Below, piece after piece: positions 1 to 64,000 of a stretch of 64,000 nucleotides of DNA. The number at the start of each line of letters is the position of its first letter. Within the stretch, counting starts at the first letter, position 1. This DNA comes from Okibacterium sp. HSC-33S16. Its GTDB lineage: Bacteria; Actinomycetota; Actinomycetes; Actinomycetales; Microbacteriaceae. The position numbers and the translations under genes were made by a program. The DNA is taken from assembly GCF_024171565.1 (NCBI RefSeq), contig NZ_JALJZZ010000004.1:62001-126000 (forward strand), in the 5' to 3' direction. The notes beneath the pieces are model-generated. The model saw only the letters and a program-made list of their open reading frames with translations, was not told where the DNA came from and did not search any database.

Positions 1-1
1 T

Positions 2-571
2 GCCGCGCCACCGGCAGACCTCTTCGGTGCTGTCCCAGCACCGGCCGATCGTCACCCGTTGCCGGGTATCTCGGCTGTGAACTGCACCGCACAAATGGGC
101 GTCGCGGGAGCCTGGCTCGACCGTCTGCCGCACTTCCGGCTCGACTTCACCCCGTCAAACGGTGAGGAACTGCAGTCAGAGTTCCTCGTTCCGCGTCGCC
201 ACGCGGTGGCGGCGCTCGCCGCTGTGCGGGAACTCGCCTCGAAGATTTCGCCGCTGTTGCAGGTCTGTGAGGTGCGCACGATTGCCGAGGACTCCCTCTG
301 GCTGAGCTCGGCGTTCCAGACCGACGCGGTCGGACTGCACTTCACCTGGTTCAAGAGGCAAGCCGAGGTTGAGGCGTTCCTGCCGGAGCTCGAATCGGCC
401 CTTGCCCCGTTCGACGCTCGCCCGCACTGGGGCAAGGTCTTCACAGCCGACCGTGCCGCACTCGAGCGCGTCTACCCACGACTCGACGACTTCCGGGCGC
501 TTGCCGCGAAGCTCGACCCGAACCGCGTCTTCGTCAACGAATTCCTCGCCGAGAAGGTGCTGCCCGCCTAG
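2..571 (+). CDS. Alditol/xylitol oxidase family FAD-dependent oxidoreductase, C-terminal part (gene cut by window edge)
   Basis: The reading frame is open from base 2, so only about 190 C-terminal residues are present and the FAD-binding half lies outside the window. The visible part is the ALO-type substrate domain. It has an HPLPG-x-SAVNCT stretch, LPHFRLDFTPS, GEELQSEFLVPR and the late ARPHWGKVF signature. These match what I know of Streptomyces AldO-like alditol oxidases, which oxidise xylitol or sorbitol with O2 and release H2O2. In this family the flavin is usually bound covalently, but that part is not visible. The substrate is inferred from family only. The TAG stop also forms the start of the -10 box of the next gene. 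Confidence 0.85.
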   Translation, partial: AAPPADLFGAVPAPADRHPLPGISAVNCTAQMGVAGAWLDRLPHFRLDFTPSNGEELQSEFLVPRRHAVAALAAVRELASKISPLLQVCEVRTIAEDSLWLSSAFQTDAVGLHFTWFKRQAEVEAFLPELESALAPFDARPHWGKVFTADRAALERVYPRLDDFRALAAKLDPNRVFVNEFLAEKVLPA

Positions 572-574
572 GCT
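569..574 (+). promoter_or_regulatory. -10 box TAGGCT of a leaderless promoter for the HerA/DUF853 gene
   Basis: TAGGCT is followed by exactly six bases and then the ATG at 581. This is the spacing of a leaderless transcript whose first base is the start codon. Its first three bases are the stop codon of the upstream oxidase gene. No Shine-Dalgarno sequence is seen. Confidence 0.55.
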
Positions 575-580
575 TTCGGC

Positions 581-2698
581 ATGAGCGACGACGCGACGAC
601 CCCGACCGACCCCCTCGCGGCCGCCCGCGCCGAAGCTGAGGCCCTCGCGACAGCGGCTTCGGAAGCCCAAGCGGCGGCGGCCGCTGCGCTCCAGCGGCTG
701 GAAGACGCCGCCGCGGCCGCGCGGGCGAACGCCGAGGCCCAAGCGGCCGACGCGCTGGCGCATGCCCACGCCGACGGTGATGCGGCGGATACCGATGCGC
801 GATCCGCAGCCGCGGCGGCGACAGCGGCTAAGAATGACGAAACGAATGCCGCGTCGGAGGCGGCCCGCACGGCATCCGTCAACGCCCAGGCCGCCGCCAA
901 CGCGACCACCGTCGCCGCGCACGACGCCGCGGAGAAATCCGCTGCCGCAGCCACCGACGCGGCGACTCGGTCAGCGGTCGCGGCCACCGCATCGGTGCCT
1001 GATCTCTCGGATCCACCGAGTGTGCCGGTGCCCGTCCCGGACGCGCCGGCTACAACCCCGGCAGCCGGCCCGCTCGATGACGGTGAGATGGATCGTATTC
1101 GCGCCGGCTACGCCTTTGAGGGCGCCGCGCTCCAAATGGGGGCGCTCGTCAACGGCGACCCGGTGCCCGACGTCCAGGTGCGGATTCCGCTCGCCATGAT
1201 GAATCGCCACGGGCTCGTCGCCGGAGCGACCGGAACCGGCAAAACCCGCACACTGCAGGTTCTCGCCGAGCAACTCAGTGCACACGGGGTCTCGGTCTTC
1301 GCTGCAGACATCAAGGGCGACCTGTCGGGAATGGCGGTGCCGGGGGAGGGGAATGACAAGTTACTGTCCCGCACTGCGGGAATCGGCCAGGACTGGGCGC
1401 CAGCGTCCTTTCCGCTCGAATACTTTTCGCTCGGCGGGGTGGGAAGGGGAGTCCCGATACGGGCAACGATCGCCGGTTTCGGCCCGATCCTGCTCAGCAA
1501 GGTTCTCGGCCTCAACGACACACAGGAGTCGAGTCTTGGGCTCGTGTTTCACTACGCCGAGTCGGCGGGTTTGCCGCTGCTTGACCTCACCGACCTCCGC
1601 GCGGTGCTGACGTTCCTGGCCAGCGACGAGGGAAAGGGCGAGCTGAAGGAACTCGGCGGACTCTCCGGCGCGACGGTCGGCGTGATCCTTCGGGAACTGA
1701 TCACGTTCGCCGACCAGGGTGCTGACGTGTTCTTCGGTGAACCGGAAATCGACACGGCCGAGTTCCTCCGCACGACCGCAGACGGTCGAGGAATCATTAG
1801 CCTGCTTGAAGTGCCCGGTGTACAGGACCGGCCCGCCCTCTACTCCACCTTCCTGATGTGGCTTCTCGCTGACCTCTTCAACGACCTGCCCGAGGTCGGC
1901 GACCTCGACCAGCCGAAGCTCGTGTTTTTCTTTGATGAGGCGCACCTCCTGTTCCGGGATGCGTCGAAGGACTTCCTGGCGCAGATCACCCAGACGGTGC
2001 GACTCATTCGGTCGAAAGGGGTGGGCATCTTTTTCGTCACCCAAACACCGAAGGACGTGCCCGCCGATGTCCTCGGGCAGCTCGGCTCGCGCGTACAGCA
2101 CCAGCTGCGCGCGTTCACTCCAGACGATGCCAAGGCCTTGCGCGCCACGGTGTCCACCTATCCGACATCGGCGTATGACCTGGCCGAAGTCCTCACAGGG
2201 CTCGGAACCGGCGAGGCCGTCGTGACGGTGATGAACGAGCGGGGTGCTCCGTCGCCAGTGGCGTGGACACGGCTGCGCGCACCTCAGGGCCTGATGTCTC
2301 CGCGACCGGATGCCGACCTTGCTGCGGCAGTGCACGCATCCGCTTTGCTGGTGAAGTATGGCACTGCGATCGACCGGGAGTCCGCGCGCGAAATCCTCAG
2401 TGCGAAGCTGGAAGCCGCGAATCAGGCGGCCGCCGCGGAGGAGGATGCGGTTCAGCGGGCGAAGGCCGAGGCGGAGTACGCCAAGCAGAAGGCCGCGATC
2501 GACAAGGCGCAGGCGGCCGCACAGAAGAAGGCGGATGCGGAGTACGAGCGGTTGCTCCGCAGAACTCAGGGCACGGCTCGTCGGCGTACCACTCGCAGCG
2601 AGAAGACCGTGCTGGAGCAGGTGCTCACCTCACGGGCGACGAAGACCATTCTCACCGGGGTGGTTGAGGGCATCTTCGGCACCCGGCGGCGACGCTAA
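581..2698 (+). CDS. HerA-like / DUF853 family ATPase
   Basis: A 705-residue P-loop ATPase of the DUF853 (helicase HerA-like C-terminal) family. Walker A is GATGTGKT at residues 215-222 and Walker B is FFFDEAH at about 449-455. The conserved family start (RIRAGYAFEGAALQMG) begins only near residue 172. Before it lies about 165 residues of Ala-rich, Glu/Asp-punctuated sequence that is probably coiled coil. The C-terminus (about 590-690) is again Ala/Lys/Glu-rich and ends in basic residues, as is usual in this family. Role: DNA-translocating or remodelling ATPase, with no proven pathway. The ATG was chosen because a -10 box lies six bases upstream. There is no herA/nurA partner, so a phage or conjugation role is not supported. 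Confidence 0.85.
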   Translation: MSDDATTPTDPLAAARAEAEALATAASEAQAAAAAALQRLEDAAAAARANAEAQAADALAHAHADGDAADTDARSAAAAATAAKNDETNAASEAARTASVNAQAAANATTVAAHDAAEKSAAAATDAATRSAVAATASVPDLSDPPSVPVPVPDAPATTPAAGPLDDGEMDRIRAGYAFEGAALQMGALVNGDPVPDVQVRIPLAMMNRHGLVAGATGTGKTRTLQVLAEQLSAHGVSVFAADIKGDLSGMAVPGEGNDKLLSRTAGIGQDWAPASFPLEYFSLGGVGRGVPIRATIAGFGPILLSKVLGLNDTQESSLGLVFHYAESAGLPLLDLTDLRAVLTFLASDEGKGELKELGGLSGATVGVILRELITFADQGADVFFGEPEIDTAEFLRTTADGRGIISLLEVPGVQDRPALYSTFLMWLLADLFNDLPEVGDLDQPKLVFFFDEAHLLFRDASKDFLAQITQTVRLIRSKGVGIFFVTQTPKDVPADVLGQLGSRVQHQLRAFTPDDAKALRATVSTYPTSAYDLAEVLTGLGTGEAVVTVMNERGAPSPVAWTRLRAPQGLMSPRPDADLAAAVHASALLVKYGTAIDRESAREILSAKLEAANQAAAAEEDAVQRAKAEAEYAKQKAAIDKAQAAAQKKADAEYERLLRRTQGTARRRTTRSEKTVLEQVLTSRATKTILTGVVEGIFGTRRRR

Positions 2699-2702
2699 CG
2701 GG

Positions 2703-3536
2703 TTATCGGCTCGCCAGCCGGCGCTCAGCCAAAGCGCCGATTCGCAACGCCTGTGCTTCGGCGGCGTGATTCCCGTCGGCTGCGAACCAGCTCGCGCTGA
2801 GGCCGGTCCAGGCTACCGTCCACTCGATCAGCTCGATCTCGTCGAGCCCGGCCAGCTCGGAGAGAACCGTCAGCCGCCGGTCGAACTGGGTTTCGGCGAG
2901 TGCCGGCTCGGGATTGCAGAGGATGTTTGCGTAATCGAACGCCCGATGGCCGATCAGAAACTTCGGGTCGATGGCGAGCCAACCGAGTCGATCGCCAAAG
3001 TTGAGCACGTTGTCGTGGTGCAGGTCGCCATGCAAGACCACGAGGTCAGCGGAGTCGGTCGGCCGCTCGAGCAGGCGTCGCGCAACCCGCGCTGCGCGGG
3101 CGTAGAAGCCGTCGCTGTCTGGGCGGGCGAACAGGGAGCGGAACCACTCGTCCAAGGGGATCAGACCGGCCGGCCTGGCCGCGAAGTCCGCGCGCGACAC
3201 CGCGTGCAACCGCGCCGCCACCTCGCAAAGCACACGGGTGGCCCGGTCGTCGTGGCCCGATGCCGCCACCTCAACGAGCGAGCCGCCGCCCCAGGCGACC
3301 ACCACCGCCTGGTCGTCGTGCTCGAAGACCGGCGCGGCACCGCGGCCGTCCCACCACGCGAGCAAGCGGCATCCGTTCGCTTCTTCTTCTAATCGGGCCA
3401 CCTTGAGCATCGCGCGTTCGCCGCCGCGAAGGACCGGCTGGAGGACAGAGGACGGGGTGCTCATGGCGGCGCCGACCGCTGTGAGCTGCCACTCGGCGCA
3501 CTTCTGCTCGACGGTTGCCGGACGCCAACTGCTCAT
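2703..3536 (-). CDS. Aminoglycoside/hydroxyurea phosphotransferase-like protein (APH(6) type)
   Basis: A 277-residue kinase-fold protein. The catalytic loop HGDLHHDN is at residues 169-176 (D171 the likely base), followed by the metal-binding IDP at 189-191 and the downstream DYANILCNP stretch. This layout matches the APH(6)/streptomycin 6-phosphotransferase family (PF04655). Many chromosomal members have unknown natural substrates, so resistance should not be assumed. The ATG start is supported by a leaderless -10 (TAGGGT read on the minus strand, six bases upstream). The gene is convergent with the DUF853 gene, with only 4 bp between stops, and divergent from the acetyltransferase gene. Confidence 0.85.
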   Translation of the reverse strand: MSSWRPATVEQKCAEWQLTAVGAAMSTPSSVLQPVLRGGERAMLKVARLEEEANGCRLLAWWDGRGAAPVFEHDDQAVVVAWGGGSLVEVAASGHDDRATRVLCEVAARLHAVSRADFAARPAGLIPLDEWFRSLFARPDSDGFYARAARVARRLLERPTDSADLVVLHGDLHHDNVLNFGDRLGWLAIDPKFLIGHRAFDYANILCNPEPALAETQFDRRLTVLSELAGLDEIELIEWTVAWTGLSASWFAADGNHAAEAQALRIGALAERRLASR

Positions 3537-3542
3537 GCCGCC

Positions 3543-3564
3543 ACCCTATCGCCGTGCGTAGAAT
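3543..3564. promoter_or_regulatory. Back-to-back leaderless promoters for the divergent phosphotransferase and acetyltransferase genes
   Basis: On the minus strand TAGGGT (plus-strand bases 3543-3548) sits six bases before the ATG at 3536. On the plus strand TAGAAT (3559-3564) sits seven bases before the GTG at 3572. The two start codons are only 35 bp apart, so each -35 region must lie near or inside the other gene's promoter and 5' end. Confidence 0.6.
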
Positions 3565-3571
3565 CGGCACC

Positions 3572-4171
3572 GTGATCACGATTCGCCCGTACCGCCCCGG
3601 CGACCGCGCCGATGTCTATGACGTGTGCGTGCGCACCGGAGCGACCGGGCAGGACGCCTCCGGCATGTACTCGAGCGATGACCTGCTCCCCGACATCTAC
3701 GCACTGCCGTACGTCGACACCGAACCCGAGTTGGCGTTTGTGGCTGACGACGGCGAGCGTGTCGTCGGCTACGTGATCGCAACCGCCGACACCCGCGCCT
3801 TCGCCCGCTGGTTCAGCGACACCTGGTGGCCGTCGGTCGCGGGGAAGTATGGTGGCACGGTGTCCGACGCCGAAGCCGGCATCCTCGCGTCGGCCGCAGA
3901 CCCGGAGCGCATGCTCGTGTCCGAGGTCGACGACTACCCGGCGCACCTGCACATCGACCTGCTGCCTGAAGCGCAGGGCCAGGGTCTAGGACGTCGGCTC
4001 ATCGATACCCTGCGGTCGGCGCTCGCTGAGCGAGGCGTTCGGGGCCTCCACCTCACCATGGGCGCTGACAACATCAACGCCGGTGCGTTCTACCGCCGGC
4101 TCGGCTTCACCGAGCTTGCATCCAGCACCGATACGGGAACGAGCTTTGGCATGGCGATCGAACGATCATAA
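3572..4171 (+). CDS. GNAT family N-acetyltransferase
   Basis: A 199-residue Gcn5-related acetyltransferase. The acetyl-CoA loop is LPEAQGQGLGRRL (about residues 131-143), followed by MGADNINAGAFYRRLGF, the usual motif B region. It transfers an acetyl group from acetyl-CoA to an unknown amine. The GTG at 3572 was preferred over an upstream in-frame codon at 3515. The earlier codon lies inside the divergent gene, whereas TAGAAT is placed correctly for a leaderless start at the GTG. The N-terminus ITIRPYRPGD is typical of GNAT proteins. Confidence 0.85.
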   Translation: MITIRPYRPGDRADVYDVCVRTGATGQDASGMYSSDDLLPDIYALPYVDTEPELAFVADDGERVVGYVIATADTRAFARWFSDTWWPSVAGKYGGTVSDAEAGILASAADPERMLVSEVDDYPAHLHIDLLPEAQGQGLGRRLIDTLRSALAERGVRGLHLTMGADNINAGAFYRRLGFTELASSTDTGTSFGMAIERS

Positions 4172-4189
4172 GCGAGCGGATGCCATTCC

Positions 4190-4738
4190 TCACGGAAAGT
4201 GAATCGGTCGCCGTTCGAACCAATACAGCATTTCGGGGCGCGACGTCTGAAGCTCATCGAGGGTGACCGGGTGGTCGATGTGTTCGATCGGAGCGGTTCC
4301 CAACTGGGCAGCGATGCGGTTGATGCTGTTGCGGCTCCAGTATTCGCCACGCATGCGAAGGAGCGGTCGGCCGCTCGCGTCGAGCACGAACATCTGCAGT
4401 CGTGACTGTGACGCCATGGTGCGGTGCATCTCGAGCATGAGAACACGTTCGATATCGGTGATGTTCGTCCGGTTTTCGCCGCCGAAGAACCGCACCTCAA
4501 CGATTGTCGTCGGGGTGACCGTGACACTCACCCGGGTGTAGCGGTAGGCGGCGATGAGAACGACCACCAGAACGATGACCTGTGCGGCGCCCACCCAGCC
4601 CCAGGTTCCAGCCGGGATGGTCAACCAGTAGAGCACGATCATGATCGGAACACTCAGCGCAAGCAGGGCCAGAACGCCCTGCGCCAGCAGGCCGCGACGA
4701 ACCCGGACCGTCACTGTCGTCGTGCCTGTTACCGTCAT
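4190..4738 (-). CDS. Two-TM membrane protein with a PH-like C-terminal region
   Basis: A protein of about 182 residues of unknown function. Two hydrophobic segments (about residues 17-40 and 48-65) follow a Thr/Val-rich start. A soluble part resembling bacterial PH-like domains in length and strand-rich pattern follows. I recognise no named family. The ATG at 4738 follows a G-rich leader and a TACTCC -10-like box. A longer GTG start at 4792 is possible but lacks support. It converges on the acetyltransferase gene, with 18 bp between them. Confidence 0.6.
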   Translation of the reverse strand: MTVTGTTTVTVRVRRGLLAQGVLALLALSVPIMIVLYWLTIPAGTWGWVGAAQVIVLVVVLIAAYRYTRVSVTVTPTTIVEVRFFGGENRTNITDIERVLMLEMHRTMASQSRLQMFVLDASGRPLLRMRGEYWSRNSINRIAAQLGTAPIEHIDHPVTLDELQTSRPEMLYWFERRPIHFP

Positions 4739-4825
4739 CGTCCCCGTCCCCCGGAGTAAGTGTGTCCTGTTGCGTCGAGTAACACTATCCACAGTTTGGG
4801 GGACACTGCGACAAGCGGTTAACGG

Positions 4826-4860
4826 CAGAACGCGCCCGTCTTCTCGAGAGGCGCGTTCTG
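4826..4860 (-). terminator. Stem-loop after tRNA-Ser
   Basis: A perfect 11-bp inverted repeat, CAGAACGCGCC (4826-4836) and GGCGCGTTCTG (4850-4860), lies just past the 3' end of tRNA-Ser on the minus strand. A T-run is weak or absent, so termination efficiency is uncertain. Confidence 0.5.
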
Positions 4861-4865
4861 GTTTG

Positions 4866-4953
4866 TGGCGGAGAATGGGGGATTCGAACCCCCGAGGGCG
4901 TTAACCCAACACGCTTTCCAAGCGTGCGCCATAGGCCACTAGGCGAATTCTCC
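4866..4953 (-). tRNA. tRNA-Ser (anticodon GGA), CCA encoded
   Basis: Read on the minus strand, the acceptor arms GGAGAAT and ATTCTCC pair over 7 bp. The discriminator G is followed by an encoded CCA. The anticodon stem CACGC/GCGTG encloses loop TTGGAAA with anticodon GGA (plus-strand bases 4917-4919). The T arm carries GTTCGAATC. A long variable arm of about 15 bases marks a class II tRNA and fits serine. Total length is 88 nt including CCA. Confidence 0.95.
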
Positions 4954-5062
4954 TGGCCGATCTCCTCGCCGGAGCGATTCAACCTCAGCTATCCTACCGT
5001 GCCTTTCGGATGCGTCTGACCGCATGCTGGCCCGACAGGCAAACAAGGCCTCACAATGTCTG

Positions 5063-5068
5063 TAGAAT
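5063..5068 (+). promoter_or_regulatory. -10 box TAGAAT of the SRP RNA gene
   Basis: TAGAAT lies about six bases before the inferred first base of the SRP RNA (about 5075). The -35 is not obvious. Confidence 0.55.
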
Positions 5069-5074
5069 AGGTGT

Positions 5075-5167
5075 CGGCTCCTCGCGTGGCGCCATCCAGG
5101 CCAACTCCCCCAGGACGGAAACGTAGCAAGGGTAACCGGGCTCTGGCGGGTGCGCGAGGGGTCTTTT
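5075..5167 (+). ncRNA. ffs: Signal recognition particle RNA (small, 4.5S type)
   Basis: The transcript folds end to end: CTCCTCGCG (5078-5086) pairs with CGCGAGGGG (5153-5161). The tip contains the conserved SRP domain IV: CAGGAC, a GGAA tetraloop, then ACGTAGCAAGGG (about 5111-5132). This is the Ffh-binding site that targets membrane and secreted proteins co-translationally. A T-rich stretch (TCTTTTCTCG) after the closing stem could terminate it. Ends are estimated to within a few bases. tRNA-Ser lies just upstream on the other strand. Confidence 0.93.
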
Positions 5168-5205
5168 CTCGTTAACGGCACTATCGCGGATGCGTGTTGG
5201 GTTCC

Positions 5206-5211
5206 TAGGAT
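5206..5211 (+). promoter_or_regulatory. -10 box TAGGAT, leaderless promoter of the phosphoketolase gene
   Basis: TAGGAT ends exactly six bases before the ATG at 5218. No ribosome binding site is visible, which agrees with a leaderless message. Confidence 0.6.
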
Positions 5212-5217
5212 GACCCC

Positions 5218-7674
5218 ATGGCTCCCACGACGGTAGACACTGACATGCTCGCTCGCATCGACGCGTGGTGGAGGGCCGCAAACTATCTCTCCATCGGGCA
5301 GATATACCTGCTCGACAATCCGCTCCTTCGTGAGCCCCTCACCAAAGATCACATCAAACCGCGATTGCTGGGCCACTGGGGAACGACGCCTGGGCTCAAC
5401 TTCGTCTACGCCCACCTCAACCGGGTAATCGCCGAGCGCAACCAGCCGACGCTCTACATCGCCGGCCCGGGTCACGGCGGTCCCGGGATGGTGGCGAACG
5501 CCTGGCTCGATGGCACCTATTCCGAGATCTACTCACCGATCACGCAAGACGAGCGGGGCATGAAGAGACTGTTTCGGCAGTTCTCCTTCCCGGGTGGCAT
5601 CCCGAGCCATGTCGCCCCCGAGACGCCCGGGTCCATCCACGAGGGCGGTGAACTTGGTTACGCACTCAGCCACGCCTACGGTGCGGCCTTCGACAACCCC
5701 GACCTTCTGGTGGCGGCGGTTGTCGGCGACGGCGAGGCAGAAACCGGGCCTCTCGCCACCAGCTGGCACTCCAACAAATTCGTTGACCCGCTGCAGGACG
5801 GCGTTGTTCTGCCGATCCTCCACCTCAACGGTTACAAAATTGCCAACCCCACCGTGCTGGCACGCATCCCGGAGAACGAGCTTCTCGACTTGATGCGCGG
5901 ATACGGGCACACGCCGTACCTCGTGTCTGGTGGCTTCGACGGCGAAGATCCGATGCTCGTGCACGCCCGCATGGCCGAGACTCTCGACATTGTGCTCGAC
6001 GAGATTGCTGAGATCAAACGCACCGCGCAGGCACAACAGGACGCGGGCGAAGATGTCACGCGGCCGCGGTGGCCCATGATCATCCTCCGCACTCCGAAGG
6101 GCTGGACCTGCCCAGCCGAGATTGACGGGCTCCCCGTCGAGAACACCTGGCGGGCCCATCAGGTTCCGCTCGCCAACGCCCGCGACACCGACGAACACAC
6201 GAAGATCCTCGAGAACTGGCTCAAGAAGTACCGTCCAGAAGAGCTTTTCGACGAGAACGGCTGGCTCCGCAGCGACATCGCGGCGCTGGCGCCGGCTGGC
6301 GAGCTGCGCATGAGCGCAACGCCACACGCGAACGGCGGAGTGCTTCGGCGTGACCTCGAACTGCCCAACTTCCGCGACTACGCGGTCGACGTTCCAGCGC
6401 CAGGCGCAACCACCGCCGAGGCGACCAAAGTGCTCGGCATCTGGCTGGCCGACGTGATTCGCGATAATCCCACCAACTTCCGCATCTTCGGCCCAGACGA
6501 AACCGCGTCCAACCGGCTGGCGCCCTCGGTCTACGAGTACACCGACAAGCAGTGGAACGCTGAGCTCCTCCCGGTCGATAAGAACCTCGCTCGAGCCGGT
6601 CGGGTAATGGAGGTGCTGAGCGAACACCAGTGCCAGGGCTGGCTCGAGGGCTACCTGCTCACCGGCAGGCACGGTCTGTTCAACTGCTACGAGGCGTTCA
6701 TCCACATCATCGACTCGATGTTCAACCAACACGCGAAGTGGCTCAAGACCGCGGGCGATATCCCGTGGCGACGGTCGGTTCCGAGCCTCAACTACCTGTT
6801 GTCGAGCCACGTCTGGCGCCAGGACCACAATGGCTTCAGCCACCAGGACCCTGGCTTTATCGATCATGTCGTCAATAAGAAGGCTGACGTCGTTCGTGTG
6901 TATTTGCCAGCGGATGCCAACACGCTGTTATCGACGTACGATCACGTTCTGCGATCGGTCGATTACGTCAATGTCGTCGTGGCGGGCAAGCAGCCGCAGG
7001 CGAACTGGCTCACCATGGACGAGGCCATCGCCCACTGCACCCGCGGACTGGGAATCTGGGACTGGGCAGGCACCGAAGTGCCGGGCGAAGAGCCCGATGT
7101 GGTCTTGGCCTGCGCGGGAGACGTGCCGACCCTCGAGACGCTCGCCGCGGCATCCCTTCTTCGAGAACATCTGCCCGACCTCAAGGTGCGCGTGATCAAC
7201 GTTGTCGACCTCATGCGACTGCAGACCGAGTCGGAGCACCCGCACGGGCTGAGCGATCGGGAGTTCGACGCGCTGTTCACAACCGACAAGCCTGTGGTCT
7301 TCGCCTATCACGGCTATCCCTGGCTGATTCATCGGTTGGCATACAAGCGACACGGCCACGACAACATGCACGTGCGCGGATATATCGAGGAGGGCACGAC
7401 CACCACACCGTTCGACATGGTGATGCTCAACGACCTGGACCGCTACCGACTCGTCATCGACGTGATCGACCGGGTGCCGGGGCTCGGTGCCCGGGCGGCC
7501 TCCTTGCGGCAGGCCATGCAGGACGCACGGCTCGCGGCGCGGCAGTACACCCGCGATCACGGCGAAGATATCCCCGAGGTTGCGTCGTGGCAGTGGTCGA
7601 CCGAGGGAGAGGGCGGCGTGTCGCAGGAAGACGCACAGGAACGGGTTGACGAAACCGGTGCCGATAACGTCTGA
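5218..7674 (+). CDS. xfp: Xylulose-5-phosphate/fructose-6-phosphate phosphoketolase
   Basis: An 818-residue TPP enzyme of full family length. It phosphorolytically cleaves xylulose 5-phosphate (and usually fructose 6-phosphate) to acetyl phosphate plus glyceraldehyde 3-phosphate or erythrose 4-phosphate. Visible family motifs are [20 protein letters not shown] near residue 80, the TPP-binding GDGE at 170-173 followed by [15 protein letters not shown], and the C-terminal [13 protein letters not shown]. It is cytoplasmic. It is followed after 60 bp by pta and ackA, the two enzymes that turn acetyl phosphate into acetyl-CoA or acetate plus ATP, so the three form one metabolic module. The start is set by the leaderless -10. 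Confidence 0.97.
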
Positions 7675-7722
7675 GTGTTCCGTACGTCGAGTGCCGCGAC
7701 GGCGGGCGTGAGCGTCGCACCG

Positions 7723-7728
7723 TAGGGT
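7723..7728 (+). promoter_or_regulatory. -10 box TAGGGT, leaderless promoter of pta
   Basis: TAGGGT ends six bases before the GTG at 7735. The pta-ackA unit therefore probably has its own promoter in addition to any readthrough from xfp. Confidence 0.55.
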
Positions 7729-7734
7729 TGAACT

Positions 7735-9849
7735 GTGGCTCAAAGCATCTACATCACGTCCGCTGAAGGACAAACCGGCAAGTCGACCATCGCGCTGGGT
7801 ACGCTCGACACCCTGTCACACGAGGTAGAGCGCGTCGGCGTCTTTCGTCCGATTGCCCGGTCGACGGAGGAACGCGACTACGTTGTCGAGCTCCTCCGCA
7901 GCCACGACAGTGTGAACCTCGACTACGACGAGTGCATTGGCGTCACCTACGACGAGGTGCACACCGATGCCGAGGCTGCGCTCGCAACCATCGTCCGTCG
8001 CTACAAGGCCGTCGAGGCGCAGTGCGACTCAGTCGTCATCCTCGGGTCAGACTTCACGGACGTCGGCAGCCCCACCGAGCTCGGCTACAACGCGCGCATC
8101 GCCGCGAACCTCGGCGCCCCGGTGCTCCTCGTGCTCGGCGGTCGCTCGAGCCAGGGCTCGGGGGAGCGGCTCGGCCAGGCCGACCCGCGCACGCCCGAAC
8201 AGATGAACGACATCGCCGAGCTCGCGTTGCTCGAGCTGCGCAACGCCCACGCCACCCTGCTCGCCATCATCGCCAACCGCGCCGACGACGAGCGACTGCC
8301 CGAGATCACCGCGGCCATCGAATCGACGAACCCAGGTGTGCCGGTGTGGGCGATTCCGGAGAACCCGTACCTCATCGCCCCGAGCATGGAATCGATTATG
8401 AAGGCGACGGGCGGAACCCTAATCAAGGGTGACCCGGCGCTGCTGTCGCGGGAAGCGCTCGGCGTCGTCGTCGCGGGCATGGGCATGGTCAACGTCCTTC
8501 CCCGGCTGATCGAGGGTGCTGTCCTCGTGGTGGCGGGCGACCGCACCGAAGTGTTGCTTGCGGCCATGATGGCGCAGAGCTCGGGCACCTTTCCGTCCAT
8601 CGCGGGCGTCGTGCTCAACGGTGGGTTCGACCTGCCCGAGCCGGTCGAACGGTTGCTCGATGGCTTGCCGCAAACGTTGCCGATCATCCGCACCGGCCTC
8701 GGCACCTACGACACCATCGTGGCCATCACCCGCACGCGCGGACGACTCGCGGCCGATTCGCAGCGCAAATACGATGCTGCGCTCGCGCTGTTTGAACAGC
8801 ATGTCGATGCATCCGCTCTCCTTCAGCTTCTCGAGGTTAGCCGCACCGATGTCGTCACGCCGCTCATGTTCGAGTACGGCTTGTTGGAACGAGCCCGCGC
8901 GAACCAGAAGCACATCGTGCTGCCCGAGGGTGGCGACGATCGTATTCTGCGCGCAGCGCACACGTTGCTTGCCCGAGATGTGGCGAAGCTCACCATTCTT
9001 GGGGAGACATTCGAGGTGCGATCGCGCGCCATTGAGCTGGGACTCGACATCTCACGGGCCGACGTGCTGTCGTCGCACGACCCGGTGCTTGGGATCAAAT
9101 TCGCCGAGGAGTATGCGCGGCTGCGGGCGCACAAGGGCGTGACCGTCGAGCAGGCTCGAGACCAAATCACCGACGTGTCGTACTTCGGCACGATGATGGT
9201 GCACATGGGACTCGCGGACGGCATGGTTTCGGGAGCGGCGCACACCACCGCGCACACCATTCGACCGGGCTTCGAAATCATCAAGACCAAACCGGATGTC
9301 AACGTGGTCTCCTCCGTCTTCCTCATGGCGCTGCAGGACCGGGTTCTCGTCTACGGCGACTGCGCCGTCATTCCCGATCCGGATGCTGTTCAGCTGGCCG
9401 ATATCGCCATCTCGTCGACGGAAACGGCCCTGCAATTCGGCATTGATCCCCGCGTGGCGATGCTCTCGTACTCGACCGGCGAATCTGGCTCGGGCGCCGA
9501 CGTGGAGAAAGTGCGGGAGGCGACCGCCATCGTTCGGTCTCGCCGGCCCGACCTGCTCGTTGAAGGTCCGATCCAGTACGACGCGGCAGCGGACGCGGCG
9601 GTTGGGGCGTCGAAGATGCCGGGCTCAGAGGTGGCCGGTCGGGCAACGGTCTTCATATTCCCTGACCTGAATACCGGAAACAACACCTATAAGGCTGTTC
9701 AGCGGTCTGCCGGTGCTGTGGCGATTGGCCCGGTGCTCCAGGGCCTCAATAAGCCCATCAACGACCTGTCGCGCGGTGCCCTGGTTCAGGACATCGTCAA
9801 CACGGTCGCCATCACAGCCATCCAGGCGCAGGGTGAGAGCATCGCATGA
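7735..9849 (+). CDS. pta: Phosphate acetyltransferase, long form
   Basis: A 704-residue long-form Pta interconverting acetyl-CoA and acetyl phosphate. The N-terminal part begins with a BioD-like P-loop (GQTGKST, residues 13-19). A DRTGG-type domain occupies roughly 215-330. The catalytic PTA_PTB domain occupies about 380-700, with GMVSGAAHTTAHTIRPGFEI and a late DLNTGNNTYKAVQR stretch. The GTG start is supported by a leaderless -10 box. The stop overlaps the ackA start in an ATGA junction, so translation is coupled. With phosphoketolase upstream it can feed acetyl phosphate into acetyl-CoA. Confidence 0.97.
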   Translation: MAQSIYITSAEGQTGKSTIALGTLDTLSHEVERVGVFRPIARSTEERDYVVELLRSHDSVNLDYDECIGVTYDEVHTDAEAALATIVRRYKAVEAQCDSVVILGSDFTDVGSPTELGYNARIAANLGAPVLLVLGGRSSQGSGERLGQADPRTPEQMNDIAELALLELRNAHATLLAIIANRADDERLPEITAAIESTNPGVPVWAIPENPYLIAPSMESIMKATGGTLIKGDPALLSREALGVVVAGMGMVNVLPRLIEGAVLVVAGDRTEVLLAAMMAQSSGTFPSIAGVVLNGGFDLPEPVERLLDGLPQTLPIIRTGLGTYDTIVAITRTRGRLAADSQRKYDAALALFEQHVDASALLQLLEVSRTDVVTPLMFEYGLLERARANQKHIVLPEGGDDRILRAAHTLLARDVAKLTILGETFEVRSRAIELGLDISRADVLSSHDPVLGIKFAEEYARLRAHKGVTVEQARDQITDVSYFGTMMVHMGLADGMVSGAAHTTAHTIRPGFEIIKTKPDVNVVSSVFLMALQDRVLVYGDCAVIPDPDAVQLADIAISSTETALQFGIDPRVAMLSYSTGESGSGADVEKVREATAIVRSRRPDLLVEGPIQYDAAADAAVGASKMPGSEVAGRATVFIFPDLNTGNNTYKAVQRSAGAVAIGPVLQGLNKPINDLSRGALVQDIVNTVAITAIQAQGESIA

Positions 9850-11066
9850 GCGCAATCCTCGTCGTCAACTCCGGGTCGTCTTCCTTCAAGTACCAGCTGA
9901 TTGACATGGACACCGAGCAAATGCTCGCAACCGGACTCATCGAGCGCATCGGTGAGGAGTCCGGTCGGTCGGTGCACACGATTCCGTGGGACGCCGTCCC
10001 TTCGGTCGACCGGTCGGATGCGCCGCAGACGACGGAGCGGACGCTGCCGATTCCCGATCACGCGGCAGGTTTCCGGGTGATGCTCGACGCGTTCGACGCA
10101 CACGGGCCGTCGCTGTCGCGGCACCCGTTGCTCGCCGTCGGACACCGTGTCGTGCATGGCGGCAAGCGGTTCTTCGAGGCCACGCTGATCAACAACCTCG
10201 TCAAGATCAACATCGAGGAGCTGGCTGAGCTGGCCCCGCTGCACAACCCGGCGAATCTGCAGGGCATCGAGGCCGCGCAGAAAGCGTTCCCGGACGTGCC
10301 GCACGTCGCCGTGTTTGATACCGCGTTCCACTCGACGCTGTCACCCGCCGCGTACAGCTACGCGATCGACGACGAGCTCGCTCGGAAGCACCGGCTGCGG
10401 AAGTACGGTTTTCACGGCACCTCGCACAAGTTCGTGTCTGAAGAAGCTGCGGCGTTTGTTGGACGTCCGCTTGGCGAGCTCAAGCAAATCGTGCTGCACC
10501 TCGGCAACGGTGCATCTGCGTCGGCCATCGACGGCGGTCGGTCGGTGGAGACGTCCATGGGGCTCACCCCTCTCGAAGGACTGGTGATGGGAACCCGGTC
10601 GGGCGACATTGACCCCGCAGTTCTCATTCACCTTCACCGCCGCACCGGCATGAGATTCGACGACATGGATGTTCTCCTCAATCGGAAGAGCGGACTCCTC
10701 GGAATGTCGGGAGCCGGCGACATGCGGGACGTCCTTGAGCGCTCGGCCACGGGGGATGAGAGAGCAACGACGGCTTTCGACGTCTATGTACATCGGCTCA
10801 AGGGTTACATCGGCAATTACATGGCGCAGCTCGGCGGTGTGGATGTGATTTCGTTCACGGCTGGCGTCGGTGAAAACGCGGCAGCGGTTCGCAAGGCGGC
10901 ACTTTCCGGGCTGGAGGGATTCGGCATCCGTCTCTCTGACGACCGTAACGAGGAGAAGTCGCGGGATCTTCGGCGCATCTCTGCCGACGACTCAACCGTT
11001 GTCGTCCTCGTGATTCCGACCAACGAGGAACTCGAAATCGCCCGGCAGACGTTGGCCCTCTTGTGA
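9846..11066 (+). CDS. ackA: Acetate kinase
   Basis: A 406-residue ASKHA-fold kinase making ATP and acetate from acetyl phosphate, or the reverse. It shows the phosphate-1 motif VVNSGSSSFKYQL near the N-terminus, GHRVVHGG, the VFDTAFHSTL stretch, YGFHGTSHKFV and the ATP-site region HLGNGAS. The start overlaps the pta stop (ATGA) and the stop overlaps a histidine kinase GTG start (GTGA). The three genes are probably co-translated. It is cytoplasmic. Confidence 0.97.
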   Translation: MSAILVVNSGSSSFKYQLIDMDTEQMLATGLIERIGEESGRSVHTIPWDAVPSVDRSDAPQTTERTLPIPDHAAGFRVMLDAFDAHGPSLSRHPLLAVGHRVVHGGKRFFEATLINNLVKINIEELAELAPLHNPANLQGIEAAQKAFPDVPHVAVFDTAFHSTLSPAAYSYAIDDELARKHRLRKYGFHGTSHKFVSEEAAAFVGRPLGELKQIVLHLGNGASASAIDGGRSVETSMGLTPLEGLVMGTRSGDIDPAVLIHLHRRTGMRFDDMDVLLNRKSGLLGMSGAGDMRDVLERSATGDERATTAFDVYVHRLKGYIGNYMAQLGGVDVISFTAGVGENAAAVRKAALSGLEGFGIRLSDDRNEEKSRDLRRISADDSTVVVLVIPTNEELEIARQTLALL

Positions 11067-12697
11067 TCAGCGGCCGACCGGCCGAACTTGGCTCCCGCCT
11101 GTTCGGCTTTCACCCCGGAGTAGCAATCCAGGTCGCCGCCGTTCTGATCGTTGTTTGCGGCGTAGCGCTGGCGATGGTCATCGATCCCGCGCCGCTGCAG
11201 ACGCCGGCCTTCGGAGTTGCGATGGGGATCTTCGCCATCGCAACGGTGTTCGCCTTCCTGCTTGGACGCACCGAATCGAACCTGCTCTACGCTGTGCCGG
11301 TCCTCGATATGTTGGCGCTCATTGTCATGCGACAGGTTCCAGACACCCATATTCACGCGCTCAGTTTCCTGGCCATCTTGCCGGCCCTCTGGCTGGGCTG
11401 GTCGGGCAGGTTGTCTCTCACCGCTCTTGCCGTCGTGCTCTCGATCGGAATGATTGAAATTCCTGGCGTCAACGATCAACCGGTGGTCGATCTGGAATTG
11501 GTGTTGCGTGACTTCCTCACTCCATCCGTTGTTCTGGTTGCTGCGAGCAGTACGTACATGGCCGCTCGTCGAACTGATGCAAGTATCCGGTACCTAATCG
11601 AACAGGAGAGAATGACGGCCGCTGCGCTCGAGCGGGAGAAGAGCACGTCGCAGCTCTTGGACGCCATTCTGGACGCTGTCGACATGGGTGTGCTCGCCTA
11701 CGACGCGAGTGGCAAACAAATTCTGGCGAACCGCACGGTGCACGAGCATCCGGTGTCTGTGAGCACCGGACTGAGCCCGATGGAGCTGGAGCGGCAAGGC
11801 TATATGCTCCGGGCCGACCGCGTCACGCCGATTCCCGCCAACGACGGATTCATCTTCCGCGCTTTGCAGGGCGACGAGTACTCCAATCGGATCATGTGGA
11901 TTAACGCGCCAGGCTCGGGGCAGCATGCTTTGGCCGCTTCTGCGCGTCCGCTGATAGGGCCCGACCAGAAGTTCGCCGGGACCGTTATCGCGATCGACGA
12001 TGTCACCGCTTACCTCGAGGCCCTGTCCGCCAAGGATGCGTTCGTGGGGTCTATTTCGCACGAACTTCGGACGCCACTTGCATCCATTGTCGGATACCTC
12101 GAACTGATTCTCGACGACCCGGACGTGACGGAAGGAATTCGAGGCAGCCTCGAGGTAATCGAGCGGAACGCCGATCGGCTCCGGCAACTGGTTCAAGACT
12201 TGTTAGCAGAGGCCAGCAAGGGATACGGAGCTGTCAAACTCGAACGGGATCTCTGTGATCTCAGCACGCTGTGTTCGGAAGTGGTCGAACGCTGCAGCGG
12301 TGCAGCAGAATCCGCGGGAGTCACGCTGGCTCTGGACGCACCGGAACCGGTAATGGCTGTCATCGACCGGAAAAGCATCGCGCAGGTTCTGGACACCCTC
12401 ACCTCAAGCGCGTTGCGGTTCACCCCGCCCGGCGGGACTGCATCTCTGTCGGTGAGGACTGTCGAGGGGCGAGTGCGCATCGTCGTTCGTGACTCCGGAG
12501 TCGGCGTGCCGCCCGAAGAAATGGAGGCCCTCGCATCGCCGTTCTATCGTCCAACCGAAGTGGGAGAGCAATTTCCCGGTGTCGGGCTCGCACTCACGGT
12601 GAGCAAAGCACTGGTCGAGGCGCACTCAGGGACGCTGGCATTCAGCGCGACACCCGGGTTAGGGACGACGGTCACAGTGGAACTGCCGGTGCGATAG
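11063..12697 (+). CDS. Membrane sensor histidine kinase-like protein with a defective N-box
   Basis: A 544-residue protein. About six hydrophobic segments fill residues 1-165. A PAS-like region follows (about 190-315), then a HisKA helix with SISHELRTPLASIVGYLEL (His at about 333), then a HATPase region with DSGVGV (G1) and GVGLAL (G2). The N-box normally reads NLLSNAxKY but here reads TLTSSALRF. Both Mg/ATP-binding asparagines are missing, so autokinase activity is doubtful. It could act as a phosphatase or scaffold. The GTG start overlaps the ackA stop. No response regulator gene is adjacent. It shares its architecture with the kinase at 21.8 kb and is probably a paralogue. Confidence 0.8.
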   Translation: MISGRPAELGSRLFGFHPGVAIQVAAVLIVVCGVALAMVIDPAPLQTPAFGVAMGIFAIATVFAFLLGRTESNLLYAVPVLDMLALIVMRQVPDTHIHALSFLAILPALWLGWSGRLSLTALAVVLSIGMIEIPGVNDQPVVDLELVLRDFLTPSVVLVAASSTYMAARRTDASIRYLIEQERMTAAALEREKSTSQLLDAILDAVDMGVLAYDASGKQILANRTVHEHPVSVSTGLSPMELERQGYMLRADRVTPIPANDGFIFRALQGDEYSNRIMWINAPGSGQHALAASARPLIGPDQKFAGTVIAIDDVTAYLEALSAKDAFVGSISHELRTPLASIVGYLELILDDPDVTEGIRGSLEVIERNADRLRQLVQDLLAEASKGYGAVKLERDLCDLSTLCSEVVERCSGAAESAGVTLALDAPEPVMAVIDRKSIAQVLDTLTSSALRFTPPGGTASLSVRTVEGRVRIVVRDSGVGVPPEEMEALASPFYRPTEVGEQFPGVGLALTVSKALVEAHSGTLAFSATPGLGTTVTVELPVR

Positions 12698-12798
12698 CGC
12701 GCTTGCTCGAAGCCAAGGCCGGGGAGTTCCGCGCGACCGTTGCGTGAGGATTCCTCACCTGCTAGCCTGTGCGCCATTCGACCAAGGAGTTTCTCTCC

Positions 12799-13302
12799 AT
12801 GTCAAAAATCACTCGCGTTGTTGTGACCTTTTTCGCGGCCATCGCGTTGCTCTTTGTCGGAGCAGTGCCAGCGCTCGCGGACCACAATGCCGGCGCCGAT
12901 CTCGACGAGGGTGGCGACTGTTACTACGGGCAGTTACTGTCGGGTCCGCCGAAAGATATTCGAACCACGGACTACACGCTCATTCGTCATGGCGATTCGC
13001 TGCTGGTGGTGTGTTATTTTTCCCTGCCACGTGTGATTCTCGCCGATGAGGACTGCCTGGGCTGTGGCAGTGATATCAAGGACGACTGGTATGCACCGAG
13101 CCGACCTGCGTTCTTCACCAACCCCCACGCCTGCGTCCCGCCAGGGGCGATGAGCCCGGGAGGCGACTGGCCGAACGGCGAAATGTCCCGATGGACCGAC
13201 GCCAAAATCGTCTTCTACCGAACCCATGCCGTGCTGACCTGCTTCTGGCCGGACGACCCGACCGATGATCCGGGAGCACCCGGCGGGCCACCGCTACCGT
13301 AG
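12799..13302 (+). CDS. Secreted six-cysteine protein, copy 1 (unknown family)
   Basis: A 167-residue protein with a clear signal peptide: MSK, a hydrophobic run, and an Ala-x-Ala cleavage site before DHNAG near residue 29. The mature part has six cysteines (in DCYYG, VCYF, DCLGC, ACVPP and LTCFW contexts) and ends with an Asp/Pro/Gly tail (DDPTDDPGAPGG). I do not recognise the family. The start is fixed by AAGGAG about eleven bases upstream of the ATG. The next gene is a close paralogue 50 bp downstream, so this is a tandem duplication. The cysteine pattern suggests three disulfides formed outside the cell, which is an inference. Confidence 0.75.
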   Translation: MSKITRVVVTFFAAIALLFVGAVPALADHNAGADLDEGGDCYYGQLLSGPPKDIRTTDYTLIRHGDSLLVVCYFSLPRVILADEDCLGCGSDIKDDWYAPSRPAFFTNPHACVPPGAMSPGGDWPNGEMSRWTDAKIVFYRTHAVLTCFWPDDPTDDPGAPGGPPLP

Positions 13303-13352
13303 CTCGGGGCTGTGATCGACGAAAATGCAAGGAAATGTAAGGAGTCCGCTCC

Positions 13353-13862
13353 ATGTCCAAGCTCACAAAAGTTCTGCTGACCCTGTTCGCCGCGTTCGCA
13401 CTGCTCGTTGCTGGCGCGGCGCCAGCGCTGGCTGACCACAATGCCGGCGCCGACCTCGACGAGGGTGGCGATTGCTATTACGGAACCCTCCTGCCCGGTG
13501 GCCCGCCCGTAGACATTTCGACGACCAGGTACAAAGTGATCCGCTCCGGCAGCTCGCTGCTGGTCGCCTGCTACTTCTCACTGCCGAGTTTCATTCCCGT
13601 GCCCGATCCGTGTGACGGGTGCCCGGGCGACAACGAGGGCGACTGGACCGCTCCCACACGGCCGAACTTCGTGGTCGCGGAAAACAGCTGTCTTCCACCC
13701 GGTGCGCAAAGCCCAGGTGGTGATTGGCCGGGTGGTGACGGCGCGAGGACGACGGATGCGAAAGCGGTGTTCTACCGAACCCACGCCGTACTCACGTGTT
13801 ACTGGGCCGATGATCCCACCGACGATCCCGGTGCGCCCGGCGGCCCGCCGCTGGCCGATTGA
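13353..13862 (+). CDS. Secreted six-cysteine protein, copy 2 (unknown family)
   Basis: A 169-residue paralogue of the preceding gene. Signal peptide, DHNAGADLDEGGDCYYG start, all six cysteines and the DDPTDDPGAPGGPPL tail are conserved. The middle (residues about 75-105) has diverged and is richer in Pro/Asp. A strong TAAGGAG precedes the ATG. A terminator hairpin follows, so the pair is probably a single two-gene unit or has its own promoters. There is no informative neighbour and the function is unknown. Confidence 0.75.
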   Translation: MSKLTKVLLTLFAAFALLVAGAAPALADHNAGADLDEGGDCYYGTLLPGGPPVDISTTRYKVIRSGSSLLVACYFSLPSFIPVPDPCDGCPGDNEGDWTAPTRPNFVVAENSCLPPGAQSPGGDWPGGDGARTTDAKAVFYRTHAVLTCYWADDPTDDPGAPGGPPLAD

Positions 13863-13887
13863 GCGTGATGAAAGGCGAATGACCGAG

Positions 13888-13929
13888 AGCGGATGCGCCG
13901 TCGCGGCAAGCGACGATGCATCCGCTTTT
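13888..13929 (+). terminator. Rho-independent terminator
   Basis: AGCGGATGC (13888-13896) pairs with GCATCCGCT (13918-13926). A nested CGTCGC/GCGACG stem lies inside, and TTTTCT follows. It sits just after the second secreted-protein gene. Confidence 0.75.
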
Positions 13930-13939
13930 CTCTGCGATA

Positions 13940-13982
13940 TTTCACAAGAACCATTGCACAACAGTTCTTGCGAAACTAATCT
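13940..13982 (+). promoter_or_regulatory. Leaderless promoter covered by an inverted-repeat operator
   Basis: -35 TTGCAC (13954-13959), 17-bp spacer, -10 TAATCT (13977-13982), six bases, then the ATG at 13989. The arms TTTCACAAGAAC (13940-13951) and GTTCTTGCGAAA (13964-13975) match at 11 of 12 positions and straddle the -35. This is the layout expected for autorepression by the regulator just downstream. Confidence 0.7.
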
Positions 13983-13988
13983 GAGGCC

Positions 13989-14618
13989 ATGGACACCTCC
14001 GAAAAAGCCATCGCCGCCCTCACGGATCCCTCCGCGATGCGGGCGCTCGCGCATCCACTGCGGGTGCGACTCCTCGGTGAATTGCGAGTATCAGGGCCGC
14101 AGTCGGTGGGAATGCTGGCTGAGCTATTCGACGAAGCACCCGGGTCGATCAGTTACCACGTGGGAGTGCTGGCCCGTTCGGGCTTCGTAGCCGAGGCGCC
14201 GGAGAATGCTCGCGACGGCCGCGAGCGCTGGTGGAAAGCGGCGCAGACGCACACCCGTTACGAACCGAGTCAGCTCAACAGCGATCCGGACACTCGGGTG
14301 GCGAGCGCCGCGATGCGGCACACCTTCCTGCAGGCGCAGGCGAGGGAACTTGCCGAATACATCGACCTCGAGCCGACGCTGGAGCCGGAGTGGGTGGCGG
14401 CCGCGACGACCGGAGACACGGTGGCGTTCCTCACACCCGAGGAGTTGAGGGACATGGCCGATGAGCTCAACGCCTTCGCGCGCAAGTGGGAGTCGAAGAG
14501 TCGGCCAGACGCTCAGGGCGCGCGCCCCGCGCGGTTCATGTACAGCGCGTTCGTGCGGCCGCAGTACAGAAAAGCGGCAACGCCGGAGGCCGAAGGCGAA
14601 ACAGGGTCCGACCAATGA
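13989..14618 (+). CDS. ArsR-type winged-helix transcriptional regulator
   Basis: A 209-residue regulator. The ArsR-like helix-turn-helix is at about residues 18-90 (DPSAMRALAHPLRVRLLGEL, then SVGMLAELFDEAPGSISYHVGVL). It is followed by a C-terminal dimerisation or effector domain without an obvious metal-binding cysteine cluster, so a metal ligand is not supported. The gene overlaps the MFS transporter start by ATGA. Its promoter is covered by an inverted repeat. The simplest model is a repressor controlling itself and the exporter. Confidence 0.85.
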   Translation: MDTSEKAIAALTDPSAMRALAHPLRVRLLGELRVSGPQSVGMLAELFDEAPGSISYHVGVLARSGFVAEAPENARDGRERWWKAAQTHTRYEPSQLNSDPDTRVASAAMRHTFLQAQARELAEYIDLEPTLEPEWVAAATTGDTVAFLTPEELRDMADELNAFARKWESKSRPDAQGARPARFMYSAFVRPQYRKAATPEAEGETGSDQ

Positions 14619-15874
14619 TCACCGCAGACACCGCACGTGAGAACCGGTCGCGTACTCCGCTGATCGGGCTGCTGGCCGCCGAGCTGATCTCGAAAGCGGG
14701 AAACGCGATCACCATGGTGGCCGTGCCGCTCTACGTCCTGGGCACGACCGGGTCTGCACTCGCGACCGGCGTTGCCGGGGTCTTCGCAACGGTGCCCGTC
14801 GTCGTCGGTGGTGCGCTCGGGGGAGCGGTGATCGACCGATTCGGCTATCGCACCTCGAGCATCCTGGCGGATCTGGCCAGTGGGGTGACCGTGCTGCTCA
14901 TTCCGGTGTTCGCGCTCACCAGCGGGTTGCCGTTCTGGCTGCTGCTACTCCTCGTGTTCCTGAGCGGGCTACTCGACACCCCGGGGGACACCGCGAAGAC
15001 CGTGCTGCTCCCGGAACTCGCGGAACGAAGCGGCACGGCGATCGCCCGTGCCGCTGGCGCGCAATCCGCCGTGCAGCGCAGCGCGTCGATGATCGGTGCG
15101 TCGACGGCGGGCATCCTGGTGGCGCTCGCCGGAGCGACGAACTCGCTGCTGGTCAACGCGGCGACCTTCGCGGTGTCGGCCGTGCTCATCGCCGTGTGCA
15201 TCCCGCGCTCGGTGGCGCTGCCGCTGCGCCAGGATGGCGACGCACCGTACCTGCGGGAATTGGCTGACGGCATCCGTTTTCTATTGAAACAACCCCTGCT
15301 CCGCAATGTCGTGCTGCTGGTGATGGTCACCAACGCGATTGACATTGCGGGGGTGACGGTGATCAAACCCATCTTCGCGACCGCGCACTCGGATTCGGGA
15401 TCGCTGCTCGGCTTCATGATCGGGTGTTTCGGTGCGGGCGCGCTGGCCGGTTCGGCGCTGTTTGCACTGTGGGGGCATCGGCTCGCCGGGCGGGCGTTCT
15501 TCGTCTGGTCGTTCTTCTTCGCGGGAGTGCCGCCGTACCTCGCCATGTTCCTGGACCTGCCGATCGCGGGAGTGCTGGTCGTGTTCGCGTTGTCCGGGCT
15601 ATCTGCCGGTGCGATCAACCCGATGCTGTCGACCGCGATGTATGCGCTGACGCCGGTACCGATGCGCGCTCGAATCTTCGGTGCGACGACGGCCGGCGTG
15701 GCGGCGGCTATGCCGCTCGGCAGCTTTGTGGCCGGGCTCGCCATCGCCGGGGTCGGTTTCGCGCCGACGGTGCTGTTCTGTGCGGTGCTCTACGCGGTCC
15801 TGACGGTGATCCCGTTGTTCGGGTCGCGCTGGAAAGGTCTCGACGCGGCCAGGGCCGAGCCCGGCATCGGTTGA
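14615..15874 (+). CDS. MFS transporter
   Basis: A 419-residue major facilitator superfamily protein with about 12 hydrophobic segments and no large soluble domain. The N-terminal half carries the usual short loop motif after TM2-TM3 (GGAVIDRFGYRTSSI). It is probably a drug or metabolite exporter; the substrate cannot be read from sequence. The ATG at 14615 overlaps the stop of the ArsR-like gene, so an upstream in-frame codon at 14486 was rejected. Confidence 0.85.
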   Translation: MITADTARENRSRTPLIGLLAAELISKAGNAITMVAVPLYVLGTTGSALATGVAGVFATVPVVVGGALGGAVIDRFGYRTSSILADLASGVTVLLIPVFALTSGLPFWLLLLLVFLSGLLDTPGDTAKTVLLPELAERSGTAIARAAGAQSAVQRSASMIGASTAGILVALAGATNSLLVNAATFAVSAVLIAVCIPRSVALPLRQDGDAPYLRELADGIRFLLKQPLLRNVVLLVMVTNAIDIAGVTVIKPIFATAHSDSGSLLGFMIGCFGAGALAGSALFALWGHRLAGRAFFVWSFFFAGVPPYLAMFLDLPIAGVLVVFALSGLSAGAINPMLSTAMYALTPVPMRARIFGATTAGVAAAMPLGSFVAGLAIAGVGFAPTVLFCAVLYAVLTVIPLFGSRWKGLDAARAEPGIG

Positions 15875-15949
15875 GCGGGCGCTGCGCACGGAACCTCCGC
15901 AGGAAGAGGTCACTGTGGAGAACCCCGGCTCGTTGTCAGCGGCGGCGAC

Positions 15950-15955
15950 TACGAT
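15950..15955 (+). promoter_or_regulatory. -10 box TACGAT, leaderless promoter of dnaX
   Basis: TACGAT ends six bases before the GTG at 15962. No Shine-Dalgarno sequence is seen. Confidence 0.55.
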
Positions 15956-15961
15956 AAGTGG

Positions 15962-18580
15962 GTGGTTACCGCCCTGTATCGCCGTTACCGGCCAGAGTCC
16001 TTTGCCGAGCTGATCGGTCAATCTCAGGTGACCGATCCCCTGCGGACGGCGCTGCGCACCAACCGGGTGAATCACGCCTATCTCTTCAGCGGTCCGCGCG
16101 GCTGCGGCAAGACCACCTCCGCTCGCATCCTGGCGCGTTGCTTGAACTGTGTTGAGGGCCCGACCGACACCCCGTGTGGCGTCTGCCCCAGCTGTGTCGA
16201 ACTCAGTCGTGATGGCGGCGGATCACTCGACGTGGTCGAAATCGACGCGGCAAGCCACAACGGTGTCGACGACGCCCGCGACCTCCGCGAGCGGGCCATC
16301 TTCGCCCCCGCGCGGGACCGATACAAGATTTTCATCCTCGACGAAGCCCACATGGTCACGCCCCAGGGGTTCAACGCACTGCTCAAGATCGTCGAAGAGC
16401 CACCGGAACACATCAAGTTCATTTTCGCGACGACCGAGCCAGACAAAGTCATCGGCACGATTCGCTCGCGTACCCACCATTACCCGTTCCGGCTCATCCC
16501 GCCCGCCCAGATGCTCGAGTATGTGCAGTCGCTGTGCGAGAGCGAAGGGGTGCACGTCGAGGCCGGTGTGCTCCCGCTCGTCGTGCGCGCGGGAGGTGGG
16601 TCAGCGCGAGACACCCTCTCACTGCTCGACCAGCTGATGGCCGGTTCCGAGGGCGACACCGTCGACTACGAGCGTGCCGTCGCGCTGCTCGGCTACACCC
16701 ACTCCGCCCTCCTCGATGAAGTGATTGACGCGCTCGCCGCACGTGATGCCGGTGCTGCGTTCTCAGCCGTTGACCGCGTGATCCAGACCGGGCAGGATCC
16801 CCGGCGTTTCGTCGACGATCTGCTCGAACGGCTTCGTGACCTCATCGTCGTTGGTGCGACCGGTGCCGATGCGGCTGCGGTGCTTCGCGGCATCCCACAA
16901 GACGAACTCGACCACATGTCGGTGCAGGCGACGACCTTCGGCCAGGCAGAACTCAGCCGCACCGCTGACATCGTGAACACGGCGCTCAGCGAGATGACCG
17001 GTGCCACTTCGCCGAAGCTGCACCTCGAACTGATGGTGGCTCGCGTCCTCGTTCCGTCGATGGACGACTCAGCACGCGGCGCGCTCGCTCGGGTTGAGCG
17101 GCTCGAACGCCGCGTCGGCATGGGCGACAGCGTGCTTGCCCCTCCCGCCCAGCCCGGCCCACCGGTCGCAACTGCCCCAGCGCCGTCTGCGCAGCGCCGG
17201 GTCGACGAACCCGCCGAGCCGATGCCCAGCCGTTCGACGGCCCCGTCAGTCCCGGCTCCCGCCGCGACGCCGCCGGCCACGGCTACGCCGACTCCTGCGG
17301 CTGAGCCCGTTCGGGTTCGTCCGATCGGACCTGTGTCGCTGCAGCAGCTCAAGGACGCCTGGCCCGAGATTCTCGAGCGGGTTGCCAAGACCAAGCGTGC
17401 CTCCTGGCTCGTCGCGACGACCGCAACGATTCGCGGATTCAGTGACGACCATGTTCTCCGACTCGCCTTCCCCAGCCAGACGGACGTCGATGAGTTCAAG
17501 AAGCTCACCGCCGGTGACGGTGTGTCATCTCACGTTCGGCAGGCGATCCTCGATGTCCTCGGCGTGACGGTGAAGTTCATCGCCCAGGTGGCGCCTCCCG
17601 GCGACGGACCCGCCGGAGCGTCGGACGCACCGCCCGCCGCGCCGCCTGCACCGGCCGTCACTCCGGAGCGCCCGGTTTCCGATGCTCCGATCACCGCTCC
17701 CCGCGTCGAGGCAGCTCCGGCTGCCGCGGGTGTTGCCGGTTCCGGAACTCCCGGACCCGGCCCTGCGGCCGAGGCGCCTGCGGCGACACCCGCCTCCGGC
17801 AAGATGCCGCCGGCGTGGCCCACCGCCACGGCGGGAAGTGTCGGTCCGATCGGAGATGACCCCGAGTCGCGTGCCGCTCGCGATGCGATTCCGACCGAAT
17901 GGGTTGTTCCCGGTGTGACGCCGGCGCCCGCACCAGCCACGTCGCCGGCGCCCGCACCAGCCGCGTCGCCGGCGCCCGCACCGGCCGCCGCTGCCCCGGC
18001 ACCCGCTGCTCCCGTCGCCACGGTCGCCCCCGAGCGTCCGAGCGCACCGGCACAGATGTCGGCGCCGCTCGACGCCAACGGCGGATGGGCCGTGGTGCAG
18101 ATTCCGAAGTCAGCACCGGTCGACGCGCCCAGCGACGTTCCCGCTGCGCCGGTTCCTCCGGCCGCTGCACCTGTCGCGCCCAACGCTGCACCTGCCGCAC
18201 CCGCTGTGGTCGACCCGTCGCTGCCGAACGACAACGATGCACCGCCGCTCGACGACGAGCCGCCGTACCCCGACCCGTACGGTGACCCATACGCCGAACC
18301 GGTGGCCATCGGAAGCGTGACCGCCGCAATCGCCCCGGGCATCGCCCGGTCGAACGCGACGGCGCCCGTACCGGTCGCACCACAGCAGACGGCGCCCGCT
18401 GCAGCGCCACAGGGTGCCCCGACTCCGGCGCGGGCTCCCCAGCCGTCGACGCGCGTCGTCACCCCGGCGCACCCGAAAGCCAACTCTCGCTACGGGGAAT
18501 CTGTGGTGCGCGAACTCCTCGGGGCCAGCTTCATCGAGGAGCAGCCCCACACACCAGCAACACGTTTCAACAGGGACTAG
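15962..18580 (+). CDS. dnaX: DNA polymerase III subunit gamma/tau
   Basis: An 872-residue clamp-loader ATPase. Walker A GPRGCGKTT is at residues 44-52. The zinc-site cysteines are C63, C72, C75 and C78. Walker B ILDEAH is at about 125-130, and the sensor region TTEPDKVIGTIRSR follows. The conserved AAA+ and collar domains span about 1-370. The rest is a very long Pro/Ala-rich tau-type tail with Ala-Pro-Ala runs near 655-680. No obvious poly-A slippage heptamer was noticed, so a frameshifted gamma form is not supported. recR follows after 6 bp. No ybaB/ebfC gene lies between them, unlike many bacteria. Confidence 0.97.
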   Translation: MVTALYRRYRPESFAELIGQSQVTDPLRTALRTNRVNHAYLFSGPRGCGKTTSARILARCLNCVEGPTDTPCGVCPSCVELSRDGGGSLDVVEIDAASHNGVDDARDLRERAIFAPARDRYKIFILDEAHMVTPQGFNALLKIVEEPPEHIKFIFATTEPDKVIGTIRSRTHHYPFRLIPPAQMLEYVQSLCESEGVHVEAGVLPLVVRAGGGSARDTLSLLDQLMAGSEGDTVDYERAVALLGYTHSALLDEVIDALAARDAGAAFSAVDRVIQTGQDPRRFVDDLLERLRDLIVVGATGADAAAVLRGIPQDELDHMSVQATTFGQAELSRTADIVNTALSEMTGATSPKLHLELMVARVLVPSMDDSARGALARVERLERRVGMGDSVLAPPAQPGPPVATAPAPSAQRRVDEPAEPMPSRSTAPSVPAPAATPPATATPTPAAEPVRVRPIGPVSLQQLKDAWPEILERVAKTKRASWLVATTATIRGFSDDHVLRLAFPSQTDVDEFKKLTAGDGVSSHVRQAILDVLGVTVKFIAQVAPPGDGPAGASDAPPAAPPAPAVTPERPVSDAPITAPRVEAAPAAAGVAGSGTPGPGPAAEAPAATPASGKMPPAWPTATAGSVGPIGDDPESRAARDAIPTEWVVPGVTPAPAPATSPAPAPAASPAPAPAAAAPAPAAPVATVAPERPSAPAQMSAPLDANGGWAVVQIPKSAPVDAPSDVPAAPVPPAAAPVAPNAAPAAPAVVDPSLPNDNDAPPLDDEPPYPDPYGDPYAEPVAIGSVTAAIAPGIARSNATAPVPVAPQQTAPAAAPQGAPTPARAPQPSTRVVTPAHPKANSRYGESVVRELLGASFIEEQPHTPATRFNRD

Positions 18581-18586
18581 TCACAC

Positions 18587-19186
<600 letters not shown>

Positions 19187-19197
19187 TTTTCTCGAGA

Positions 19198-19235
19198 ACG
19201 GATGCCGTCCCTCGCGCCGGCCTGACGGCATCCGT
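19198..19235 (+). terminator. Strong hairpin after recR
   Basis: ACGGATGCCGTC (19198-19209) and GACGGCATCCGT (19224-19235) form a 12-bp perfect stem around a GC-rich loop. No T-run follows, so it may be a non-canonical terminator. The stem uses the CGGATGC heptamer that is common across this window. Confidence 0.55.
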
Positions 19236-19265
19236 CACATAGCAGCCCCGGAATATCCGCGCCTT

Positions 19266-19271
19266 TAGAAT
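19266..19271 (+). promoter_or_regulatory. -10 box TAGAAT of the lysC-asd unit
   Basis: TAGAAT predicts a start of transcription near 19278. That gives a leader of about 37 bases containing CAGGAG just before the GTG at 19315. Confidence 0.5.
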
Positions 19272-19314
19272 GGACTATCGGGTATCACCCGGTCCACCCA
19301 CCCCAGGAGTACAC

Positions 19315-20583
19315 GTGAGCCTTATCGTGCAGAAGTTCGGCGGGTCCTCCGTCGCGGATGCCGAGAGCATCAAGCGCGTCGCCAAGCGCGTCGTCGAGAC
19401 GCACAAGGCCGGGCACGAAGTCGTCGTCGTGGTCAGCGCCATGGGCGACACGACCGACGAACTGCTCGACCTGGCCGCCGCGGTCTCCCCGCTGCCGCCC
19501 GAACCGCGCGAGATGGACCTGCTCCTCTCCAGCGGGGAGCGCATCTCGATGTCACTGCTCGCCATGGCCATCAAGAACCTCGGCGTCGACTCCCGCTCAT
19601 ACACCGGCCTTCAGGCTGGCATGCGCACTGACAAGCACTATGGCTCGGCCCGCATCGTTGACGTTAACCCGGTGCGGGTGCGCAAAGCGCTCGACGCCGG
19701 CGCTGTCGTCATCGTCGCCGGTTTCCAGGGCTTCAACGACGAAACCGAAGACATCACCACACTTGGCCGCGGCGGTTCAGACACCACGGCCGTTGCGCTC
19801 GCTGCGGCGCTTAACGCTGAGGTGTGTGAAATCTATACGGATGTCGACGGCATCTTCACGTCTGACCCTCGCGTCGTTCCCCTGGCCCGCAAGATCGACA
19901 CGATCACGAGCGAAGAGATGCTCGAGCTCGCCGCGAACGGCGCCAAGGTGCTCTACATCCGCGCTGTGGAGTATGCCCGTCGACACGGCGTCACCCTGCA
20001 CGTACGATCATCGTTCAACAACAACGAGGGCACCCTCGTTTTCAACCCGAAAGAGGGCGAACAGATGGAACAGCCCATCGTCACCGGCGTCGCGATCGAC
20101 CTCACCGAAGCCAAGATCACCGTCGTCGGTGTGCCTGACATCCCCGGTAAGGCCGCCCAGATCTTCAAGATCATCGCGGCCAAGGAAGCCAACGTCGACA
20201 TCATCGTGCAGAACGTCTCGGCCGCAGCCACCGGCTTGACCGACATCTCGTTCACCCTCCCGCAGGATGAGGCACCGCAGGTCATCGCCGCGCTGCTCGA
20301 GAGCAAGGACGACGTCGGTTTCGAGTCGCTGCAGCACGACGACCAGATCGGCAAGCTCGTTCTCGTCGGCGCCGGCATGAAGGCCAACACCGGTGTCTCG
20401 GCCAAGCTCTTCGAGTCGCTGCACCTCGCCGGTATCAACATCGAGATGATTTCCACTAGTGAGATCCGTATTTCGGTGATTACCCGGGCCGACAACGTCA
20501 AGGAAGCCGCTCGTGTTGTGCACGCGGCCTTCGAACTCGACGCCGTTGAAGAGGCCGTCGTTCACGGTGGCACCGGCCGCTAA
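19315..20583 (+). CDS. lysC: Aspartate kinase
   Basis: A 422-residue aspartokinase: N-terminal kinase domain (VQKFGGSSVAD, residues 5-15) and two C-terminal ACT domains (about 265-420). It phosphorylates aspartate for lysine, threonine, methionine and diaminopimelate synthesis. The ACT domains are the feedback sites. The GTG at 19315 is preceded by CAGGAG. An in-frame ATG further upstream (19270) would place extra residues before the conserved start and overlap the -10. An internal ATG at 20065 with AGAGGG upstream probably yields a separate regulatory beta subunit, as known in Corynebacterium and Bacillus. asd follows after 69 bp. Confidence 0.96.
   Translation: MSLIVQKFGGSSVADAESIKRVAKRVVETHKAGHEVVVVVSAMGDTTDELLDLAAAVSPLPPEPREMDLLLSSGERISMSLLAMAIKNLGVDSRSYTGLQAGMRTDKHYGSARIVDVNPVRVRKALDAGAVVIVAGFQGFNDETEDITTLGRGGSDTTAVALAAALNAEVCEIYTDVDGIFTSDPRVVPLARKIDTITSEEMLELAANGAKVLYIRAVEYARRHGVTLHVRSSFNNNEGTLVFNPKEGEQMEQPIVTGVAIDLTEAKITVVGVPDIPGKAAQIFKIIAAKEANVDIIVQNVSAAATGLTDISFTLPQDEAPQVIAALLESKDDVGFESLQHDDQIGKLVLVGAGMKANTGVSAKLFESLHLAGINIEMISTSEIRISVITRADNVKEAARVVHAAFELDAVEEAVVHGGTGR
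20065..20583 (+). other. Probable internal translation start giving the aspartate kinase beta subunit
   Basis: The ATG at 20065 is in frame with lysC. AGAGGG lies about seven bases upstream (20052-20057). It starts exactly before the ACT domains (MEQPIVTG). The 172-residue product would match the regulatory subunit of alpha2-beta2 aspartokinases. This is inferred by analogy. Confidence 0.55.
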
Positions 20584-21717
<1,134 letters not shown>

Positions 21718-21731
21718 CTCTCACACCGTCG

Positions 21732-21760
21732 AGCCTGCCGCGTCGAGTGCGCGGCAGGCT
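21732..21760 (+). terminator. Terminator hairpin after asd
   Basis: AGCCTGCCGCG (21732-21742) and CGCGGCAGGCT (21750-21760) form a perfect 11-bp stem with a 7-base loop. Only a short TTG follows, so the T-tract is weak. Confidence 0.6.
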
Positions 21761-21803
21761 TGACGCAGTTGTGCCGGCGTCGGGGAGAACGGCGAGATAT
21801 TGC

Positions 21804-21809
21804 TAGTCT
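21804..21809 (+). promoter_or_regulatory. -10 box TAGTCT, leaderless promoter of the kinase/GGDEF cluster
   Basis: TAGTCT ends seven bases before the ATG at 21817. It is the only clear promoter seen for the three overlapping genes that follow. Confidence 0.55.
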
Positions 21810-21816
21810 CAACACC

Positions 21817-23466
21817 ATGTCACTGCCCCTGACCGCGGTTTCGCCGTCGAGCCGTCTGCGCCTGGAGCGCTCGGTCTTTCTGTGGCAGCTGCTCCTCGCC
21901 GGTGCCGTCCTTTTGCTCGTGTGCATCGCACTCAGCATGGCTGGCGACATTTCACGCCCCGAGCTGTTCTTCCTCGGCGTTTCCGTCATCTTCGCGGCGA
22001 CTGCCGGCGCCGGCGTCGTGCCGTGGGGCAGGCTGGGCAAGAACTGGACGATGATCATCCCGATCATCGACATCCTCGCGGTCGTCGCGCTGCGCGTGGC
22101 CGAACCGATGCTCGGCGCCGGCCTCTTCCTCATCTTCCCCGTGCTCTGGTTGGCGACCTACTTTGGCCTGTTCGGCGCCATAACGGGTCCGGTTTTGTCG
22201 ACGGCCGCGCTGACCGCCGGCCTTCTCGTGATTGACAACCCCACTGCGGGCACCTGGATCATCGGTGTCCTCATCATTCCGGTCGTCCTGGTCTTCGTGT
22301 CAACAGCAACCTACGTCGGCACCCGCAAAACCCAGGCACAACGGGTGTTGCTTCGCCAGCAGGCGGAGTTGCTGGAGAGCGCCTTCGGTCGAGCACGACA
22401 GGATGAGCGCACGCTCGACCAGGTGATGAACACCGTGACCTTCGGCGTGGTTGCGCTCAACCGGTTCGGCCGACCCACCATCATCAACAGCGCGTACCGA
22501 CGCTGGCTCGACGAGTTCGGCACACCCGCGTCGGCGTATTTCCCGGCGGTCGACTATCAGGAAGACGGCGTCACACCGTTTGAGCCCGGACAACGTCCAC
22601 ACGAACGGATGCTCCGGGGCGAGAGCTTCGACAACCTCATCGTCTGGTACGGCGAGCCCGGCCAGAAACGACTCGCGTTGGGCATGACAAGTCGGGCGCT
22701 CACCAACGCGGAAGGCCAACGTGAGGGCGCGGTTCTGGTTTCGCGGGACCTCACCTCCGAAATCGACGCAATCCGATCTCGTGATGACCTCGTCGCATCC
22801 GTTTCTCACGAACTTCGCACACCGCTCACCTCGATTCTCGGCTACCTCGAACTGACACTCGACGGTGATGCGCTCACCGAAACCGACCGTGGCTACGTCG
22901 ATATCGCGCTCGCCAACGCCGACCGTTTGCTGTCGATCGTGAGCGACCTGCTGCTTGTCTCCCAGGAAGAACGCGTCGGCTTTCTGCTCAACTTCGCCCC
23001 CACCGACCTTGCTGTGCTCGCCAAACAATCGATCCAATCGCTCAAACCCGTCGCGGACGAACGCCGCATCTCGCTCTTGCTCACCTCGATCGGTTCGCCG
23101 GTTGTCTACGCGGACGAGTTCCGCGTGCGCCAGGTTATCGACAACCTGCTGTCGAACGCCGTCAAGTACAACCACTCGGGTGGGCGCGTGAGCGTCGCGG
23201 TCATCGGTGACGATGACGAGGTCGAGATCTTCATCTCCGACACCGGTCGCGGCATGACCCCCGATGAGCAAAGCAACCTCTTCCAGCGGTTCTACCGGGC
23301 CGAATCGGTGCGCAACTCGAGCATTCACGGCACCGGACTCGGCCTGGCGATCAGCCAGGAAATCATTCGAGCGCACGAGGGCGACATTCGCGTGTCGGCG
23401 TCGAGCCCGTCGGGGACCACCATGGTGATCACACTTCCCCGCGAGCAGGAGGAGGTCGACGAATGA
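21817..23466 (+). CDS. Membrane sensor histidine kinase (orphan)
   Basis: A 549-residue kinase. About five to six hydrophobic segments lie in residues 20-180, with a PAS-like region at about 200-315. HisKA carries VSHELRTPLTSILGYLEL (His at about 331). The HATPase domain has an intact N-box (NLLSNAVKY), DTGRGM and GTGLGLAI. It is therefore predicted to be an active autokinase. No response regulator gene is adjacent. The stop overlaps the next start (ATGA), linking it to two membrane proteins with degenerate GGDEF domains. An in-frame codon 57 bases upstream was rejected because of the leaderless -10. Confidence 0.9.
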   Translation: MSLPLTAVSPSSRLRLERSVFLWQLLLAGAVLLLVCIALSMAGDISRPELFFLGVSVIFAATAGAGVVPWGRLGKNWTMIIPIIDILAVVALRVAEPMLGAGLFLIFPVLWLATYFGLFGAITGPVLSTAALTAGLLVIDNPTAGTWIIGVLIIPVVLVFVSTATYVGTRKTQAQRVLLRQQAELLESAFGRARQDERTLDQVMNTVTFGVVALNRFGRPTIINSAYRRWLDEFGTPASAYFPAVDYQEDGVTPFEPGQRPHERMLRGESFDNLIVWYGEPGQKRLALGMTSRALTNAEGQREGAVLVSRDLTSEIDAIRSRDDLVASVSHELRTPLTSILGYLELTLDGDALTETDRGYVDIALANADRLLSIVSDLLLVSQEERVGFLLNFAPTDLAVLAKQSIQSLKPVADERRISLLLTSIGSPVVYADEFRVRQVIDNLLSNAVKYNHSGGRVSVAVIGDDDEVEIFISDTGRGMTPDEQSNLFQRFYRAESVRNSSIHGTGLGLAISQEIIRAHEGDIRVSASSPSGTTMVITLPREQEEVDE

Positions 23467-24650
23467 TCCGAACACTGCTGGGCGGCCTCATTTGTCTCAA
23501 TCTGCCGACCCTGCTGCTCTCCAGCGGGCTCGTGGTGACGGTATGCGGCCTCATCTTCATCATCGGATCCGTCGCCCAGCACCATGACCGTGCGAGCCGA
23601 CTCTGGTCAGCCGCGTTTACTTTCGGCATCCTCGCCATGGTGTCATTCGCCGTGTGGTCGGTTCTGCCGGACTCGCCCGCCATCATCGGCGTCGGGAACG
23701 GTTCGCTGACGCTGGCCATGGGATTAATTTGGAGCGGGTCCCGGGCATACAACGGCCGGCAACCGTTCGGCCTTCTCAGCTTCGCGGGGGCGCTGGTCGT
23801 GGCGATCCTTGCCTGGGTTGACGGCGAGAACGGCAGTTGGGCCGGAGGCCAGGCCTTCCTGATCGGGGTCGCGGTCTTCGCAGCGCTTGCCGGTGTCGAA
23901 GCTTTTTCCGGGCGGATGCGACGCAGCATCAACGCGCACATCCTTGCGGTGGTCATGTGCGCCGTTGGCGTATTTTTCGCGATCCGTGCCGTGGTGTTCG
24001 CGATCAGCGGCCCGTACAGTGATGTGTTCCTCGGCTACCTCGACACCGACATCACCACGTTCGTCACCGTGCTTTTCGTGGTTACGGCATCGACATCGAT
24101 GAACGTGCTCCGCACCGAGGGCACGTCCCCGCGGGGCAGTCGAACGGTTGACGTTGAGCAGTGGGAACACTTCAGGCCACGCGAGAGCTTCGCCAACGAG
24201 GTGAACGACAGACTTGAACGCCTGGCTCGATCGGGGGCGCCCGGCGTTCTCGCCCGCGTCGAGATCGACAACCTCGCGGAGATGAACACGGCGTTCGGCC
24301 GTTCGTTCAGTGACTCGGCCATGACTCTCGTCGGCGCCATCCTCCGCGATGAAGTGAGCGCATCCGCGGTTCTCGGGCATTCGGGAGGAGCAGGGTTCGA
24401 CGCACTGCTCTTCGGCGATCTCGACAGCGCGCTCGACTGTGCCAAGCGAGTGCGAGCAGCACTTGTCGATATGCCCATCGACGTGTCGCAGGGCCTCCGG
24501 GTGAGCGTGACGATTGCGCTTGCCGTTCCGGAATCGGGGGAGAAGTTCGCGGCCCTGTCCGAGCGAGCCGCAGGACTCGTCGCTGACGGGCACGCGGCTG
24601 GCGGCAACCTCATCGTCGGCCACCCGGAGGAGGACGCCGCCCGTGTATGA
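23463..24650 (+). CDS. Membrane protein with degenerate GGDEF domain, copy 1
   Basis: A 395-residue protein. About six to seven hydrophobic segments fill residues 5-215. A C-terminal GGDEF-like fold spans about 235-390. The metal-binding EIDNL and MNTAFG elements are recognisable, but the signature loop reads GGAGF instead of GGDEF and lacks the catalytic acidic residues. Diguanylate cyclase activity is unlikely. It may bind GTP or c-di-GMP-like ligands or act as a signal relay, which is speculative. Translation is coupled to the kinase upstream (ATGA) and to the paralogue downstream (8-bp overlap). Confidence 0.75.
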   Translation: MIRTLLGGLICLNLPTLLLSSGLVVTVCGLIFIIGSVAQHHDRASRLWSAAFTFGILAMVSFAVWSVLPDSPAIIGVGNGSLTLAMGLIWSGSRAYNGRQPFGLLSFAGALVVAILAWVDGENGSWAGGQAFLIGVAVFAALAGVEAFSGRMRRSINAHILAVVMCAVGVFFAIRAVVFAISGPYSDVFLGYLDTDITTFVTVLFVVTASTSMNVLRTEGTSPRGSRTVDVEQWEHFRPRESFANEVNDRLERLARSGAPGVLARVEIDNLAEMNTAFGRSFSDSAMTLVGAILRDEVSASAVLGHSGGAGFDALLFGDLDSALDCAKRVRAALVDMPIDVSQGLRVSVTIALAVPESGEKFAALSERAAGLVADGHAAGGNLIVGHPEEDAARV

Positions 24651-25800
24651 CGACCTCATTGTGCTGAGCGCTGCCGTAGTCCTGCCGATTGCCACGCTTG
24701 CACTGCTCAATGTCGCCATGGCGTCGAAGTCCCGACTGTTGCAGGCGTGGAGTTCACTGCACGTCTTCGCAGCGCTCGCGTCGATCGCCGCCGCATGCGT
24801 GTCCTGGGTCGGGGCAGACTCCCCGCTGCACATCGTCCCGAACCTCGCAGTCATTTGCGCCCTCGGCGGATTTTGGTCCGGGGCCCGGGTCTTCAACGGG
24901 CGCCGTCCGCGCCTCGTCATCGTCGCGATATTCGCGCTCGTCACCGGACTCGTGACGTACCTCGAGCGGCCCGAGTTCGGTGAATGGGGCGGTGCCTCCC
25001 TGGCGATGAGCGCCGTGATTCTGCTCGCTGTGGCCAGCGCCATCGAGTGTATGCGCGGCGAAGTCGGCGGCTATGTCAATGGCCGCATTCTCACCGTTGT
25101 CTGCCTGCTCGGGGCAGCGTGGCTGGCTGGCCGGCTCACCGCCTACCTGATCGCCGGCCCGAACGATCCGTTGTTCGAGCGATACTTCAACCCGACGGTC
25201 ACCGTGCTGGTTGCCATCATGGCTTTCTCCTGCGCGGCACTGTGCACCGCCATGCTCGTCGCCGGGCGCATGGGCGGCTGGGCCGATCTTGGGCCGTCCG
25301 TTCCGACCTTCTCAATGGGCGTGCTGGACTGGGCCGCCTTCGTTCCCGGGGCGCGTGACCGGGTGACCCGGGTCCGTGCCCATGGAGACCATTCAGCGGT
25401 CCTGGTGCTCAAGATCAACGGGCTCGACGAAATCAACATCACCTACGGCACCGCCTTCGGTGATGACGTGATCCGCACGCTGGCCGCGTTCCTCCGCGAG
25501 CACCTCGCACCGACGACGCTCATTGGCCACCGTGGCGGTGGCCGCTTCGTCATCGTCGGCATCGCCTCCGACGAGCAGGAGGCCGAGCGACGCGCCTACG
25601 AGCTGCTCGACGGGCTCATTTCCGTCACGGTGGCGGGCAGGAAGGGCTTCCGCGTTGCGGTGAGCATCGGCGCGAGCGATTCCTTCACCGAGGAGCACAC
25701 CTTCGATGAGCTCTACGCTGCTGCCGCTGCGGCGGTCGATCGAACTCGTCAGCCCGGGGGCAGCCGCGTGCAAACGTCGGCGTCCCGCCCGGCGGAGTGA
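24643..25800 (+). CDS. Membrane protein with degenerate GGDEF domain, copy 2
   Basis: A 385-residue paralogue of the preceding gene with the same layout: membrane part at about 1-200, GGDEF-like part at about 225-375. The signature loop reads GGGRF, and the first metal-binding aspartate is also changed (KINGL where EIDNL/DIDxF is expected). It is therefore more degenerate than its neighbour. The GTG start at 24643 overlaps the upstream gene by 8 bp and has CGGAGGAGG upstream. The pair probably forms a hetero-complex working with the coupled kinase. That is inferred from gene order only. Confidence 0.7.
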   Translation: MYDDLIVLSAAVVLPIATLALLNVAMASKSRLLQAWSSLHVFAALASIAAACVSWVGADSPLHIVPNLAVICALGGFWSGARVFNGRRPRLVIVAIFALVTGLVTYLERPEFGEWGGASLAMSAVILLAVASAIECMRGEVGGYVNGRILTVVCLLGAAWLAGRLTAYLIAGPNDPLFERYFNPTVTVLVAIMAFSCAALCTAMLVAGRMGGWADLGPSVPTFSMGVLDWAAFVPGARDRVTRVRAHGDHSAVLVLKINGLDEINITYGTAFGDDVIRTLAAFLREHLAPTTLIGHRGGGRFVIVGIASDEQEAERRAYELLDGLISVTVAGRKGFRVAVSIGASDSFTEEHTFDELYAAAAAAVDRTRQPGGSRVQTSASRPAE

Positions 25801-25837
25801 ACGCGTCGCACGAGTTCGGCGATGCTCAACGGACGCC

Positions 25838-25843
25838 TAAACT
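25838..25843 (+). promoter_or_regulatory. -10 box TAAACT, leaderless promoter of mqo
   Basis: TAAACT ends six bases before the ATG at 25850. Confidence 0.5.
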
Positions 25844-25849
25844 AGAGTA

Positions 25850-27328
25850 ATGACCTCTTCCAGCCCGGTGGATGTTGCCCTTATCGGTGGCGGCATCATG
25901 AGCGCGACTCTCGCTTCCCTTATTCAGCAAATTCAACCCGACTGGAAGATCGTGATCTTCGAGCGACTGGGCGACGTTGCCGAGGAGAGCTCGAACCCCT
26001 GGAACAACGCCGGTACCGGGCACGCCGCGCTCTGCGAGCTCAACTACATGCCCGAGTCAAAGGATGGCTCAATTGACCCGTCCAAGGCAATCAGCATCAA
26101 CGAGCAGTTCCAATTGAGCCGTCAGTTCTGGTCGTCGCTGGTACGTCGAGGCGTCCTGCGCGAGCCGAAGTCGTTTATCAACTCGACGCCGCACATGACC
26201 TTCGTTCGTGGTGAAAAAGACGTCAACTTCCTTCGCCGCCGCTACGAGGTGCTCAAGAAACAGCCGCTCTTTTCCGACATGGAGTACTCCGAAGACTCCC
26301 GCGTCATTCACCAGTGGGCACCGCTGCTCATGAAGAAGCGCCTCAAGGGTGAGCCGTTCGCGGCGACCCGCACCCCGTCGGGAACCGACGTGGACTTTGG
26401 TGCCCTGACCCACCAGCTGATCGAATCGGTAACGGATGCCGGTGCGCAGCTTCGTCTCAACACCGAGGTTCGCGGCCTGAAAAAGCAGAAGGACGGAAGC
26501 TGGCTCATTCGCCACCGTGAGCTGGTTGGTCGCACCCCGGGCGAGACCCGCGCGCGCTTTGTCTTCGTCGGTGCCGGCGGCTGGGCGCTCAAGCTCCTGC
26601 AGAAGTCAGGCATTCCCGAAATCAAGGGCTACGGTGTCTTCCCGATCTCCGGACAGTTCCTCCGCACAGACAACCCAGCCATCGTGGCCCAGCACAAGGC
26701 CAAGGTCTACAGCCAGGCCGCTGTCGGCGCCCCGCCCATGTCGGTTCCGCACCTCGACACCCGCGTTGTCGACGGCGAGGCCAGCCTGCTCTTCGGCCCG
26801 TACGCCGGATTCAGTCCGAAGTTCCTCAAGACGGGCTCACTCCTCGACATCGTGACGCAGGTGCGCCCGTCGAACCTGCTGCCCATGCTCGCGGTCGCCC
26901 GCGACAACCCCAGCTTGATGAAGTACCTCATCGGTGAGCTTCTCGCCAGCAAGAGCAAGAAGTTCTCGGCTCTGCGCACCTTCATGCCGACCGCGAACCC
27001 GAAGGACTGGTACCTCATCACGGCCGGCCAGCGTGCGCAGGTCATGAAGAAGGACGAGAAAAAGGGTGGCGTCCTGCAGTTTGGCACCGAGGTCATCGCG
27101 GCGGAGGACGGCAGCATCGCCGGCCTGCTTGGCGCGTCGCCCGGAGCGTCAACCGCCGTCCCAATCATGCTTGACGTTCTCAAGACCTGTTTCCCGAACG
27201 ACTTCGCCCGCTGGGAGCCGACACTCACGAGCATGATCCCGAGCTACGGCGTCACGCTCAACGACAAGCCCGAGCGCGCCGACGAGGTCCTCTCGGCGAC
27301 CGCTGCCGTTCTCGAACTGACCCGCTAA
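25850..27328 (+). CDS. mqo: Malate:quinone oxidoreductase
   Basis: A 492-residue peripheral membrane FAD enzyme oxidising malate to oxaloacetate with electrons passed to menaquinone. The FAD-binding strand VALIGGGIMSATLASLI is at residues 8-24. The NNAGTGHAALCELNYMP motif is near 45-62, and conserved PFAATRTPSGTDVDFG and AAEDGSIAGLLGASPGASTA stretches follow. Length is normal. The 3' end overlaps a convergent gene by 4 bp. Confidence 0.97.
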   Translation: MTSSSPVDVALIGGGIMSATLASLIQQIQPDWKIVIFERLGDVAEESSNPWNNAGTGHAALCELNYMPESKDGSIDPSKAISINEQFQLSRQFWSSLVRRGVLREPKSFINSTPHMTFVRGEKDVNFLRRRYEVLKKQPLFSDMEYSEDSRVIHQWAPLLMKKRLKGEPFAATRTPSGTDVDFGALTHQLIESVTDAGAQLRLNTEVRGLKKQKDGSWLIRHRELVGRTPGETRARFVFVGAGGWALKLLQKSGIPEIKGYGVFPISGQFLRTDNPAIVAQHKAKVYSQAAVGAPPMSVPHLDTRVVDGEASLLFGPYAGFSPKFLKTGSLLDIVTQVRPSNLLPMLAVARDNPSLMKYLIGELLASKSKKFSALRTFMPTANPKDWYLITAGQRAQVMKKDEKKGGVLQFGTEVIAAEDGSIAGLLGASPGASTAVPIMLDVLKTCFPNDFARWEPTLTSMIPSYGVTLNDKPERADEVLSATAAVLELTR

Positions 27329-27777
27329 TTCGACGCACACCCCGGTATCGCCGTGAGCGCGGTCAGCGCTCCGGCGTACCGGGCGTTCGCGGCGACGATG
27401 GCGCTCTCCGTGATGTCCATTGCGACGCCCCGGTCGAACCCCGCGAGGGCTCGATCCATGTCGTCGCGCGCGGCGGCTAACTCGCCGACGGCATCAGATA
27501 CTGACTGTCGCGACGCCTGGCAATTCTCGAGCGCCTGGGCGGCTGCTGCAAGCTTGATGCTGAGCGCAGTGACCTCGCTCTCCAGGGCTACCTCGCGGCT
27601 GCGGGCCGTGAGCACCGATGTCGTCACGACGGCGGACAGAATAGCGGCCACCACGGCGGCGAACAGAAGCGTTCCGATCGAGACACGAAGGCGCGCCCGG
27701 CGCGACGCTCCGGGCCCCGTATCGTCACGAGCGCCGGGTTCGGCGACTCTTGTCGCCCGCGCAGAGCCAGGTAGCAC
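27325..27777 (-). CDS. Single-pass membrane protein with coiled coil (unknown)
   Basis: A protein of about 150 residues: a short charged N-terminus, one TM (about residues 32-57), then an Ala/Glu-rich helical region likely to form a coiled coil, ending GCASN. I recognise no family. The GTG at 27777 is favoured by TGAGGGGGA about nine bases upstream. An upstream extension to 27921 is possible but is compositionally odd and lies in the promoter region of the polysaccharide genes. It is convergent with mqo. Confidence 0.55.
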   Translation of the reverse strand: MLPGSARATRVAEPGARDDTGPGASRRARLRVSIGTLLFAAVVAAILSAVVTTSVLTARSREVALESEVTALSIKLAAAAQALENCQASRQSVSDAVGELAAARDDMDRALAGFDRGVAMDITESAIVAANARYAGALTALTAIPGCASN

Positions 27778-27887
27778 GATCCGAGTCCCCCTCAGTTTTT
27801 CTCCCCTGCATACTTTCTCATAATGAGGCGGGTGCATGCGGCTCGGATGTTTCCGGCAGATCACATCCGTGCGAAACAAACGTGACA

Positions 27888-27909
27888 AATCCTCACGGCG
27901 CATTACTGT
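27888..27909 (+). promoter_or_regulatory. Probable promoter/operator region of the first exopolysaccharide unit
   Basis: AATCCTCA (27888-27895) is followed by a TACTGT -10-like box (27904-27909). The same octamer occurs upstream of the sugar transferase gene (30631-30638). A related AACCCTCA lies in the divergent Wzz/glycosyltransferase region (about 41957-41964). Confidence 0.35.
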
Positions 27910-27959
27910 TGTACTGAGCACCTGCCCAGAGGCCGATCCGGTGCGCCGAAAGGAGGACC

Positions 27960-28547
27960 GTGAACGGCTTGACCGCCCTCACCGCACTGCAGCGCCTCCG
28001 CGATGCGGTGTTCAGTTGGACCGTAGGGCCGGGTTTCTATCGCTTCGGGCGCGGATCTCGCATCCTGCTCCCGTTTCGGGTGGCCCGCGGTGACAAGATC
28101 GCAATCGGGAAGGACTGCCTGATCGGGTCGAACTCATGGTTCATGATCCCGGTTGACGACTCGCCGACACCGACCATCGTGCTCGGCAATCGGGTCCGGA
28201 TGAACCAGACCCAGATCTCCGCCGTTTCCAGCGTGGTCATCGACGACGGTGTCGCTATCGCTCGCGGCGTCTACATCTCTGACCACACCCACGGCTTTGA
28301 CCAGCCCGATGTCTTCATTCGGGATCAGCCGCTCGACCGCATCGCACCGGTCCACATTGGGCGCGGCGCCTGGATCGGCCAGAACGCCATCATCATGCCC
28401 GGCGTCACGATTGGCGCCGGCGCCGTGGTCGGTGCCTTGAGCGTGGTGCGTGACGACGTTCCGGCCCGCACGGTCGTTGCCGGCATCCCGGCCCGGGTCA
28501 TCCGCTCGTTGCCCGGGTCCGACGTTGTGACGGGATCTCACTCGTGA
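27960..28547 (+). CDS. Left-handed beta-helix (hexapeptide) acyltransferase
   Basis: A 195-residue acyltransferase of the maltose/galactoside O-acetyltransferase type. Hexapeptide repeats run through about residues 40-180, including IGRGAWIGQNAIIMPGVTIG and AGAVVGALSVV. A putative catalytic His lies in SDHTHGF. It probably acetylates a sugar of the exopolysaccharide. AAAGGAGGACC just before the GTG is the strongest ribosome binding site in this region. It overlaps the glycosyltransferase gene by 4 bp. Confidence 0.85.
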   Translation: MNGLTALTALQRLRDAVFSWTVGPGFYRFGRGSRILLPFRVARGDKIAIGKDCLIGSNSWFMIPVDDSPTPTIVLGNRVRMNQTQISAVSSVVIDDGVAIARGVYISDHTHGFDQPDVFIRDQPLDRIAPVHIGRGAWIGQNAIIMPGVTIGAGAVVGALSVVRDDVPARTVVAGIPARVIRSLPGSDVVTGSHS

Positions 28548-29758
28548 GCGATCCGCACGACGTGGTCTTCACCTTCAGTTATGAAACCTGGACGGATGCT
28601 GTCGCTCGCGGCATGATGCGTCCTCCCGACCGCCTGTTGTCACGATTGCTGGAAAGTCCGGCCGTGAACAAGCTGCTCGTGGCGAACCCGTTCCGGTGGC
28701 TGCCGTCGTACGCGCTGCGCACCCTGTCACGCTCGAGAACCCGGTTTCCGGGCTCGCCGACCCGGGTGCTGCACACGCCGCTCCGCCTCCACCGGGCGGA
28801 TCGAGCGAACGTGAGCGCGGTTGTGCGCGACTATCGCGCCTATGATCGCTCGCTCGAGCGCGCCTCCGAGCGGCTCGGGCAGTCAGGCCCCGTGGTCATC
28901 TCGGCCAACCCGATCATCGCGGGATTCGCCCCGTTCGACTGGGCGGGCGGCGTGACCTTCTACGCTCGCGATGACTGGCTGAGCTCACCGGCCCGCCAGG
29001 AGTACTGGCACGCCTACCGTGAGGCGTACCGGCGGATTGCCGACCGGGGCGTCGGTGTTGTGGCCGTCTCGGAGCAGGTACTCGACCGAATCTCGCCCAC
29101 CGGCCCGAGCGCCGTTGTGCCCAACGGTGTCGAACCGGCCGAGTGGGCAGGGCCCGTGCCGACTGAGCCGGCCTGGCTCGCCGCGATTCCTGGGCCACGG
29201 GCACTCTACGTCGGCACCCTCGACTCCCGACTCGACGTTGAGGGACTCGCCGCACTGGCCCGCCGCCGCCCCGACCTGTCGATCATTCTTTTGGGACCGC
29301 AACCCGAGCCCGGGTATCTGGCCGCGATCCGTGGCATCCGTTCGGTGTATGTGCATCCAAGCGTGGGCAGGGAGGAACTCGTCGCGGTGATGCGCAATGT
29401 CGACGTGTGCCTCCTGGCCCACCGCACCACTCCACTGACCGAGGCGATGAGTCCGCTCAAGGTCTACGAATACCTGGCAGCCGGTTGTCCGGTGCTCGCC
29501 ATCGACCTGCCACCGGTGCGCCGCATATCGGAGCGTGTGCTGCTCACTGCAACGGTCGCCGACTTCACGGACCGGCTCGATGAGGCACTCGCGCTGGGGC
29601 CGGCGACTGAGGTCGACCGGCTGCGGTTCGTGGCCGACAACTCGTGGGAGTCCCGGCACCGAACAATCCTCGGCACCGCCTGGGCCTCGGCCGGCCTGAG
29701 CTTCCCGTCGTTCGCGCAGCCCCCGTTTCCTGCCGCTGAACCGAGAGGATCCCGATGA
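28544..29758 (+). CDS. Glycosyltransferase (GT-B, family 1/4-like)
   Basis: A 404-residue putative GT-B glycosyltransferase. The C-terminal nucleotide-sugar domain shows ALYVGTLDSRLDVEGL, LGPQPEPGYL and the KVYEYLAAGCPVLA motif typical of family 4-like enzymes. Acceptor and sugar are unknown. Start and stop both overlap neighbours by 4 bp (GTGA and ATGA). The acyltransferase, this enzyme and the pyruvyl transferase are therefore probably made together. Confidence 0.85.
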   Translation: MSDPHDVVFTFSYETWTDAVARGMMRPPDRLLSRLLESPAVNKLLVANPFRWLPSYALRTLSRSRTRFPGSPTRVLHTPLRLHRADRANVSAVVRDYRAYDRSLERASERLGQSGPVVISANPIIAGFAPFDWAGGVTFYARDDWLSSPARQEYWHAYREAYRRIADRGVGVVAVSEQVLDRISPTGPSAVVPNGVEPAEWAGPVPTEPAWLAAIPGPRALYVGTLDSRLDVEGLAALARRRPDLSIILLGPQPEPGYLAAIRGIRSVYVHPSVGREELVAVMRNVDVCLLAHRTTPLTEAMSPLKVYEYLAAGCPVLAIDLPPVRRISERVLLTATVADFTDRLDEALALGPATEVDRLRFVADNSWESRHRTILGTAWASAGLSFPSFAQPPFPAAEPRGSR

Positions 29759-30555
29759 GCGTCGAGATCGTGCACTGGAACCCACGCCGCCCGGTGCTGC
29801 GAGGCCGTATCGGCAAGCTGGTGCCGGTCAAGCGTCCTGTCGGGAACTTCGGCGACCTGCTGGGGCCGATGATCGTCGAGCGAATGCGCGAGCGGCTCGG
29901 CCTCGACGTCGCAGTGGGGCTGCCCGACCATCGGCTGCTTTCCGTGGGGTCGATCCTGCAGTACGCCCGGAATAACGACGTGGTGTGGGGGAGTGGTATC
30001 AACGGCAAGGTGGATCCGCCGTGGGCGACGCTCGACACCCTCGACATTCGGGCGGTGCGCGGGCCGCTCACTCGACAGCGCCTGATCGAACACGGGTTCT
30101 CGGTTCCCGAGGTCTACGGCGACCCGGCGCTGCTGCTGCCCGAGCTGTTTCCTGAACTCACCGACTGGGCGCGCGAGCCCAAACGCTACCCGCTCACCAT
30201 CGTGCCCAACCTGCACGACCTGGCCGAGCTGCGCGGGCGCGCCCACGTCCTCTCGCCGCGGGCGCCGGTCTGGAAAGTCCTCGAGCGCATCGCGCGCAGC
30301 GAGCTCGTGATCGGCTCGAGCCTGCACGGCGTCATCGTGGCAGAGGCGCTCGGTGTTCCGGCCCGGCTGGTCGCCCCGGCGCGGGAAAACCTGTTCAAGT
30401 ATCGCGACTACTTCGAAGCCACCGGGCGGGACGTTCTTCCGCTCGTGTCGTCGGTCGATGCGGCGCGGGCCGTCGGCGGTGCGCCGGCCCCGCGGTGGAA
30501 CCCTCAACCACTCCTGGACGCGTTCCCGGACGAGCTCTGGCCCCCTGTTCTCTAG
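29755..30555 (+). CDS. Polysaccharide pyruvyl transferase family protein
   Basis: A 266-residue protein matching the polysaccharide pyruvyl transferase family (PF04230). Evidence is the N-terminal NFGDLLGPMIV, GSILQYARNNDVVWGSGIN, RAVRGPLTRQRL, YGDPALLLPEL and the late IGSSLHGVIVAEALGVPARL. Members transfer pyruvate from phosphoenolpyruvate to form ketals on cell-surface sugars. The product would make the polymer anionic. It is the last gene of the first short operon, and about 200 bp of regulatory sequence follow. Confidence 0.88.
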   Translation: MSVEIVHWNPRRPVLRGRIGKLVPVKRPVGNFGDLLGPMIVERMRERLGLDVAVGLPDHRLLSVGSILQYARNNDVVWGSGINGKVDPPWATLDTLDIRAVRGPLTRQRLIEHGFSVPEVYGDPALLLPELFPELTDWAREPKRYPLTIVPNLHDLAELRGRAHVLSPRAPVWKVLERIARSELVIGSSLHGVIVAEALGVPARLVAPARENLFKYRDYFEATGRDVLPLVSSVDAARAVGGAPAPRWNPQPLLDAFPDELWPPVL

Positions 30556-30602
30556 CTGGCCCAGCGGCGTTCCGTGTCGAGCAGGTAAACGCGAGAGAAC
30601 GT

Positions 30603-30642
30603 CAGGTTACATTCTCAGTTAAACCTGATTAATCCTCAGGTT
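30603..30642 (+). promoter_or_regulatory. Operator-like repeats upstream of the sugar transferase gene
   Basis: CAGGTT (30603-30608), AACCTG (30622-30627) and CAGGTT (30637-30642) give one inverted and one direct pair of the same half-site in an AT-rich patch. A GAGAA...TTCTC pair overlaps it. The gap of about 200 bp between genes holds nothing else recognisable. The bound regulator is unknown. Confidence 0.4.
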
Positions 30643-30752
30643 CTGCGCTAGCGTGAGAATATGCCTCAAACGGGGGCCACGACACCTCGATTCCGAGGGT
30701 GCGAGGCACTGGTGGGGCACTCACTTCCCTCAGCGACCGATTGGTTTTGCGT

Positions 30753-32297
30753 ATGCGCAGCGCACTTGCGTCACCGAAGCCCGCCCGGTTTGCCCCGAAC
30801 GCGGCACCCGTCGCACTCGGCCGGCGCCCGACCGGCGCGGGCACTGCTGCTGACGAGGCGCCCCCGTCGCTCTCCGTCCTGGCGCAACCGCTCAAGCTTC
30901 GCTGGCCCGTGCGCTACCTCCTGGCGACAACGGCCACAGACGTGCTCGCGATCGTGGCCGCCCTTGCCCTCGCCCAGGTCGTGCGCTTCGGCCCCGACAG
31001 TCTCGACTACGCCTCGGGCGCCGGCATCGAGTATGCGGTGCTCGCTGCGGCCATCGCCGCCGTCTGGCTGATCACCCTCTCGGCCACCCGCTCCCGCGCC
31101 GCCCGCCTCGTCGGCGTCGGCTTCGCCGAATACCAGCGCGTCACCAACGCCACCCTGCTCACGTTTGGCCTGCTCGCCATTATCGCGTTCCTCCTCCAGC
31201 TCGACCTGGCCCGCGGCTACCTCGGCATCGCCCTGCCCACCGGCCTCGTGCTGCTCCTCGCCGGGCGCAAGTTCTGGCGAGTGCAGTTGACCCGCATGCG
31301 GGTGAGGGGCCGGTGCCTCACCGGTGCCCTGGTGGTGGGATCAACGACAGACGTTCGCGAGGTGATTCACCAGCTGCGAGCGAATCTCACGGCCGGATAC
31401 CGACCGATCGGGGTTGTGCGAACGGATGCACCGGCATCCGTTTTCGAAGGATTGCCCGGAATCGATCTCGAACAGCTCGCCGACACGTCTCGACTGTCGC
31501 GCACGAAGGCGGTAATGGTGGCCGGCAACCTGCCCGGTGGCAGTGAGCAGCTGCGCACGATTGGCTGGTCGCTCGAGAACTCGAGCACCGAGCTGATTCT
31601 CGTGTCGAGCCTCACCGACGTGGCAGGGCCGCGAATTCACATGCGGCCGGTCGAGGGCCTGCCGATGGTTCACGTGCAACTGCCCAAATACACCGGGTTC
31701 ACCTATGCGGTGAAGCGGCTCATTGATGTGGTGGTCGCCGGGAGCGGGCTGGTGCTGCTCGCGCCGCTGTTCGGGCTGATCGCCCTGGCCGTGCTGCTCG
31801 AGGATGGCGGCCCCGTGCTGTTCCAACAACGTCGCATCGGCGTCAGTGGAACGTCGTTCTCCATGCTCAAGTTCCGCTCGATGGTGCCAGACGCCGAGGC
31901 GCGGCGCGTCGACATCTCGCAACTGGACGAGGGCAACGGCGTGCTCTTCAAGGTGCGCAACGACCCGAGGATCACCCGGGTCGGACGGGTGATCCGGCGG
32001 TTCTCCCTCGACGAGCTGCCGCAGCTGGTCAACGTGCTGGTGGGGGAGATGAGCCTGATCGGGCCGCGCCCGCCACTGCCGAGTGAAGTCGAGCGATACG
32101 AAGACGCCGCCACGCGCCGCCTGCTCATCAAGCCGGGCATCACCGGGCTGTGGCAGGTGTCAGGCCGCTCCAATCTCAGCTGGGAGGAGAGCGTCAAGCT
32201 CGACCTCTATTACGTCGAAAACTGGTCGGTGACGGGGGATTTCATGATCCTCCTCCGCACCGTCCGCGCCGTCGTGAGGAGTGATGGCGCCTACTAG
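30753..32297 (+). CDS. Exopolysaccharide polyprenyl-phosphate sugar transferase (WbaP/CpsE type)
   Basis: A protein of about 514 residues that primes repeat-unit synthesis by moving a sugar-phosphate to undecaprenyl phosphate. Four N-terminal TM segments (about residues 50-170) are followed by a Rossmann-like CoA-binding-type domain. A fifth membrane segment (about 328-355, VAGSGLVLLAPLFGLIALAV) leads to the catalytic bacterial sugar transferase domain with FQQRRIGVSG, FKVRNDPRITRVGR, SLDELPQLVNVL, GPRPPLPSEV and the PGITGLWQVSGRS motif. The start is uncertain. The ATG at 30753 is used here, and an in-frame GTG at 30699 would add 18 residues. Neither has a good ribosome binding site. Confidence 0.9.
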   Translation: MRSALASPKPARFAPNAAPVALGRRPTGAGTAADEAPPSLSVLAQPLKLRWPVRYLLATTATDVLAIVAALALAQVVRFGPDSLDYASGAGIEYAVLAAAIAAVWLITLSATRSRAARLVGVGFAEYQRVTNATLLTFGLLAIIAFLLQLDLARGYLGIALPTGLVLLLAGRKFWRVQLTRMRVRGRCLTGALVVGSTTDVREVIHQLRANLTAGYRPIGVVRTDAPASVFEGLPGIDLEQLADTSRLSRTKAVMVAGNLPGGSEQLRTIGWSLENSSTELILVSSLTDVAGPRIHMRPVEGLPMVHVQLPKYTGFTYAVKRLIDVVVAGSGLVLLAPLFGLIALAVLLEDGGPVLFQQRRIGVSGTSFSMLKFRSMVPDAEARRVDISQLDEGNGVLFKVRNDPRITRVGRVIRRFSLDELPQLVNVLVGEMSLIGPRPPLPSEVERYEDAATRRLLIKPGITGLWQVSGRSNLSWEESVKLDLYYVENWSVTGDFMILLRTVRAVVRSDGAY

Positions 32298-32316
32298 TAC
32301 GGTCCTTTGTTCGATC

Positions 32317-32330
32317 AATTGTGCACAATT
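32317..32330. promoter_or_regulatory. Perfect 14-bp AT-rich palindrome in a short intergenic gap
   Basis: AATTGTGCACAATT lies in the 45-bp gap between two polysaccharide genes, 12 bases before the ATG at 32343. A GGGAG ribosome binding site follows it. It could be an operator or a protein-binding site on the message; the regulator is not identified. Confidence 0.35.
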
Positions 32331-32342
32331 CGGGAGTTCACA

Positions 32343-33311
32343 ATGTCGCAGTATCTGTTCGTCTGCTCGGGTGGTGGACACCTCAAGCAGCTCCATACTT
32401 TGGCTCGCCGCATCGGCATTCCGCCGGGAAACCAGTTTTGGTTCACCTTCGACAACGGGTTGAGCCGCACGCTCACCGAGGGAACCGACCGGGTGTTCGC
32501 GAACTTCGCGGCACCGCGCGACGGCCTCAACATCATGAAGAACACAGCCCTGGCCGCCAAGGTGATGGCGCACAAGAAGTTCGCGGCCGTGATCAGCACG
32601 GGTTCGTCGCCTGCGGTATCGGCCTTCCCCGTCGCGCTGGCCCACGGCATTCCCTGCCACTACATCGAGAGCGCCGCGCGAGCGGAAGGTCCGTCATTGA
32701 CCGGCAAGATTGTCGCACGGATGCCGCGAGTCAAGACGTATTCGCAATACCCGGTTTGGGCGACAGAGAGCAGTTGGGCGTACCGGGGCAGCATCTTCGA
32801 CGAATTTGCGCCGGGGCCTGAACGCGAGGAACGGCCCATTCGCAAGGTTGTGGTCTCCCTCGGCACGCAGGAGTCGTACGGGTTCGACCGGCTGTTTCGC
32901 CGACTTGTTCCGCTGCTCGACGGGTGTGAGGTGCTCTGGCAGGTCGGCGCGGCCGATGTGTCGGAATACGGCATCGACGGTCGGGCCAGCGTGCTGCATT
33001 CGGAACTCGCCGACGCGGTCGCCGAGGCCGATGTCGTGGTCGCACACGCCGGAACCGGGGCGGCGCTCACCGCCATCGAGGCAGGCAAGATTCCGGTGCT
33101 CGTGCCCCGGCTCGCGCGCTACGGCGAGCACATCGATGACCACCAGGAGCAGATCGCCGCCGAGCTGTCACGGCGCGGACTGGCCGTGAACTGCCCGCCC
33201 GAGGAGCTCGACACCGAGACGCTCATCGCGGCATCGGTCCGCTCGGCGGAACGGGTTGATCCGCCCAACTTTGCGCTCGACGGACTGGTGCCGTCGCTGG
33301 CGGCCGTGTAG
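32343..33311 (+). CDS. Fused Alg14-Alg13-type glycosyltransferase
   Basis: A 322-residue protein joining two units that are often separate. Residues 1-150 look like Alg14 (FVCSGGGHLKQLHTL, STGSSPAVSAFPVALAHGI). Residues 160-322 look like Alg13/EpsF-type GT28 C-domains (VVVSLGTQESYGFDRL, VVVAHAGTGAALTAIEAGKIPVLVPR). Such pairs transfer the second sugar onto the lipid-linked primer at the inner membrane face, which fits its place right after the priming transferase. GGGAG precedes the ATG. A CGGACC/GGTCCG hairpin follows at 33330-33344. Confidence 0.85.
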   Translation: MSQYLFVCSGGGHLKQLHTLARRIGIPPGNQFWFTFDNGLSRTLTEGTDRVFANFAAPRDGLNIMKNTALAAKVMAHKKFAAVISTGSSPAVSAFPVALAHGIPCHYIESAARAEGPSLTGKIVARMPRVKTYSQYPVWATESSWAYRGSIFDEFAPGPEREERPIRKVVVSLGTQESYGFDRLFRRLVPLLDGCEVLWQVGAADVSEYGIDGRASVLHSELADAVAEADVVVAHAGTGAALTAIEAGKIPVLVPRLARYGEHIDDHQEQIAAELSRRGLAVNCPPEELDTETLIAASVRSAERVDPPNFALDGLVPSLAAV

Positions 33312-33486
33312 TTGCGCCAAGCCTGCCGTCGGACCCCTGGTCCGCGGTGAGGGGCCGGCGACCCGGGCCGCCCCGATCGGTTCGGGTCGCCGTTCGAGCC
33401 GCAGTTGCGGTGCTGCGCCCTCAGCCGCACCGCGCCCTCGTTTTCCATGTCTGCTCGCGTGCCCGTGTTCGTGCCTCCGCTCGTGC

Positions 33487-33540
33487 GAAAGCGCCAGTAG
33501 AAAGGGGTGCGCGCCGCCGTCACCCGCAACAACTGGCACT
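33487..33540 (+). repeat. 55-bp imperfect palindrome family, copy R1
   Basis: 54 bp. The right part (ACCCGCAACAACTGGCACT) matches the family core; the left arm (GCGCCAGT) is degenerate. It is in the same orientation as the other six copies and 86 bp from the start of R2. Confidence 0.65.
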
Positions 33541-33572
33541 CGTGCGGATGGCGCTTAGTGCGCTGCCCGGCA

Positions 33573-33627
33573 GAAGTACCAGTACGCCGGGGTTGCCGCG
33601 CCCACAACTCCCAACAACTGGCGCTTC
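33573..33627 (+). repeat. 55-bp imperfect palindrome family, copy R2
   Basis: 55 bp from GAAGTACCAGT to AACAACTGGCGCTTC. The arms pair with one or two mismatches. The centre has diverged. It is the second member of the pair upstream of the DUF559 gene. Confidence 0.7.
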
Positions 33628-33720
33628 CTCGGCTAGGGCAGCAACGACCGGAGGCAACCGGCACCCGGGTTGCTGTGGATAACCCGCGCGGCGAGTACTC
33701 ATCTGCGACAGCATCGATCC

Positions 33721-34680
33721 ATGACCGAACGGCGGCCGCTTCCGCGGGCAATCCAGCAGGGGCCGATCAGCGTGGCGCGCGCCCTCGAACTTGGAGTCAG
33801 CCCGGGGCGGCTGAACGCATCGGACCTGCAGGCGCCGTTTCGTGGCGTGCGAATGCCTGCATCGATGGTGCCCGAGCCGCTGCAACGTGCACGAGCACTC
33901 GCCACCATCCTGTCCAATGGCCAGTTCTTTAGCCACCAGACCGCTGCGCTGATCTGGGGAATGCCGCTGCCGTGGTCGCTGCAGAACGACGGCATTCTGC
34001 ACGTTTCCGCATTCAGGCCCCAGCATCCGCCGCGTCGCATCGGTGTCGTCGGACATGTCATTGCACCGGGCACCGTCATCACACAGGAGTGGTTGGGACT
34101 GCCCGTCACCGCGCCTGCATCGACCTGGACCGAACTCGCGACGGTCCTCACCCTCTACGAATTGGTTGCTGTCGGTGATTACCTGCTGCGGGGCGTCGAG
34201 ACGTCGCCTCCCAACGCCCAGCGCCCGGTGTACACGCCGCTCGCTACGGGCACCGGCCTGAAAGCCGCGGTGGACCGAACGCCACGAGCTGGAACCGCGA
34301 AACTGCGGAAGGCCCTTGAGCGGGTACGCGAGGGGGTGGAGTCCCCACGAGAGACGGTCCTTCGACTCACCCTCATCGAGTGGGGTCTGCCCGAGCCGGA
34401 GATCAACAAGGAGATCTACTCCGACGCGGGAGAGTTCCTCGGCCGAGTCGACCTCTGCTATCCCGGATTCAAGGTGATCGTCGAGTACGACGGAGAGCAA
34501 CACCGCGAGAACCGGTACCAGTTCGACCGTGACATCGACCGCATCGCCAAACTTGAGGAGAACGGGTGGCGAGTCATTCGCGTTCGACACGCGTTACTCC
34601 AACGCAACCCCGGCGAAGTTGTGCGTCGGGTGCGAGTGGCGCTCAGCCAGCGCGGGTGGGTGCCGGTGGCCGCGAACTGA
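33721..34680 (+). CDS. DUF559-domain nuclease-like protein (AbiEi-like N-terminus)
   Basis: A 319-residue protein. The C-terminal DUF559 domain belongs to the Vsr/PD-(D/E)XK nuclease-like group: E211 in SPRETVLRL, D244 in GRVDL, then VIVEYDGEQHR (E255, D257, H261) and the late NGWRVIRVRHA. All candidate catalytic residues are present. The N-terminal 200 residues resemble AbiEi-type winged-helix proteins common in actinobacteria. I know of no demonstrated function for this arrangement. It sits alone between two converging polysaccharide units and is bracketed by two pairs of the 55-bp palindrome. The ATG start is assumed; no clear ribosome binding site was found. Confidence 0.8.
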   Translation: MTERRPLPRAIQQGPISVARALELGVSPGRLNASDLQAPFRGVRMPASMVPEPLQRARALATILSNGQFFSHQTAALIWGMPLPWSLQNDGILHVSAFRPQHPPRRIGVVGHVIAPGTVITQEWLGLPVTAPASTWTELATVLTLYELVAVGDYLLRGVETSPPNAQRPVYTPLATGTGLKAAVDRTPRAGTAKLRKALERVREGVESPRETVLRLTLIEWGLPEPEINKEIYSDAGEFLGRVDLCYPGFKVIVEYDGEQHRENRYQFDRDIDRIAKLEENGWRVIRVRHALLQRNPGEVVRRVRVALSQRGWVPVAAN

Positions 34681-34707
34681 GTGCACGCACCTACCGGGCG
34701 GCGCCGG

Positions 34708-34761
34708 GAGTACCAGTTGCGATGGGTTGGGAGAGCTCGCACCGGCAACAACTGGTACTTC
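34708..34761 (+). repeat. 55-bp imperfect palindrome family, copy R3
   Basis: 54 bp. Outer arms AGTACCAGTTG (34709-34719) and CAACTGGTACT (34749-34759) pair perfectly over 11 bp. It begins 28 bp after the DUF559 stop. Confidence 0.85.
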
Positions 34762-34792
34762 GGTCGAGGGGTGCGGCATCGGGGCGTCACAG

Positions 34793-34847
34793 GAGTACCA
34801 GTTGCGACGGGTCATGCGGTGCGCGCACCGGCAGAAAGTGGTACTTC
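34793..34847 (+). repeat. 55-bp imperfect palindrome family, copy R4
   Basis: 55 bp, GAGTACCAGTTGCGACGGG to AAAGTGGTACTTC. The arms pair with one mismatch. The centre holds a perfect CGGTGCGCGCACCG palindrome. It is 85 bp from the start of R3. Confidence 0.8.
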
Positions 34848-34920
34848 CGGCCCGGGCATGTGGTGGGCGCGGCCCGGGCGCGGTGCGGGAGCGCGGGAAG
34901 CGGGGACCACCCGTGCCCAA

Positions 34921-36963
34921 CTACCGGGTCGCTGCCGCCCCCGCGACGACCGGCTCGAGCGGCTGCCCGTCGATGTCGACGCTCGCCGGCACGTGCGGCC
35001 CTGCCGGGGTGATCTCGGCACTGCCCGCCTGCTCAAGGTGAAGGTCGCCGCCCTCCTCATCGACATAGACCACGTCGCCCGTGCGGTTTCCGTCCGAGCC
35101 GATGGCATCCGGTTCAGAACAGGACTTCGCATTCCACTTCTCGACGATCGAATTCGTCATCGGGCTCGCGCAGTCGGCCAGGTAGGCGACGATGTTGCGG
35201 TCGAAGACGAGCCCGGGCAGCGGGTCGATCCGCACCGATCCGCCCGAGAACGAGTTGTTGCGCACCACAAGGTTCGTCGTCTTGATATAGCGCAGGTCGG
35301 CCGCCGACCCGCCCTGGCAGTTCGCGCTCTTCACGATGCAGCCCTGCACGAAGTTCGACTCGATGAGAATGTCGGCCATCCCCGTGCCCTTGCCCGACGA
35401 CAGGATGATGCCCGCGTTGTAGCAATTGCTCAGTTTGTTGGCCCGCAAGGTGATGGTCTCACTGTCGAAGATTTGCACGCAGTCCGCGTGCAGGCCGTTG
35501 TTCTTGTTCTGGTCGTAGTCGCGCACTTCGTTGTTTTCAATCAGAACGTCGGATGCTCCGCCGACCTGAATTCCATCGACGCTCGATCCGCCCTCAAACA
35601 GGCTGTCGCTGACGGTGACGTTCTGCGACCGAACAAACAACCCGGTTCCTGACACGTGAATGTTCTCGAGTCGCGTGTCGACGGCGGGCCTGTTCACATA
35701 CATCACCCCGGTGACCGTGATGCCCTGCCAGGTCACAGAGGGGACGGCGATTTTGAGTCGGTCGAAGGTGGGGGTTGCACCCTTCGCCGGGCCGACGACC
35801 ACCGCGGACGCCAGGCCTTTGAGGTTTCTGCCGCCGGTGAGTTCCATGCTGCCGTAGTTGCCGTCGGCCAGCGTGATCGCGCTGCCCTCGCCAGCCTTGC
35901 CGAGCGCGGTCTCAAGCGAGCACGGTGACCCGGTCGAGCAGCTCGAGCCCGAACCTTGCGGTCCGGCGACGAGAGCGTCCGGCGCCGTGAGTTTCCCCTT
36001 CGCGCTGAGCCGCGATCCCGTGGCGCCGGCCGGGTCGAGCTCAGTCTCCGCGGCGTCCTTGGGTGCGGCTTTGCCATCACCGTCGCCCGGTGAGTCGGAG
36101 AGCTCGTCGGAATTACTGAGTACATCCCACGCCACCGCCGCGAGCTTCTGCTGCCCGGCCACCGAGGGGTGGAAGTAATCGATCGTCGAGACGTCGGCGC
36201 CGGTGAACTCGACGTTGAAGGCGGCCTTCTCGTCCCAGATGCAGTGCGGGTGGGCCGCGCACGCGTCGGCGAGCACCCCGTTGAAGGTGTCGATGAGTGC
36301 CGAGATCGATGCACGCCGGTCAACATCGGCCTGCTCGCTGCTCGTGGCGTTGTACAGGATCGAGCGGCACTGGGCGATCTTCTTCCAGGTAGCAACGGCG
36401 CTCGGGTCGTCCTTCTTCGCGTCGATGAGCCGCACGAGGTTCGGCACCGACGACACGTAGACCCGCGCATCGGGCAGCCCGGTGGCCAGGGCGGTGAATG
36501 CCGTGTTCACGTTTTCGGTGAACGTTGCCTCTGGCGTCATCTCGTCGTAGGACGGCGCGCACACGTCGTTCGCCCCGATGAGCACGGTGACGAGGTCGGG
36601 CTGCAGTTCGACCGCGCGGGCGGCCTGGTCGGGCAGGCTCTCGACACTGGCGCCGTCACTCGCGATCACCTCGACGGTGGGAGCCGAGCCGCTGGTTGAG
36701 GCCACCCGCGAGGCGAGCGACTGCACTTCGGGGTCGGTGCCCGTCGACCACGACGCCTCAGGGCAACTGCCGCTGCGGTCACACGCGTTGACCGCGAGGC
36801 TCATCGAGTCACCGAGTGACGCGATGGCCGAGATGGTGAACGGCGCCGGCTCGGTCGACGGCACGGCGGTGGGCTTCGGTGCCGGTGCCGAACATCCGGC
36901 GAGCACGAGGGCGGTGGCGACGGTGGCGATCAGCATCCGTATCGACACTGTGTGTGCTCGCAT
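34921..36963 (-). CDS. Lipoprotein: SGNH/GDSL hydrolase fused to right-handed beta-helix
   Basis: A 680-residue predicted lipoprotein (lipobox LAGC, C24). Residues 45-275 form an SGNH hydrolase: GDSMS (51-55, S53 catalytic), GANDVC (130-135), and the D-x-x-H pair in DYFHP (D262, H265). Residues about 350-650 form a parallel beta-helix like those of pectate lyases, with Asn-rich turns (IENNEVRD, VVRNNSFSG). Together they suggest surface deacylation plus binding or cleavage of the polymer. The ATG at 36963 overlaps the flippase stop (TGATG), so a longer frame was rejected. It is the last gene of the minus-strand unit. Confidence 0.82.
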   Translation of the reverse strand: MRAHTVSIRMLIATVATALVLAGCSAPAPKPTAVPSTEPAPFTISAIASLGDSMSLAVNACDRSGSCPEASWSTGTDPEVQSLASRVASTSGSAPTVEVIASDGASVESLPDQAARAVELQPDLVTVLIGANDVCAPSYDEMTPEATFTENVNTAFTALATGLPDARVYVSSVPNLVRLIDAKKDDPSAVATWKKIAQCRSILYNATSSEQADVDRRASISALIDTFNGVLADACAAHPHCIWDEKAAFNVEFTGADVSTIDYFHPSVAGQQKLAAVAWDVLSNSDELSDSPGDGDGKAAPKDAAETELDPAGATGSRLSAKGKLTAPDALVAGPQGSGSSCSTGSPCSLETALGKAGEGSAITLADGNYGSMELTGGRNLKGLASAVVVGPAKGATPTFDRLKIAVPSVTWQGITVTGVMYVNRPAVDTRLENIHVSGTGLFVRSQNVTVSDSLFEGGSSVDGIQVGGASDVLIENNEVRDYDQNKNNGLHADCVQIFDSETITLRANKLSNCYNAGIILSSGKGTGMADILIESNFVQGCIVKSANCQGGSAADLRYIKTTNLVVRNNSFSGGSVRIDPLPGLVFDRNIVAYLADCASPMTNSIVEKWNAKSCSEPDAIGSDGNRTGDVVYVDEEGGDLHLEQAGSAEITPAGPHVPASVDIDGQPLEPVVAGAAATR

Positions 36964-38528
36964 CAGGCGGTCCCTCGTTCGCTCATCGGTGTGCCGCTTG
37001 CGGCCGCGGGCTTTCGGGTCTGCTTCACAAAGTCGAGGATCTGGGCGAGGTCGCGCCGGTACGCCGGAATCGCCATGGCCAGGCCCAGGGGAACCAGCCC
37101 GGCCACGCCGCCAACCAGCACGTGCAGCAGGGCCGGGAGCTCGAGGGCACCGGTGGCCCACGCAGCGGCGAAGGCGAAGGGCACGAGCGCCGCCGGGCGC
37201 AGGACGGGCAGCACAACATCGCGCCCGGTGACGAAGGTGCCGCGAATGGCCCAGGCGAAGCCGGGAACGAGCACGGCGAGCGAGACGAGGCCGTATGCGA
37301 GCGCGAGACCGTTCACGCCGTTCCACCACAGTCCGACGAAGAACGAGCCGATAATCACGGGCCGGGAGACGATGTAGTAGACGAGCTGCCGGTGGGCGCG
37401 GCCGAGCGAGATGTAGATCCAGCCCTGCACGTTGCCGATAGCCTGCGCCACCCCGGCGATGGTGAGCAGGGCGAAGATCGTCGCTGTTGCGTCCCACTGC
37501 GGCCCCAAAAGGAGGAGGACGAGCGGATGCGCCAGCGCGGCCGCGATCGCAAACGCGGGTAGCGTGAGGTAGGCGATCACCATCAGGGCGGCGCGGATGT
37601 ACCGGCGGTAGCGCGGCCCGTCATCCTGCAGCCGACTCAGAACGGGTAACGCCACGCGGCCAAGCGGGCCGTTGAGCTGCTGCAGCGGGAGCATGAACAG
37701 GGCGTATGCGCGCGAATACTGACCGAGCACATCGGAGCCGAGTTGCCGCCCAATCACGACGTTGTCGACGTTGCGGGCAAGATAGTTGAGCAGCTGTACC
37801 CCGAAGATCGAGCCGCCCGTCGTGAGCAGCGGCACAACGGCCCGGTCGATGTGCGGGCGACCCCAGTGCGGGTGCGCGGCCGTCCACAGCGCGATCAGCC
37901 GGTAAACGCTCGCGGCCCCGGTGAACACCACGAGTGACCAGACACCCCAGCCGGCCAGGGCCGCGACGATCGACAGGCCGACGCCAAGCGCCATCGAGAC
38001 CACGTCGATCCGCGCGAGCACCCCGAACTTGAGGTCGCGCTGCACCTTGGCCTGCAGCGGCATGGCGAGCCCGTTGATGAGCAGGGTGGGCGCGACGGCG
38101 ATCGACAGCAGCACGAGTCGCTCCTCGTCGTAGATCGCCGCGATGAGCGGGGCGCACAGGGCGATGAGCGCCGTGCCGATCACACCGATGCCGGCACTGA
38201 GCCAGAGCACACTCGACCAGGTGCGGTCGTTGAGCTTCTTGGCCTGGATGATCGCTCCGGTCATTCCGAAGTCCCGCACGAGGTCGGCAACCCCGACGAT
38301 GGCCATGATCATGGCGATGAGGCCGAAGTCGCTGGGGTCGAGCAGCCGCGCGAGCACCACGGTCGACACGGTCTGCAGGATCGTCTTCGACCAGGTGCCG
38401 CCCATCGTCACGAGCACGCCGCGGCTGGCCTGCCGGCCCAGTCCGTCAGAGGGGCGAGCGGATGCGTCGGCGTCCGTAACCGATTCTGCCCGCCCTGCGT
38501 GCGTTCCCGGTTGGCGCGGCGGCCTCAT
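36963..38528 (-). CDS. Wzx-like polysaccharide flippase (MATE/MOP fold)
   Basis: A 521-residue protein with about 12 to 14 hydrophobic segments. The N-terminal GGTWSKTILQTVSTVVLARLL and LDPSDFGLIAM motif is typical of polysaccharide flippases of the MOP superfamily. It moves the lipid-linked repeat unit across the membrane. The start overlaps the upstream GT2 gene (ATGA) and the stop overlaps the lipoprotein gene. A soluble N-terminal tail of about 30 residues precedes the first TM. Confidence 0.9.
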   Translation of the reverse strand: MRPPRQPGTHAGRAESVTDADASARPSDGLGRQASRGVLVTMGGTWSKTILQTVSTVVLARLLDPSDFGLIAMIMAIVGVADLVRDFGMTGAIIQAKKLNDRTWSSVLWLSAGIGVIGTALIALCAPLIAAIYDEERLVLLSIAVAPTLLINGLAMPLQAKVQRDLKFGVLARIDVVSMALGVGLSIVAALAGWGVWSLVVFTGAASVYRLIALWTAAHPHWGRPHIDRAVVPLLTTGGSIFGVQLLNYLARNVDNVVIGRQLGSDVLGQYSRAYALFMLPLQQLNGPLGRVALPVLSRLQDDGPRYRRYIRAALMVIAYLTLPAFAIAAALAHPLVLLLLGPQWDATATIFALLTIAGVAQAIGNVQGWIYISLGRAHRQLVYYIVSRPVIIGSFFVGLWWNGVNGLALAYGLVSLAVLVPGFAWAIRGTFVTGRDVVLPVLRPAALVPFAFAAAWATGALELPALLHVLVGGVAGLVPLGLAMAIPAYRRDLAQILDFVKQTRKPAAASGTPMSERGTA

Positions 38529-39424
38529 GCCCGACTCGTCTCATCACGGTTCCAGCCCGGCAGCTGGCCCCGCCGCTCGGACCGGGTGGCCAACAGCAGG
38601 GGAATGCCGTATCCCACGCAATAGACGAGGAACGCCGGCCAGAGGTGCGGGCGAACCGCCACCCGGCCGATGAGATTGAGGTAGCCGGTCGCGCGGGAGC
38701 TGGCGGGCGGGGCGGCTGCGGCCACGAGGTGCGCCGACCGGGTGCCGGCGGCCCGGGCCACCTCGGCGCGGCGGACGAGCTGCCGGTTGCCGGCGGCAAT
38801 GCGGGTGGCCCGGCGGATGTGTGCGCGGAGAGTTGCCGGGGCGCGCACAACGAACTCGGCGTCAACGGTGATTCGCTCGGCCGGGCTGAACAGTTGCTGC
38901 ACGTACCGGTCGTCGGCGATGACGTCAGGGAACGCGCCAAAGCGTGCGCGGCCCTCAGCGGTCACCGCGTAGATGCCCGAGCCGACGTGCCCGGCCAGCC
39001 GGAAGTCGGAGAGCGCCCAGATTCGGTAGTGCGCCCGGGCCGGCCAGCTTGACGCCGAGGTGTCAACGCGCAGTCGCGGCGCGGCCACGAACGGGCCCTC
39101 GCGACCGGCCAGTGCATCGGCGAGGGCGCGGAGGGTGGCGACGGACACGATGACGTCGGCGTCGACGTACGCGCGGGGGAAGAGGTCACCGGCCGCGACG
39201 TCGCCCGCGTTGAGCGCGACGGTCTTTGACGGGGTCTCTGTGGCGATCACCTGCACCGTGTCACCTCCCACGGCCCGGGCAACCGCGACCGTGTCATCCG
39301 TGCAGGCATTGGCCGAAACCACGACGGAGAGCGTGGCATCCGCTCGCAATTCAGTGAGGAGGCGGGGGAGCACCGTCTCTTCGTTGTGGGCCGGGATGAC
39401 CACGCTCATGCGCATGGCCCTCAC
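38525..39424 (-). CDS. Glycosyltransferase family 2
   Basis: A 299-residue GT-A enzyme. It has the N-terminal VVIPAHNEETVLPRLL, the acceptor region AYVDADVIVSVATLRALADAL with a DxD-like DAD, and a late VIADDRYVQQLF. One or two hydrophobic segments near the C-terminus (about 255-285) may anchor it. It is coupled to the Wzy-like gene upstream by a GTGA overlap, which supports the GTG start at 39424. An ATG 5 codons downstream is an alternative. Confidence 0.88.
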   Translation of the reverse strand: MRAMRMSVVIPAHNEETVLPRLLTELRADATLSVVVSANACTDDTVAVARAVGGDTVQVIATETPSKTVALNAGDVAAGDLFPRAYVDADVIVSVATLRALADALAGREGPFVAAPRLRVDTSASSWPARAHYRIWALSDFRLAGHVGSGIYAVTAEGRARFGAFPDVIADDRYVQQLFSPAERITVDAEFVVRAPATLRAHIRRATRIAAGNRQLVRRAEVARAAGTRSAHLVAAAAPPASSRATGYLNLIGRVAVRPHLWPAFLVYCVGYGIPLLLATRSERRGQLPGWNRDETSRA

Positions 39425-40953
39425 CCCACCCGACGGCGACGGCCGTCACGTGGCCGGGCCAGCACCTGCCCCGACGCTGACCCGACCACACTGTGTCGCG
39501 GTGGTGCCTCCGTGAGCACCCACGCGCCGACCCCGAGCAGCAGAAAGAGCAGCATAAAGGTCTGGAAAAATCCGAACGCATCGTAGAAAAACATGGCCGT
39601 GGCGTAACCGATCACCGAGATCGCGAGGGCCAGGGCAAGTGCCGTGTACTGCGGCGAGTGCGCGGGCCGAAACGCGTAGGCGATGAGCCGGCCGGCGGGG
39701 ACGAGCAGCAGCACCACGACGCCGAGCACACCGAGGGCGCCGACTTCCATGAGGGTGCCGAGCCACTGGTTGTCGAGGATGAACGAGTTGGCCGTATCGC
39801 CGATGACGATGCGCGAACCAAGGCCGGAGCCGAAGAATGGTTGATGCGACACGATCTCGAATGCCGGGTCGAGGTCGGCCAGGCGGCCGGCGCCGGTGAA
39901 CCCGGGGGAGGTTTTTTGTGAGGCGATGAGGGCGTCGGGGTCGAGGAAGCCGCCGAACATGGCCTCAAACGGTTTCGGAATGACCGCGGCGGCCACCACG
40001 ACGGCCGGCAGCGCGAAACTCGCCAGCACGATGCCGAGTACCGGTCTCAGCACCAGGATGAGGAGGAACATGACGGCGAGGGTGACGACGGCGGTGCGGG
40101 ACACGGCGGCCGCGATGCCGAAGAGCTGCAGGGCGACGATGCCGCCGAAGAAGATCTTGCGGTTGTAGATGTTGAGCGGCCACGCGGCGTAGCGGGCCAG
40201 GTAGATCGCGATCGGGATGAGCATGCAGAGCATGACGCTGAGCGCGATGGGGTGTTGCGCCGATGCGTATGCCCGGGCCCCGCCGGCGCGGAACGCCTCA
40301 CCTTCATCGCGCAGCATCTCGAGCGGGAGGAAGGTCGAGAGCTTCATGAAGATGTTCTCCCGGGTGACCTTCTCGACGAGGGCGAAGAAGCCGACGATGC
40401 CGGAGAACACGGTGAGGGCGGTCAGCAGCGTGTTCACAGTGCGCGGGGAGCGGAGGAGCTGGCGGGTGAGGTAGAGCAGCGACACGACGATGGCGTAGTT
40501 GCCGAGCGCACCGATCGCGCCGGAGGCGAGGCCTTCCTCGGTGATGTCTGTGGCGTTGGCCGCGACCGACACAATCATGGTGACGAGCCAGAAGAGCAGC
40601 GGTGCGCCGAAGGCGATGGGGCGCCAGGTGAATGTGCGGTCGATGAGCAGGGCCACCCCGACGATGACCACGATCAGTACGATGACGAGCCGGTAGGGCT
40701 CGAGGGCGAACGGCAGCGGAATCGGGACGGCGTATCGCCGGACCGGGATGAACAGCACGACGGCTGCCAGAAAGGTCAGCGCGATACCCGAGCGGCTCGG
40801 CCGGAAGCTGAGCACGGCGTCGCGGATGCGCTCGCCGACGAGGCGCGAACTGAGGGGCCCCCCGCCAGCCGGCTCTGTCGTCGGTGGCGGAGCGTCCGGC
40901 GTGCGATCGGGCCCTTTCTCCGGCGACGCACGTTGCGCCCGCACGATACTCAT
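39421..40953 (-). CDS. Wzy/O-antigen ligase-like polymerase
   Basis: A 510-residue integral membrane protein with about 11 to 12 TM segments. A large periplasmic-side loop (about 310-400) carries the FGSGLGSR and NQWLGTLMEVGALGVLG stretches usual in O-antigen ligase/polymerase (Wzy_C) proteins. It probably polymerises the flipped repeat units. A Pro-rich cytoplasmic tail of about 50 residues precedes TM1. It lies 6 bp after the Wzz-like gene. Confidence 0.87.
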   Translation of the reverse strand: MSIVRAQRASPEKGPDRTPDAPPPTTEPAGGGPLSSRLVGERIRDAVLSFRPSRSGIALTFLAAVVLFIPVRRYAVPIPLPFALEPYRLVIVLIVVIVGVALLIDRTFTWRPIAFGAPLLFWLVTMIVSVAANATDITEEGLASGAIGALGNYAIVVSLLYLTRQLLRSPRTVNTLLTALTVFSGIVGFFALVEKVTRENIFMKLSTFLPLEMLRDEGEAFRAGGARAYASAQHPIALSVMLCMLIPIAIYLARYAAWPLNIYNRKIFFGGIVALQLFGIAAAVSRTAVVTLAVMFLLILVLRPVLGIVLASFALPAVVVAAAVIPKPFEAMFGGFLDPDALIASQKTSPGFTGAGRLADLDPAFEIVSHQPFFGSGLGSRIVIGDTANSFILDNQWLGTLMEVGALGVLGVVVLLLVPAGRLIAYAFRPAHSPQYTALALALAISVIGYATAMFFYDAFGFFQTFMLLFLLLGVGAWVLTEAPPRHSVVGSASGQVLARPRDGRRRRVG

Positions 40954-40959
40954 CGCGGC

Positions 40960-41862
40960 CTAGACGTACGCGGGAGTGTCGTCGGACCGCTTCGGCTCAT
41001 CGCGGGACGGTTCGGCGATGCTGCCGTCCTCGGATGCGCCACCGGCCGTGTCGACCGAGGCCGGTTCGCCGGTCCCGGTTGTCGGCTCGCTGCCGTCTGC
41101 GCTCTCATCGACCGGCGTCTCAGCGGTGTTCCTGCCCTTCGACCGGCCAGCGGCTGCTCGACGCTTCTCGCGGCTGACCCGAATGTTGTAGAGCACGAAA
41201 ATGAGTGCGATGACGAGGAGGAGCACACCAAACGCCGTGAGGATCACCGGGATGAGCGGGTTGCTGCCCTCAACCTCGGTGGCTTCGCTCTCGCGCAAGG
41301 TCTGCAGTTGCACGCGCTCGGCCTCAGGCAGTGCCGTGGCGTCCTGCTCGGCACGCACGTACTCCTGGAAGACGGTGTTGGCCGCGCGGGAGATTTCCTC
41401 CGCGCGGGCCGGTGAGTGCGCGGAGCCGACAATGTCGAGGATCGGCAAGGTGAGGCGGCCGGGGAAGGACTCGTCGCCGGCCGGTTGGGTCGTGCGACGA
41501 ACGGCTGTGACCTGTTCGTCGTCGGCGAAGGATCCGACGACGCCCTCAACCCGCGTGCGGATCTCGGAACCCGAGACGATGTAGGCGTAGACCACCGTGG
41601 TGGATACGAGGTCGCGGGTCACCGTCGGGGTGACGCCCTCCTGCACCGGGGCGCCGGGGATAACCGACTGGTAGAGCGGCTGTTGCGGGCTGCCGACGAG
41701 GACCGTGGTCGAGGCGCGGTAGGTCTGAACCGCGCGAGGCTGCAGTTGGCCGTCGACGTAGCTGTAGCCGACGATGCCGCCGACGAACGCCGCGACGATG
41801 ATGCCGACGAGGAGCAGCCACTTGTAGCTCCAGAGCACTCGCAAGTAGAGAGGAACGTCCAT
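40960..41862 (-). CDS. Wzz/YveK-like chain-length determinant protein
   Basis: A 300-residue protein with two TM segments (about residues 16-38 and 204-225) flanking an extracellular domain, the Wzz layout. It starts MDVPLYLRVLWSYKWLL, typical of actinobacterial capsular biosynthesis proteins. The C-terminal 70 residues are acidic and disordered and carry no tyrosine cluster or Walker motif, so no attached BY-kinase is present. It is predicted to set polymer length. It is the first gene of the minus-strand unit, divergent from the 42-kb glycosyltransferase. Confidence 0.85.
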   Translation of the reverse strand: MDVPLYLRVLWSYKWLLLVGIIVAAFVGGIVGYSYVDGQLQPRAVQTYRASTTVLVGSPQQPLYQSVIPGAPVQEGVTPTVTRDLVSTTVVYAYIVSGSEIRTRVEGVVGSFADDEQVTAVRRTTQPAGDESFPGRLTLPILDIVGSAHSPARAEEISRAANTVFQEYVRAEQDATALPEAERVQLQTLRESEATEVEGSNPLIPVILTAFGVLLLVIALIFVLYNIRVSREKRRAAAGRSKGRNTAETPVDESADGSEPTTGTGEPASVDTAGGASEDGSIAEPSRDEPKRSDDTPAYV

Positions 41863-41951
41863 CGATCTCGGCTTTCTTTCTGGCGGGACAGCTGCCCCGG
41901 GGCTGGGCGGGCCGTGGTGCCCTCCTCCATCGTGGAGGCCCGACGTAAAAT

Positions 41952-41980
41952 TGAGGAACCCTCAGTATTACGAGTATATT
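41952..41980. promoter_or_regulatory. Divergent promoter region between the Wzz and glycosyltransferase units
   Basis: The 236-bp gap carries an AT-rich island. It holds TGAGGAACCCTCA (5-bp arms, 41952-41964) and a TATATT -10-like box (41975-41980). The CCTCA half also occurs upstream of the other polysaccharide units. Confidence 0.4.
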
Positions 41981-42098
41981 AACAATCGGTCGGCTGTGGT
42001 CAAACCGGCGAGCACTACTTGTAAATTTCATGACGGTTGCTCACGCCCCTTCGGGGACGCGAAAATCGGCACCCAGCTACCCGAGCGGGGGAGGACGC

Positions 42099-43475
42099 AT
42101 GGCCACGCAGCCGACAGGCACGCCCCCGGTGCCGCGAGCGGACGGCCGGCCGCTCCGGATTCTGTACAGCTTTCCGCACGCGTTCGGCAGCCCGGGCATT
42201 GGCCAGACCGCGTGGAACCAGGTTCGCGAGCTCGTTCGCGCCGGCCACACCGTCACCCTCGTGGCCGCGAGCGTGGCGCAGCCGGTGACCGGGGTGCGCG
42301 AGGTGGAGCAGACCATGGTGCTCGGCGGGCGCCGGGTGCCGCACCGCGCCGTTGGGCGGATGCGGGCATTCGGCTGGCACGATCGCCGGGCAGCAACGCG
42401 AGTGCATCAGGAATCGTTCGATATTGTGCATGCCTGGCCACTGGCATCCGCTCGCACGTTGGATGCCGCGCAGGATCGCGGGATCCCGGGACTCCGTGAG
42501 GTGCCGAACACCCACACGGCGCACGCTTACGAGGTGGTCGGGCGGGAGTACGCGCGGCTCGGGCTCCCGGTGCCGCAGGGCTGGTCGCACCACTACGACG
42601 GTGATCGGCTCGTGCTCGAAGACCGGGAGTACGCGGCAGCGCATGGCCTGCTCGTTCCGTCGGACGCCGTTGCGCAATCGTTCCTCGACCGGGGGTTCGA
42701 CAACTCACGGCTGCTGCGGCACCGCTACGGATTTGACCCGGCGGTCATCCGGGTGCCGATTCGAGTCGACGCGGCCCGGCCGTTCACTGCCGTGTTCCTC
42801 GGCCGGTGTGAACCCCGCAAGGGCCTGCACTTCGCGCTCGACGCCTGGCTCGCGTCGAAGGCCAGTGAGACCGGGCGGTTTCTCATCTACGGCAACTTTG
42901 TGCCCGGCTATCGGGAGATGCTCGCCGAACAGCTCGCCCACCCCTCGGTTGAGGTTCGCGAATTCACCGACCGGCCGGCGCGAGTCTACGCACAAGCTGA
43001 CATCCTGCTGCTGCCGACGATCGAGGAGGGCAGCGCCCTCGTCACGTATGAGGCGCAGGGCGCCGGCGTCATCCCTCTGGTGTCCGAGGCGAGCGGCGCC
43101 ATGGTTGAGCACGCCGTCAACGGGCTGCTGCACACCCCGGGCGACGTTGCAACGCTGAGCTCACAGATCGACCTCGTGTTCGGCAGCGAACGCTGGCGGC
43201 GGGCGCTCAAGCAGGGCGTTCTCGCGCACGCGCCGACCCTCACCTGGCAGGCCGCCGGCATCGTGCTCGTCGACCTCTACCGGCAGGCACTCGCCCAGCT
43301 GCGACCCGAGGGATACACGGCGCGCCCCGGCGGCCTGCACCCCGGCACGGGCGAATACCCCGAGCTTCGCGACGGCGTTGCGCGCATGAGCACGTCACAC
43401 GGCTCGGTGCACCGCGACTCGGTCGAGGCGCCCTGGTCATCACGAGGAAGCAGGCTGCATGGCGCATCCGGCTGA
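42099..43475 (+). CDS. Glycosyltransferase family 4
   Basis: A 458-residue GT-B enzyme. The N-domain starts LRILYSFPHAFGSPGIGQTAWN. The C-domain has AVFLGRCEPRKGLHFALDAWL and the E-x7-E type motif EEGSALVTYEAQGAG. The ATG at 42099 is chosen for its GGGGGAGGACGC ribosome binding site. An upstream codon at 42030 was rejected. It is the first gene of the third polysaccharide unit. It overlaps the next gene by 17 bp in a different frame. Confidence 0.88.
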   Translation: MATQPTGTPPVPRADGRPLRILYSFPHAFGSPGIGQTAWNQVRELVRAGHTVTLVAASVAQPVTGVREVEQTMVLGGRRVPHRAVGRMRAFGWHDRRAATRVHQESFDIVHAWPLASARTLDAAQDRGIPGLREVPNTHTAHAYEVVGREYARLGLPVPQGWSHHYDGDRLVLEDREYAAAHGLLVPSDAVAQSFLDRGFDNSRLLRHRYGFDPAVIRVPIRVDAARPFTAVFLGRCEPRKGLHFALDAWLASKASETGRFLIYGNFVPGYREMLAEQLAHPSVEVREFTDRPARVYAQADILLLPTIEEGSALVTYEAQGAGVIPLVSEASGAMVEHAVNGLLHTPGDVATLSSQIDLVFGSERWRRALKQGVLAHAPTLTWQAAGIVLVDLYRQALAQLRPEGYTARPGGLHPGTGEYPELRDGVARMSTSHGSVHRDSVEAPWSSRGSRLHGASG

Positions 43476-44454
43476 CGTCACACTGATTCTCTGCTCGAGG
43501 GAGCGCCCCCGCCTGTTGCGGGACGCTCTCGCGTCGGTCGTGTCTGTGACGTCGCCGGACGTTGAGGTTGTCGTCGTTGATTCAGGATCGACAACGGATG
43601 CCACTGGGCGCGTGGCGCGTGAAGCCGGCGTTCGCACCGTGCGCACTGACATCCGCGGCCTGAGCATCGCCCGCAACGTTGGCCTCCGCGCCTCCGAGCG
43701 CGAGATCGTCGTCTACACCGACGACGATTGCGTGGTCACCGCGGGCTGGCTCGAGGCGATGCTGCGGCACTTCGACGCGCCGGACGTCGGCGTGGTCACC
43801 GGGCGGATGCTCGACCACACCAAGGTCGGCTCAGAGCAGGCCTACACGCACAAGTGGCGGTTCACCGATGTGGCTGACGGACTCGACGCCGGGCACGGCG
43901 CGTTGATGGCGTTCCGACGGAAGCCCCTGCTCGCTCTCGGCGGGTTCGACGAGGTGCTCGGTGCGGGGCGCGAGCTCGCCGGCGCCGAGGACCTCGACGC
44001 GTTTTGCCGCATGATCGACGACGGCTGGCGCATCGTGCACGAGCCCGACAGCATCGTGCACCACGTCTTCACCCGCGTGGGCGAGAACTACCGGGAGCTG
44101 CTGCACGGCTACGGCCTCGGCATGGGGGCACTCGCCAACAAGTGGAGCCGCATCGACAAGTCAATCGGCCGGGTGATGCTCACCGTGGTGCTCAGTCGGC
44201 AACTGCGCAAGGCCGCTCGGGCGCTGCCCCGCCGACGCGCCCGAGCCCGAGCCGAGCTGGCGATGGCCACCGGCATTGTGCGCGGCTACCGGCGCGGGTC
44301 GCGGTTGCGGCTCGACGGAAAACTCTTCGTCGACGCGAGCCGTCCCGCGCCAATCGTGCTGTCCGGCGGCCCTGCCCAGGAGTCCGATGACCCGGCCGGA
44401 GCGTCGAACGCACCCGCACCGCTCTCGAGAGAAGGGCACACGGATGCGCGCTGA
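43459..44454 (+). CDS. Glycosyltransferase family 2
   Basis: A 331-residue GT-A enzyme. VTLILCSRERPRLLRDALASV opens the nucleotide-binding fold. VVYTDDDCVVTAGWLEAML carries the DDD metal motif. AGAEDLDAFCRMIDDGWRI is the usual ED motif. The C-terminal 60 residues are basic and probably disordered. The ATG lies inside the upstream gene's end, so translation is coupled. Confidence 0.88.
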   Translation: MAHPADVTLILCSRERPRLLRDALASVVSVTSPDVEVVVVDSGSTTDATGRVAREAGVRTVRTDIRGLSIARNVGLRASEREIVVYTDDDCVVTAGWLEAMLRHFDAPDVGVVTGRMLDHTKVGSEQAYTHKWRFTDVADGLDAGHGALMAFRRKPLLALGGFDEVLGAGRELAGAEDLDAFCRMIDDGWRIVHEPDSIVHHVFTRVGENYRELLHGYGLGMGALANKWSRIDKSIGRVMLTVVLSRQLRKAARALPRRRARARAELAMATGIVRGYRRGSRLRLDGKLFVDASRPAPIVLSGGPAQESDDPAGASNAPAPLSREGHTDAR

Positions 44455-45802
44455 CTCATCCGCCCTGCCCGTCTCGGTGCAGCCGCTGCGGGTCCTCGAC
44501 GAAAAGTTCCTCGCGAACGAGGTGGTCTTTCGAATCGCCCGCCCGGCGCTTGCCATGATCGTGCCGGGCGACGCCCTGCGCCGGGCCGACGGCAGCATCG
44601 ACGCCGACCTCATCCGCCGCATCGTCGACGAACGCCGCCGCGGCGTTCCGGCCACCGGGCAACGCCTGCAACGGGTCGCCCTCGGACTGGCGACGCCGGC
44701 CTGGGTGCCCGCCGACAACGTCGACCTGGACTGGCATGTGCGGGTGCTCGACGGCGTCTACCCGGCCGGCCCCGACGCCAACCTCCTCTCCGGAGCGGCG
44801 AGCCGGCTCGACCCCTCCCGACCGCTCTGGTCGATCACAGTCGCTGACCTCGACGACGGCCGGATCGCGCTCATCGGCATGATCCACCACTCGGTCGGCG
44901 ACGGCATCTCGGGCATCGAGATGATCTCGGGTCTCCTCACGCCGGCACCATCGACCCCCGGTGAGAGTGCCGCCGAGCCAGCGGTTCCGACCACCCGGGC
45001 GCCCGCCACCCAGCTCGAGCTGCTCCGCGGGCACTACGCCGCCTGGCGCTCCCGGCACGCAACCCGGGCAGACGCGTGGCAGGACTACCGCCGCAAACCG
45101 GTGAAAAAGCGGCTGAGGCGCCTGGGAGGTCGACTGATCAGGCCACTCAAGAACCTCTACCTCGTGCGCTCCGGCCTGGCCGACCGGATGGTCGAGCCCC
45201 ACAACTCCCGCATGCTCCTGCTCGACGCCTCCGCCGTGCGCGGGATCGCCCGGCAGTTCGGCGCGAGTCCCACCATCCTCACCGTGGCCGCGGCGTTCGC
45301 GGCGCTCGCCGCCCTGCACCCCGATGCTCGTGAACACGCGCTCACCGTGCCGCTCTCACTGGGACGCGAGGCGGCGGCACGCAATCACATCTCGATGGTT
45401 CGTGTGGTGGTGACCGCGACGGAGAATCTGTCGGAGCTGGTGGCATCCGTGTCAGAACAACTGACGACAGCCGTGAAGACCGGCAACACGAATACGGTGT
45501 CGCCGCGTGACTGGGCGGGGTATGCGTCACACCTGCCGATGCATGCGCGCCGGCAGTATTTCGGGCCGGCCGAGGTGACGTCGATCACCCTGTGGCCCGT
45601 GCTTGACCTCGACGATCGCATCGCCGTGTTCACCACCACCTACGCGAACACGTTTGCGGTGGCCGTTCTGGCGCGGACGGATCTCGATATCGATCGGGCG
45701 ACGGATGCTGTCGCGCGCGTTTTTCATACAGCCATCGGTACGGCGGCGGCCAAATCGCCGACCCCGGCCGAGAACTCACAGGAGGTGCGCAGTGGCGTCT
45801 AA
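44444..45802 (+). CDS. Wax ester synthase/diacylglycerol acyltransferase-like protein
   Basis: A 452-residue protein of the condensation/WS-DGAT superfamily. The active-site motif HHSVGDG is intact at residues 148-154 (HHxxxDG). Regions equivalent to the donor and acceptor lobes follow, including a late VTSITLWPVLDLDDRIAVFTT stretch split here only for reference. Known members transfer acyl groups from CoA to alcohols or diacylglycerol. Within this glycan operon it may acylate a sugar or a lipid anchor, which is inference. It overlaps the GT2 gene by 11 bp and an acyltransferase gene at its 3' end. Confidence 0.82.
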   Translation: MRADSSALPVSVQPLRVLDEKFLANEVVFRIARPALAMIVPGDALRRADGSIDADLIRRIVDERRRGVPATGQRLQRVALGLATPAWVPADNVDLDWHVRVLDGVYPAGPDANLLSGAASRLDPSRPLWSITVADLDDGRIALIGMIHHSVGDGISGIEMISGLLTPAPSTPGESAAEPAVPTTRAPATQLELLRGHYAAWRSRHATRADAWQDYRRKPVKKRLRRLGGRLIRPLKNLYLVRSGLADRMVEPHNSRMLLLDASAVRGIARQFGASPTILTVAAAFAALAALHPDAREHALTVPLSLGREAAARNHISMVRVVVTATENLSELVASVSEQLTTAVKTGNTNTVSPRDWAGYASHLPMHARRQYFGPAEVTSITLWPVLDLDDRIAVFTTTYANTFAVAVLARTDLDIDRATDAVARVFHTAIGTAAAKSPTPAENSQEVRSGV

Positions 45803-46400
45803 GGGACTCGGCGGGGTGCTGCGATCGGTGCTCGACCCGCGAACGCTCGTGCATGCGGTGCGGCTCGCGCACTTCTACGGATACAGCTGGGTGCAGGAGG
45901 TGCGGAAGCTGCACCGCGGCGCCAACGTATCGTTCGGGCCGACGGTGTCGTTTCGGAACGCCGAGCGGATCTACCTCGGCGCCGGATCGCACCTCGGTGA
46001 GGGCAGTGTGATCTGGGCCGGCAACACGCAGTCGCGGGTGGTGCTCGGGGAGAAGACCCTGCTCGCGCCGAACGTCACGATCACGGCGTCGAACTACGGC
46101 ATTGTCCGCGGCACTCCGGTAATGGACCAACCGAAGATCGAGAAAGACATTGTGATCGGGCCGGGCGTCTGGCTCGGTGCCAACGTCGTGGTCACGGCCG
46201 GGGTGACGATCGGGGCCGGGGCCATCGTCGGAGCCGGGGCCGTTGTCACGCGCGACCTGCCGGAGAACTGCATCGCCGGCGGGGTACCCGCGAGGGTGAT
46301 CGGGCATCGGCCGGCAGCGCCTGCCGAACCGGATGGCGCCGGCACCGACTCTCAGGCGTCGCAACCAGGAAGCACATTCGACCGGGCGGGCATCGCATGA
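45792..46400 (+). CDS. Left-handed beta-helix acyltransferase
   Basis: A 202-residue hexapeptide-repeat transferase. Repeats such as IYLGAGSHLGEGSVIW, IVIGPGVWLGANVVVTAG and VTIGAGAIVGAGAVVTRD run through about 50-165. It resembles sugar O-acetyltransferases of capsule clusters. The GTG at 45792 follows AGGAGGTGC and overlaps the WS/DGAT-like gene by 11 bp. The C-terminal 30 residues are a disordered tail. It is a second acyltransferase besides the one at 28 kb, so the polymer may carry more than one substituent. Confidence 0.83.
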   Translation: MASKGLGGVLRSVLDPRTLVHAVRLAHFYGYSWVQEVRKLHRGANVSFGPTVSFRNAERIYLGAGSHLGEGSVIWAGNTQSRVVLGEKTLLAPNVTITASNYGIVRGTPVMDQPKIEKDIVIGPGVWLGANVVVTAGVTIGAGAIVGAGAVVTRDLPENCIAGGVPARVIGHRPAAPAEPDGAGTDSQASQPGSTFDRAGIA

Positions 46401-48529
46401 CCCAGCCCTCGGTGTCGGTGATCATCGTCAACTTCAATACCCGAGAGCAGACACTCGAGTGCATCGAGTCGGTGTATGCCGAGTCGAGGGCGATGCGGCG
46501 ACTGGGTCCGCCGTCGCCGCCACCGCTCGACAACCTCACCGTGATCGTCGTCGACAACGGTTCGGTCGACGGCAGCGCCGACGCAATCCGCGAACGGTTC
46601 CCGGCTGCCGTGGTGGTCGAAGCTGGCGAGAACCTCGGCTTCGCGCGGGGCGTCAACCGTGGGGTCGACGCGTCGACCGACGAGTACATCCTGCTGCTCA
46701 ATCCCGACACCGTCGTCATTCCGGGTTCGCTCCGCTCACTGGTCTCGTTCGCGGTGCGGAACCCCGACTATGGGCTCTACGGCGGACGCACCCTGCGGCC
46801 CGACGGAACCGTCGACCCGAGTTCGGCCTGGGGCGAGACCACGCTGTGGTCGCTCACCTCGTTTGCGCTCGGGCTGTCCACGGCGTTCAAGCACTCGCTG
46901 CTCTTTGACCCGGAGTCGCTCGGTGAGTGGAAACGCGACAGCGTGCGCGAAGTGCCGATCATCACCGGGTGCCTCACACTCATCCGCCGTGACACCTTCG
47001 CGGCGATCGGGCGGATGGACGAGCGGTTCTTCCTCTACGGCGAGGACGCCGAGTTCTCGGTGCGCGCTCGCCGCTTCGGCTTACGGCCCGTCATCGTGCC
47101 GAGCGCCGTGATCGTCCACGACGTCGGCGGATCGACCGGAAACTCCGGCCGCAAGATGAGCCTCGTGATGGCCGGCAAGGTGACGCTGCTCACACGCTCG
47201 TGGAGCCCGGCGCGTGCGCGGCTCGGCATCGTGCTGCTGCAGGCCGGATCCCTTCTTCGCGCCGCGCTCGAGATCGCGACCCGATCGCCCAAACGCACCT
47301 GGCTCACCGTCTGGCGAGCCCGCGCGAAGTGGCGCACCGGCTACCCGGATGCCGAAGCCGCCCTCTTCGGACGGACCCCGCCGCACCGGCTCGCGCCCGA
47401 GCGAACCGCGCGCAACCAGCCGTTACGGGTTGAGGCCGAACCCGCGTTCCGCACCCAGCACGCGAACCCGTACAACGCCCGGCTCTACGCGGCCATGCCG
47501 AAAGGCGCTGCGGAGGTGCGCGACCTCGGCTACCTCCGCCTGCTCTGGCGCCGCACCGACATCGTGCACCTGCACTGGCCAGACCTGACCTTCCTCTCCG
47601 GTCCCCGCCGGTGGCGACAGATCGCCCGGCTCGTGCTGTTCTTCTCCTTCCTGACGGTGGCCCGGCGAAACGGAACCCGGCTGATCTGGACCGTACACAA
47701 CATCGCGTCCCACGAAAACCGCTCGACCCCGCGCATCCGCAGCTGGTACTCCCGACTGCTGCTCGGCAACGTCGACGGCATCCTCGCGCTCACCACCGAC
47801 GGCATCACTGCGGCCCGAACGGCATACCCGGAGCTGCGCGCGGTGCCCGCATTCGTCACTCCACATGGCGACTACCGCGACAGCTACAACTTCTCGGCGT
47901 CACGGGCCGACGCGCGTCGCGCCCTCGGTGTGCCCGACGGCACGGTGATGGTGAGCGTCGGCCAGATCCGCAGTTACAAGAACTTGCCGCACCTCGTGGA
48001 CGTGTTCGCCCGCCGAGCCGCCAGGGTGCCCGCCGGAGCTGAGCTCGACGTTTTCCCGACCGAGATCCTCGCGATCGCCGGCAAACCCGCCGACGCCGAA
48101 CTGCGCGACGCGCTCAGCACCGCAGCGGCCGGGACTGACTCGGTAATCCTCGACCTGCAGTTTCTCCCCGACGACCGCCTCGCCACCTGGTTGCGGGCGG
48201 CCGACGTCGTCGTGTTGCCGTACTCGCGCGTCCAGAACTCCGGGTCAGCAATTCTTGCGCTCAGCGCCGACCGGCCCGTCGTCGTTCCGGCGATCGGCGC
48301 GATGACCGAACTGCAGCAGCAGGTCGGCGCCGACTGGGTCTACACCTTCGAGGGGAGCCTCACCGCGGAGGTGCTCGATGACGTCGCCGTCTGGCTCCGC
48401 GATACCGAACGAGGCGAGTCCCCGAACCTCGCTGCGCTGGCCTGGCCCGCCATCGCCGCACAGACCCTGGCCGCCTACCGGGCGGTTCTCGATAACCCAC
48501 CTCCGCTGAAGAAGGACAGGTTCCCATGA
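46397..48529 (+). CDS. Two-domain glycosyltransferase (GT2 + GT-B)
   Basis: A 710-residue protein. Residues 1-300 are a rhamnosyltransferase-like GT2: VSVIIVNFNTREQTLECIES, ENLGFARGVNRGV, LLLNPDTVV and FFLYGEDAEFSVRARR. Residues about 350-700 are a GT-B domain with IVHLHWPDL, IWTVHNIASHE, VGQIRSYKNLPHLVDVF and VVLPYSRVQNSGSAILALSADRP. A single polypeptide could add two sugars in sequence. It has ATGA overlaps on both sides. Confidence 0.88.
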   Translation: MTQPSVSVIIVNFNTREQTLECIESVYAESRAMRRLGPPSPPPLDNLTVIVVDNGSVDGSADAIRERFPAAVVVEAGENLGFARGVNRGVDASTDEYILLLNPDTVVIPGSLRSLVSFAVRNPDYGLYGGRTLRPDGTVDPSSAWGETTLWSLTSFALGLSTAFKHSLLFDPESLGEWKRDSVREVPIITGCLTLIRRDTFAAIGRMDERFFLYGEDAEFSVRARRFGLRPVIVPSAVIVHDVGGSTGNSGRKMSLVMAGKVTLLTRSWSPARARLGIVLLQAGSLLRAALEIATRSPKRTWLTVWRARAKWRTGYPDAEAALFGRTPPHRLAPERTARNQPLRVEAEPAFRTQHANPYNARLYAAMPKGAAEVRDLGYLRLLWRRTDIVHLHWPDLTFLSGPRRWRQIARLVLFFSFLTVARRNGTRLIWTVHNIASHENRSTPRIRSWYSRLLLGNVDGILALTTDGITAARTAYPELRAVPAFVTPHGDYRDSYNFSASRADARRALGVPDGTVMVSVGQIRSYKNLPHLVDVFARRAARVPAGAELDVFPTEILAIAGKPADAELRDALSTAAAGTDSVILDLQFLPDDRLATWLRAADVVVLPYSRVQNSGSAILALSADRPVVVPAIGAMTELQQQVGADWVYTFEGSLTAEVLDDVAVWLRDTERGESPNLAALAWPAIAAQTLAAYRAVLDNPPPLKKDRFP

Positions 48530-50073
48530 CCACACTCACCGCCGAGAAGCGCACGCGGTCTCGGTCACGCCGCCACGTGGCATCCGTTGCCGTAGGCATT
48601 CTTGCTCTCGCGCTTCCGCTCGGCATTTCGACACCGGCGTGGGGCGCCGAAACGATTCCCTCGGTGATTGCGTCGCACGAGGCGAACCTGCCACCCGTGT
48701 CGGCGGGGTCGGCGAACCGCGCGTGGGACGGCCCGGCCGTCGCCGTCATCGACAGCGGGGTGAGCACGCACACCGACCTCAATCTGCAGGCGCAGGTGAA
48801 CTGCACGGGAAGCGGAGGGGGAGCGGATGCCAATGGGCACGGAACAGGCGTGTCCGGCTTCATCGGTGCTATCGATGACGATAAAGGTATCGTCGGGATC
48901 GCGCCCGGCGTGCCGATCTACTCGATTCGGATTCTCGACGCCAAGAACAAGGGAACGCCCGACATGTTCACCTGTGCGGTGAACTGGCTCAAGGCGAACG
49001 CAGCGACCTACAACATTCGCGTGGCGAACCTCAGCCTCGGCTACCCGGGCGTCGACGACGGCAACTGCGGACGCACCAACGGAGACGTTGCACACCAGCA
49101 GATCTGCGACCTGACCGCAGCGGGGATTGTGGTGGTGGCCGGGGCCGGCAACAGCGCGACCGACCTGGCGACCACAGTGCCAGCGGCCTACGACGAAGTC
49201 CTGACCGCGACGAATGTCGTGAACTACGACGGCAAGCCGGGCGGCGTCGGATCGCCGAACTGCCCGGGCATCACGGCGCCGGACGACAAGCCAGCGTCGA
49301 AGAGTAACTACGCCGTGTCGGCCGCGGATAGGGCGCACACCCTCGCTCTCAACGGGACGTGCCCGTATACGACGAAGAAGGGCAATGGCTACGACTTCAT
49401 CCAGTCGGGAACGAGCATGTCGAGTGCGGCCGCGACGGGAGTTGTGCTCAACTGCCTGCGTCCGGGTGGCGCGTGTGTCGGCACGTCGGTGCCACAGGTG
49501 CTGCAGACGGTGATCGGGCAGGCGCAGGCCGCGGCGACCACGCGTGGCCGGACCTACGCGGGTGACCCGTTAAGCCAGGTGGGCAACAAGTACTTCGGGT
49601 ACTTCGCGTCGACGGTGCCGTCCGGCACGGTGCCAACGCCGACGCCGACGCCAACGCCAACGCCAACGCCAACGCCGACTCCGACGCCGACTCCAACACC
49701 CACGCCAACGCCGACACCGACGCCGACACCCACCCCCACTCCAACCCCGACCCCGACGCCGACGCCGACCCCAACGCCGACCGATACGACGAAACCAACG
49801 GTGGCGATCACGTCGCCTGCGTCGGGTGTCACGGTCTCGGGAGCGGTGCCGGTCCGGGCGTCGGCCAACGACAATGTCGGTGTCACCGGAGTGACCTTCT
49901 GGGTCGCGAACGTGCAGGTCGCAACCGGTGTGCAAACCTCACCGGGTGTGTGGGAAGCCTCGATCAACTCACGGGCCTATCCCAACGGTAGTTACAAGGC
50001 CACGGCGAAGGCCACGGATGCGAGGGGCAACGTCGGCGTAAGCACGGCGGTGTCGTTCAGGGTCCTGAACTAG
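48526..50073 (+). CDS. Secreted subtilisin-like serine protease with (Pro-Thr)25 linker and Ig-like domain
   Basis: A 515-residue S8 peptidase. A signal peptide ends near residue 41. Catalytic residues are D76 (VAVIDSGVS), H105 (NGHGTGV) and S297 (SGTSMSS), with oxyanion N209. Almost no pro-region lies between signal and catalytic domain. A 25-fold Pro-Thr repeat (370-419) joins it to an Ig-like domain (about 425-515) of the bacterial big/chitinase-associated type (NDNVGVTGVTFWV). There is no sortase signal. Its start overlaps the glycosyltransferase stop (ATGA), tying it to the polysaccharide unit. It may release or process surface proteins. Confidence 0.9.
   Translation: MTTLTAEKRTRSRSRRHVASVAVGILALALPLGISTPAWGAETIPSVIASHEANLPPVSAGSANRAWDGPAVAVIDSGVSTHTDLNLQAQVNCTGSGGGADANGHGTGVSGFIGAIDDDKGIVGIAPGVPIYSIRILDAKNKGTPDMFTCAVNWLKANAATYNIRVANLSLGYPGVDDGNCGRTNGDVAHQQICDLTAAGIVVVAGAGNSATDLATTVPAAYDEVLTATNVVNYDGKPGGVGSPNCPGITAPDDKPASKSNYAVSAADRAHTLALNGTCPYTTKKGNGYDFIQSGTSMSSAAATGVVLNCLRPGGACVGTSVPQVLQTVIGQAQAAATTRGRTYAGDPLSQVGNKYFGYFASTVPSGTVPTPTPTPTPTPTPTPTPTPTPTPTPTPTPTPTPTPTPTPTPTPTPTPTPTDTTKPTVAITSPASGVTVSGAVPVRASANDNVGVTGVTFWVANVQVATGVQTSPGVWEASINSRAYPNGSYKATAKATDARGNVGVSTAVSFRVLN
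49633..49782 (+). repeat. Degenerate hexanucleotide repeat encoding (Pro-Thr)25
   Basis: 150 bp of CCN-ACN units inside the protease gene. Third positions vary (A, C, G, T), so the protein repeat is kept while the DNA repeat is imperfect. Confidence 0.95.
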
Positions 50074-50316
50074 CGGTCGGAAGAGCTGTCCCGGGTGCGG
50101 TCCCTCCCGTCCCCGGGACTTTCGCCGCTCCGCCGGCCTGGTGCCGCTCGGTTCGTCGGGCGGGTGCGTCGGTTCTGAGCGTGGGAACCCGTCGTTAGGG
50201 CCCGATGAACGGGGGTGCCGACGAGCGCGGTGGCGGGCGAGAGTTGCCCGTGCACATCGACGCTTCGGCCACCTTGACCGGGGCGCTTGCCGAAGCCGCC
50301 GCCACCCCTCGAGCAC

Positions 50317-50322
50317 TACACT
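50317..50322 (+). promoter_or_regulatory. -10 box TACACT, leaderless promoter of tdk
   Basis: TACACT ends seven bases before the GTG at 50330. This start gives the conserved thymidine kinase N-terminus. Confidence 0.55.
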
Positions 50323-50329
50323 GAGGGCC

Positions 50330-50950
50330 GTGGCAAAACTGTATTTCCGCTACGGCGCGATGAACTCCGGCAAGAGCACGGCCCTCCTCCAGGCGGCGTT
50401 CAACTACGAAGAGCGCGGCCATGAGGTCCTCCTCGCCAAGCCCGCCGTCGACACCAAAGGCAACAACAACATCGAGAGTCGGCTCGGCGTCTCCCGCGAG
50501 GTCGACTTCATCATCGAACCGGATGCCGACGCCTACGCGCTCTTCCAGAAGCACCGTGCACAGACCCTCACGGAGACAAACACCGATGTTTCGTGCCTGC
50601 TCGTGGATGAAGCACAGTTCCTTACGGACTCGCAGGTCGATGACCTGCTGCGAATTGCGCTGCTGGAGTCAATTCCGGTGATGGCTTATGGCATCCGTAC
50701 CGATTTTCAGACCATGGCGTTCCCGGGAAGCCGGCGGCTACTGGAAGTTGCGCACAGCCTCGAGGAACTCAAGACGATTTGCCGTTGCGGTCGCAAGGCC
50801 ATCTTCAACGGGCGTCGGGTCGGTGACCGGTTCATCTTCGATGGAGACCAGGTCGCGATCGACGGCGTCGAAGTGGCCTACGAGTCACTCTGCGGTGTTT
50901 GCTACCTGCAGGAGTCGGGCGGAAAGCTCGCGCCCCGGCCCTCCCGCTAG
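50330..50950 (+). CDS. tdk: Thymidine kinase (type II)
   Basis: A 206-residue kinase phosphorylating thymidine with ATP. The P-loop GAMNSGKST is at residues 9-17. CLLVDEAQFL is the Walker-B-like catalytic region. Zinc-site cysteines lie in ICRCGRK and LCGVCY. The GTG at 50330 gives the standard start AKLYFRYG. A longer frame upstream has no support. It overlaps the convergent DUF808 gene by 4 bp. Confidence 0.95.
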   Translation: MAKLYFRYGAMNSGKSTALLQAAFNYEERGHEVLLAKPAVDTKGNNNIESRLGVSREVDFIIEPDADAYALFQKHRAQTLTETNTDVSCLLVDEAQFLTDSQVDDLLRIALLESIPVMAYGIRTDFQTMAFPGSRRLLEVAHSLEELKTICRCGRKAIFNGRRVGDRFIFDGDQVAIDGVEVAYESLCGVCYLQESGGKLAPRPSR

Positions 50951-51864
50951 TGGCGAACGGCGGCCGGTGATGCGCCGCCTTCGGTGAAGGTCGGTTCCTT
51001 GCCGCGCAGGCGACCGATGAGGAGGACTACTCCGACGACGACCAGGCCGAGCGCGAGCCCCACGATGGCCGAGACCAGTGTGTCGCCGAACCAGACGACG
51101 ACCGTTCCGAGCGGCTCGAGGGCGTGTTCGATGCCGTGCACGACGTCTCCGATCAGCGGCACACCCACGTCGGTGAGGTTGGAGAGCACGAGGTGGCCTC
51201 CGACCCACAGCATGGCAACGGTGCCGACAACACTGATCACGCGGAAAACGGCGGGCATTGAATTGACGATGCGCGTGCCGGTGCGTCGAACGCTCGGGTT
51301 TGAGTTGTCTGCCATGCTCAGGCCGATGTCATCGATCTTCACGAGGAGCGCGACGGCGCCGTAGACAACGCCGGTCATGAGCAGGGCAATGACGGCGAGC
51401 GCGCCGAGAGTGAGCCAGATACTCATGTTTTTGTCGAGGCTCGCGAGTGAGATCAGCATGATCTCTGTCGAGAGGATGAGGTCGGTGCGCACAGCGCCGC
51501 TGACGAGTCTCTTCTCGTCGCGCGCACCCTCGTCAGCATGGCCGTGGTGCAGGCCGAACCATTCGAGGACCTTCTCAGCGCCTTCGAAGCAGAGGTACGT
51601 TCCGCCCAGGATGAGGAGATAGGGCAGCACAAACGGTGCAAAGGCGGTGAGCAGCAGCGCGATCGGGATGATGATGAAGAACTTGTTGATCAGGGAGCCG
51701 CGTGCAATCTTCGCGACGACGGGTATCTCGCGCGCGGGGGTGAGGCCCTGCACATACTGAGGAGTCACAGCAGCGTCATCGATCACCACGCCGGCGGTCT
51801 TCGCGGATGCTTTCAACGCGGCGCTCAGGATGTCATCGACAACAGCGAGCAGACCTACAGACAT
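50947..51864 (-). CDS. DUF808 family membrane protein
   Basis: A 305-residue protein with about six to seven hydrophobic segments. The N-terminal MSVGLLAVVDDILSAALKA and TAGVVIDDAAVTPQYVQGL are the hallmark of the DUF808/YedI family. Function is unknown. GGAAGGAGACAC precedes the ATG. An AT-rich patch upstream (about 51887-51902) probably holds its promoter. Confidence 0.88.
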   Translation of the reverse strand: MSVGLLAVVDDILSAALKASAKTAGVVIDDAAVTPQYVQGLTPAREIPVVAKIARGSLINKFFIIIPIALLLTAFAPFVLPYLLILGGTYLCFEGAEKVLEWFGLHHGHADEGARDEKRLVSGAVRTDLILSTEIMLISLASLDKNMSIWLTLGALAVIALLMTGVVYGAVALLVKIDDIGLSMADNSNPSVRRTGTRIVNSMPAVFRVISVVGTVAMLWVGGHLVLSNLTDVGVPLIGDVVHGIEHALEPLGTVVVWFGDTLVSAIVGLALGLVVVGVVLLIGRLRGKEPTFTEGGASPAAVRH

Positions 51865-51929
51865 GTGTCTCCTTCCGGGGAGTAGGAGGATAACTTTATC
51901 TTTCGTGGCCGGGTGCCGAGGGCGGGTTG

Positions 51930-52679
51930 CTAGAGAGCCTTGGTTGGTGAGATGACCAGTTCATTGATGCAGACGTGCCGCGGGCTGTCGAGGACGAATT
52001 GCACTGCGTGAGCGATGTCCTGCGCGGAGAGCATCGTTGCCCGGTCCGATGTCCCGGGAACGCGGGGCCGCATCGACAGGAAATCCGTGTCGACGTCGCC
52101 CGGGCAGAGGTGGCAGGCGCGGATGCCGTGGTTGTTCTCCTGCGCGTTGAGGCTCTCTGCCAGGGACGCGAGGGCGGTCTTGCTTGCGCTGTATGCAACG
52201 CCCGCGTCGGGTGAGAATCGCCAGCCGGAATATGAGGAGATGAACACGACCACGCCGTTGGCGCGCTCACGCATACCCGGTAACACGGCGGAGACCGCGC
52301 TCGCCGCGGCCACCAAGTTGGTCTGGACAATGGAGCTGAAGTCCCGCATGGTTTGGTCGCGCCAGTACCGCTGCGGGGTATTCAGGCCAGCGGAGAGAAC
52401 CAGGTGGGTGAGGGGGCCAACCTCCCGTTCGATGCGTTGGGCCGCCGCAACAACATCGTCATCGTTCGTCGCGTCGAGCGGCACGACCAGTGCTTCCCCG
52501 CCACTCTCGTGGATGGAGCGGGCAGTGTCCTCGAGGGCATCGACCCGACGTCCACTGAGTGCGACCCGGTAACCACGGGCGGCTGCCGTCTCGGCGACGG
52601 CCCGCCCCATTCCGCTTCCGGCGCCGGTGATCCACACCACATTCTGAGGGGACATGGCGCTCATCGTGTTGGTGGACAC
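51930..52679 (-). CDS. Short-chain dehydrogenase/reductase
   Basis: A 249-residue classical SDR. The cofactor loop TGAGSGMG is at residues 18-25. An NAG-equivalent region LSAGLN follows, then catalytic Tyr/Lys in VAYSASKTA, then HLCPGDVDTDF. The oxidised substrate is unknown. The GTG at 52679 is supported by an AGAGGAAC ribosome binding site; internal ATGs at residues 6 and 9 are alternatives. It is divergent from another SDR gene. Confidence 0.85.
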   Translation of the reverse strand: MSTNTMSAMSPQNVVWITGAGSGMGRAVAETAAARGYRVALSGRRVDALEDTARSIHESGGEALVVPLDATNDDDVVAAAQRIEREVGPLTHLVLSAGLNTPQRYWRDQTMRDFSSIVQTNLVAAASAVSAVLPGMRERANGVVVFISSYSGWRFSPDAGVAYSASKTALASLAESLNAQENNHGIRACHLCPGDVDTDFLSMRPRVPGTSDRATMLSAQDIAHAVQFVLDSPRHVCINELVISPTKAL

Positions 52680-52740
52680 GGGGTTCCTCTTTCCTCCGGG
52701 CGCTCCCGATCTGCACCGAGGTGCGCGGGAGCGTGCGAGC

Positions 52741-52746
52741 TAGAAT
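52741..52746 (+). promoter_or_regulatory. -10 box TAGAAT of the plus-strand SDR gene
   Basis: TAGAAT predicts a start near 52753 and a leader of about 58 bases with GGGGA upstream of the GTG at 52811. Confidence 0.45.
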
Positions 52747-52810
52747 CGCGTGAAAGTATACGGCTGCCCCGGCCAGGACAGCCCCTCTCGACACGAACGG
52801 GGACTTCAGC

Positions 52811-53593
52811 GTGGACCTCAATCTCACAGGCAAAGTTGTCGTGATCACCGGTGCGGCGCAGGGGATTGGGCGGGTTATCGCCGAGACGTTTGCGAGAAGC
52901 GGCGCGATCGTTGCCGCTCTGGACATCTCGGAGGAGTCGCTCACCGACTTCAGCGACGCCTTCCGGGAATCGGGGTGGATGAGCGGAGAGTACGTCTGCG
53001 ACGTTCGGGACACCGTCGCGGTCACCCGAACAATGGAGGAGATCGCGTCACGGTTCGGCCGAATCGACGTGCTGGTCAACAACGCGGGCATCAACGCTGA
53101 GGGACTGGTGTCAGAGCTCGATGTCGAACTGTGGGATCGCTGCTTCGCGGTCAACGTTCGAGGCACATTTAACACGTGCAAAGCGGTCCTGCCGATGATG
53201 AAGGAGCAGCGCAGCGGACGCATCATCAACGCCGCATCCTTCGCCGCCATCATGCCGAGCGTCGGTGCATCGGCTTACGCGGCGTCCAAGGCGGCCGTCG
53301 TGCAGTTCACCCGTACGCTCGCCAGCGAGGTGGGACCGTGGAACATCACGGCAAACTCGTATGCGCCCGGCATGGTGCCGACGGCGATCAACGGTTTTGC
53401 TGAGCTGCCGGAGGACGAGCAGTCGAAGAAGCTCGACATGCTGGCTCTGAGACGGTGGGGTGAACCGGAGGACGTGGCCAACCTCGTCTGCTTCCTGGCG
53501 AGTGACCTCGCGAGCTACATCACCGGCACCCTCGTCGACGTCAGCGGCGGCAAGTTCAGCACGCAGGTTCCGAGCGCGGCGTATCCGGCCTGA
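52811..53593 (+). CDS. Short-chain dehydrogenase/reductase
   Basis: A 260-residue classical SDR. TGAAQGIGRVIAE is at about residues 13-25, VLVNNAGINAEG near 90-100, catalytic SAYAASKAAVVQF near 155-170, and DVSGGKFSTQ at the end. It resembles 3-oxoacyl-ACP reductase or sugar dehydrogenases; the substrate is unknown. GTG start with GGGGA upstream. It is divergent from the other SDR gene, so the two may share a control region. Confidence 0.87.
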   Translation: MDLNLTGKVVVITGAAQGIGRVIAETFARSGAIVAALDISEESLTDFSDAFRESGWMSGEYVCDVRDTVAVTRTMEEIASRFGRIDVLVNNAGINAEGLVSELDVELWDRCFAVNVRGTFNTCKAVLPMMKEQRSGRIINAASFAAIMPSVGASAYAASKAAVVQFTRTLASEVGPWNITANSYAPGMVPTAINGFAELPEDEQSKKLDMLALRRWGEPEDVANLVCFLASDLASYITGTLVDVSGGKFSTQVPSAAYPA

Positions 53594-53715
53594 TCTGAGC
53601 CACGCGGTGTGAGCAGCGTCAAGCGCACGAGGCGGCGGCTGTCAAGACCCTCGCTGCTCTTGGCTGGGCGGCGTATGTTCCCTTGAACAATCGTCACTTT
53701 CAGAAAGGCACTGTT

Positions 53716-54282
53716 ATGCCCAGTCGCAATACGGTAGTTCGCAGCATGCACGACGTCGGCGTCGCCGCGTGGTTCGGAGGAACGCTGATGGGAGCCGTTG
53801 GACTCAACGGCGCTACGGCGAAGGCCCGCGACTCGGCGGAGGGGCTGCACCTCGCCTCGATCGGGTGGTGGCGCTGGTTTCCCGTCGAACTTGCGGCCAT
53901 CATTATTCACGGCATCGGTGGGGTCGGTCTGATTCTCAGCAACAAGGAACGACTCAAGAACCAGGCCGAGAGTCGAAGCAACACCGCGGTGAAGTCGGCG
54001 ATCACCTTCGCTGCCATCGGAACGAGCGTCGCATCCGGTGTGCTCGGCAAAGTCATCGACAACAACTCGGAGCAGGGTGCCGAGGGCATCACGGAGCCGA
54101 AGCCCGAAGCGCCGCAGGGAATGCAAACCGCGCAGAGCGTCTTGCGGGTGCTGCAGTGGGTCACGCCAGCGCTGACGCTGGCGATCATCGTACTCGGCGC
54201 GCAACAGGGGGAGCAGCAGCGCCCGATCAAGGGCCTGTTCGAGACCACCGCGAAGATGTTCCGCCGCGGCAACTTCACCTGA
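53716..54282 (+). CDS. Membrane protein of unknown function
   Basis: A 188-residue protein with about four hydrophobic segments, including HDVGVAAWFGGTLMGAVGL near the start and ALTLAIIVLGAQQ near the end. Lys/Gln-rich loops lie between. I recognise no named family. The ATG at 53716 has AGAAAGGCA upstream. TATGTT (53673-53678) is a possible -10. A palindromic repeat copy lies just downstream. Confidence 0.7.
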   Translation: MPSRNTVVRSMHDVGVAAWFGGTLMGAVGLNGATAKARDSAEGLHLASIGWWRWFPVELAAIIIHGIGGVGLILSNKERLKNQAESRSNTAVKSAITFAAIGTSVASGVLGKVIDNNSEQGAEGITEPKPEAPQGMQTAQSVLRVLQWVTPALTLAIIVLGAQQGEQQRPIKGLFETTAKMFRRGNFT

Positions 54283-54309
54283 TTCCGTACCTCGGATCCT
54301 CGTCGCGCC

Positions 54310-54364
54310 GAAGTGCCAGTTGTTACGGGTAGTGGGCGACCACACCCGCGACACCTGGCACTTC
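54310..54364 (+). repeat. 55-bp imperfect palindrome family, copy R5 (solitary)
   Basis: 55 bp with an almost continuous hairpin. GAAGTGCCAGTTGT pairs with ACACCTGGCACTTC with one mismatch. An inner CGGGT/ACCCG stem and a GTGG-GCGA-CCAC tip (GNRA-type loop) follow. It lies between a membrane protein gene and the iron-uptake operon. Confidence 0.85.
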
Positions 54365-54431
54365 TGCGTCCGTGGATCGGGCGGAAGGGCGCGCCCGGGA
54401 TGCCTCGACGTCGAATCAAGCTGGACAGCAG

Positions 54432-54470
54432 TGAGGTAAGGCATGCCATACTTAGGTAATGCTTACTACG
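54432..54470 (+). promoter_or_regulatory. Two tandem DtxR/IdeR-type iron boxes over a leaderless promoter
   Basis: TGAGGTAAGGCATGCCATA (54432-54450) and TTAGGTAATGCTTACTACG (54452-54470) each match about 12 of 19 positions of the known DtxR consensus. The -10 CATACT (54447-54452) lies between them, six bases before the ATG at 54459. The second box covers the start codon. Iron-loaded repressor would block transcription. Confidence 0.6.
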
Positions 54471-55442
54471 ACGGAAGCCCCGGTCGCCGCTCTGGCACGT
54501 GCCGCATCTGACACTCGTCAGCTTGATGCGCCTGTCACTCCCGACCAACCCGACGTCGCCGTTTTGCCCGCCGCTCGACCGTACGCCGCCACGGTGTCTC
54601 GCATTGAGCGCCTCACGCCCACATTCCTCCGCATCACCTTCACCGGCCCGCAACTCCACCTGTTCGGAACCGATGGTCTCGACCAGCGCATCAAGGTCAT
54701 GCTGCCCCTTCCCGGCATCGGCTTCACGCCGCTCGACGAGAACGACTGGTGGGGCGCCTGGCGCCGACTGCCCAACGAGCTGCGCAACCCGCTACGCACC
54801 TACACGGTACGGGCCGTCCGCTCCGACCGTGGTGAAGTCGACATTGACTTCGTTGCCCACGGTGACACCGGCCCGGCTTCCCGGTGGGCCACCTCCGCTG
54901 CCGTCGGCGACGAGCTGATCCTCATCGGGCCGTGCCTGCGCACCGACGGACTGCTCTCGGGTGTGGAGTGGAAGCCGGGCGACGCCACCCACGTGCTGCT
55001 CGCCGGCGACGAAACCGCCGCACCGGCCATCTGCTCGATCATCTCGGCGATGCCGCGGGACGCCAAGGGCTGCGCGTTCATTGAGGTACCCACCATCGAC
55101 GACGCCCTCCCGATCGACGCCCCCAACGGTGTCCACGTGACCTGGCTCGCCCGCAACGGCGACGCCCACGGCTCGGCACTCGACCCTGCCGTCCGTGCCT
55201 GGACCGACAGCTTCGTGAGCGACGGTCACCGGGGCGAACGCCTCGCCGATGTCGACATCGAGAACGGCATCCTCTGGGAAGTCCCCGAACCGACCAGCCA
55301 CTCCGGTGGACTGTACGCCTGGCTCGCCGGTGAAGCCGGAGTGATCAAGACGCTTCGGCGGTTCCTCGTCTCCGAAACCGGCCTCGACCGGCACCAGGTC
55401 GCCTTCATGGGCTACTGGCGCGTCGGTCGCGCTGAAAGCTAA
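54459..55442 (+). CDS. Siderophore-interacting protein (FAD-dependent ferric reductase)
   Basis: A 327-residue protein of the SIP/ViuB family. The FAD-binding barrel is at about 45-185 (ATVSRIERLTPTFLRITF, RTYTVRAVR, DFVAHGDTGPASRWA). The NAD(P)H-binding half follows (LLAGDETAAPAICSII, GLYAWLAGEAGVIKTLRRFLV). It reduces ferric siderophores inside the cell to release iron. It is the first gene of the uptake operon and lies behind iron-box sequences. Confidence 0.93.
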   Translation: MLTTTEAPVAALARAASDTRQLDAPVTPDQPDVAVLPAARPYAATVSRIERLTPTFLRITFTGPQLHLFGTDGLDQRIKVMLPLPGIGFTPLDENDWWGAWRRLPNELRNPLRTYTVRAVRSDRGEVDIDFVAHGDTGPASRWATSAAVGDELILIGPCLRTDGLLSGVEWKPGDATHVLLAGDETAAPAICSIISAMPRDAKGCAFIEVPTIDDALPIDAPNGVHVTWLARNGDAHGSALDPAVRAWTDSFVSDGHRGERLADVDIENGILWEVPEPTSHSGGLYAWLAGEAGVIKTLRRFLVSETGLDRHQVAFMGYWRVGRAES

Positions 55443-55533
55443 CGCACCTCTTTAAGAACAGACCCCCCCGCGCAACGCTGCCCCGTGGCATCCGTTCGAA
55501 TAAATCCCCTGCACTCCCCGAAAGGCATTCCTG

Positions 55534-56568
55534 ATGCGCACGAACCGATTGACCCGCGGCGCCGCCGTCCTGGCCGCAGCAACCGCGAGCATGCTCGCCC
55601 TGTCCGGCTGCGCCACGAGCACTGACACTGAAACGGATGCTGGCGCTTCAGACAACTCCGCATTCCCGGTCACCATTGAGAGTGCTCTCGGCGACGCCGT
55701 GATCGAGAGCGCACCAGAAAACGTGGTCACCATTGGCTGGGGCTCAGCGGACACCGCCATCGCGCTCGGAACGACCCCGGTCGGCGTCGAAGCCGCAACC
55801 TGGGGCGGCGACGAAGACCTCTACTTCCCGTGGGTTCGTGAGGCGATCGAAGAGAAGGGCGACGAGCTCCCAAAGACCTTCAACGTCTACCCCGAGATCG
55901 ACGTTGAGGCCATCCTCGAGCTGGCCCCCGACCTGATCCTCGCGCCGCAGTCGGGCATCTCCGAAGACGAGTTCGCGACGCTGAGCGAGATCGCTCCGGT
56001 CGTTGCCTACCCTGACACTGCGTGGCGCACCACCTGGGATGAGCAGATCGAGATCATCGGCAAGGCACTCGGCAAGACCGACGAAGCAGCCGACCTCATC
56101 GAGGGCATCAACGACGACATCGCTGCCGCCGCGGCCGAGCACCCCGAGTTCCAGGGCGTGAGCTTCGCCTACGTCTACACCGCTGAGCCCGGCGCCCTCG
56201 CGCTCTACCAGGCCGGCGACTCCCGCGTTGACCTCATTTCGGGCCTCGGTCTGACGATGGATGAGACCGTCGCCGAGGTTCCGCTCACCGACGGCAGCTT
56301 CAGCTCGACCGTCGGGCTTGAGCGCGCCGACCTCCTCAACAACGTCGACGTGCTCTTCACCTGGTACAACGACGAAGAGAACCAGAAGCTCATCGAAGCC
56401 CAGCCGCTGTTCGCGCAGATCCCCGCTTTCCAGAGCGGTGCCTACGTGCCGAGCGTCGACAACCAGCTCGGCATGGCGTCGAGCATGATCACGCCGCTCT
56501 CCGTGCCGTGGGCTCTCGACAAGTACATTCCGATGATTTCGGATGCTGTCGCGAAAGTCGCCAAGTAA
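55534..56568 (+). CDS. Iron-siderophore ABC transporter substrate-binding lipoprotein
   Basis: A 344-residue FepB/FhuD-like binding protein. The lipoprotein signal ends LALSGC near residue 26. The helical-backbone fold carries VVTIGWGSADTAIALGTTPVG and PDLILAPQSGISEDEF. GAAAGGCA upstream fits a ribosome binding site. It delivers ferric siderophore to the permease pair downstream. Confidence 0.93.
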   Translation: MRTNRLTRGAAVLAAATASMLALSGCATSTDTETDAGASDNSAFPVTIESALGDAVIESAPENVVTIGWGSADTAIALGTTPVGVEAATWGGDEDLYFPWVREAIEEKGDELPKTFNVYPEIDVEAILELAPDLILAPQSGISEDEFATLSEIAPVVAYPDTAWRTTWDEQIEIIGKALGKTDEAADLIEGINDDIAAAAAEHPEFQGVSFAYVYTAEPGALALYQAGDSRVDLISGLGLTMDETVAEVPLTDGSFSSTVGLERADLLNNVDVLFTWYNDEENQKLIEAQPLFAQIPAFQSGAYVPSVDNQLGMASSMITPLSVPWALDKYIPMISDAVAKVAK

Positions 56569-56586
56569 CCTCCCGTTGCACCTGAC

Positions 56587-57621
56587 ATGACCGCAACAGT
56601 TGCGCCGACGAGCGCCGGGATTTCTCCCGGCGCTCGTCGCCGCACACCCCGGCTCGCGGTCGGTCTCATCGTCACCGCCGGCGCACTCGTCGTTCTGGTC
56701 GGGTTGAGCCTCGCGGTCGGCACCAAATACGTGCCGCTTCCCGATGTCTGGAACGCCCTGTTCGCGCCGGGCGACACCTACGCCGACGCGGTGGTCGCCA
56801 GCCGCATCCCTCGAACGATCCTCGGGCTTCTTGTCGGCGCAGCGCTCGCCGTCGCCGGTGGCGTCATGCAGGGTCTTACCCGCAACCCACTCGCCGACCC
56901 GGGACTCTTCGGCGTCAACACCGGCGCGGCCGCAGCCATTGTCACGGCGACAGCGCTCGGCGTCGGCGCTGGAACGAGCGTCTGGATCGCGCTGCCCGGG
57001 GCGTTTATCGCCGTGGTGATCGTCTACCTCATCGGGTCCGGCCGCGGCCGAAGCACCCCAGTGCGACTCGTGCTCGCCGGCGTCGTCGTCTCGTCCGTAC
57101 TCGCCGCCTACATCCAGGCCGTCTCGCTCACCCTGCCGCGGGTGTTCGACGCCTACCGGTTCTGGGCGGTCGGCTCGCTCGCCGGTCGCAACCCGCAACT
57201 CATCGTCGACATCCTCCCGTTTGTGATCCTCGGGCTCGTGCTCGCCCTCTCGCTGTGCGGCTCGCTCAACGCGCTCGCACTCGGCGACGACACCGCCCGG
57301 GCGCTCGGCGCGCACGTCGGTCGCACCCGCATCCTCGGCGCGATCGCCACGACGCTGCTCTGCGCCGCAGCCACCGCCGCGGTCGGTCCGATCTCCTTCG
57401 TCGGCCTGGCCGTTCCACACATCGTGCGCAGCATCACCGGGGCCGACCACCGCTGGCTCCTGCCGTACTGCGTCGTCGCCGGCCCCGCACTCCTGATCGC
57501 CGCCGACATCATCGGCCGCGTCATCGTCTCCCCGGCCGAACTCATGGTCGGCGTCATCACCGCCTTCGTGGGCGGCCCGATCCTCCTGCTCGCGGTCCGC
57601 CGGATGCGAGCCGCCGCATGA
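56587..57621 (+). CDS. FecCD-type iron-siderophore permease, subunit 1
   Basis: A 344-residue permease with about nine hydrophobic segments. RIPRTILGLLVGAALAVAGGVMQGLTRNPLADP is broken here only by position (about residues 76-108) and is the family signature; GPISFVGLAVPHIVR is the ATPase-contact loop. It ends in RRMRAAA, and its last 31 bases belong to a 36-bp direct repeat whose second copy lies at the start of the next permease gene. Confidence 0.93.
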   Translation: MTATVAPTSAGISPGARRRTPRLAVGLIVTAGALVVLVGLSLAVGTKYVPLPDVWNALFAPGDTYADAVVASRIPRTILGLLVGAALAVAGGVMQGLTRNPLADPGLFGVNTGAAAAIVTATALGVGAGTSVWIALPGAFIAVVIVYLIGSGRGRSTPVRLVLAGVVVSSVLAAYIQAVSLTLPRVFDAYRFWAVGSLAGRNPQLIVDILPFVILGLVLALSLCGSLNALALGDDTARALGAHVGRTRILGAIATTLLCAAATAAVGPISFVGLAVPHIVRSITGADHRWLLPYCVVAGPALLIAADIIGRVIVSPAELMVGVITAFVGGPILLLAVRRMRAAA

Positions 57622-57626
57622 GCGCC
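57591..57626 (+). repeat. 36-bp direct repeat, left copy
   Basis: It covers the last 31 bases of permease gene 1, ATGA included. It is identical to 57869-57904. Confidence 0.95.
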
Positions 57627-57673
57627 GCGCCCGCCCCCCTCGCACTCGCCGCCTTGGCTATCAATGCTGGCAG

Positions 57674-57727
57674 TAGTACCAGTAGTAGCGGGTTATGCGC
57701 GTTCGCACTCACGAGAACTGGTACTTC
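57674..57727 (+). repeat. 55-bp imperfect palindrome family, copy R6
   Basis: 54 bp. AGTACCAGT (57675-57683) pairs perfectly with ACTGGTACT (57717-57725). The centre has TGCG-CGTT-CGCA. Confidence 0.85.
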
Positions 57728-57777
57728 GGACTCGGGCTTGGCCGCCCCGAGTCGGCCGCGCTGTGGCGCTCTCGGCA

Positions 57778-57832
57778 GAAGCACCACTGATTGTGGGTCA
57801 TGGGCGTCCACACCCGCGACAACTGGTACTTC
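57778..57832 (+). repeat. 55-bp imperfect palindrome family, copy R7
   Basis: 55 bp, GAAGCACCACTGATTGTGG to GACAACTGGTACTTC. The left arm has mismatches. The tip TGG-GCGT-CCA and the CACACCCGCGACAACTGG right half match R5. Confidence 0.8.
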
Positions 57833-57868
57833 CGAGTCCGCGTTGGCGCACGCCGGCGACGGGGCAAC

Positions 57869-57904
57869 CGCGGTCCGCCGGATGCGAGCCGCCGCATGAG
57901 CGCC
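57869..57904 (+). repeat. 36-bp direct repeat, right copy
   Basis: Identical to 57591-57626 and offset by 278 bp. It supplies the ATG at 57896 of permease gene 2. Confidence 0.95.
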
Positions 57905-58963
57905 ACCGCCACGGCGTCCATCGCCTCGCCCAAGCGCCCGCCCGTCCTGCGTCTCGGCGGCTGGCTGAGCCTGCCGGTGCGGGCCCGCTCCCTGGTGCTC
58001 GGCGGCATCCTCGTCGTCGCGATCCTCGCCACGGGTCTTGCCACCCTCACCCTCGGAAAGCTCGGGATCGCGCCAAGCAACCTCCTCCCGACGCTGCTCG
58101 GGCAGGGGGAGGGGCGCGACGAGATCGTGCTCACCGCCTTCCGCGGCCCTCGACTCGTCGTCGGCATCGCGGCCGGCGCCGCCCTCGCGGTCTCCGGAGC
58201 CCTCTTCCAAACTGTCACCCGCAACCCGCTCGGCAGCCCCGACGTTATCGGCCTGACCTCGGGCGCATCTGCGGGTGCCGCAGCCTTCGGCCTGATGTGG
58301 CCGGGCATCCTCCCGCTCCCCGTCGGCGCACTCGTCGGCGCGTTCGTCGCCATGGCACTCGTCTACGTCGGCACCGGCACGGGCTTCTCCTCACCATCGC
58401 GGATGCTGCTCATCGGCATCGGCGTCTCCGCCATGTCGCTCGCCTTCGTGCAGTGGGTCCTCGTGCGCGCCGGCCGCGAACAGGCGACGGTGCTCGCCAC
58501 CTACCTCAACGGCAGCCTGGCCGCCCGCGACTGGGACCACGCCGCCACCATCTGGACCGCCATCGTCGTGCTCATTCCCAGCGCGCTGCTGCTCAGTCGG
58601 CGACTCCAGTTGGTCGAAATGGGCGATGAGCAAGCGGATGCCTTAGGCGCACGCTCGACCTCCGCCCGGGCTCTGTCGATCCTCGTAGCCATCGGGCTCG
58701 CCACCGCGGCGGTGAGCGTCGCCGGCCCGGTGTCCTTCATCGCGTTGGTCGCACCGCAAATCGCCCGCCGACTCAGCCGCAGTGCCGGCCCGAACATCCT
58801 GGCCAGCGCGCTCATGGGCGCGTTCCTGTTGAGCCTCGCCGACCTGCTCACCCAGCAGTTGCCCTTCGATGTGACCCTCCCGGTTGGGGTGCTCACCGCC
58901 ATCCTCGGTGGTATCTACCTCGGCTATTTGCTCATCGCCCAGTGGCGGAAGGGAACGATCTAG
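57896..58963 (+). CDS. FecCD-type iron-siderophore permease, subunit 2
   Basis: A 355-residue permease, partner of subunit 1. The family signature (RGPRLVVGIAAGAALAVSGA, TRNPLGSPDVIGLTSGAS) is present, as is the ATPase-contact loop GPVSFIALVAPQIARRL. About nine hydrophobic segments are seen. The ATG at 57896 lies in the second 36-bp direct repeat. In the left copy the same ATGA sequence spans the stop of subunit 1, so the two genes were probably once overlapping before the 278-bp segment appeared. The stop is followed directly by the ATPase start. Confidence 0.93.
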   Translation: MSATATASIASPKRPPVLRLGGWLSLPVRARSLVLGGILVVAILATGLATLTLGKLGIAPSNLLPTLLGQGEGRDEIVLTAFRGPRLVVGIAAGAALAVSGALFQTVTRNPLGSPDVIGLTSGASAGAAAFGLMWPGILPLPVGALVGAFVAMALVYVGTGTGFSSPSRMLLIGIGVSAMSLAFVQWVLVRAGREQATVLATYLNGSLAARDWDHAATIWTAIVVLIPSALLLSRRLQLVEMGDEQADALGARSTSARALSILVAIGLATAAVSVAGPVSFIALVAPQIARRLSRSAGPNILASALMGAFLLSLADLLTQQLPFDVTLPVGVLTAILGGIYLGYLLIAQWRKGTI

Positions 58964-59845
58964 ATGACCACCGGTGCGGATTCGGCACTCAGGACGACAG
59001 AGGACACTGGACAGATGGCTCGAGTGCATTCCGACACGCAGGGCGTGGCATCCGCTGGATCACGCCTGGCTGCGCGCAATCTGCGTCTGGCCTACGACAA
59101 GCGTGTTGTCGTCGACGACCTGTCGATCGATCTGCCCGACGGTGGGTTCACGATCATTGTCGGACCCAACGCGTGCGGCAAGTCGACGCTGCTCAAGGCG
59201 CTGTCGCGCACCCTGTCGCCGCAATCCGGTGCCGTGCTGCTCGGCGGCAAGCCGATCGACTCGTACCGGAGCAAGGCGGTCGCCCGCGAACTTGCGATGC
59301 TGCCGCAGAGCCCGATCGCGCCCGAGGCCATCACCGTGCGCGACCTCGTGGGGCGTGGGCGATACCCGCACCAGGGGCTGCTGCAGCAGTGGTCGCACGC
59401 TGACGAAACCGCAGTGGCTGCTGCGCTCGCGTCGACCGGCTGCGAGGAACTGGGCGAGCGATTTGTGTCGGAGTTGTCGGGTGGCCAGCGCCAGCGGGTG
59501 TGGATCGCCATGGTGCTCGCTCAGCAAACCGACCTGTTGCTGCTCGATGAGCCGACAACCTTTCTCGACATCGCGCACCAGTTCGAGGTGCTCGAGTTGT
59601 GCGCGCAGCTGCACGTCGAGGGCCGCACGCTCGTCGCCGTGCTCCACGACCTCAACCAGGCCGCGCGATACGCGACAAATCTCGTGGTGATGAAGGCCGG
59701 GCAAATTGTGGCGCAGGGGAAACCGGGGGAGATCCTCACCGCAGCGCTCGTTGAAGACGTGTTCGGGCTCCCGTGCGTAATCATCGCTGACCCGGTGACC
59801 GGGACTCCGATGGTGGTGCCGCAGGCGGGTCGCGCTCAGCGCTAG
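58964..59845 (+). CDS. Iron-siderophore ABC transporter ATPase
   Basis: A 293-residue FecE/FhuC-like ATPase. Walker A GPNACGKST is at residues 67-75, the Q-loop in LPQSPIAPEA, the ABC signature LSGGQRQRV, and Walker B LLLLDEPTTFLD. The first 30 residues are a non-conserved extension. A later ATG at residue 18 is an alternative start. The used ATG follows the permease stop with no gap and has GGAAGGGAACG upstream. It energises ferric-siderophore import. Confidence 0.94.
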   Translation: MTTGADSALRTTEDTGQMARVHSDTQGVASAGSRLAARNLRLAYDKRVVVDDLSIDLPDGGFTIIVGPNACGKSTLLKALSRTLSPQSGAVLLGGKPIDSYRSKAVARELAMLPQSPIAPEAITVRDLVGRGRYPHQGLLQQWSHADETAVAAALASTGCEELGERFVSELSGGQRQRVWIAMVLAQQTDLLLLDEPTTFLDIAHQFEVLELCAQLHVEGRTLVAVLHDLNQAARYATNLVVMKAGQIVAQGKPGEILTAALVEDVFGLPCVIIADPVTGTPMVVPQAGRAQR

Positions 59846-59890
59846 CTCAGCGCTCTGGCGAATCGGGCCCCAATGCCCGACACTGGAGCC

Positions 59891-60424
59891 ATGATGACGG
59901 ATCTTCCTCAGCGCTCCACACGAACTCGTGTTCTCGTCATCGCGACCGCTGGCACGCTTGCCGTCACCGCGTATGCAGCTCTGGGCGCTGTGCAGATTCT
60001 GTGGCTCAACCCACGTGCCGCGGTGCCCGGGCTGGCCCTTACTGAAATCGCCGACGAGGTGGCGGCCGCGGGCGAATCGCTCGGTACCCCCTCCGTGATC
60101 GCGGCGATGAGCCTCGGGCCGCTGCTTGCTCTGGGAGTTCTTATTCGGGCCGCGGTCCGCACCACGGTCACGCCGCGTGGGGCGCTTCTGCAGTATCTCG
60201 GCCTCCTCGCGCTCGGTGCCTTCGTCTACTTCGCGGCGAGTTTCGGACCAGGAATGGCTCTGGCCGACACCTTCGGCATCAGCGGAGCCGACTACTCGCC
60301 GTGGGCAGGCCCGCTGTACCTCACCAGCCTCGCGTCGATTCTTGCGCTGATCGCAATTGCGGTGGACGGAGTCCTTCGCCGTCGGTCGGAGCCCGGCCAC
60401 AACGTGAGTACATCATTTCGTTAA
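59891..60424 (+). CDS. Four-TM membrane protein of unknown function
   Basis: A protein of about 177 residues with four hydrophobic segments (about residues 14-36, 60-85, 100-120, 132-155). I recognise no family. GGAGCC sits six bases before the ATG at 59891, and ATG at 59894 is equally possible. Its 3' end runs into the operator of the ArsR gene. Confidence 0.65.
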   Translation: MMTDLPQRSTRTRVLVIATAGTLAVTAYAALGAVQILWLNPRAAVPGLALTEIADEVAAAGESLGTPSVIAAMSLGPLLALGVLIRAAVRTTVTPRGALLQYLGLLALGAFVYFAASFGPGMALADTFGISGADYSPWAGPLYLTSLASILALIAIAVDGVLRRRSEPGHNVSTSFR

Positions 60425-60444
60425 TTCAGTAAATCATGTACTGT
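60407..60444 (+). promoter_or_regulatory. Inverted-repeat operator and leaderless promoter of the ArsR-CDF unit
   Basis: AGTACATCATTT (60407-60418) and AAATCATGTACT (60431-60442) are inverted with 11 of 12 matches. The -10 TACTGT (60439-60444) overlaps the right arm and ends seven bases before the ATG at 60452. The left arm covers the end of the upstream gene. This is a typical ArsR/SmtB-type operator layout. Confidence 0.7.
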
Positions 60445-60451
60445 CGGCCGT

Positions 60452-60796
60452 ATGTCTACAGCTACGGTCCGCGCCACGATCACTCACACAGCAGCGTTCG
60501 CGCGTTTCGGTCATGCCGTGTCCGACACAACCCGGGTTGGTATTTTGCTGGCGCTGCGTGAGGCACCCGCCTACCCAGCGGACCTCGCCGACGCGCTCGG
60601 AGTTTCTCGGCAGGTGATGTCGAATCAACTCGCCTGTCTTCGCGGTTGCGGTCTGGTCGAGGCTGTTCCCGACGGGAGGCGGACCTGGTATCGCCTCGCC
60701 GATCCGCACCTGGCGCCCGCGCTCGATGAGCTCCTCCGCGTCGTGTTGTTTGTGGAGCCGGGCTGTTGTGCCGGCGAGAATTGCACGTGCGCATGA
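60452..60796 (+). CDS. ArsR/SmtB family metal-sensing repressor (CmtR-like)
   Basis: A 114-residue regulator. The winged helix-turn-helix has DTTRVGILLALREAPAYPADLADALGVSRQVMSNQLACL; key parts lie at about 25-65. The C-terminal tail CCAGENCTC is a cysteine cluster like that used by CmtR-type sensors for Cd/Pb. C61 in the recognition region LACLRGCG adds another possible ligand. It overlaps the CDF transporter start by ATGA. It probably represses both genes until metal binds. Confidence 0.87.
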   Translation: MSTATVRATITHTAAFARFGHAVSDTTRVGILLALREAPAYPADLADALGVSRQVMSNQLACLRGCGLVEAVPDGRRTWYRLADPHLAPALDELLRVVLFVEPGCCAGENCTCA

Positions 60797-61485
60797 CTCA
60801 GACAGTTCCCGTTATGCGGCCGGAACGGGCGCTGGTGCTCCGTCGACGCGTTCGCTGGATCGTTGCTGCAACGATCACGTACAACCTGGTTGAGGCGGCC
60901 GTCGCCATCGTGGCCGGGTCGCTGGCATCCTCGACCGCTTTGATTGGGTTCGGTCTGGACTCGACCATCGAAGTGCTTTCAGCCGCGGCCGTTGCCTGGC
61001 AATTCACTCGCCGTGATCCTGAGCGCTGGGAAAAGGGGACGCTTCGCGTCATCGCCGTCGCGTTCTTTGCCCTCGCTGCCTTCGTGACGGTGAGTTCGGT
61101 GCTCGCCCTGTTCGTCGGATCCGAGGTGAAGCATTCGACGCTCGGCATCATCATCACGGCACTCAGCGTCGTTATCATGCCGTTCCTCTCGCTCGCAGAG
61201 CGGAATGCTGGACGGGAGCTCGGTTCAGCCAGCGCGGTCGCCGACTCGAAACAAACACTGATCTGCACCTACCTGTCAGCGGCGGTACTGATCGGGCTCG
61301 TGCTCAATAGTGCCTTCGGTTGGTGGTGGGCCGACGCCGTTGCGGGACTGGTCATCGCAATCTTCGCGGTGCGCGAAGGTATCGAAGCGTGGCGAGGGGA
61401 TGCCTGTGCAACCTCGGTCGGCATGCTCCTTGACGACGCTTCCAGCGGGAGTCACCATGATGAAGCCGAACGTCAGGGAGTGTGA
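60793..61485 (+). CDS. Cation diffusion facilitator-type transporter
   Basis: A 230-residue transporter with about six hydrophobic segments. The CDF metal-site pattern is visible as GFGLDSTIEV (TM2) and SAVADSKQT plus WWADAVAGL (TM5, D pair). It lacks a long cytoplasmic C-terminal domain, so it is shorter than typical CDF proteins of about 300 residues. It probably exports a divalent metal. The ATG at 60793 overlaps the ArsR stop; an earlier codon at 60766 was rejected. Confidence 0.85.
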   Translation: MTQTVPVMRPERALVLRRRVRWIVAATITYNLVEAAVAIVAGSLASSTALIGFGLDSTIEVLSAAAVAWQFTRRDPERWEKGTLRVIAVAFFALAAFVTVSSVLALFVGSEVKHSTLGIIITALSVVIMPFLSLAERNAGRELGSASAVADSKQTLICTYLSAAVLIGLVLNSAFGWWWADAVAGLVIAIFAVREGIEAWRGDACATSVGMLLDDASSGSHHDEAERQGV

Positions 61486-61498
61486 ACGCGGTCGTCGA

Positions 61499-61840
61499 TT
61501 AACCCACCGCTGAGCCGGATCCCCAGAGCGGATGGCTGACGACCACGGCGATAATGATGAGGAAAGCGCCCACGATGAGCGCGACCTCCGCTCGGGATAC
61601 CGACTGCCCGGAGGGTGCTCGGCGGATGAGAAGAAAGACGCCCCCCGCGCCGAGAAGCGTGGCCCAGACGACGGATACCCAGCCCGCCAGCCACGTCACG
61701 ATGAAGAGCGCTTCGGCAGGCTCACTCAGAAACCCGACGGTATCGCTGACCAAGAAACACAGGGCGGCAATGAGTGCCAGGGCGAAGGAAGACGCCGAGA
61801 GTGGCAGGGCCACTGCGCTGTCGGTCGATCGACGCTCCAT
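61499..61840 (-). CDS. Small three-TM membrane protein (unknown)
   Basis: A 113-residue protein with three hydrophobic segments (about 15-35, 45-70, 84-103). I recognise no family. The ATG is supported by a leaderless -10: TAGCTT on the minus strand (plus-strand 61847-61852) with a six-base gap. It converges with the CDF gene. Confidence 0.65.
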   Translation of the reverse strand: MERRSTDSAVALPLSASSFALALIAALCFLVSDTVGFLSEPAEALFIVTWLAGWVSVVWATLLGAGGVFLLIRRAPSGQSVSRAEVALIVGAFLIIIAVVVSHPLWGSGSAVG

Positions 61841-61846
61841 GCGGCA

Positions 61847-61852
61847 AAGCTA
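61847..61852 (-). promoter_or_regulatory. -10 box TAGCTT of the small membrane protein gene
   Basis: Read on the minus strand, TAGCTT ends six bases before the ATG at 61840. Confidence 0.5.
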
Positions 61853-61889
61853 GACCGGGGATGAACTCACCACAAGAGGAATCGTCGGT

Positions 61890-61895
61890 TACGGT
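61890..61895 (+). promoter_or_regulatory. -10 box TACGGT of the histidine phosphatase gene
   Basis: TACGGT ends six bases before the GTG at 61902. It is divergent from the TAGCTT promoter about 40 bp away. Confidence 0.5.
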
Positions 61896-61901
61896 GGAGC
61901 G

Positions 61902-62459
61902 GTGACCTCACTCGCACTTGTTCGCCACGGCGAAACCGACTGGAATCGGGAACGTCGGCTGCAGGGTCGTGCCGATATCCCGCTCAATGAAACGGGCATC
62001 GAGCAGGCGCGGGCTCTTGCTGCGCGGTTTGATGCCTCCGAGTGGGCACTCATTCTGAGCTCGCCTCTGTCCCGGGCGTGGGAGACCGCTCGGACGCTCA
62101 GCGCTGCCAGTGGTATTCCGTTGGGTGACCCAGCCGAGGAGCTGATCGAGCGTAGCTTCGGCTCGGCCGAGGGTGAGATCGTCACGGATGCCAAGGCGCG
62201 GTGGATTGACAGCCGGTATCCGGGAAGCGAGACGCCTGAGGAAGTCGGCGAACGCGGTTCCCGTTACCTCACCGAGGTTGCTCGTGCCGGTATCGGCAAT
62301 GTGATCGTCGTCTCGCATGGTGCGTTCATTCGCGCCACCGTCACGGCACTCACCGGCGTCGACCTCGGCGGAGTGGGCAACGCCGCCATCGTGCGGCTCG
62401 AGTACTCCGACGGCACGTGGGAGCTCGCGAACGATCCCGTCGCCTCGGTCACGGTCTGA
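61902..62459 (+). CDS. Histidine phosphatase family protein
   Basis: A 185-residue phosphoglycerate-mutase-like phosphatase. The catalytic RHGETDWN motif is at about residues 8-15. LSSPLSRAWETARTL and the late VVSHGAFIR (second catalytic His) complete the active site. The substrate is unknown; it resembles cofactor-independent broad-range phosphatases rather than glycolytic Gpm. The GTG start is supported by the leaderless -10. Confidence 0.92.
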   Translation: MTSLALVRHGETDWNRERRLQGRADIPLNETGIEQARALAARFDASEWALILSSPLSRAWETARTLSAASGIPLGDPAEELIERSFGSAEGEIVTDAKARWIDSRYPGSETPEEVGERGSRYLTEVARAGIGNVIVVSHGAFIRATVTALTGVDLGGVGNAAIVRLEYSDGTWELANDPVASVTV

Positions 62460-62523
62460 TCTGCGATCGTTTTCATACCCCCATCTCGGGGCACAAGTCG
62501 GCATTGGCACGGCAGCATCGTTG

Positions 62524-62529
62524 TAGTCT
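62524..62529 (+). promoter_or_regulatory. -10 box TAGTCT of the leader-ORF transcript
   Basis: TAGTCT ends six bases before the GTG at 62536, which opens a 13-codon ORF rather than the main gene. Confidence 0.55.
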
Positions 62530-62535
62530 GACTCG

Positions 62536-62577
62536 GTGAGCGCGTTCATGGTCGCTCGACAGACGGGGGACTGGTGA
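62536..62577 (+). CDS. Leaderless 13-codon leader ORF
   Basis: It starts GTG at 62536, directly at the predicted transcript start, and reads MSAFMVARQTGDW before TGA (62575-62577). The stop overlaps the GTG start (62574) of the long gene that follows. The GGGGGA before that start lies inside this ORF. It probably couples translation or senses ribosome activity. No amino-acid run like that of an attenuator is seen. Confidence 0.5.
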   Translation: MSAFMVARQTGDW

Positions 62578-63989
62578 ACGGCAGACGCGAGAGCGACGAG
62601 CGAGAGCGCCTGAATGTCTCGTCGGGTCGCGCCTCCGAGGTGTCCGGCGCATCAATGCCTTCGCTTCCATCCACACTCAACACCCGCGAGGCCCGTCGTG
62701 CGAACGCGGGACTCACGCCCGTGAAGCCGCGAGCAGTGACGGGAAAGACGTCGAAGCGGCCAGCCAGCCGACCCAAAGCGGTAGAGCCGGAGGAGTCGCT
62801 GTACCCTGAGCCGGCATACAAGCGAAAGGGTGGCTCTCCCGCAGAGGTAGCCCCAGCAAACGCGCTTATCCCTGAGCCCGTCCCGGTCGACGAGCCTGAT
62901 CCTATGCCAGCCGCAGTGCCCGCGAGCCAGGCCGTAAATGCTCTCACCTCTCCTCGCGGCGAGGGCACAAAGTCACAGCAATTTGCCCCGCCGCCACCAC
63001 CGAGTGCGGAGGAAATTCGACCTGTGACGCTGCCTGCATCGCGATCGAGTAGACCAGTCGCCATGCCGAAGCGCCTCGACATGAACCGGACCATCACCGT
63101 TGGTGTCGTCATTCTTGCCGTCATTTCGCTTGTGGCTGCGGGCATCCTGGTCTGGGTCAAGGGGCAGAGCCCGTCGGTCGAGCAGTCAATGTTCGCCGCA
63201 TACCAGGCTCAGCAGATCGAGCTCGACGGCGCAGCAACAGCTGTGGGCGTTGACAACGGAAAATTCAGCACCCTCCACGAGGACTTGACGGCACTCAACA
63301 CAGCCGCAGCGGCCGCCCTTGTTGCGGTCACCGGGTTCTCCGACGAACCAGCTCGCCTCCTCGCTGAGGCCGCGCGAGTCGAGTTCGAGTCGAGCCTGGC
63401 CGCTCAAGCCAGCGCAGTTAACGAGTCGGACGTCGAAATTCCGGACGACTCACTCAGCGCTGAGTCGACCGTCGAAGAACTTGCCACCGGCATCAACGGA
63501 CTGAACTCTGCAGCCCAGCTGATCGACGAGCAAGCCACTGCGGCAACAGAAGCGCTCACCGCCCTCCGGGCCACCCGCAGCACCTTTGTTGCCGCCCTCG
63601 CCATCTTTGGCGAGACGATCCCGACATCCGCCACCGCTGAGATTGAAGGAAATGCGGATGCTTCCGCCTCCTTCACCGATCCCGTCACGTTGGCCGTCAC
63701 GAATCTCACAAGCGCACTCTCGGCGGGCAAGCCCGGGGTGACCGAACTGCAGGCCTATGCGACGGCGGCCGCGGCCCTCCGGACAGAGCAGGCCCGGCTC
63801 GATGCGCTCGACTCGGTGGCACCGGACACAGATACCGAGACGGCACCTCGGACGACGCCGCGCACGCGGACGACACCGTCGACCCCGTCGACGCCTCCCG
63901 TCACCACTCCGCCGGCCGAAGAGGCCCCGGTGGCGCCAGCGGTTCCTGAAGAGACGGCGCCCACGGACGCCCCGGAGATCACTCCGTAA
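62574..63989 (+). CDS. Single-pass membrane protein with long disordered ends (unknown)
   Basis: A 471-residue protein. A disordered Pro/Ser/Arg-rich cytoplasmic tail (1-165) contains basic and PPPP stretches. One TM follows (about 169-190, ITVGVVILAVISLVAAGILV). Then comes an extracellular Ala-rich helical domain (195-425), and a Thr/Pro-rich tail ends the protein. No enzyme motif was found. The long tail could be phosphorylated or anchor to the cell wall or division machinery, but nothing shows this. Its start overlaps the leader ORF (GTGA). The window ends 11 bp after the stop. Confidence 0.7.
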   Translation: MNGRRESDERERLNVSSGRASEVSGASMPSLPSTLNTREARRANAGLTPVKPRAVTGKTSKRPASRPKAVEPEESLYPEPAYKRKGGSPAEVAPANALIPEPVPVDEPDPMPAAVPASQAVNALTSPRGEGTKSQQFAPPPPPSAEEIRPVTLPASRSSRPVAMPKRLDMNRTITVGVVILAVISLVAAGILVWVKGQSPSVEQSMFAAYQAQQIELDGAATAVGVDNGKFSTLHEDLTALNTAAAAALVAVTGFSDEPARLLAEAARVEFESSLAAQASAVNESDVEIPDDSLSAESTVEELATGINGLNSAAQLIDEQATAATEALTALRATRSTFVAALAIFGETIPTSATAEIEGNADASASFTDPVTLAVTNLTSALSAGKPGVTELQAYATAAAALRTEQARLDALDSVAPDTDTETAPRTTPRTRTTPSTPSTPPVTTPPAEEAPVAPAVPEETAPTDAPEITP

Positions 63990-64000
63990 CCTCGGGTGCC

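Follow-up and report, generated by a model that had tools for sequence, protein, structure and literature searches.

A DUF559 nuclease gene of Microbacteriaceae and its private flanking palindromes: indications of a putative two-part system

A single gene coding for a DUF559 nuclease and the palindromes that surround it probably constitute a two-part, co-evolving system, in which the enzyme would be accompanied by its own private palindrome of ~55-64 bp according to the mechanism proposed below. The gene was found in Okibacterium sp. HSC-33S16, within a stretch of 64,000 nucleotides that was analysed as a whole and is called here the window. We read this system as one that would work like REP-RAYT units or like homing, yet belongs to neither, with binding, cutting and spreading of the palindromes as putative activities of the protein.

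The nuclease gene and its flanking repeats

The gene stands alone in a 1.6-kb gap between two convergent neighbours, a glycosyltransferase-28-like gene and a GDSL-lipase/beta-helix gene. The layout described in the first-pass annotation, with four repeats around the gene, was borne out: they are ~60-bp palindromes arranged in two pairs (Table 1). A covariance model (CM) was built from R1-R4 together with three further copies of the window (R5, R6 and R7), and it therefore matches R1-R7 by construction. The CM coordinates of R1-R4 give an offset of 85 bp within both pairs, R1-R2 and R3-R4, so that of the earlier offsets (86 and 85 bp) only the second stands. R2 is separated from the ATG by 91 bp, in agreement with the ~90 bp annotated before, and the distance from the stop codon to R3 is 23 bp rather than 28 bp. 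Independently of the CM, the 11-mer AGTACCAGTTG occurs 10 times in the window with one mismatch at most, against 0.25 occurrences expected, and 0 of 100 shuffles contained as many.

Table 1. Features of the window; positions are counted from its first nucleotide
Feature	Position	Strand	Basis
R1, palindromic repeat, outer copy of upstream pair	33485..33544	+	CM match, 65.1 bits
R2, palindromic repeat, inner copy of upstream pair	33570..33629	+	CM match, 58.3 bits
DUF559 / REase_MTES_1575-like nuclease gene, 319 aa	33721..34680	+	Pfam, AF2 model
AbiEi-like region, residues 1-203 (residues 1-115, candidate recognition region)	33721..34329	+	Structure match, palindrome tracking
EDxHD/Vsr-type nuclease domain (predicted), residues 206-313	34336..34659	+	Structure matches, invariant columns
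R3, palindromic repeat, inner copy of downstream pair	34704..34763	+	CM match, 70.5 bits
R4, palindromic repeat, outer copy of downstream pair	34789..34849	+	CM match, 64.5 bits
R5, single dispersed copy between two co-directional genes	54307..54366	+	CM match, 77 bits; alignment
36-bp perfect direct repeat flanking the R6-R7 insertion, left copy	57591..57626		Sequence comparison
242-bp insertion with R6-R7, between two FecCD permease genes (Pfam)	57627..57868		Genome alignments
R6, first copy of dispersed pair	57670..57729	+	CM match, 67.9 bits
R7, second copy of dispersed pair	57775..57834	+	CM match, 71.8 bits
36-bp perfect direct repeat flanking the R6-R7 insertion, right copy	57869..57904		Sequence comparison

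Only two Pfam families were detected in the window protein at E values of up to 1, namely DUF559 (E 1.2e-8, above the gathering score) and MTES_1575 (E 1.2e-7, below its cut-off). The AF2 model (mean pLDDT 94.2, pTM 0.90) predicts that the protein is an AbiEi-like half joined to an EDxHD/Vsr-type nuclease. Residues 3-203 of the model can be superposed on the AbiEi antitoxin 6y8q (Z 10.0, rmsd 5.4, 177 aligned), and the same half resembles 1zel (Rv2827c; Z 7). The nuclease domain is matched by I-Bth0305I (3r3p; Z 12.5, rmsd 2.5, 96 aligned), 3hrl (Z 11.7) and Vsr (1cw0; Z 10.7). Foldseek returned nothing for the model at E 0.001 or better, 3r3p reaching only E 0.02. Five acidic or histidine residues of the nuclease part (E211, D244, E255, H261 and D271) are invariant in 37/37 aligned homologues. 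Three of the four PD-(D/E)XK candidates listed before (E211, D244 and E255) belong to this group, while D257 is not invariant in the 37 homologues. E211, D244, H261 and D271 would form the EDxHD set, a mapping that is our own.

Matched palindromes beside DUF559 genes of relatives

In a set of 80 relatives chosen by protein similarity, the gene is enclosed by sequence-matched palindromes in 39 cases, against only 2 among 314 other ORFs at these loci; the matched pair is missing in 41 relatives. The region within 200 bp of 85 DUF559 genes contains 44 and 48 palindromes on the two sides, and other 200-bp bins contain from 0 to 5, with the exception of 12 at 200-400 bp upstream; the mycobacterial partial-match loci (L104, L107-L110 and L112-L116), whose "upstream" flank is partly inside the gene, are kept in these counts, and for the own paralogues (L002-L004) the strand was misread, which swaps "up" and "down" in measures that are symmetric. 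Many DUF559 genes carry a palindrome ~100 bp upstream. Palindrome lengths are mostly 56-65 bp; since the scan counts arms only up to 32 bp, lengths above 65 bp cannot appear. The palindrome sequence differs from locus to locus and between nuclease types, and both sides of a gene change in concert: the median up/down similarity is 33, against 8 for cross-locus pairs, and it exceeds the 95th percentile in 43 of 47 two-sided loci. The spacings of paired copies (n=24, many of them not independent) deviate on average by 1.6 bp from multiples of 10.5, against 2.6 bp expected, a difference too weak for helical phasing to be used.

Among 296 genomes drawn from the whole phylum, 90 encode DUF559 proteins, and a second, phylum-wide sample yielded matched palindromes on both sides in 8 of 29 cases. 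The expectation that DUF559 relatives have repeats nearby held only in part. Matched palindromes accompany 0 of 10 relatives outside the class; in the own genus a blind scan found them on both sides of only 6 of 30 genes, but at least one side is occupied in 26/30. The window gene is among the 24/30 genes that lack a matched pair by the blind-scan rule, since that scan misses its imperfect upstream copies. All six genomes of the genus contain DUF559 matches, from 5 to 7 each, one gene of G001 and one of G005 being split into two matches in these counts.

As the comparison of close relatives shows, palindrome identity tracks the AbiEi-like region at the N-terminus, not the nuclease domain. For 238 close pairs, palindrome similarity correlates with residues 1-115 (r 0.85) and with the nuclease domain (r 0.60), the joint betas being 0.77 (se 0.10) and -0.07 (se 0.18), respectively. 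For instance, the natural Cryobacterium alleles L041 and L056 have nuclease domains 96% identical, residues 1-115 about 55% identical and unrelated palindromes. When all 2415 pairs are considered, the joint betas are 0.39 and 0.16 and the N-terminal preference is nearly gone, and Mantel r values over 43 loci are 0.51 for residues 1-50, 0.58 for residues 51-203 and 0.54 for the nuclease. L067/L069 and L086/L091 share palindromes (score 32-36) despite N-termini only 56-61% identical. The correlations between palindrome and protein partly reflect common descent.

Flanking association, concerted change and N-terminal tracking in close pairs strongly support the earlier proposal of a nuclease-repeat pairing unrelated to RAYT; the three together indirectly support recognition of the repeats by the protein.

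Dispersed copies and the nature of the palindromes

Two palindrome families, F1 and F2, were followed in Cryobacterium. F1 arms are lacking in 14 of 22 genomes (the reversed-pattern control gave 0 in all 22) and F2 in 16 of 22, counts that come from one genus whose genomes are not independent. Two F1 genomes contain 29/27 and 23/25 forward/reverse arm matches, gene-flanking copies included. F2 arms number 14-18 in G010, G013 and G015, whose syntenic allele carries another palindrome, and 2-3 in G017 and G019, the source genomes of the F2 pattern; in this family the number of copies is not strictly tied to the allele now present. For the idea that repeats are tied, genome by genome, to a DUF559 clade the outcome is mixed: both families are absent from most of the genomes, but F2 is commoner in G010, G013 and G015 than in its source genomes. 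The allele of G012 was the object of a later check: its flanking palindromes are F2-like and its residues 1-115 are nearest to those of F2 alleles, its nuclease domain being about equidistant from all eight alleles compared.

The dispersed Cryobacterium copies are discrete 61-bp units with sharp ends. According to a crude gene caller, convergent genes flank 13 of the 20 and divergent genes none (background 18/75, copy-holding junctions included; some copies have neighbours called 257-1026 bp away). Copy context was taken from Cryobacterium only, since the caller misread loci of the own genome (the 33-kb unit as co-directional and the 57-kb pair as divergent). This location, together with the strong palindromicity of the copies, would also suit bidirectional terminators of transcription, or REP-like structures of a generic kind that simply accumulate in the intergenic DNA near these genes. 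Such an explanation, already disfavoured, is very improbable: no terminator-like site was found in 33300-35000, a T-rich tail is rare after flanking palindromes (2 of 114) and absent after dispersed copies (0 of 21), matched pairs are nearly confined to DUF559 genes (2/314 other ORFs), and palindromes match across the gene, not between loci, and follow the N-terminus in close pairs.

The term "hairpin" used before is better replaced by "dyad-symmetric site". In the 20 dispersed Cryobacterium copies, two-sided changes occupy 6 cells; the value for shuffles is 5.3, and 243 of 500 were as high. A base-paired hairpin under selection was therefore rejected, arm changes not being compensated above expectation in these copies, which may be too young to decide. 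Selection on the half-site sequence therefore fits better, and the arms of this related family may act as a pair of half-sites and not as a hairpin maintained by pairing. Arm mismatches in 115 palindromes (107 G-T, 86 A-C and 228 others) are nearly strand-symmetric, and no Rfam family matched L001, L036, L038, L095 or L233 at the gathering score; for both reasons a hairpin RNA was rejected as well and an RNA role is not favoured.

The palindromes could also be no more than the operators of an AbiEi-like autorepressor whose nuclease acts elsewhere, the scattered copies being its regulon or titration sites. The N-terminal half resembles AbiEi (Z 10), many genes have a palindrome ~100 bp upstream, and N-terminal tracking would fit any binding role; moreover, AbiEi and Rv2827c autoregulate through inverted repeats in their own promoters (PMC7319586). 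An operator-only role is nevertheless unlikely, given the matched downstream copy in 39/80 relatives, the dispersed copies between convergent (13/20) but not divergent genes (0/20, by the crude caller), their sharp-ended 61-bp units and the fact that one pair (R6-R7) is an insertion.

At the syntenic locus of Cryobacterium the upstream neighbour is conserved (94% identity across 2059 bp) while the cassette diverges. At one syntenic site the gene is absent from G020 and G022, and a different hairpin is present there. Diversification of a recognition region beside a conserved neighbour is typical of conflict systems. The protein might then be a defence or anti-plasmid nuclease, for which the chromosomal palindromes would sequester the protein, mark self or represent escape products, and the conservation of the nuclease residues agrees with it. 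Also in its favour are weak matches of the nuclease region to the PADLOC candidate PDC-S37 (E 0.0048) and, well short of the cut-off, to anti-phage ProA (E 0.057), as well as a conflict-system survey in which MTES_1575, a Vsr-type REase domain, is reported from a large HEPN fusion protein (PMC3710099). We know of no palindromes that serve as self-marks of such nucleases, and no strong defence-family match was obtained. On balance we consider a self/non-self function quite improbable. Relatives were found on plasmids (6 records) and on a phage (1 record), always with less than 60% identity, and there is therefore no sign of frequent carriage on these elements.

In the own genome, 14 distinct repeat sites were identified by scoring 150 of the 1353 first-look candidates, and 12 of these sites belong to the 298-kb contig C4. 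An exact-pattern cross-check gave 9 forward matches (control, 1), 6 of which are known repeats, all on C4, and the remaining 3, outside C4, are without inner symmetry. The clustering on C4 is reported here and nothing is built on it. An alignment with Mycetocola zhadangensis (G004) shows a palindrome of the same type at the place that corresponds to R5. As a separate observation, the orthologous palindrome for the M. zhadangensis orthologue is of the GTGACACTT type.

The R6-R7 insertion is absent from 4 of 5 genus relatives (G002, G003, G004 and G005), which have an uninterrupted junction; the fifth, G001, is without a clear orthologous junction. This polymorphism, with its 36-bp duplication at 57.6 kb, and the existence of multi-copy palindrome families would also be expected of non-autonomous, MITE- or REP-like elements of an unrelated transposase, lying beside DUF559 genes by chance. 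We give this possibility very little credence: the palindromes are on both sides of the gene, and such a family would need to follow the N-terminal region of its neighbour by chance in many loci. The 36-bp duplication is the only one among 27 units, of which 20 are stretches of two Cryobacterium genomes and 7 belong to the own genome; the other 26 lack a target duplication, so that a fixed stagger is not proposed. The first-pass annotation had suggested that the protein recognises, cuts or spreads the repeats. Recognition gained the indirect support mentioned above; for cutting and spreading there are dispersed copies and one insertion, but the 26/27 units without target duplication stand against them.

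Proposed mechanism and relation to known systems

The preferred reading, a nuclease paired with its own palindrome, can be laid out as follows. A protein dimer would bind the palindrome, each N-terminal region reading one half-site of ~25 bp, and binding would set the EDxHD nuclease domains on or beside it. Cutting or nicking at the palindrome would be followed by recombinational repair or, rarely, by misrepair. Repair would keep the palindrome-gene-palindrome cassette at its locus and let alleles of differing specificity replace each other, and palindromes might occasionally be deposited elsewhere, mainly between convergent genes, where they would be harmless. The protein may also put this binding to another use, autoregulation via the upstream palindrome. 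The logic would be REP-RAYT-like (a resident gene plus non-autonomous palindromes) and the chemistry of the homing-endonuclease type. Since 25-50 cleavage targets would harm the genome under an active double-strand nuclease, the palindromes cannot always be plain duplex targets.

The chances are about even that these genes form a previously undescribed actinobacterial class, in which AbiEi-type recognition coupled to an EDxHD nuclease would read a private dyad of ~60 bp, keep the cassette, switch specificity by exchanging the N-terminal half along with the palindromes on both sides, and seed non-autonomous palindromes in the chromosome. No paper linking DUF559, AbiEi or Vsr-type nucleases to extragenic palindromes was found in a search that covered few subscription journals and no preprints. 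If correct, the proposal would mean that extragenic palindromes tied to an enzyme have arisen a second time and independently, with a restriction-type nuclease instead of an HUH transposase. DUF559 proteins would gain a testable function, with the binding site written beside the gene, and the intergenic palindrome families of Microbacteriaceae would be explained, their spread being trackable allele by allele. The pairs of N-terminal region and ~25-bp half-site are a ready-made natural data set from which the code of a DNA-recognition fold could be worked out and, if the proposal holds, a natural collection in which DNA-recognition modules are paired with long target sites.

RAYT genes are resident single genes with flanking palindromes, and palindromes of the same family are scattered in intergenic DNA. 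Similarly, the window gene is flanked by palindromes whose family, single or paired, is also dispersed intergenically. However, the enzyme is here a predicted EDxHD/Vsr-type nuclease with an AbiEi-like N-terminus, not a Y1/HUH (TnpA-REP) transposase, and each nuclease type has its own palindrome sequence. The palindromes, mostly 56-65 bp long, also exceed REPs, for which 20-40 bp are given in PMC3733652 (for REP-RAYT, see also PMC8266576). The title of PMC3733652 names GTAG or CGTC tags; 20 Cryobacterium copies of one family have no conserved tetranucleotide of this type outside the palindrome ends.

Type IV antitoxins such as AbiEi and Rv2827c share the two-domain fold of the N-terminal half (6y8q and 1zel), which in AbiEi starts with a DNA-binding domain, but the window gene has no adjoining AbiEii/DUF1814 partner toxin gene and is a single gene, not an operon; furthermore, its product carries a nuclease domain fused at the C-terminus, and the sites are found upstream and downstream of the gene as well as at other places. 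Vsr/DUF559/MTES_1575 nucleases have the same nuclease fold (1cw0, 3hrl; Pfam DUF559), which is here fused to the AbiEi-like half and tied to cognate palindromes. The EDxHD homing endonuclease I-Bth0305I resembles the window protein in the fold of the catalytic domain (3r3p) and in E-D-x-H-D-like residues, and it is reported to dimerise on a target of nearly 60 bp (PMC3943268). In contrast, the present gene is free-standing between two genes, its product has an AbiEi-like N-terminal half, and several matched sites flank it, with others dispersed in the genome.

Matched palindromes beside DUF559 genes

The DUF559 gene of the window (319 aa) carries, as the first-pass annotation had claimed, one pair of repeats on each side; they are palindromes of about 60 bp. 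The near-equal internal offsets described there also hold, although both are 85 bp and the value of 86 bp was wrong; the four flanking copies (R1-R4) stand, but three more in the window (54.3 and 57.7 kb) had been overlooked. The word AGTACCAGTTG is found 10 times in the window vs 0.25 expected. A covariance model built from the seven window copies detects 14 distinct sites in the own genome (150 of 1353 candidates were scored, with an exact-pattern cross-check), of which two stand alone and the others form six pairs with spacings of 83-105 bp. Two sites are on contig C7 and 12 on the gene-carrying contig C4, all 12 inside 136 kb (95-231 kb). The host genome is Mycetocola-like, and the closest named relative is a Mycetocola zhadangensis locus (67% protein identity). 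The orthologous gene of M. zhadangensis also has two flanking pairs, with the word GTGACACTT in place of GTACCAGTT.

Features of the window and their surroundings
Feature	Position	Context
DUF559 gene	33721-34680	between two pairs of a ~60-bp palindrome; four copies, 85-bp offset per pair
R6-R7 insertion with direct repeats	57591-57904	between two FecCD permease genes (Pfam)

In the best 80 of 254 relatives' loci (mostly about 12.9 kb), the covariance model gives 19 matches at E ≤1. They fall in 6 loci, none of them farther than about 300 bp from the DUF559 gene, upstream or downstream. A palindrome scan independent of sequence was applied to 85 DUF559 loci, these 80 and five own genes. It finds 44 palindromes less than 200 bp upstream of the gene and 48 within the same distance downstream; the remaining 200-bp bins hold 0-5, except for 12 at 200-400 bp upstream. 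Length is 56-65 bp in 75 of 86 strong palindromes, the scan being blind to longer ones. Palindromes are present on both sides in 47/85 loci, and in 43 of these 47 the two sides are more alike than 95% of cross-locus pairs (median similarity scores, 33 and 8). The controls were 314 further ORFs (≥250 aa) within the same 80 loci: matched palindromes on both sides were found at 39/80 DUF559 genes vs 2/314 control ORFs, and a palindrome on one or both sides at 74/80 vs 78/314. The proposed nuclease-repeat pairing is strongly supported by this excess and by the concerted sides.

A phylum sample of 296 genomes, 90 with a relative, returned 29 non-own loci, one per genome. Matched pairs were present in 8/29, that is, in 8/19 loci from the class or closer and 0/10 from outside it. 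Of 30 DUF559 matches in the own genus, 26 are accompanied by a palindrome on one side or both, and 6 by a matched pair under the blind rule. The window gene and the M. zhadangensis orthologue do not pass this rule, owing to imperfect upstream copies that the covariance model nonetheless detects. Pairing is thus a property of a DUF559 clade, not universal within it. The first-pass annotation had named DUF559 relatives without repeats as contrary evidence: many relatives from the class are paired, but the 10 loci from outside it lack matched pairs.

Other layouts were also seen. Downstream of the DUF559 gene in two Cryobacterium loci (L072 and L102), palindrome centres are 36-37 bp apart, as if arms alternated in a small tandem array. 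Five mycobacterial loci (L109, L110, L113-L115) differ from the 60-bp layout: next to the gene they have two occurrences of a short self-complementary word (~14-16 bp) at a spacing of about 30 bp.

The two protein halves and the palindrome sequence

The AlphaFold2 model of the window protein is confident (mean pLDDT 94.2, pTM 0.90). Foldseek gave no PDB match at E ≤0.001; the I-Bth0305I domain appeared at E 0.02 (TM-score 0.78 on target). With a second structural aligner, residues 206-313 matched the I-Bth0305I catalytic domain (Z 12.5), NGO0050 (11.7) and Vsr (10.7); for residues 3-203 the match was to the AbiEi antitoxin (Z 10.0, rmsd 5.4) and, more weakly, to Rv2827c (7.0). Residues E211, D244, E255, H261 and D271 are invariant across 37 homologues and, in our own mapping, fit the EDxHD pattern. 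A review describes I-Bth0305I as dimerising on a target almost 60 bp long (PMC3943268); the present palindromes are of the same size. AbiEi and Rv2827c are described as inverted-repeat binders (PMC7319586). The MTES_1575 domain, related to the window nuclease, was published as a Vsr-type REase (PMC3710099).

Among close relatives, palindrome sequence covaries with the N-terminal half. Comparison of 76 loci with a palindrome gave 238 close protein pairs, in which palindrome similarity correlates with identity of residues 1-115 (r 0.85) and of the nuclease domain (0.60). Joint betas (jackknife se) are 0.77 (0.10) for residues 1-115, 0.19 (0.13) for 116-203 and -0.07 (0.18) for the nuclease. The contrast is weaker over all 2415 pairs (0.39, 0.12 and 0.16), most of which are too distant for common palindromes, and in a Mantel test of 43 loci r is near-equal across segments (0.51, 0.58, 0.54; each 0/1000 permutations as high). 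These correlations owe part to common descent; the contrast between protein halves is the informative element. For instance, L041 and L056 have nuclease domains 96% identical, N-termini about 55% identical and unrelated palindromes. Among pairs with a nuclease identity of 72% or more, the median palindrome score is 48 for the 17 pairs whose N-termini are ≥80% identical vs 17 for the 56 pairs below 70%. Exceptions include L067/L069 and L086/L091, which have common palindromes despite N-termini 56-61% identical.

A later check concerned the G012 allele at the syntenic Cryobacterium locus, which is flanked by palindromes resembling family F2, that of L056/L062. Its residues 1-115 are nearest L056/L062 (0.52-0.57 and 0.63 in two segments) vs 0.38-0.48 and 0.42-0.54 for six other alleles, while its nuclease domain is nearly equidistant from all eight (0.62-0.70). 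Between G014 and G017, the upstream neighbour is 94% identical over 2059 bp (82-98% per 100-bp window) up to its stop codon, beyond which the palindromes (outer 8 bp excepted) and the N-terminal half differ. Identity climbs to 75-80% in the nuclease part, drops once more next to the downstream palindrome, and farther downstream returns gradually (73-84%, then about 90%). In G020 and G022 the gene is absent and another hairpin is in its place. This different hairpin of ~100 bp (L267 3551-3710 in G022; L268 3491-3726 in G020, CGCATAACTCCTGCAATT ... AATTGCAGGAGTTATGCG) is perhaps another palindrome family.

The repeat had been called a hairpin, a description that now seems less apt. A pair of protein half-sites fits it better than a hairpin under selection, since compensated arm changes in 20 copies are not beyond chance and arm mismatches are close to strand-symmetric. 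Simple terminator tests were negative, and five loci had no match to Rfam families.

The covariation in close relatives agrees with the earlier proposal that the protein recognises the repeats. The protein would directly bind its own palindrome and cut there, and the palindromes would spread through repair; we consider this mechanism as a whole fairly probable. REP-RAYT systems have a similar layout, but their defining enzyme is absent here; EDxHD homing endonucleases are similar in fold, but homing here would be hypothetical. The system is therefore read as a member of neither group. A search of the open-access literature found no account that links nucleases of this kind with extragenic palindromes, though one may exist in subscription journals.

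Dispersed copies and one insertion

Palindrome units are also dispersed elsewhere in the genomes. Arms of family F1 (from L053/L044, up to 3 mismatches) were counted in 22 Cryobacterium genomes, forward/reverse. The two F1 genomes have 29/27 and 23/25; G013 (13/10), G010 (9/5) and G015 (7/12) have mostly a variant; G019 has 4/4, G017 2/1 and G007 0/1, and 14 of the 22 have none (reversed control, 0 in all). F2 arms number 51/47 in G012, 18/16 in G010, 17/16 in G013, 14/14 in G015, 3/3 in G017 and 2/2 in G019, with none in 16 of 22 (control 0). The first-pass annotation had asked whether repeat counts correlate with the DUF559 clade: the families are clade-restricted, but copy numbers are not simply tied to the present allele. 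Paralogues that escaped notice, or remnants left by alleles since replaced, may be the reason.

What chiefly speaks against a simple cutting model is the tolerance of genomes for tens of sites; the model would require tight control, nicking, or DNA in a special form. The best rival explanation, in which the palindromes are operators only, may be part of the truth.

The 21 F1 copies read are of 61 bp (one of 60), with sharp edges and a centre variable over about 10 bp. For 20 copies, two of them outside the 21, a crude gene caller placed 13 between convergent, 7 between co-directional and none between divergent genes; background convergent pairs, by the same crude calling, are 18/75 in the same pieces and 167/771 in the 80 loci. 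Flanks of dispersed copies (L227-L246) are C-rich on the left and G-rich on the right, probably because many copies sit between convergent gene ends.

In the window, the R6-R7 pair (57.7 kb) lies inside a 242-bp insertion with 36-bp perfect flanking repeats. The junction is uninterrupted in four genus relatives (G002-G005), and G001 has no clear orthologue of it; both permease frames are still open. The genus search showed no donor for the inserted sequence beyond the palindromes. The other 26 units examined have no target duplication.

Families also differ within the genus. The counterpart of the single copy R5 in M. zhadangensis is of the same CCAGTT type, whereas the five other copies read there, one beside its DUF559 gene, are all of the GTGACACTT type (one further weak match was left out). 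In G001 and G003 the covariance model matches a third family, GAGTTGCCC, which also borders DUF559 genes there (L193, L194). The gene of this family at G001:C26:24005-24930 appears as two overlapping fragments in different frames, and G001 keeps several dispersed copies of the family alongside it.
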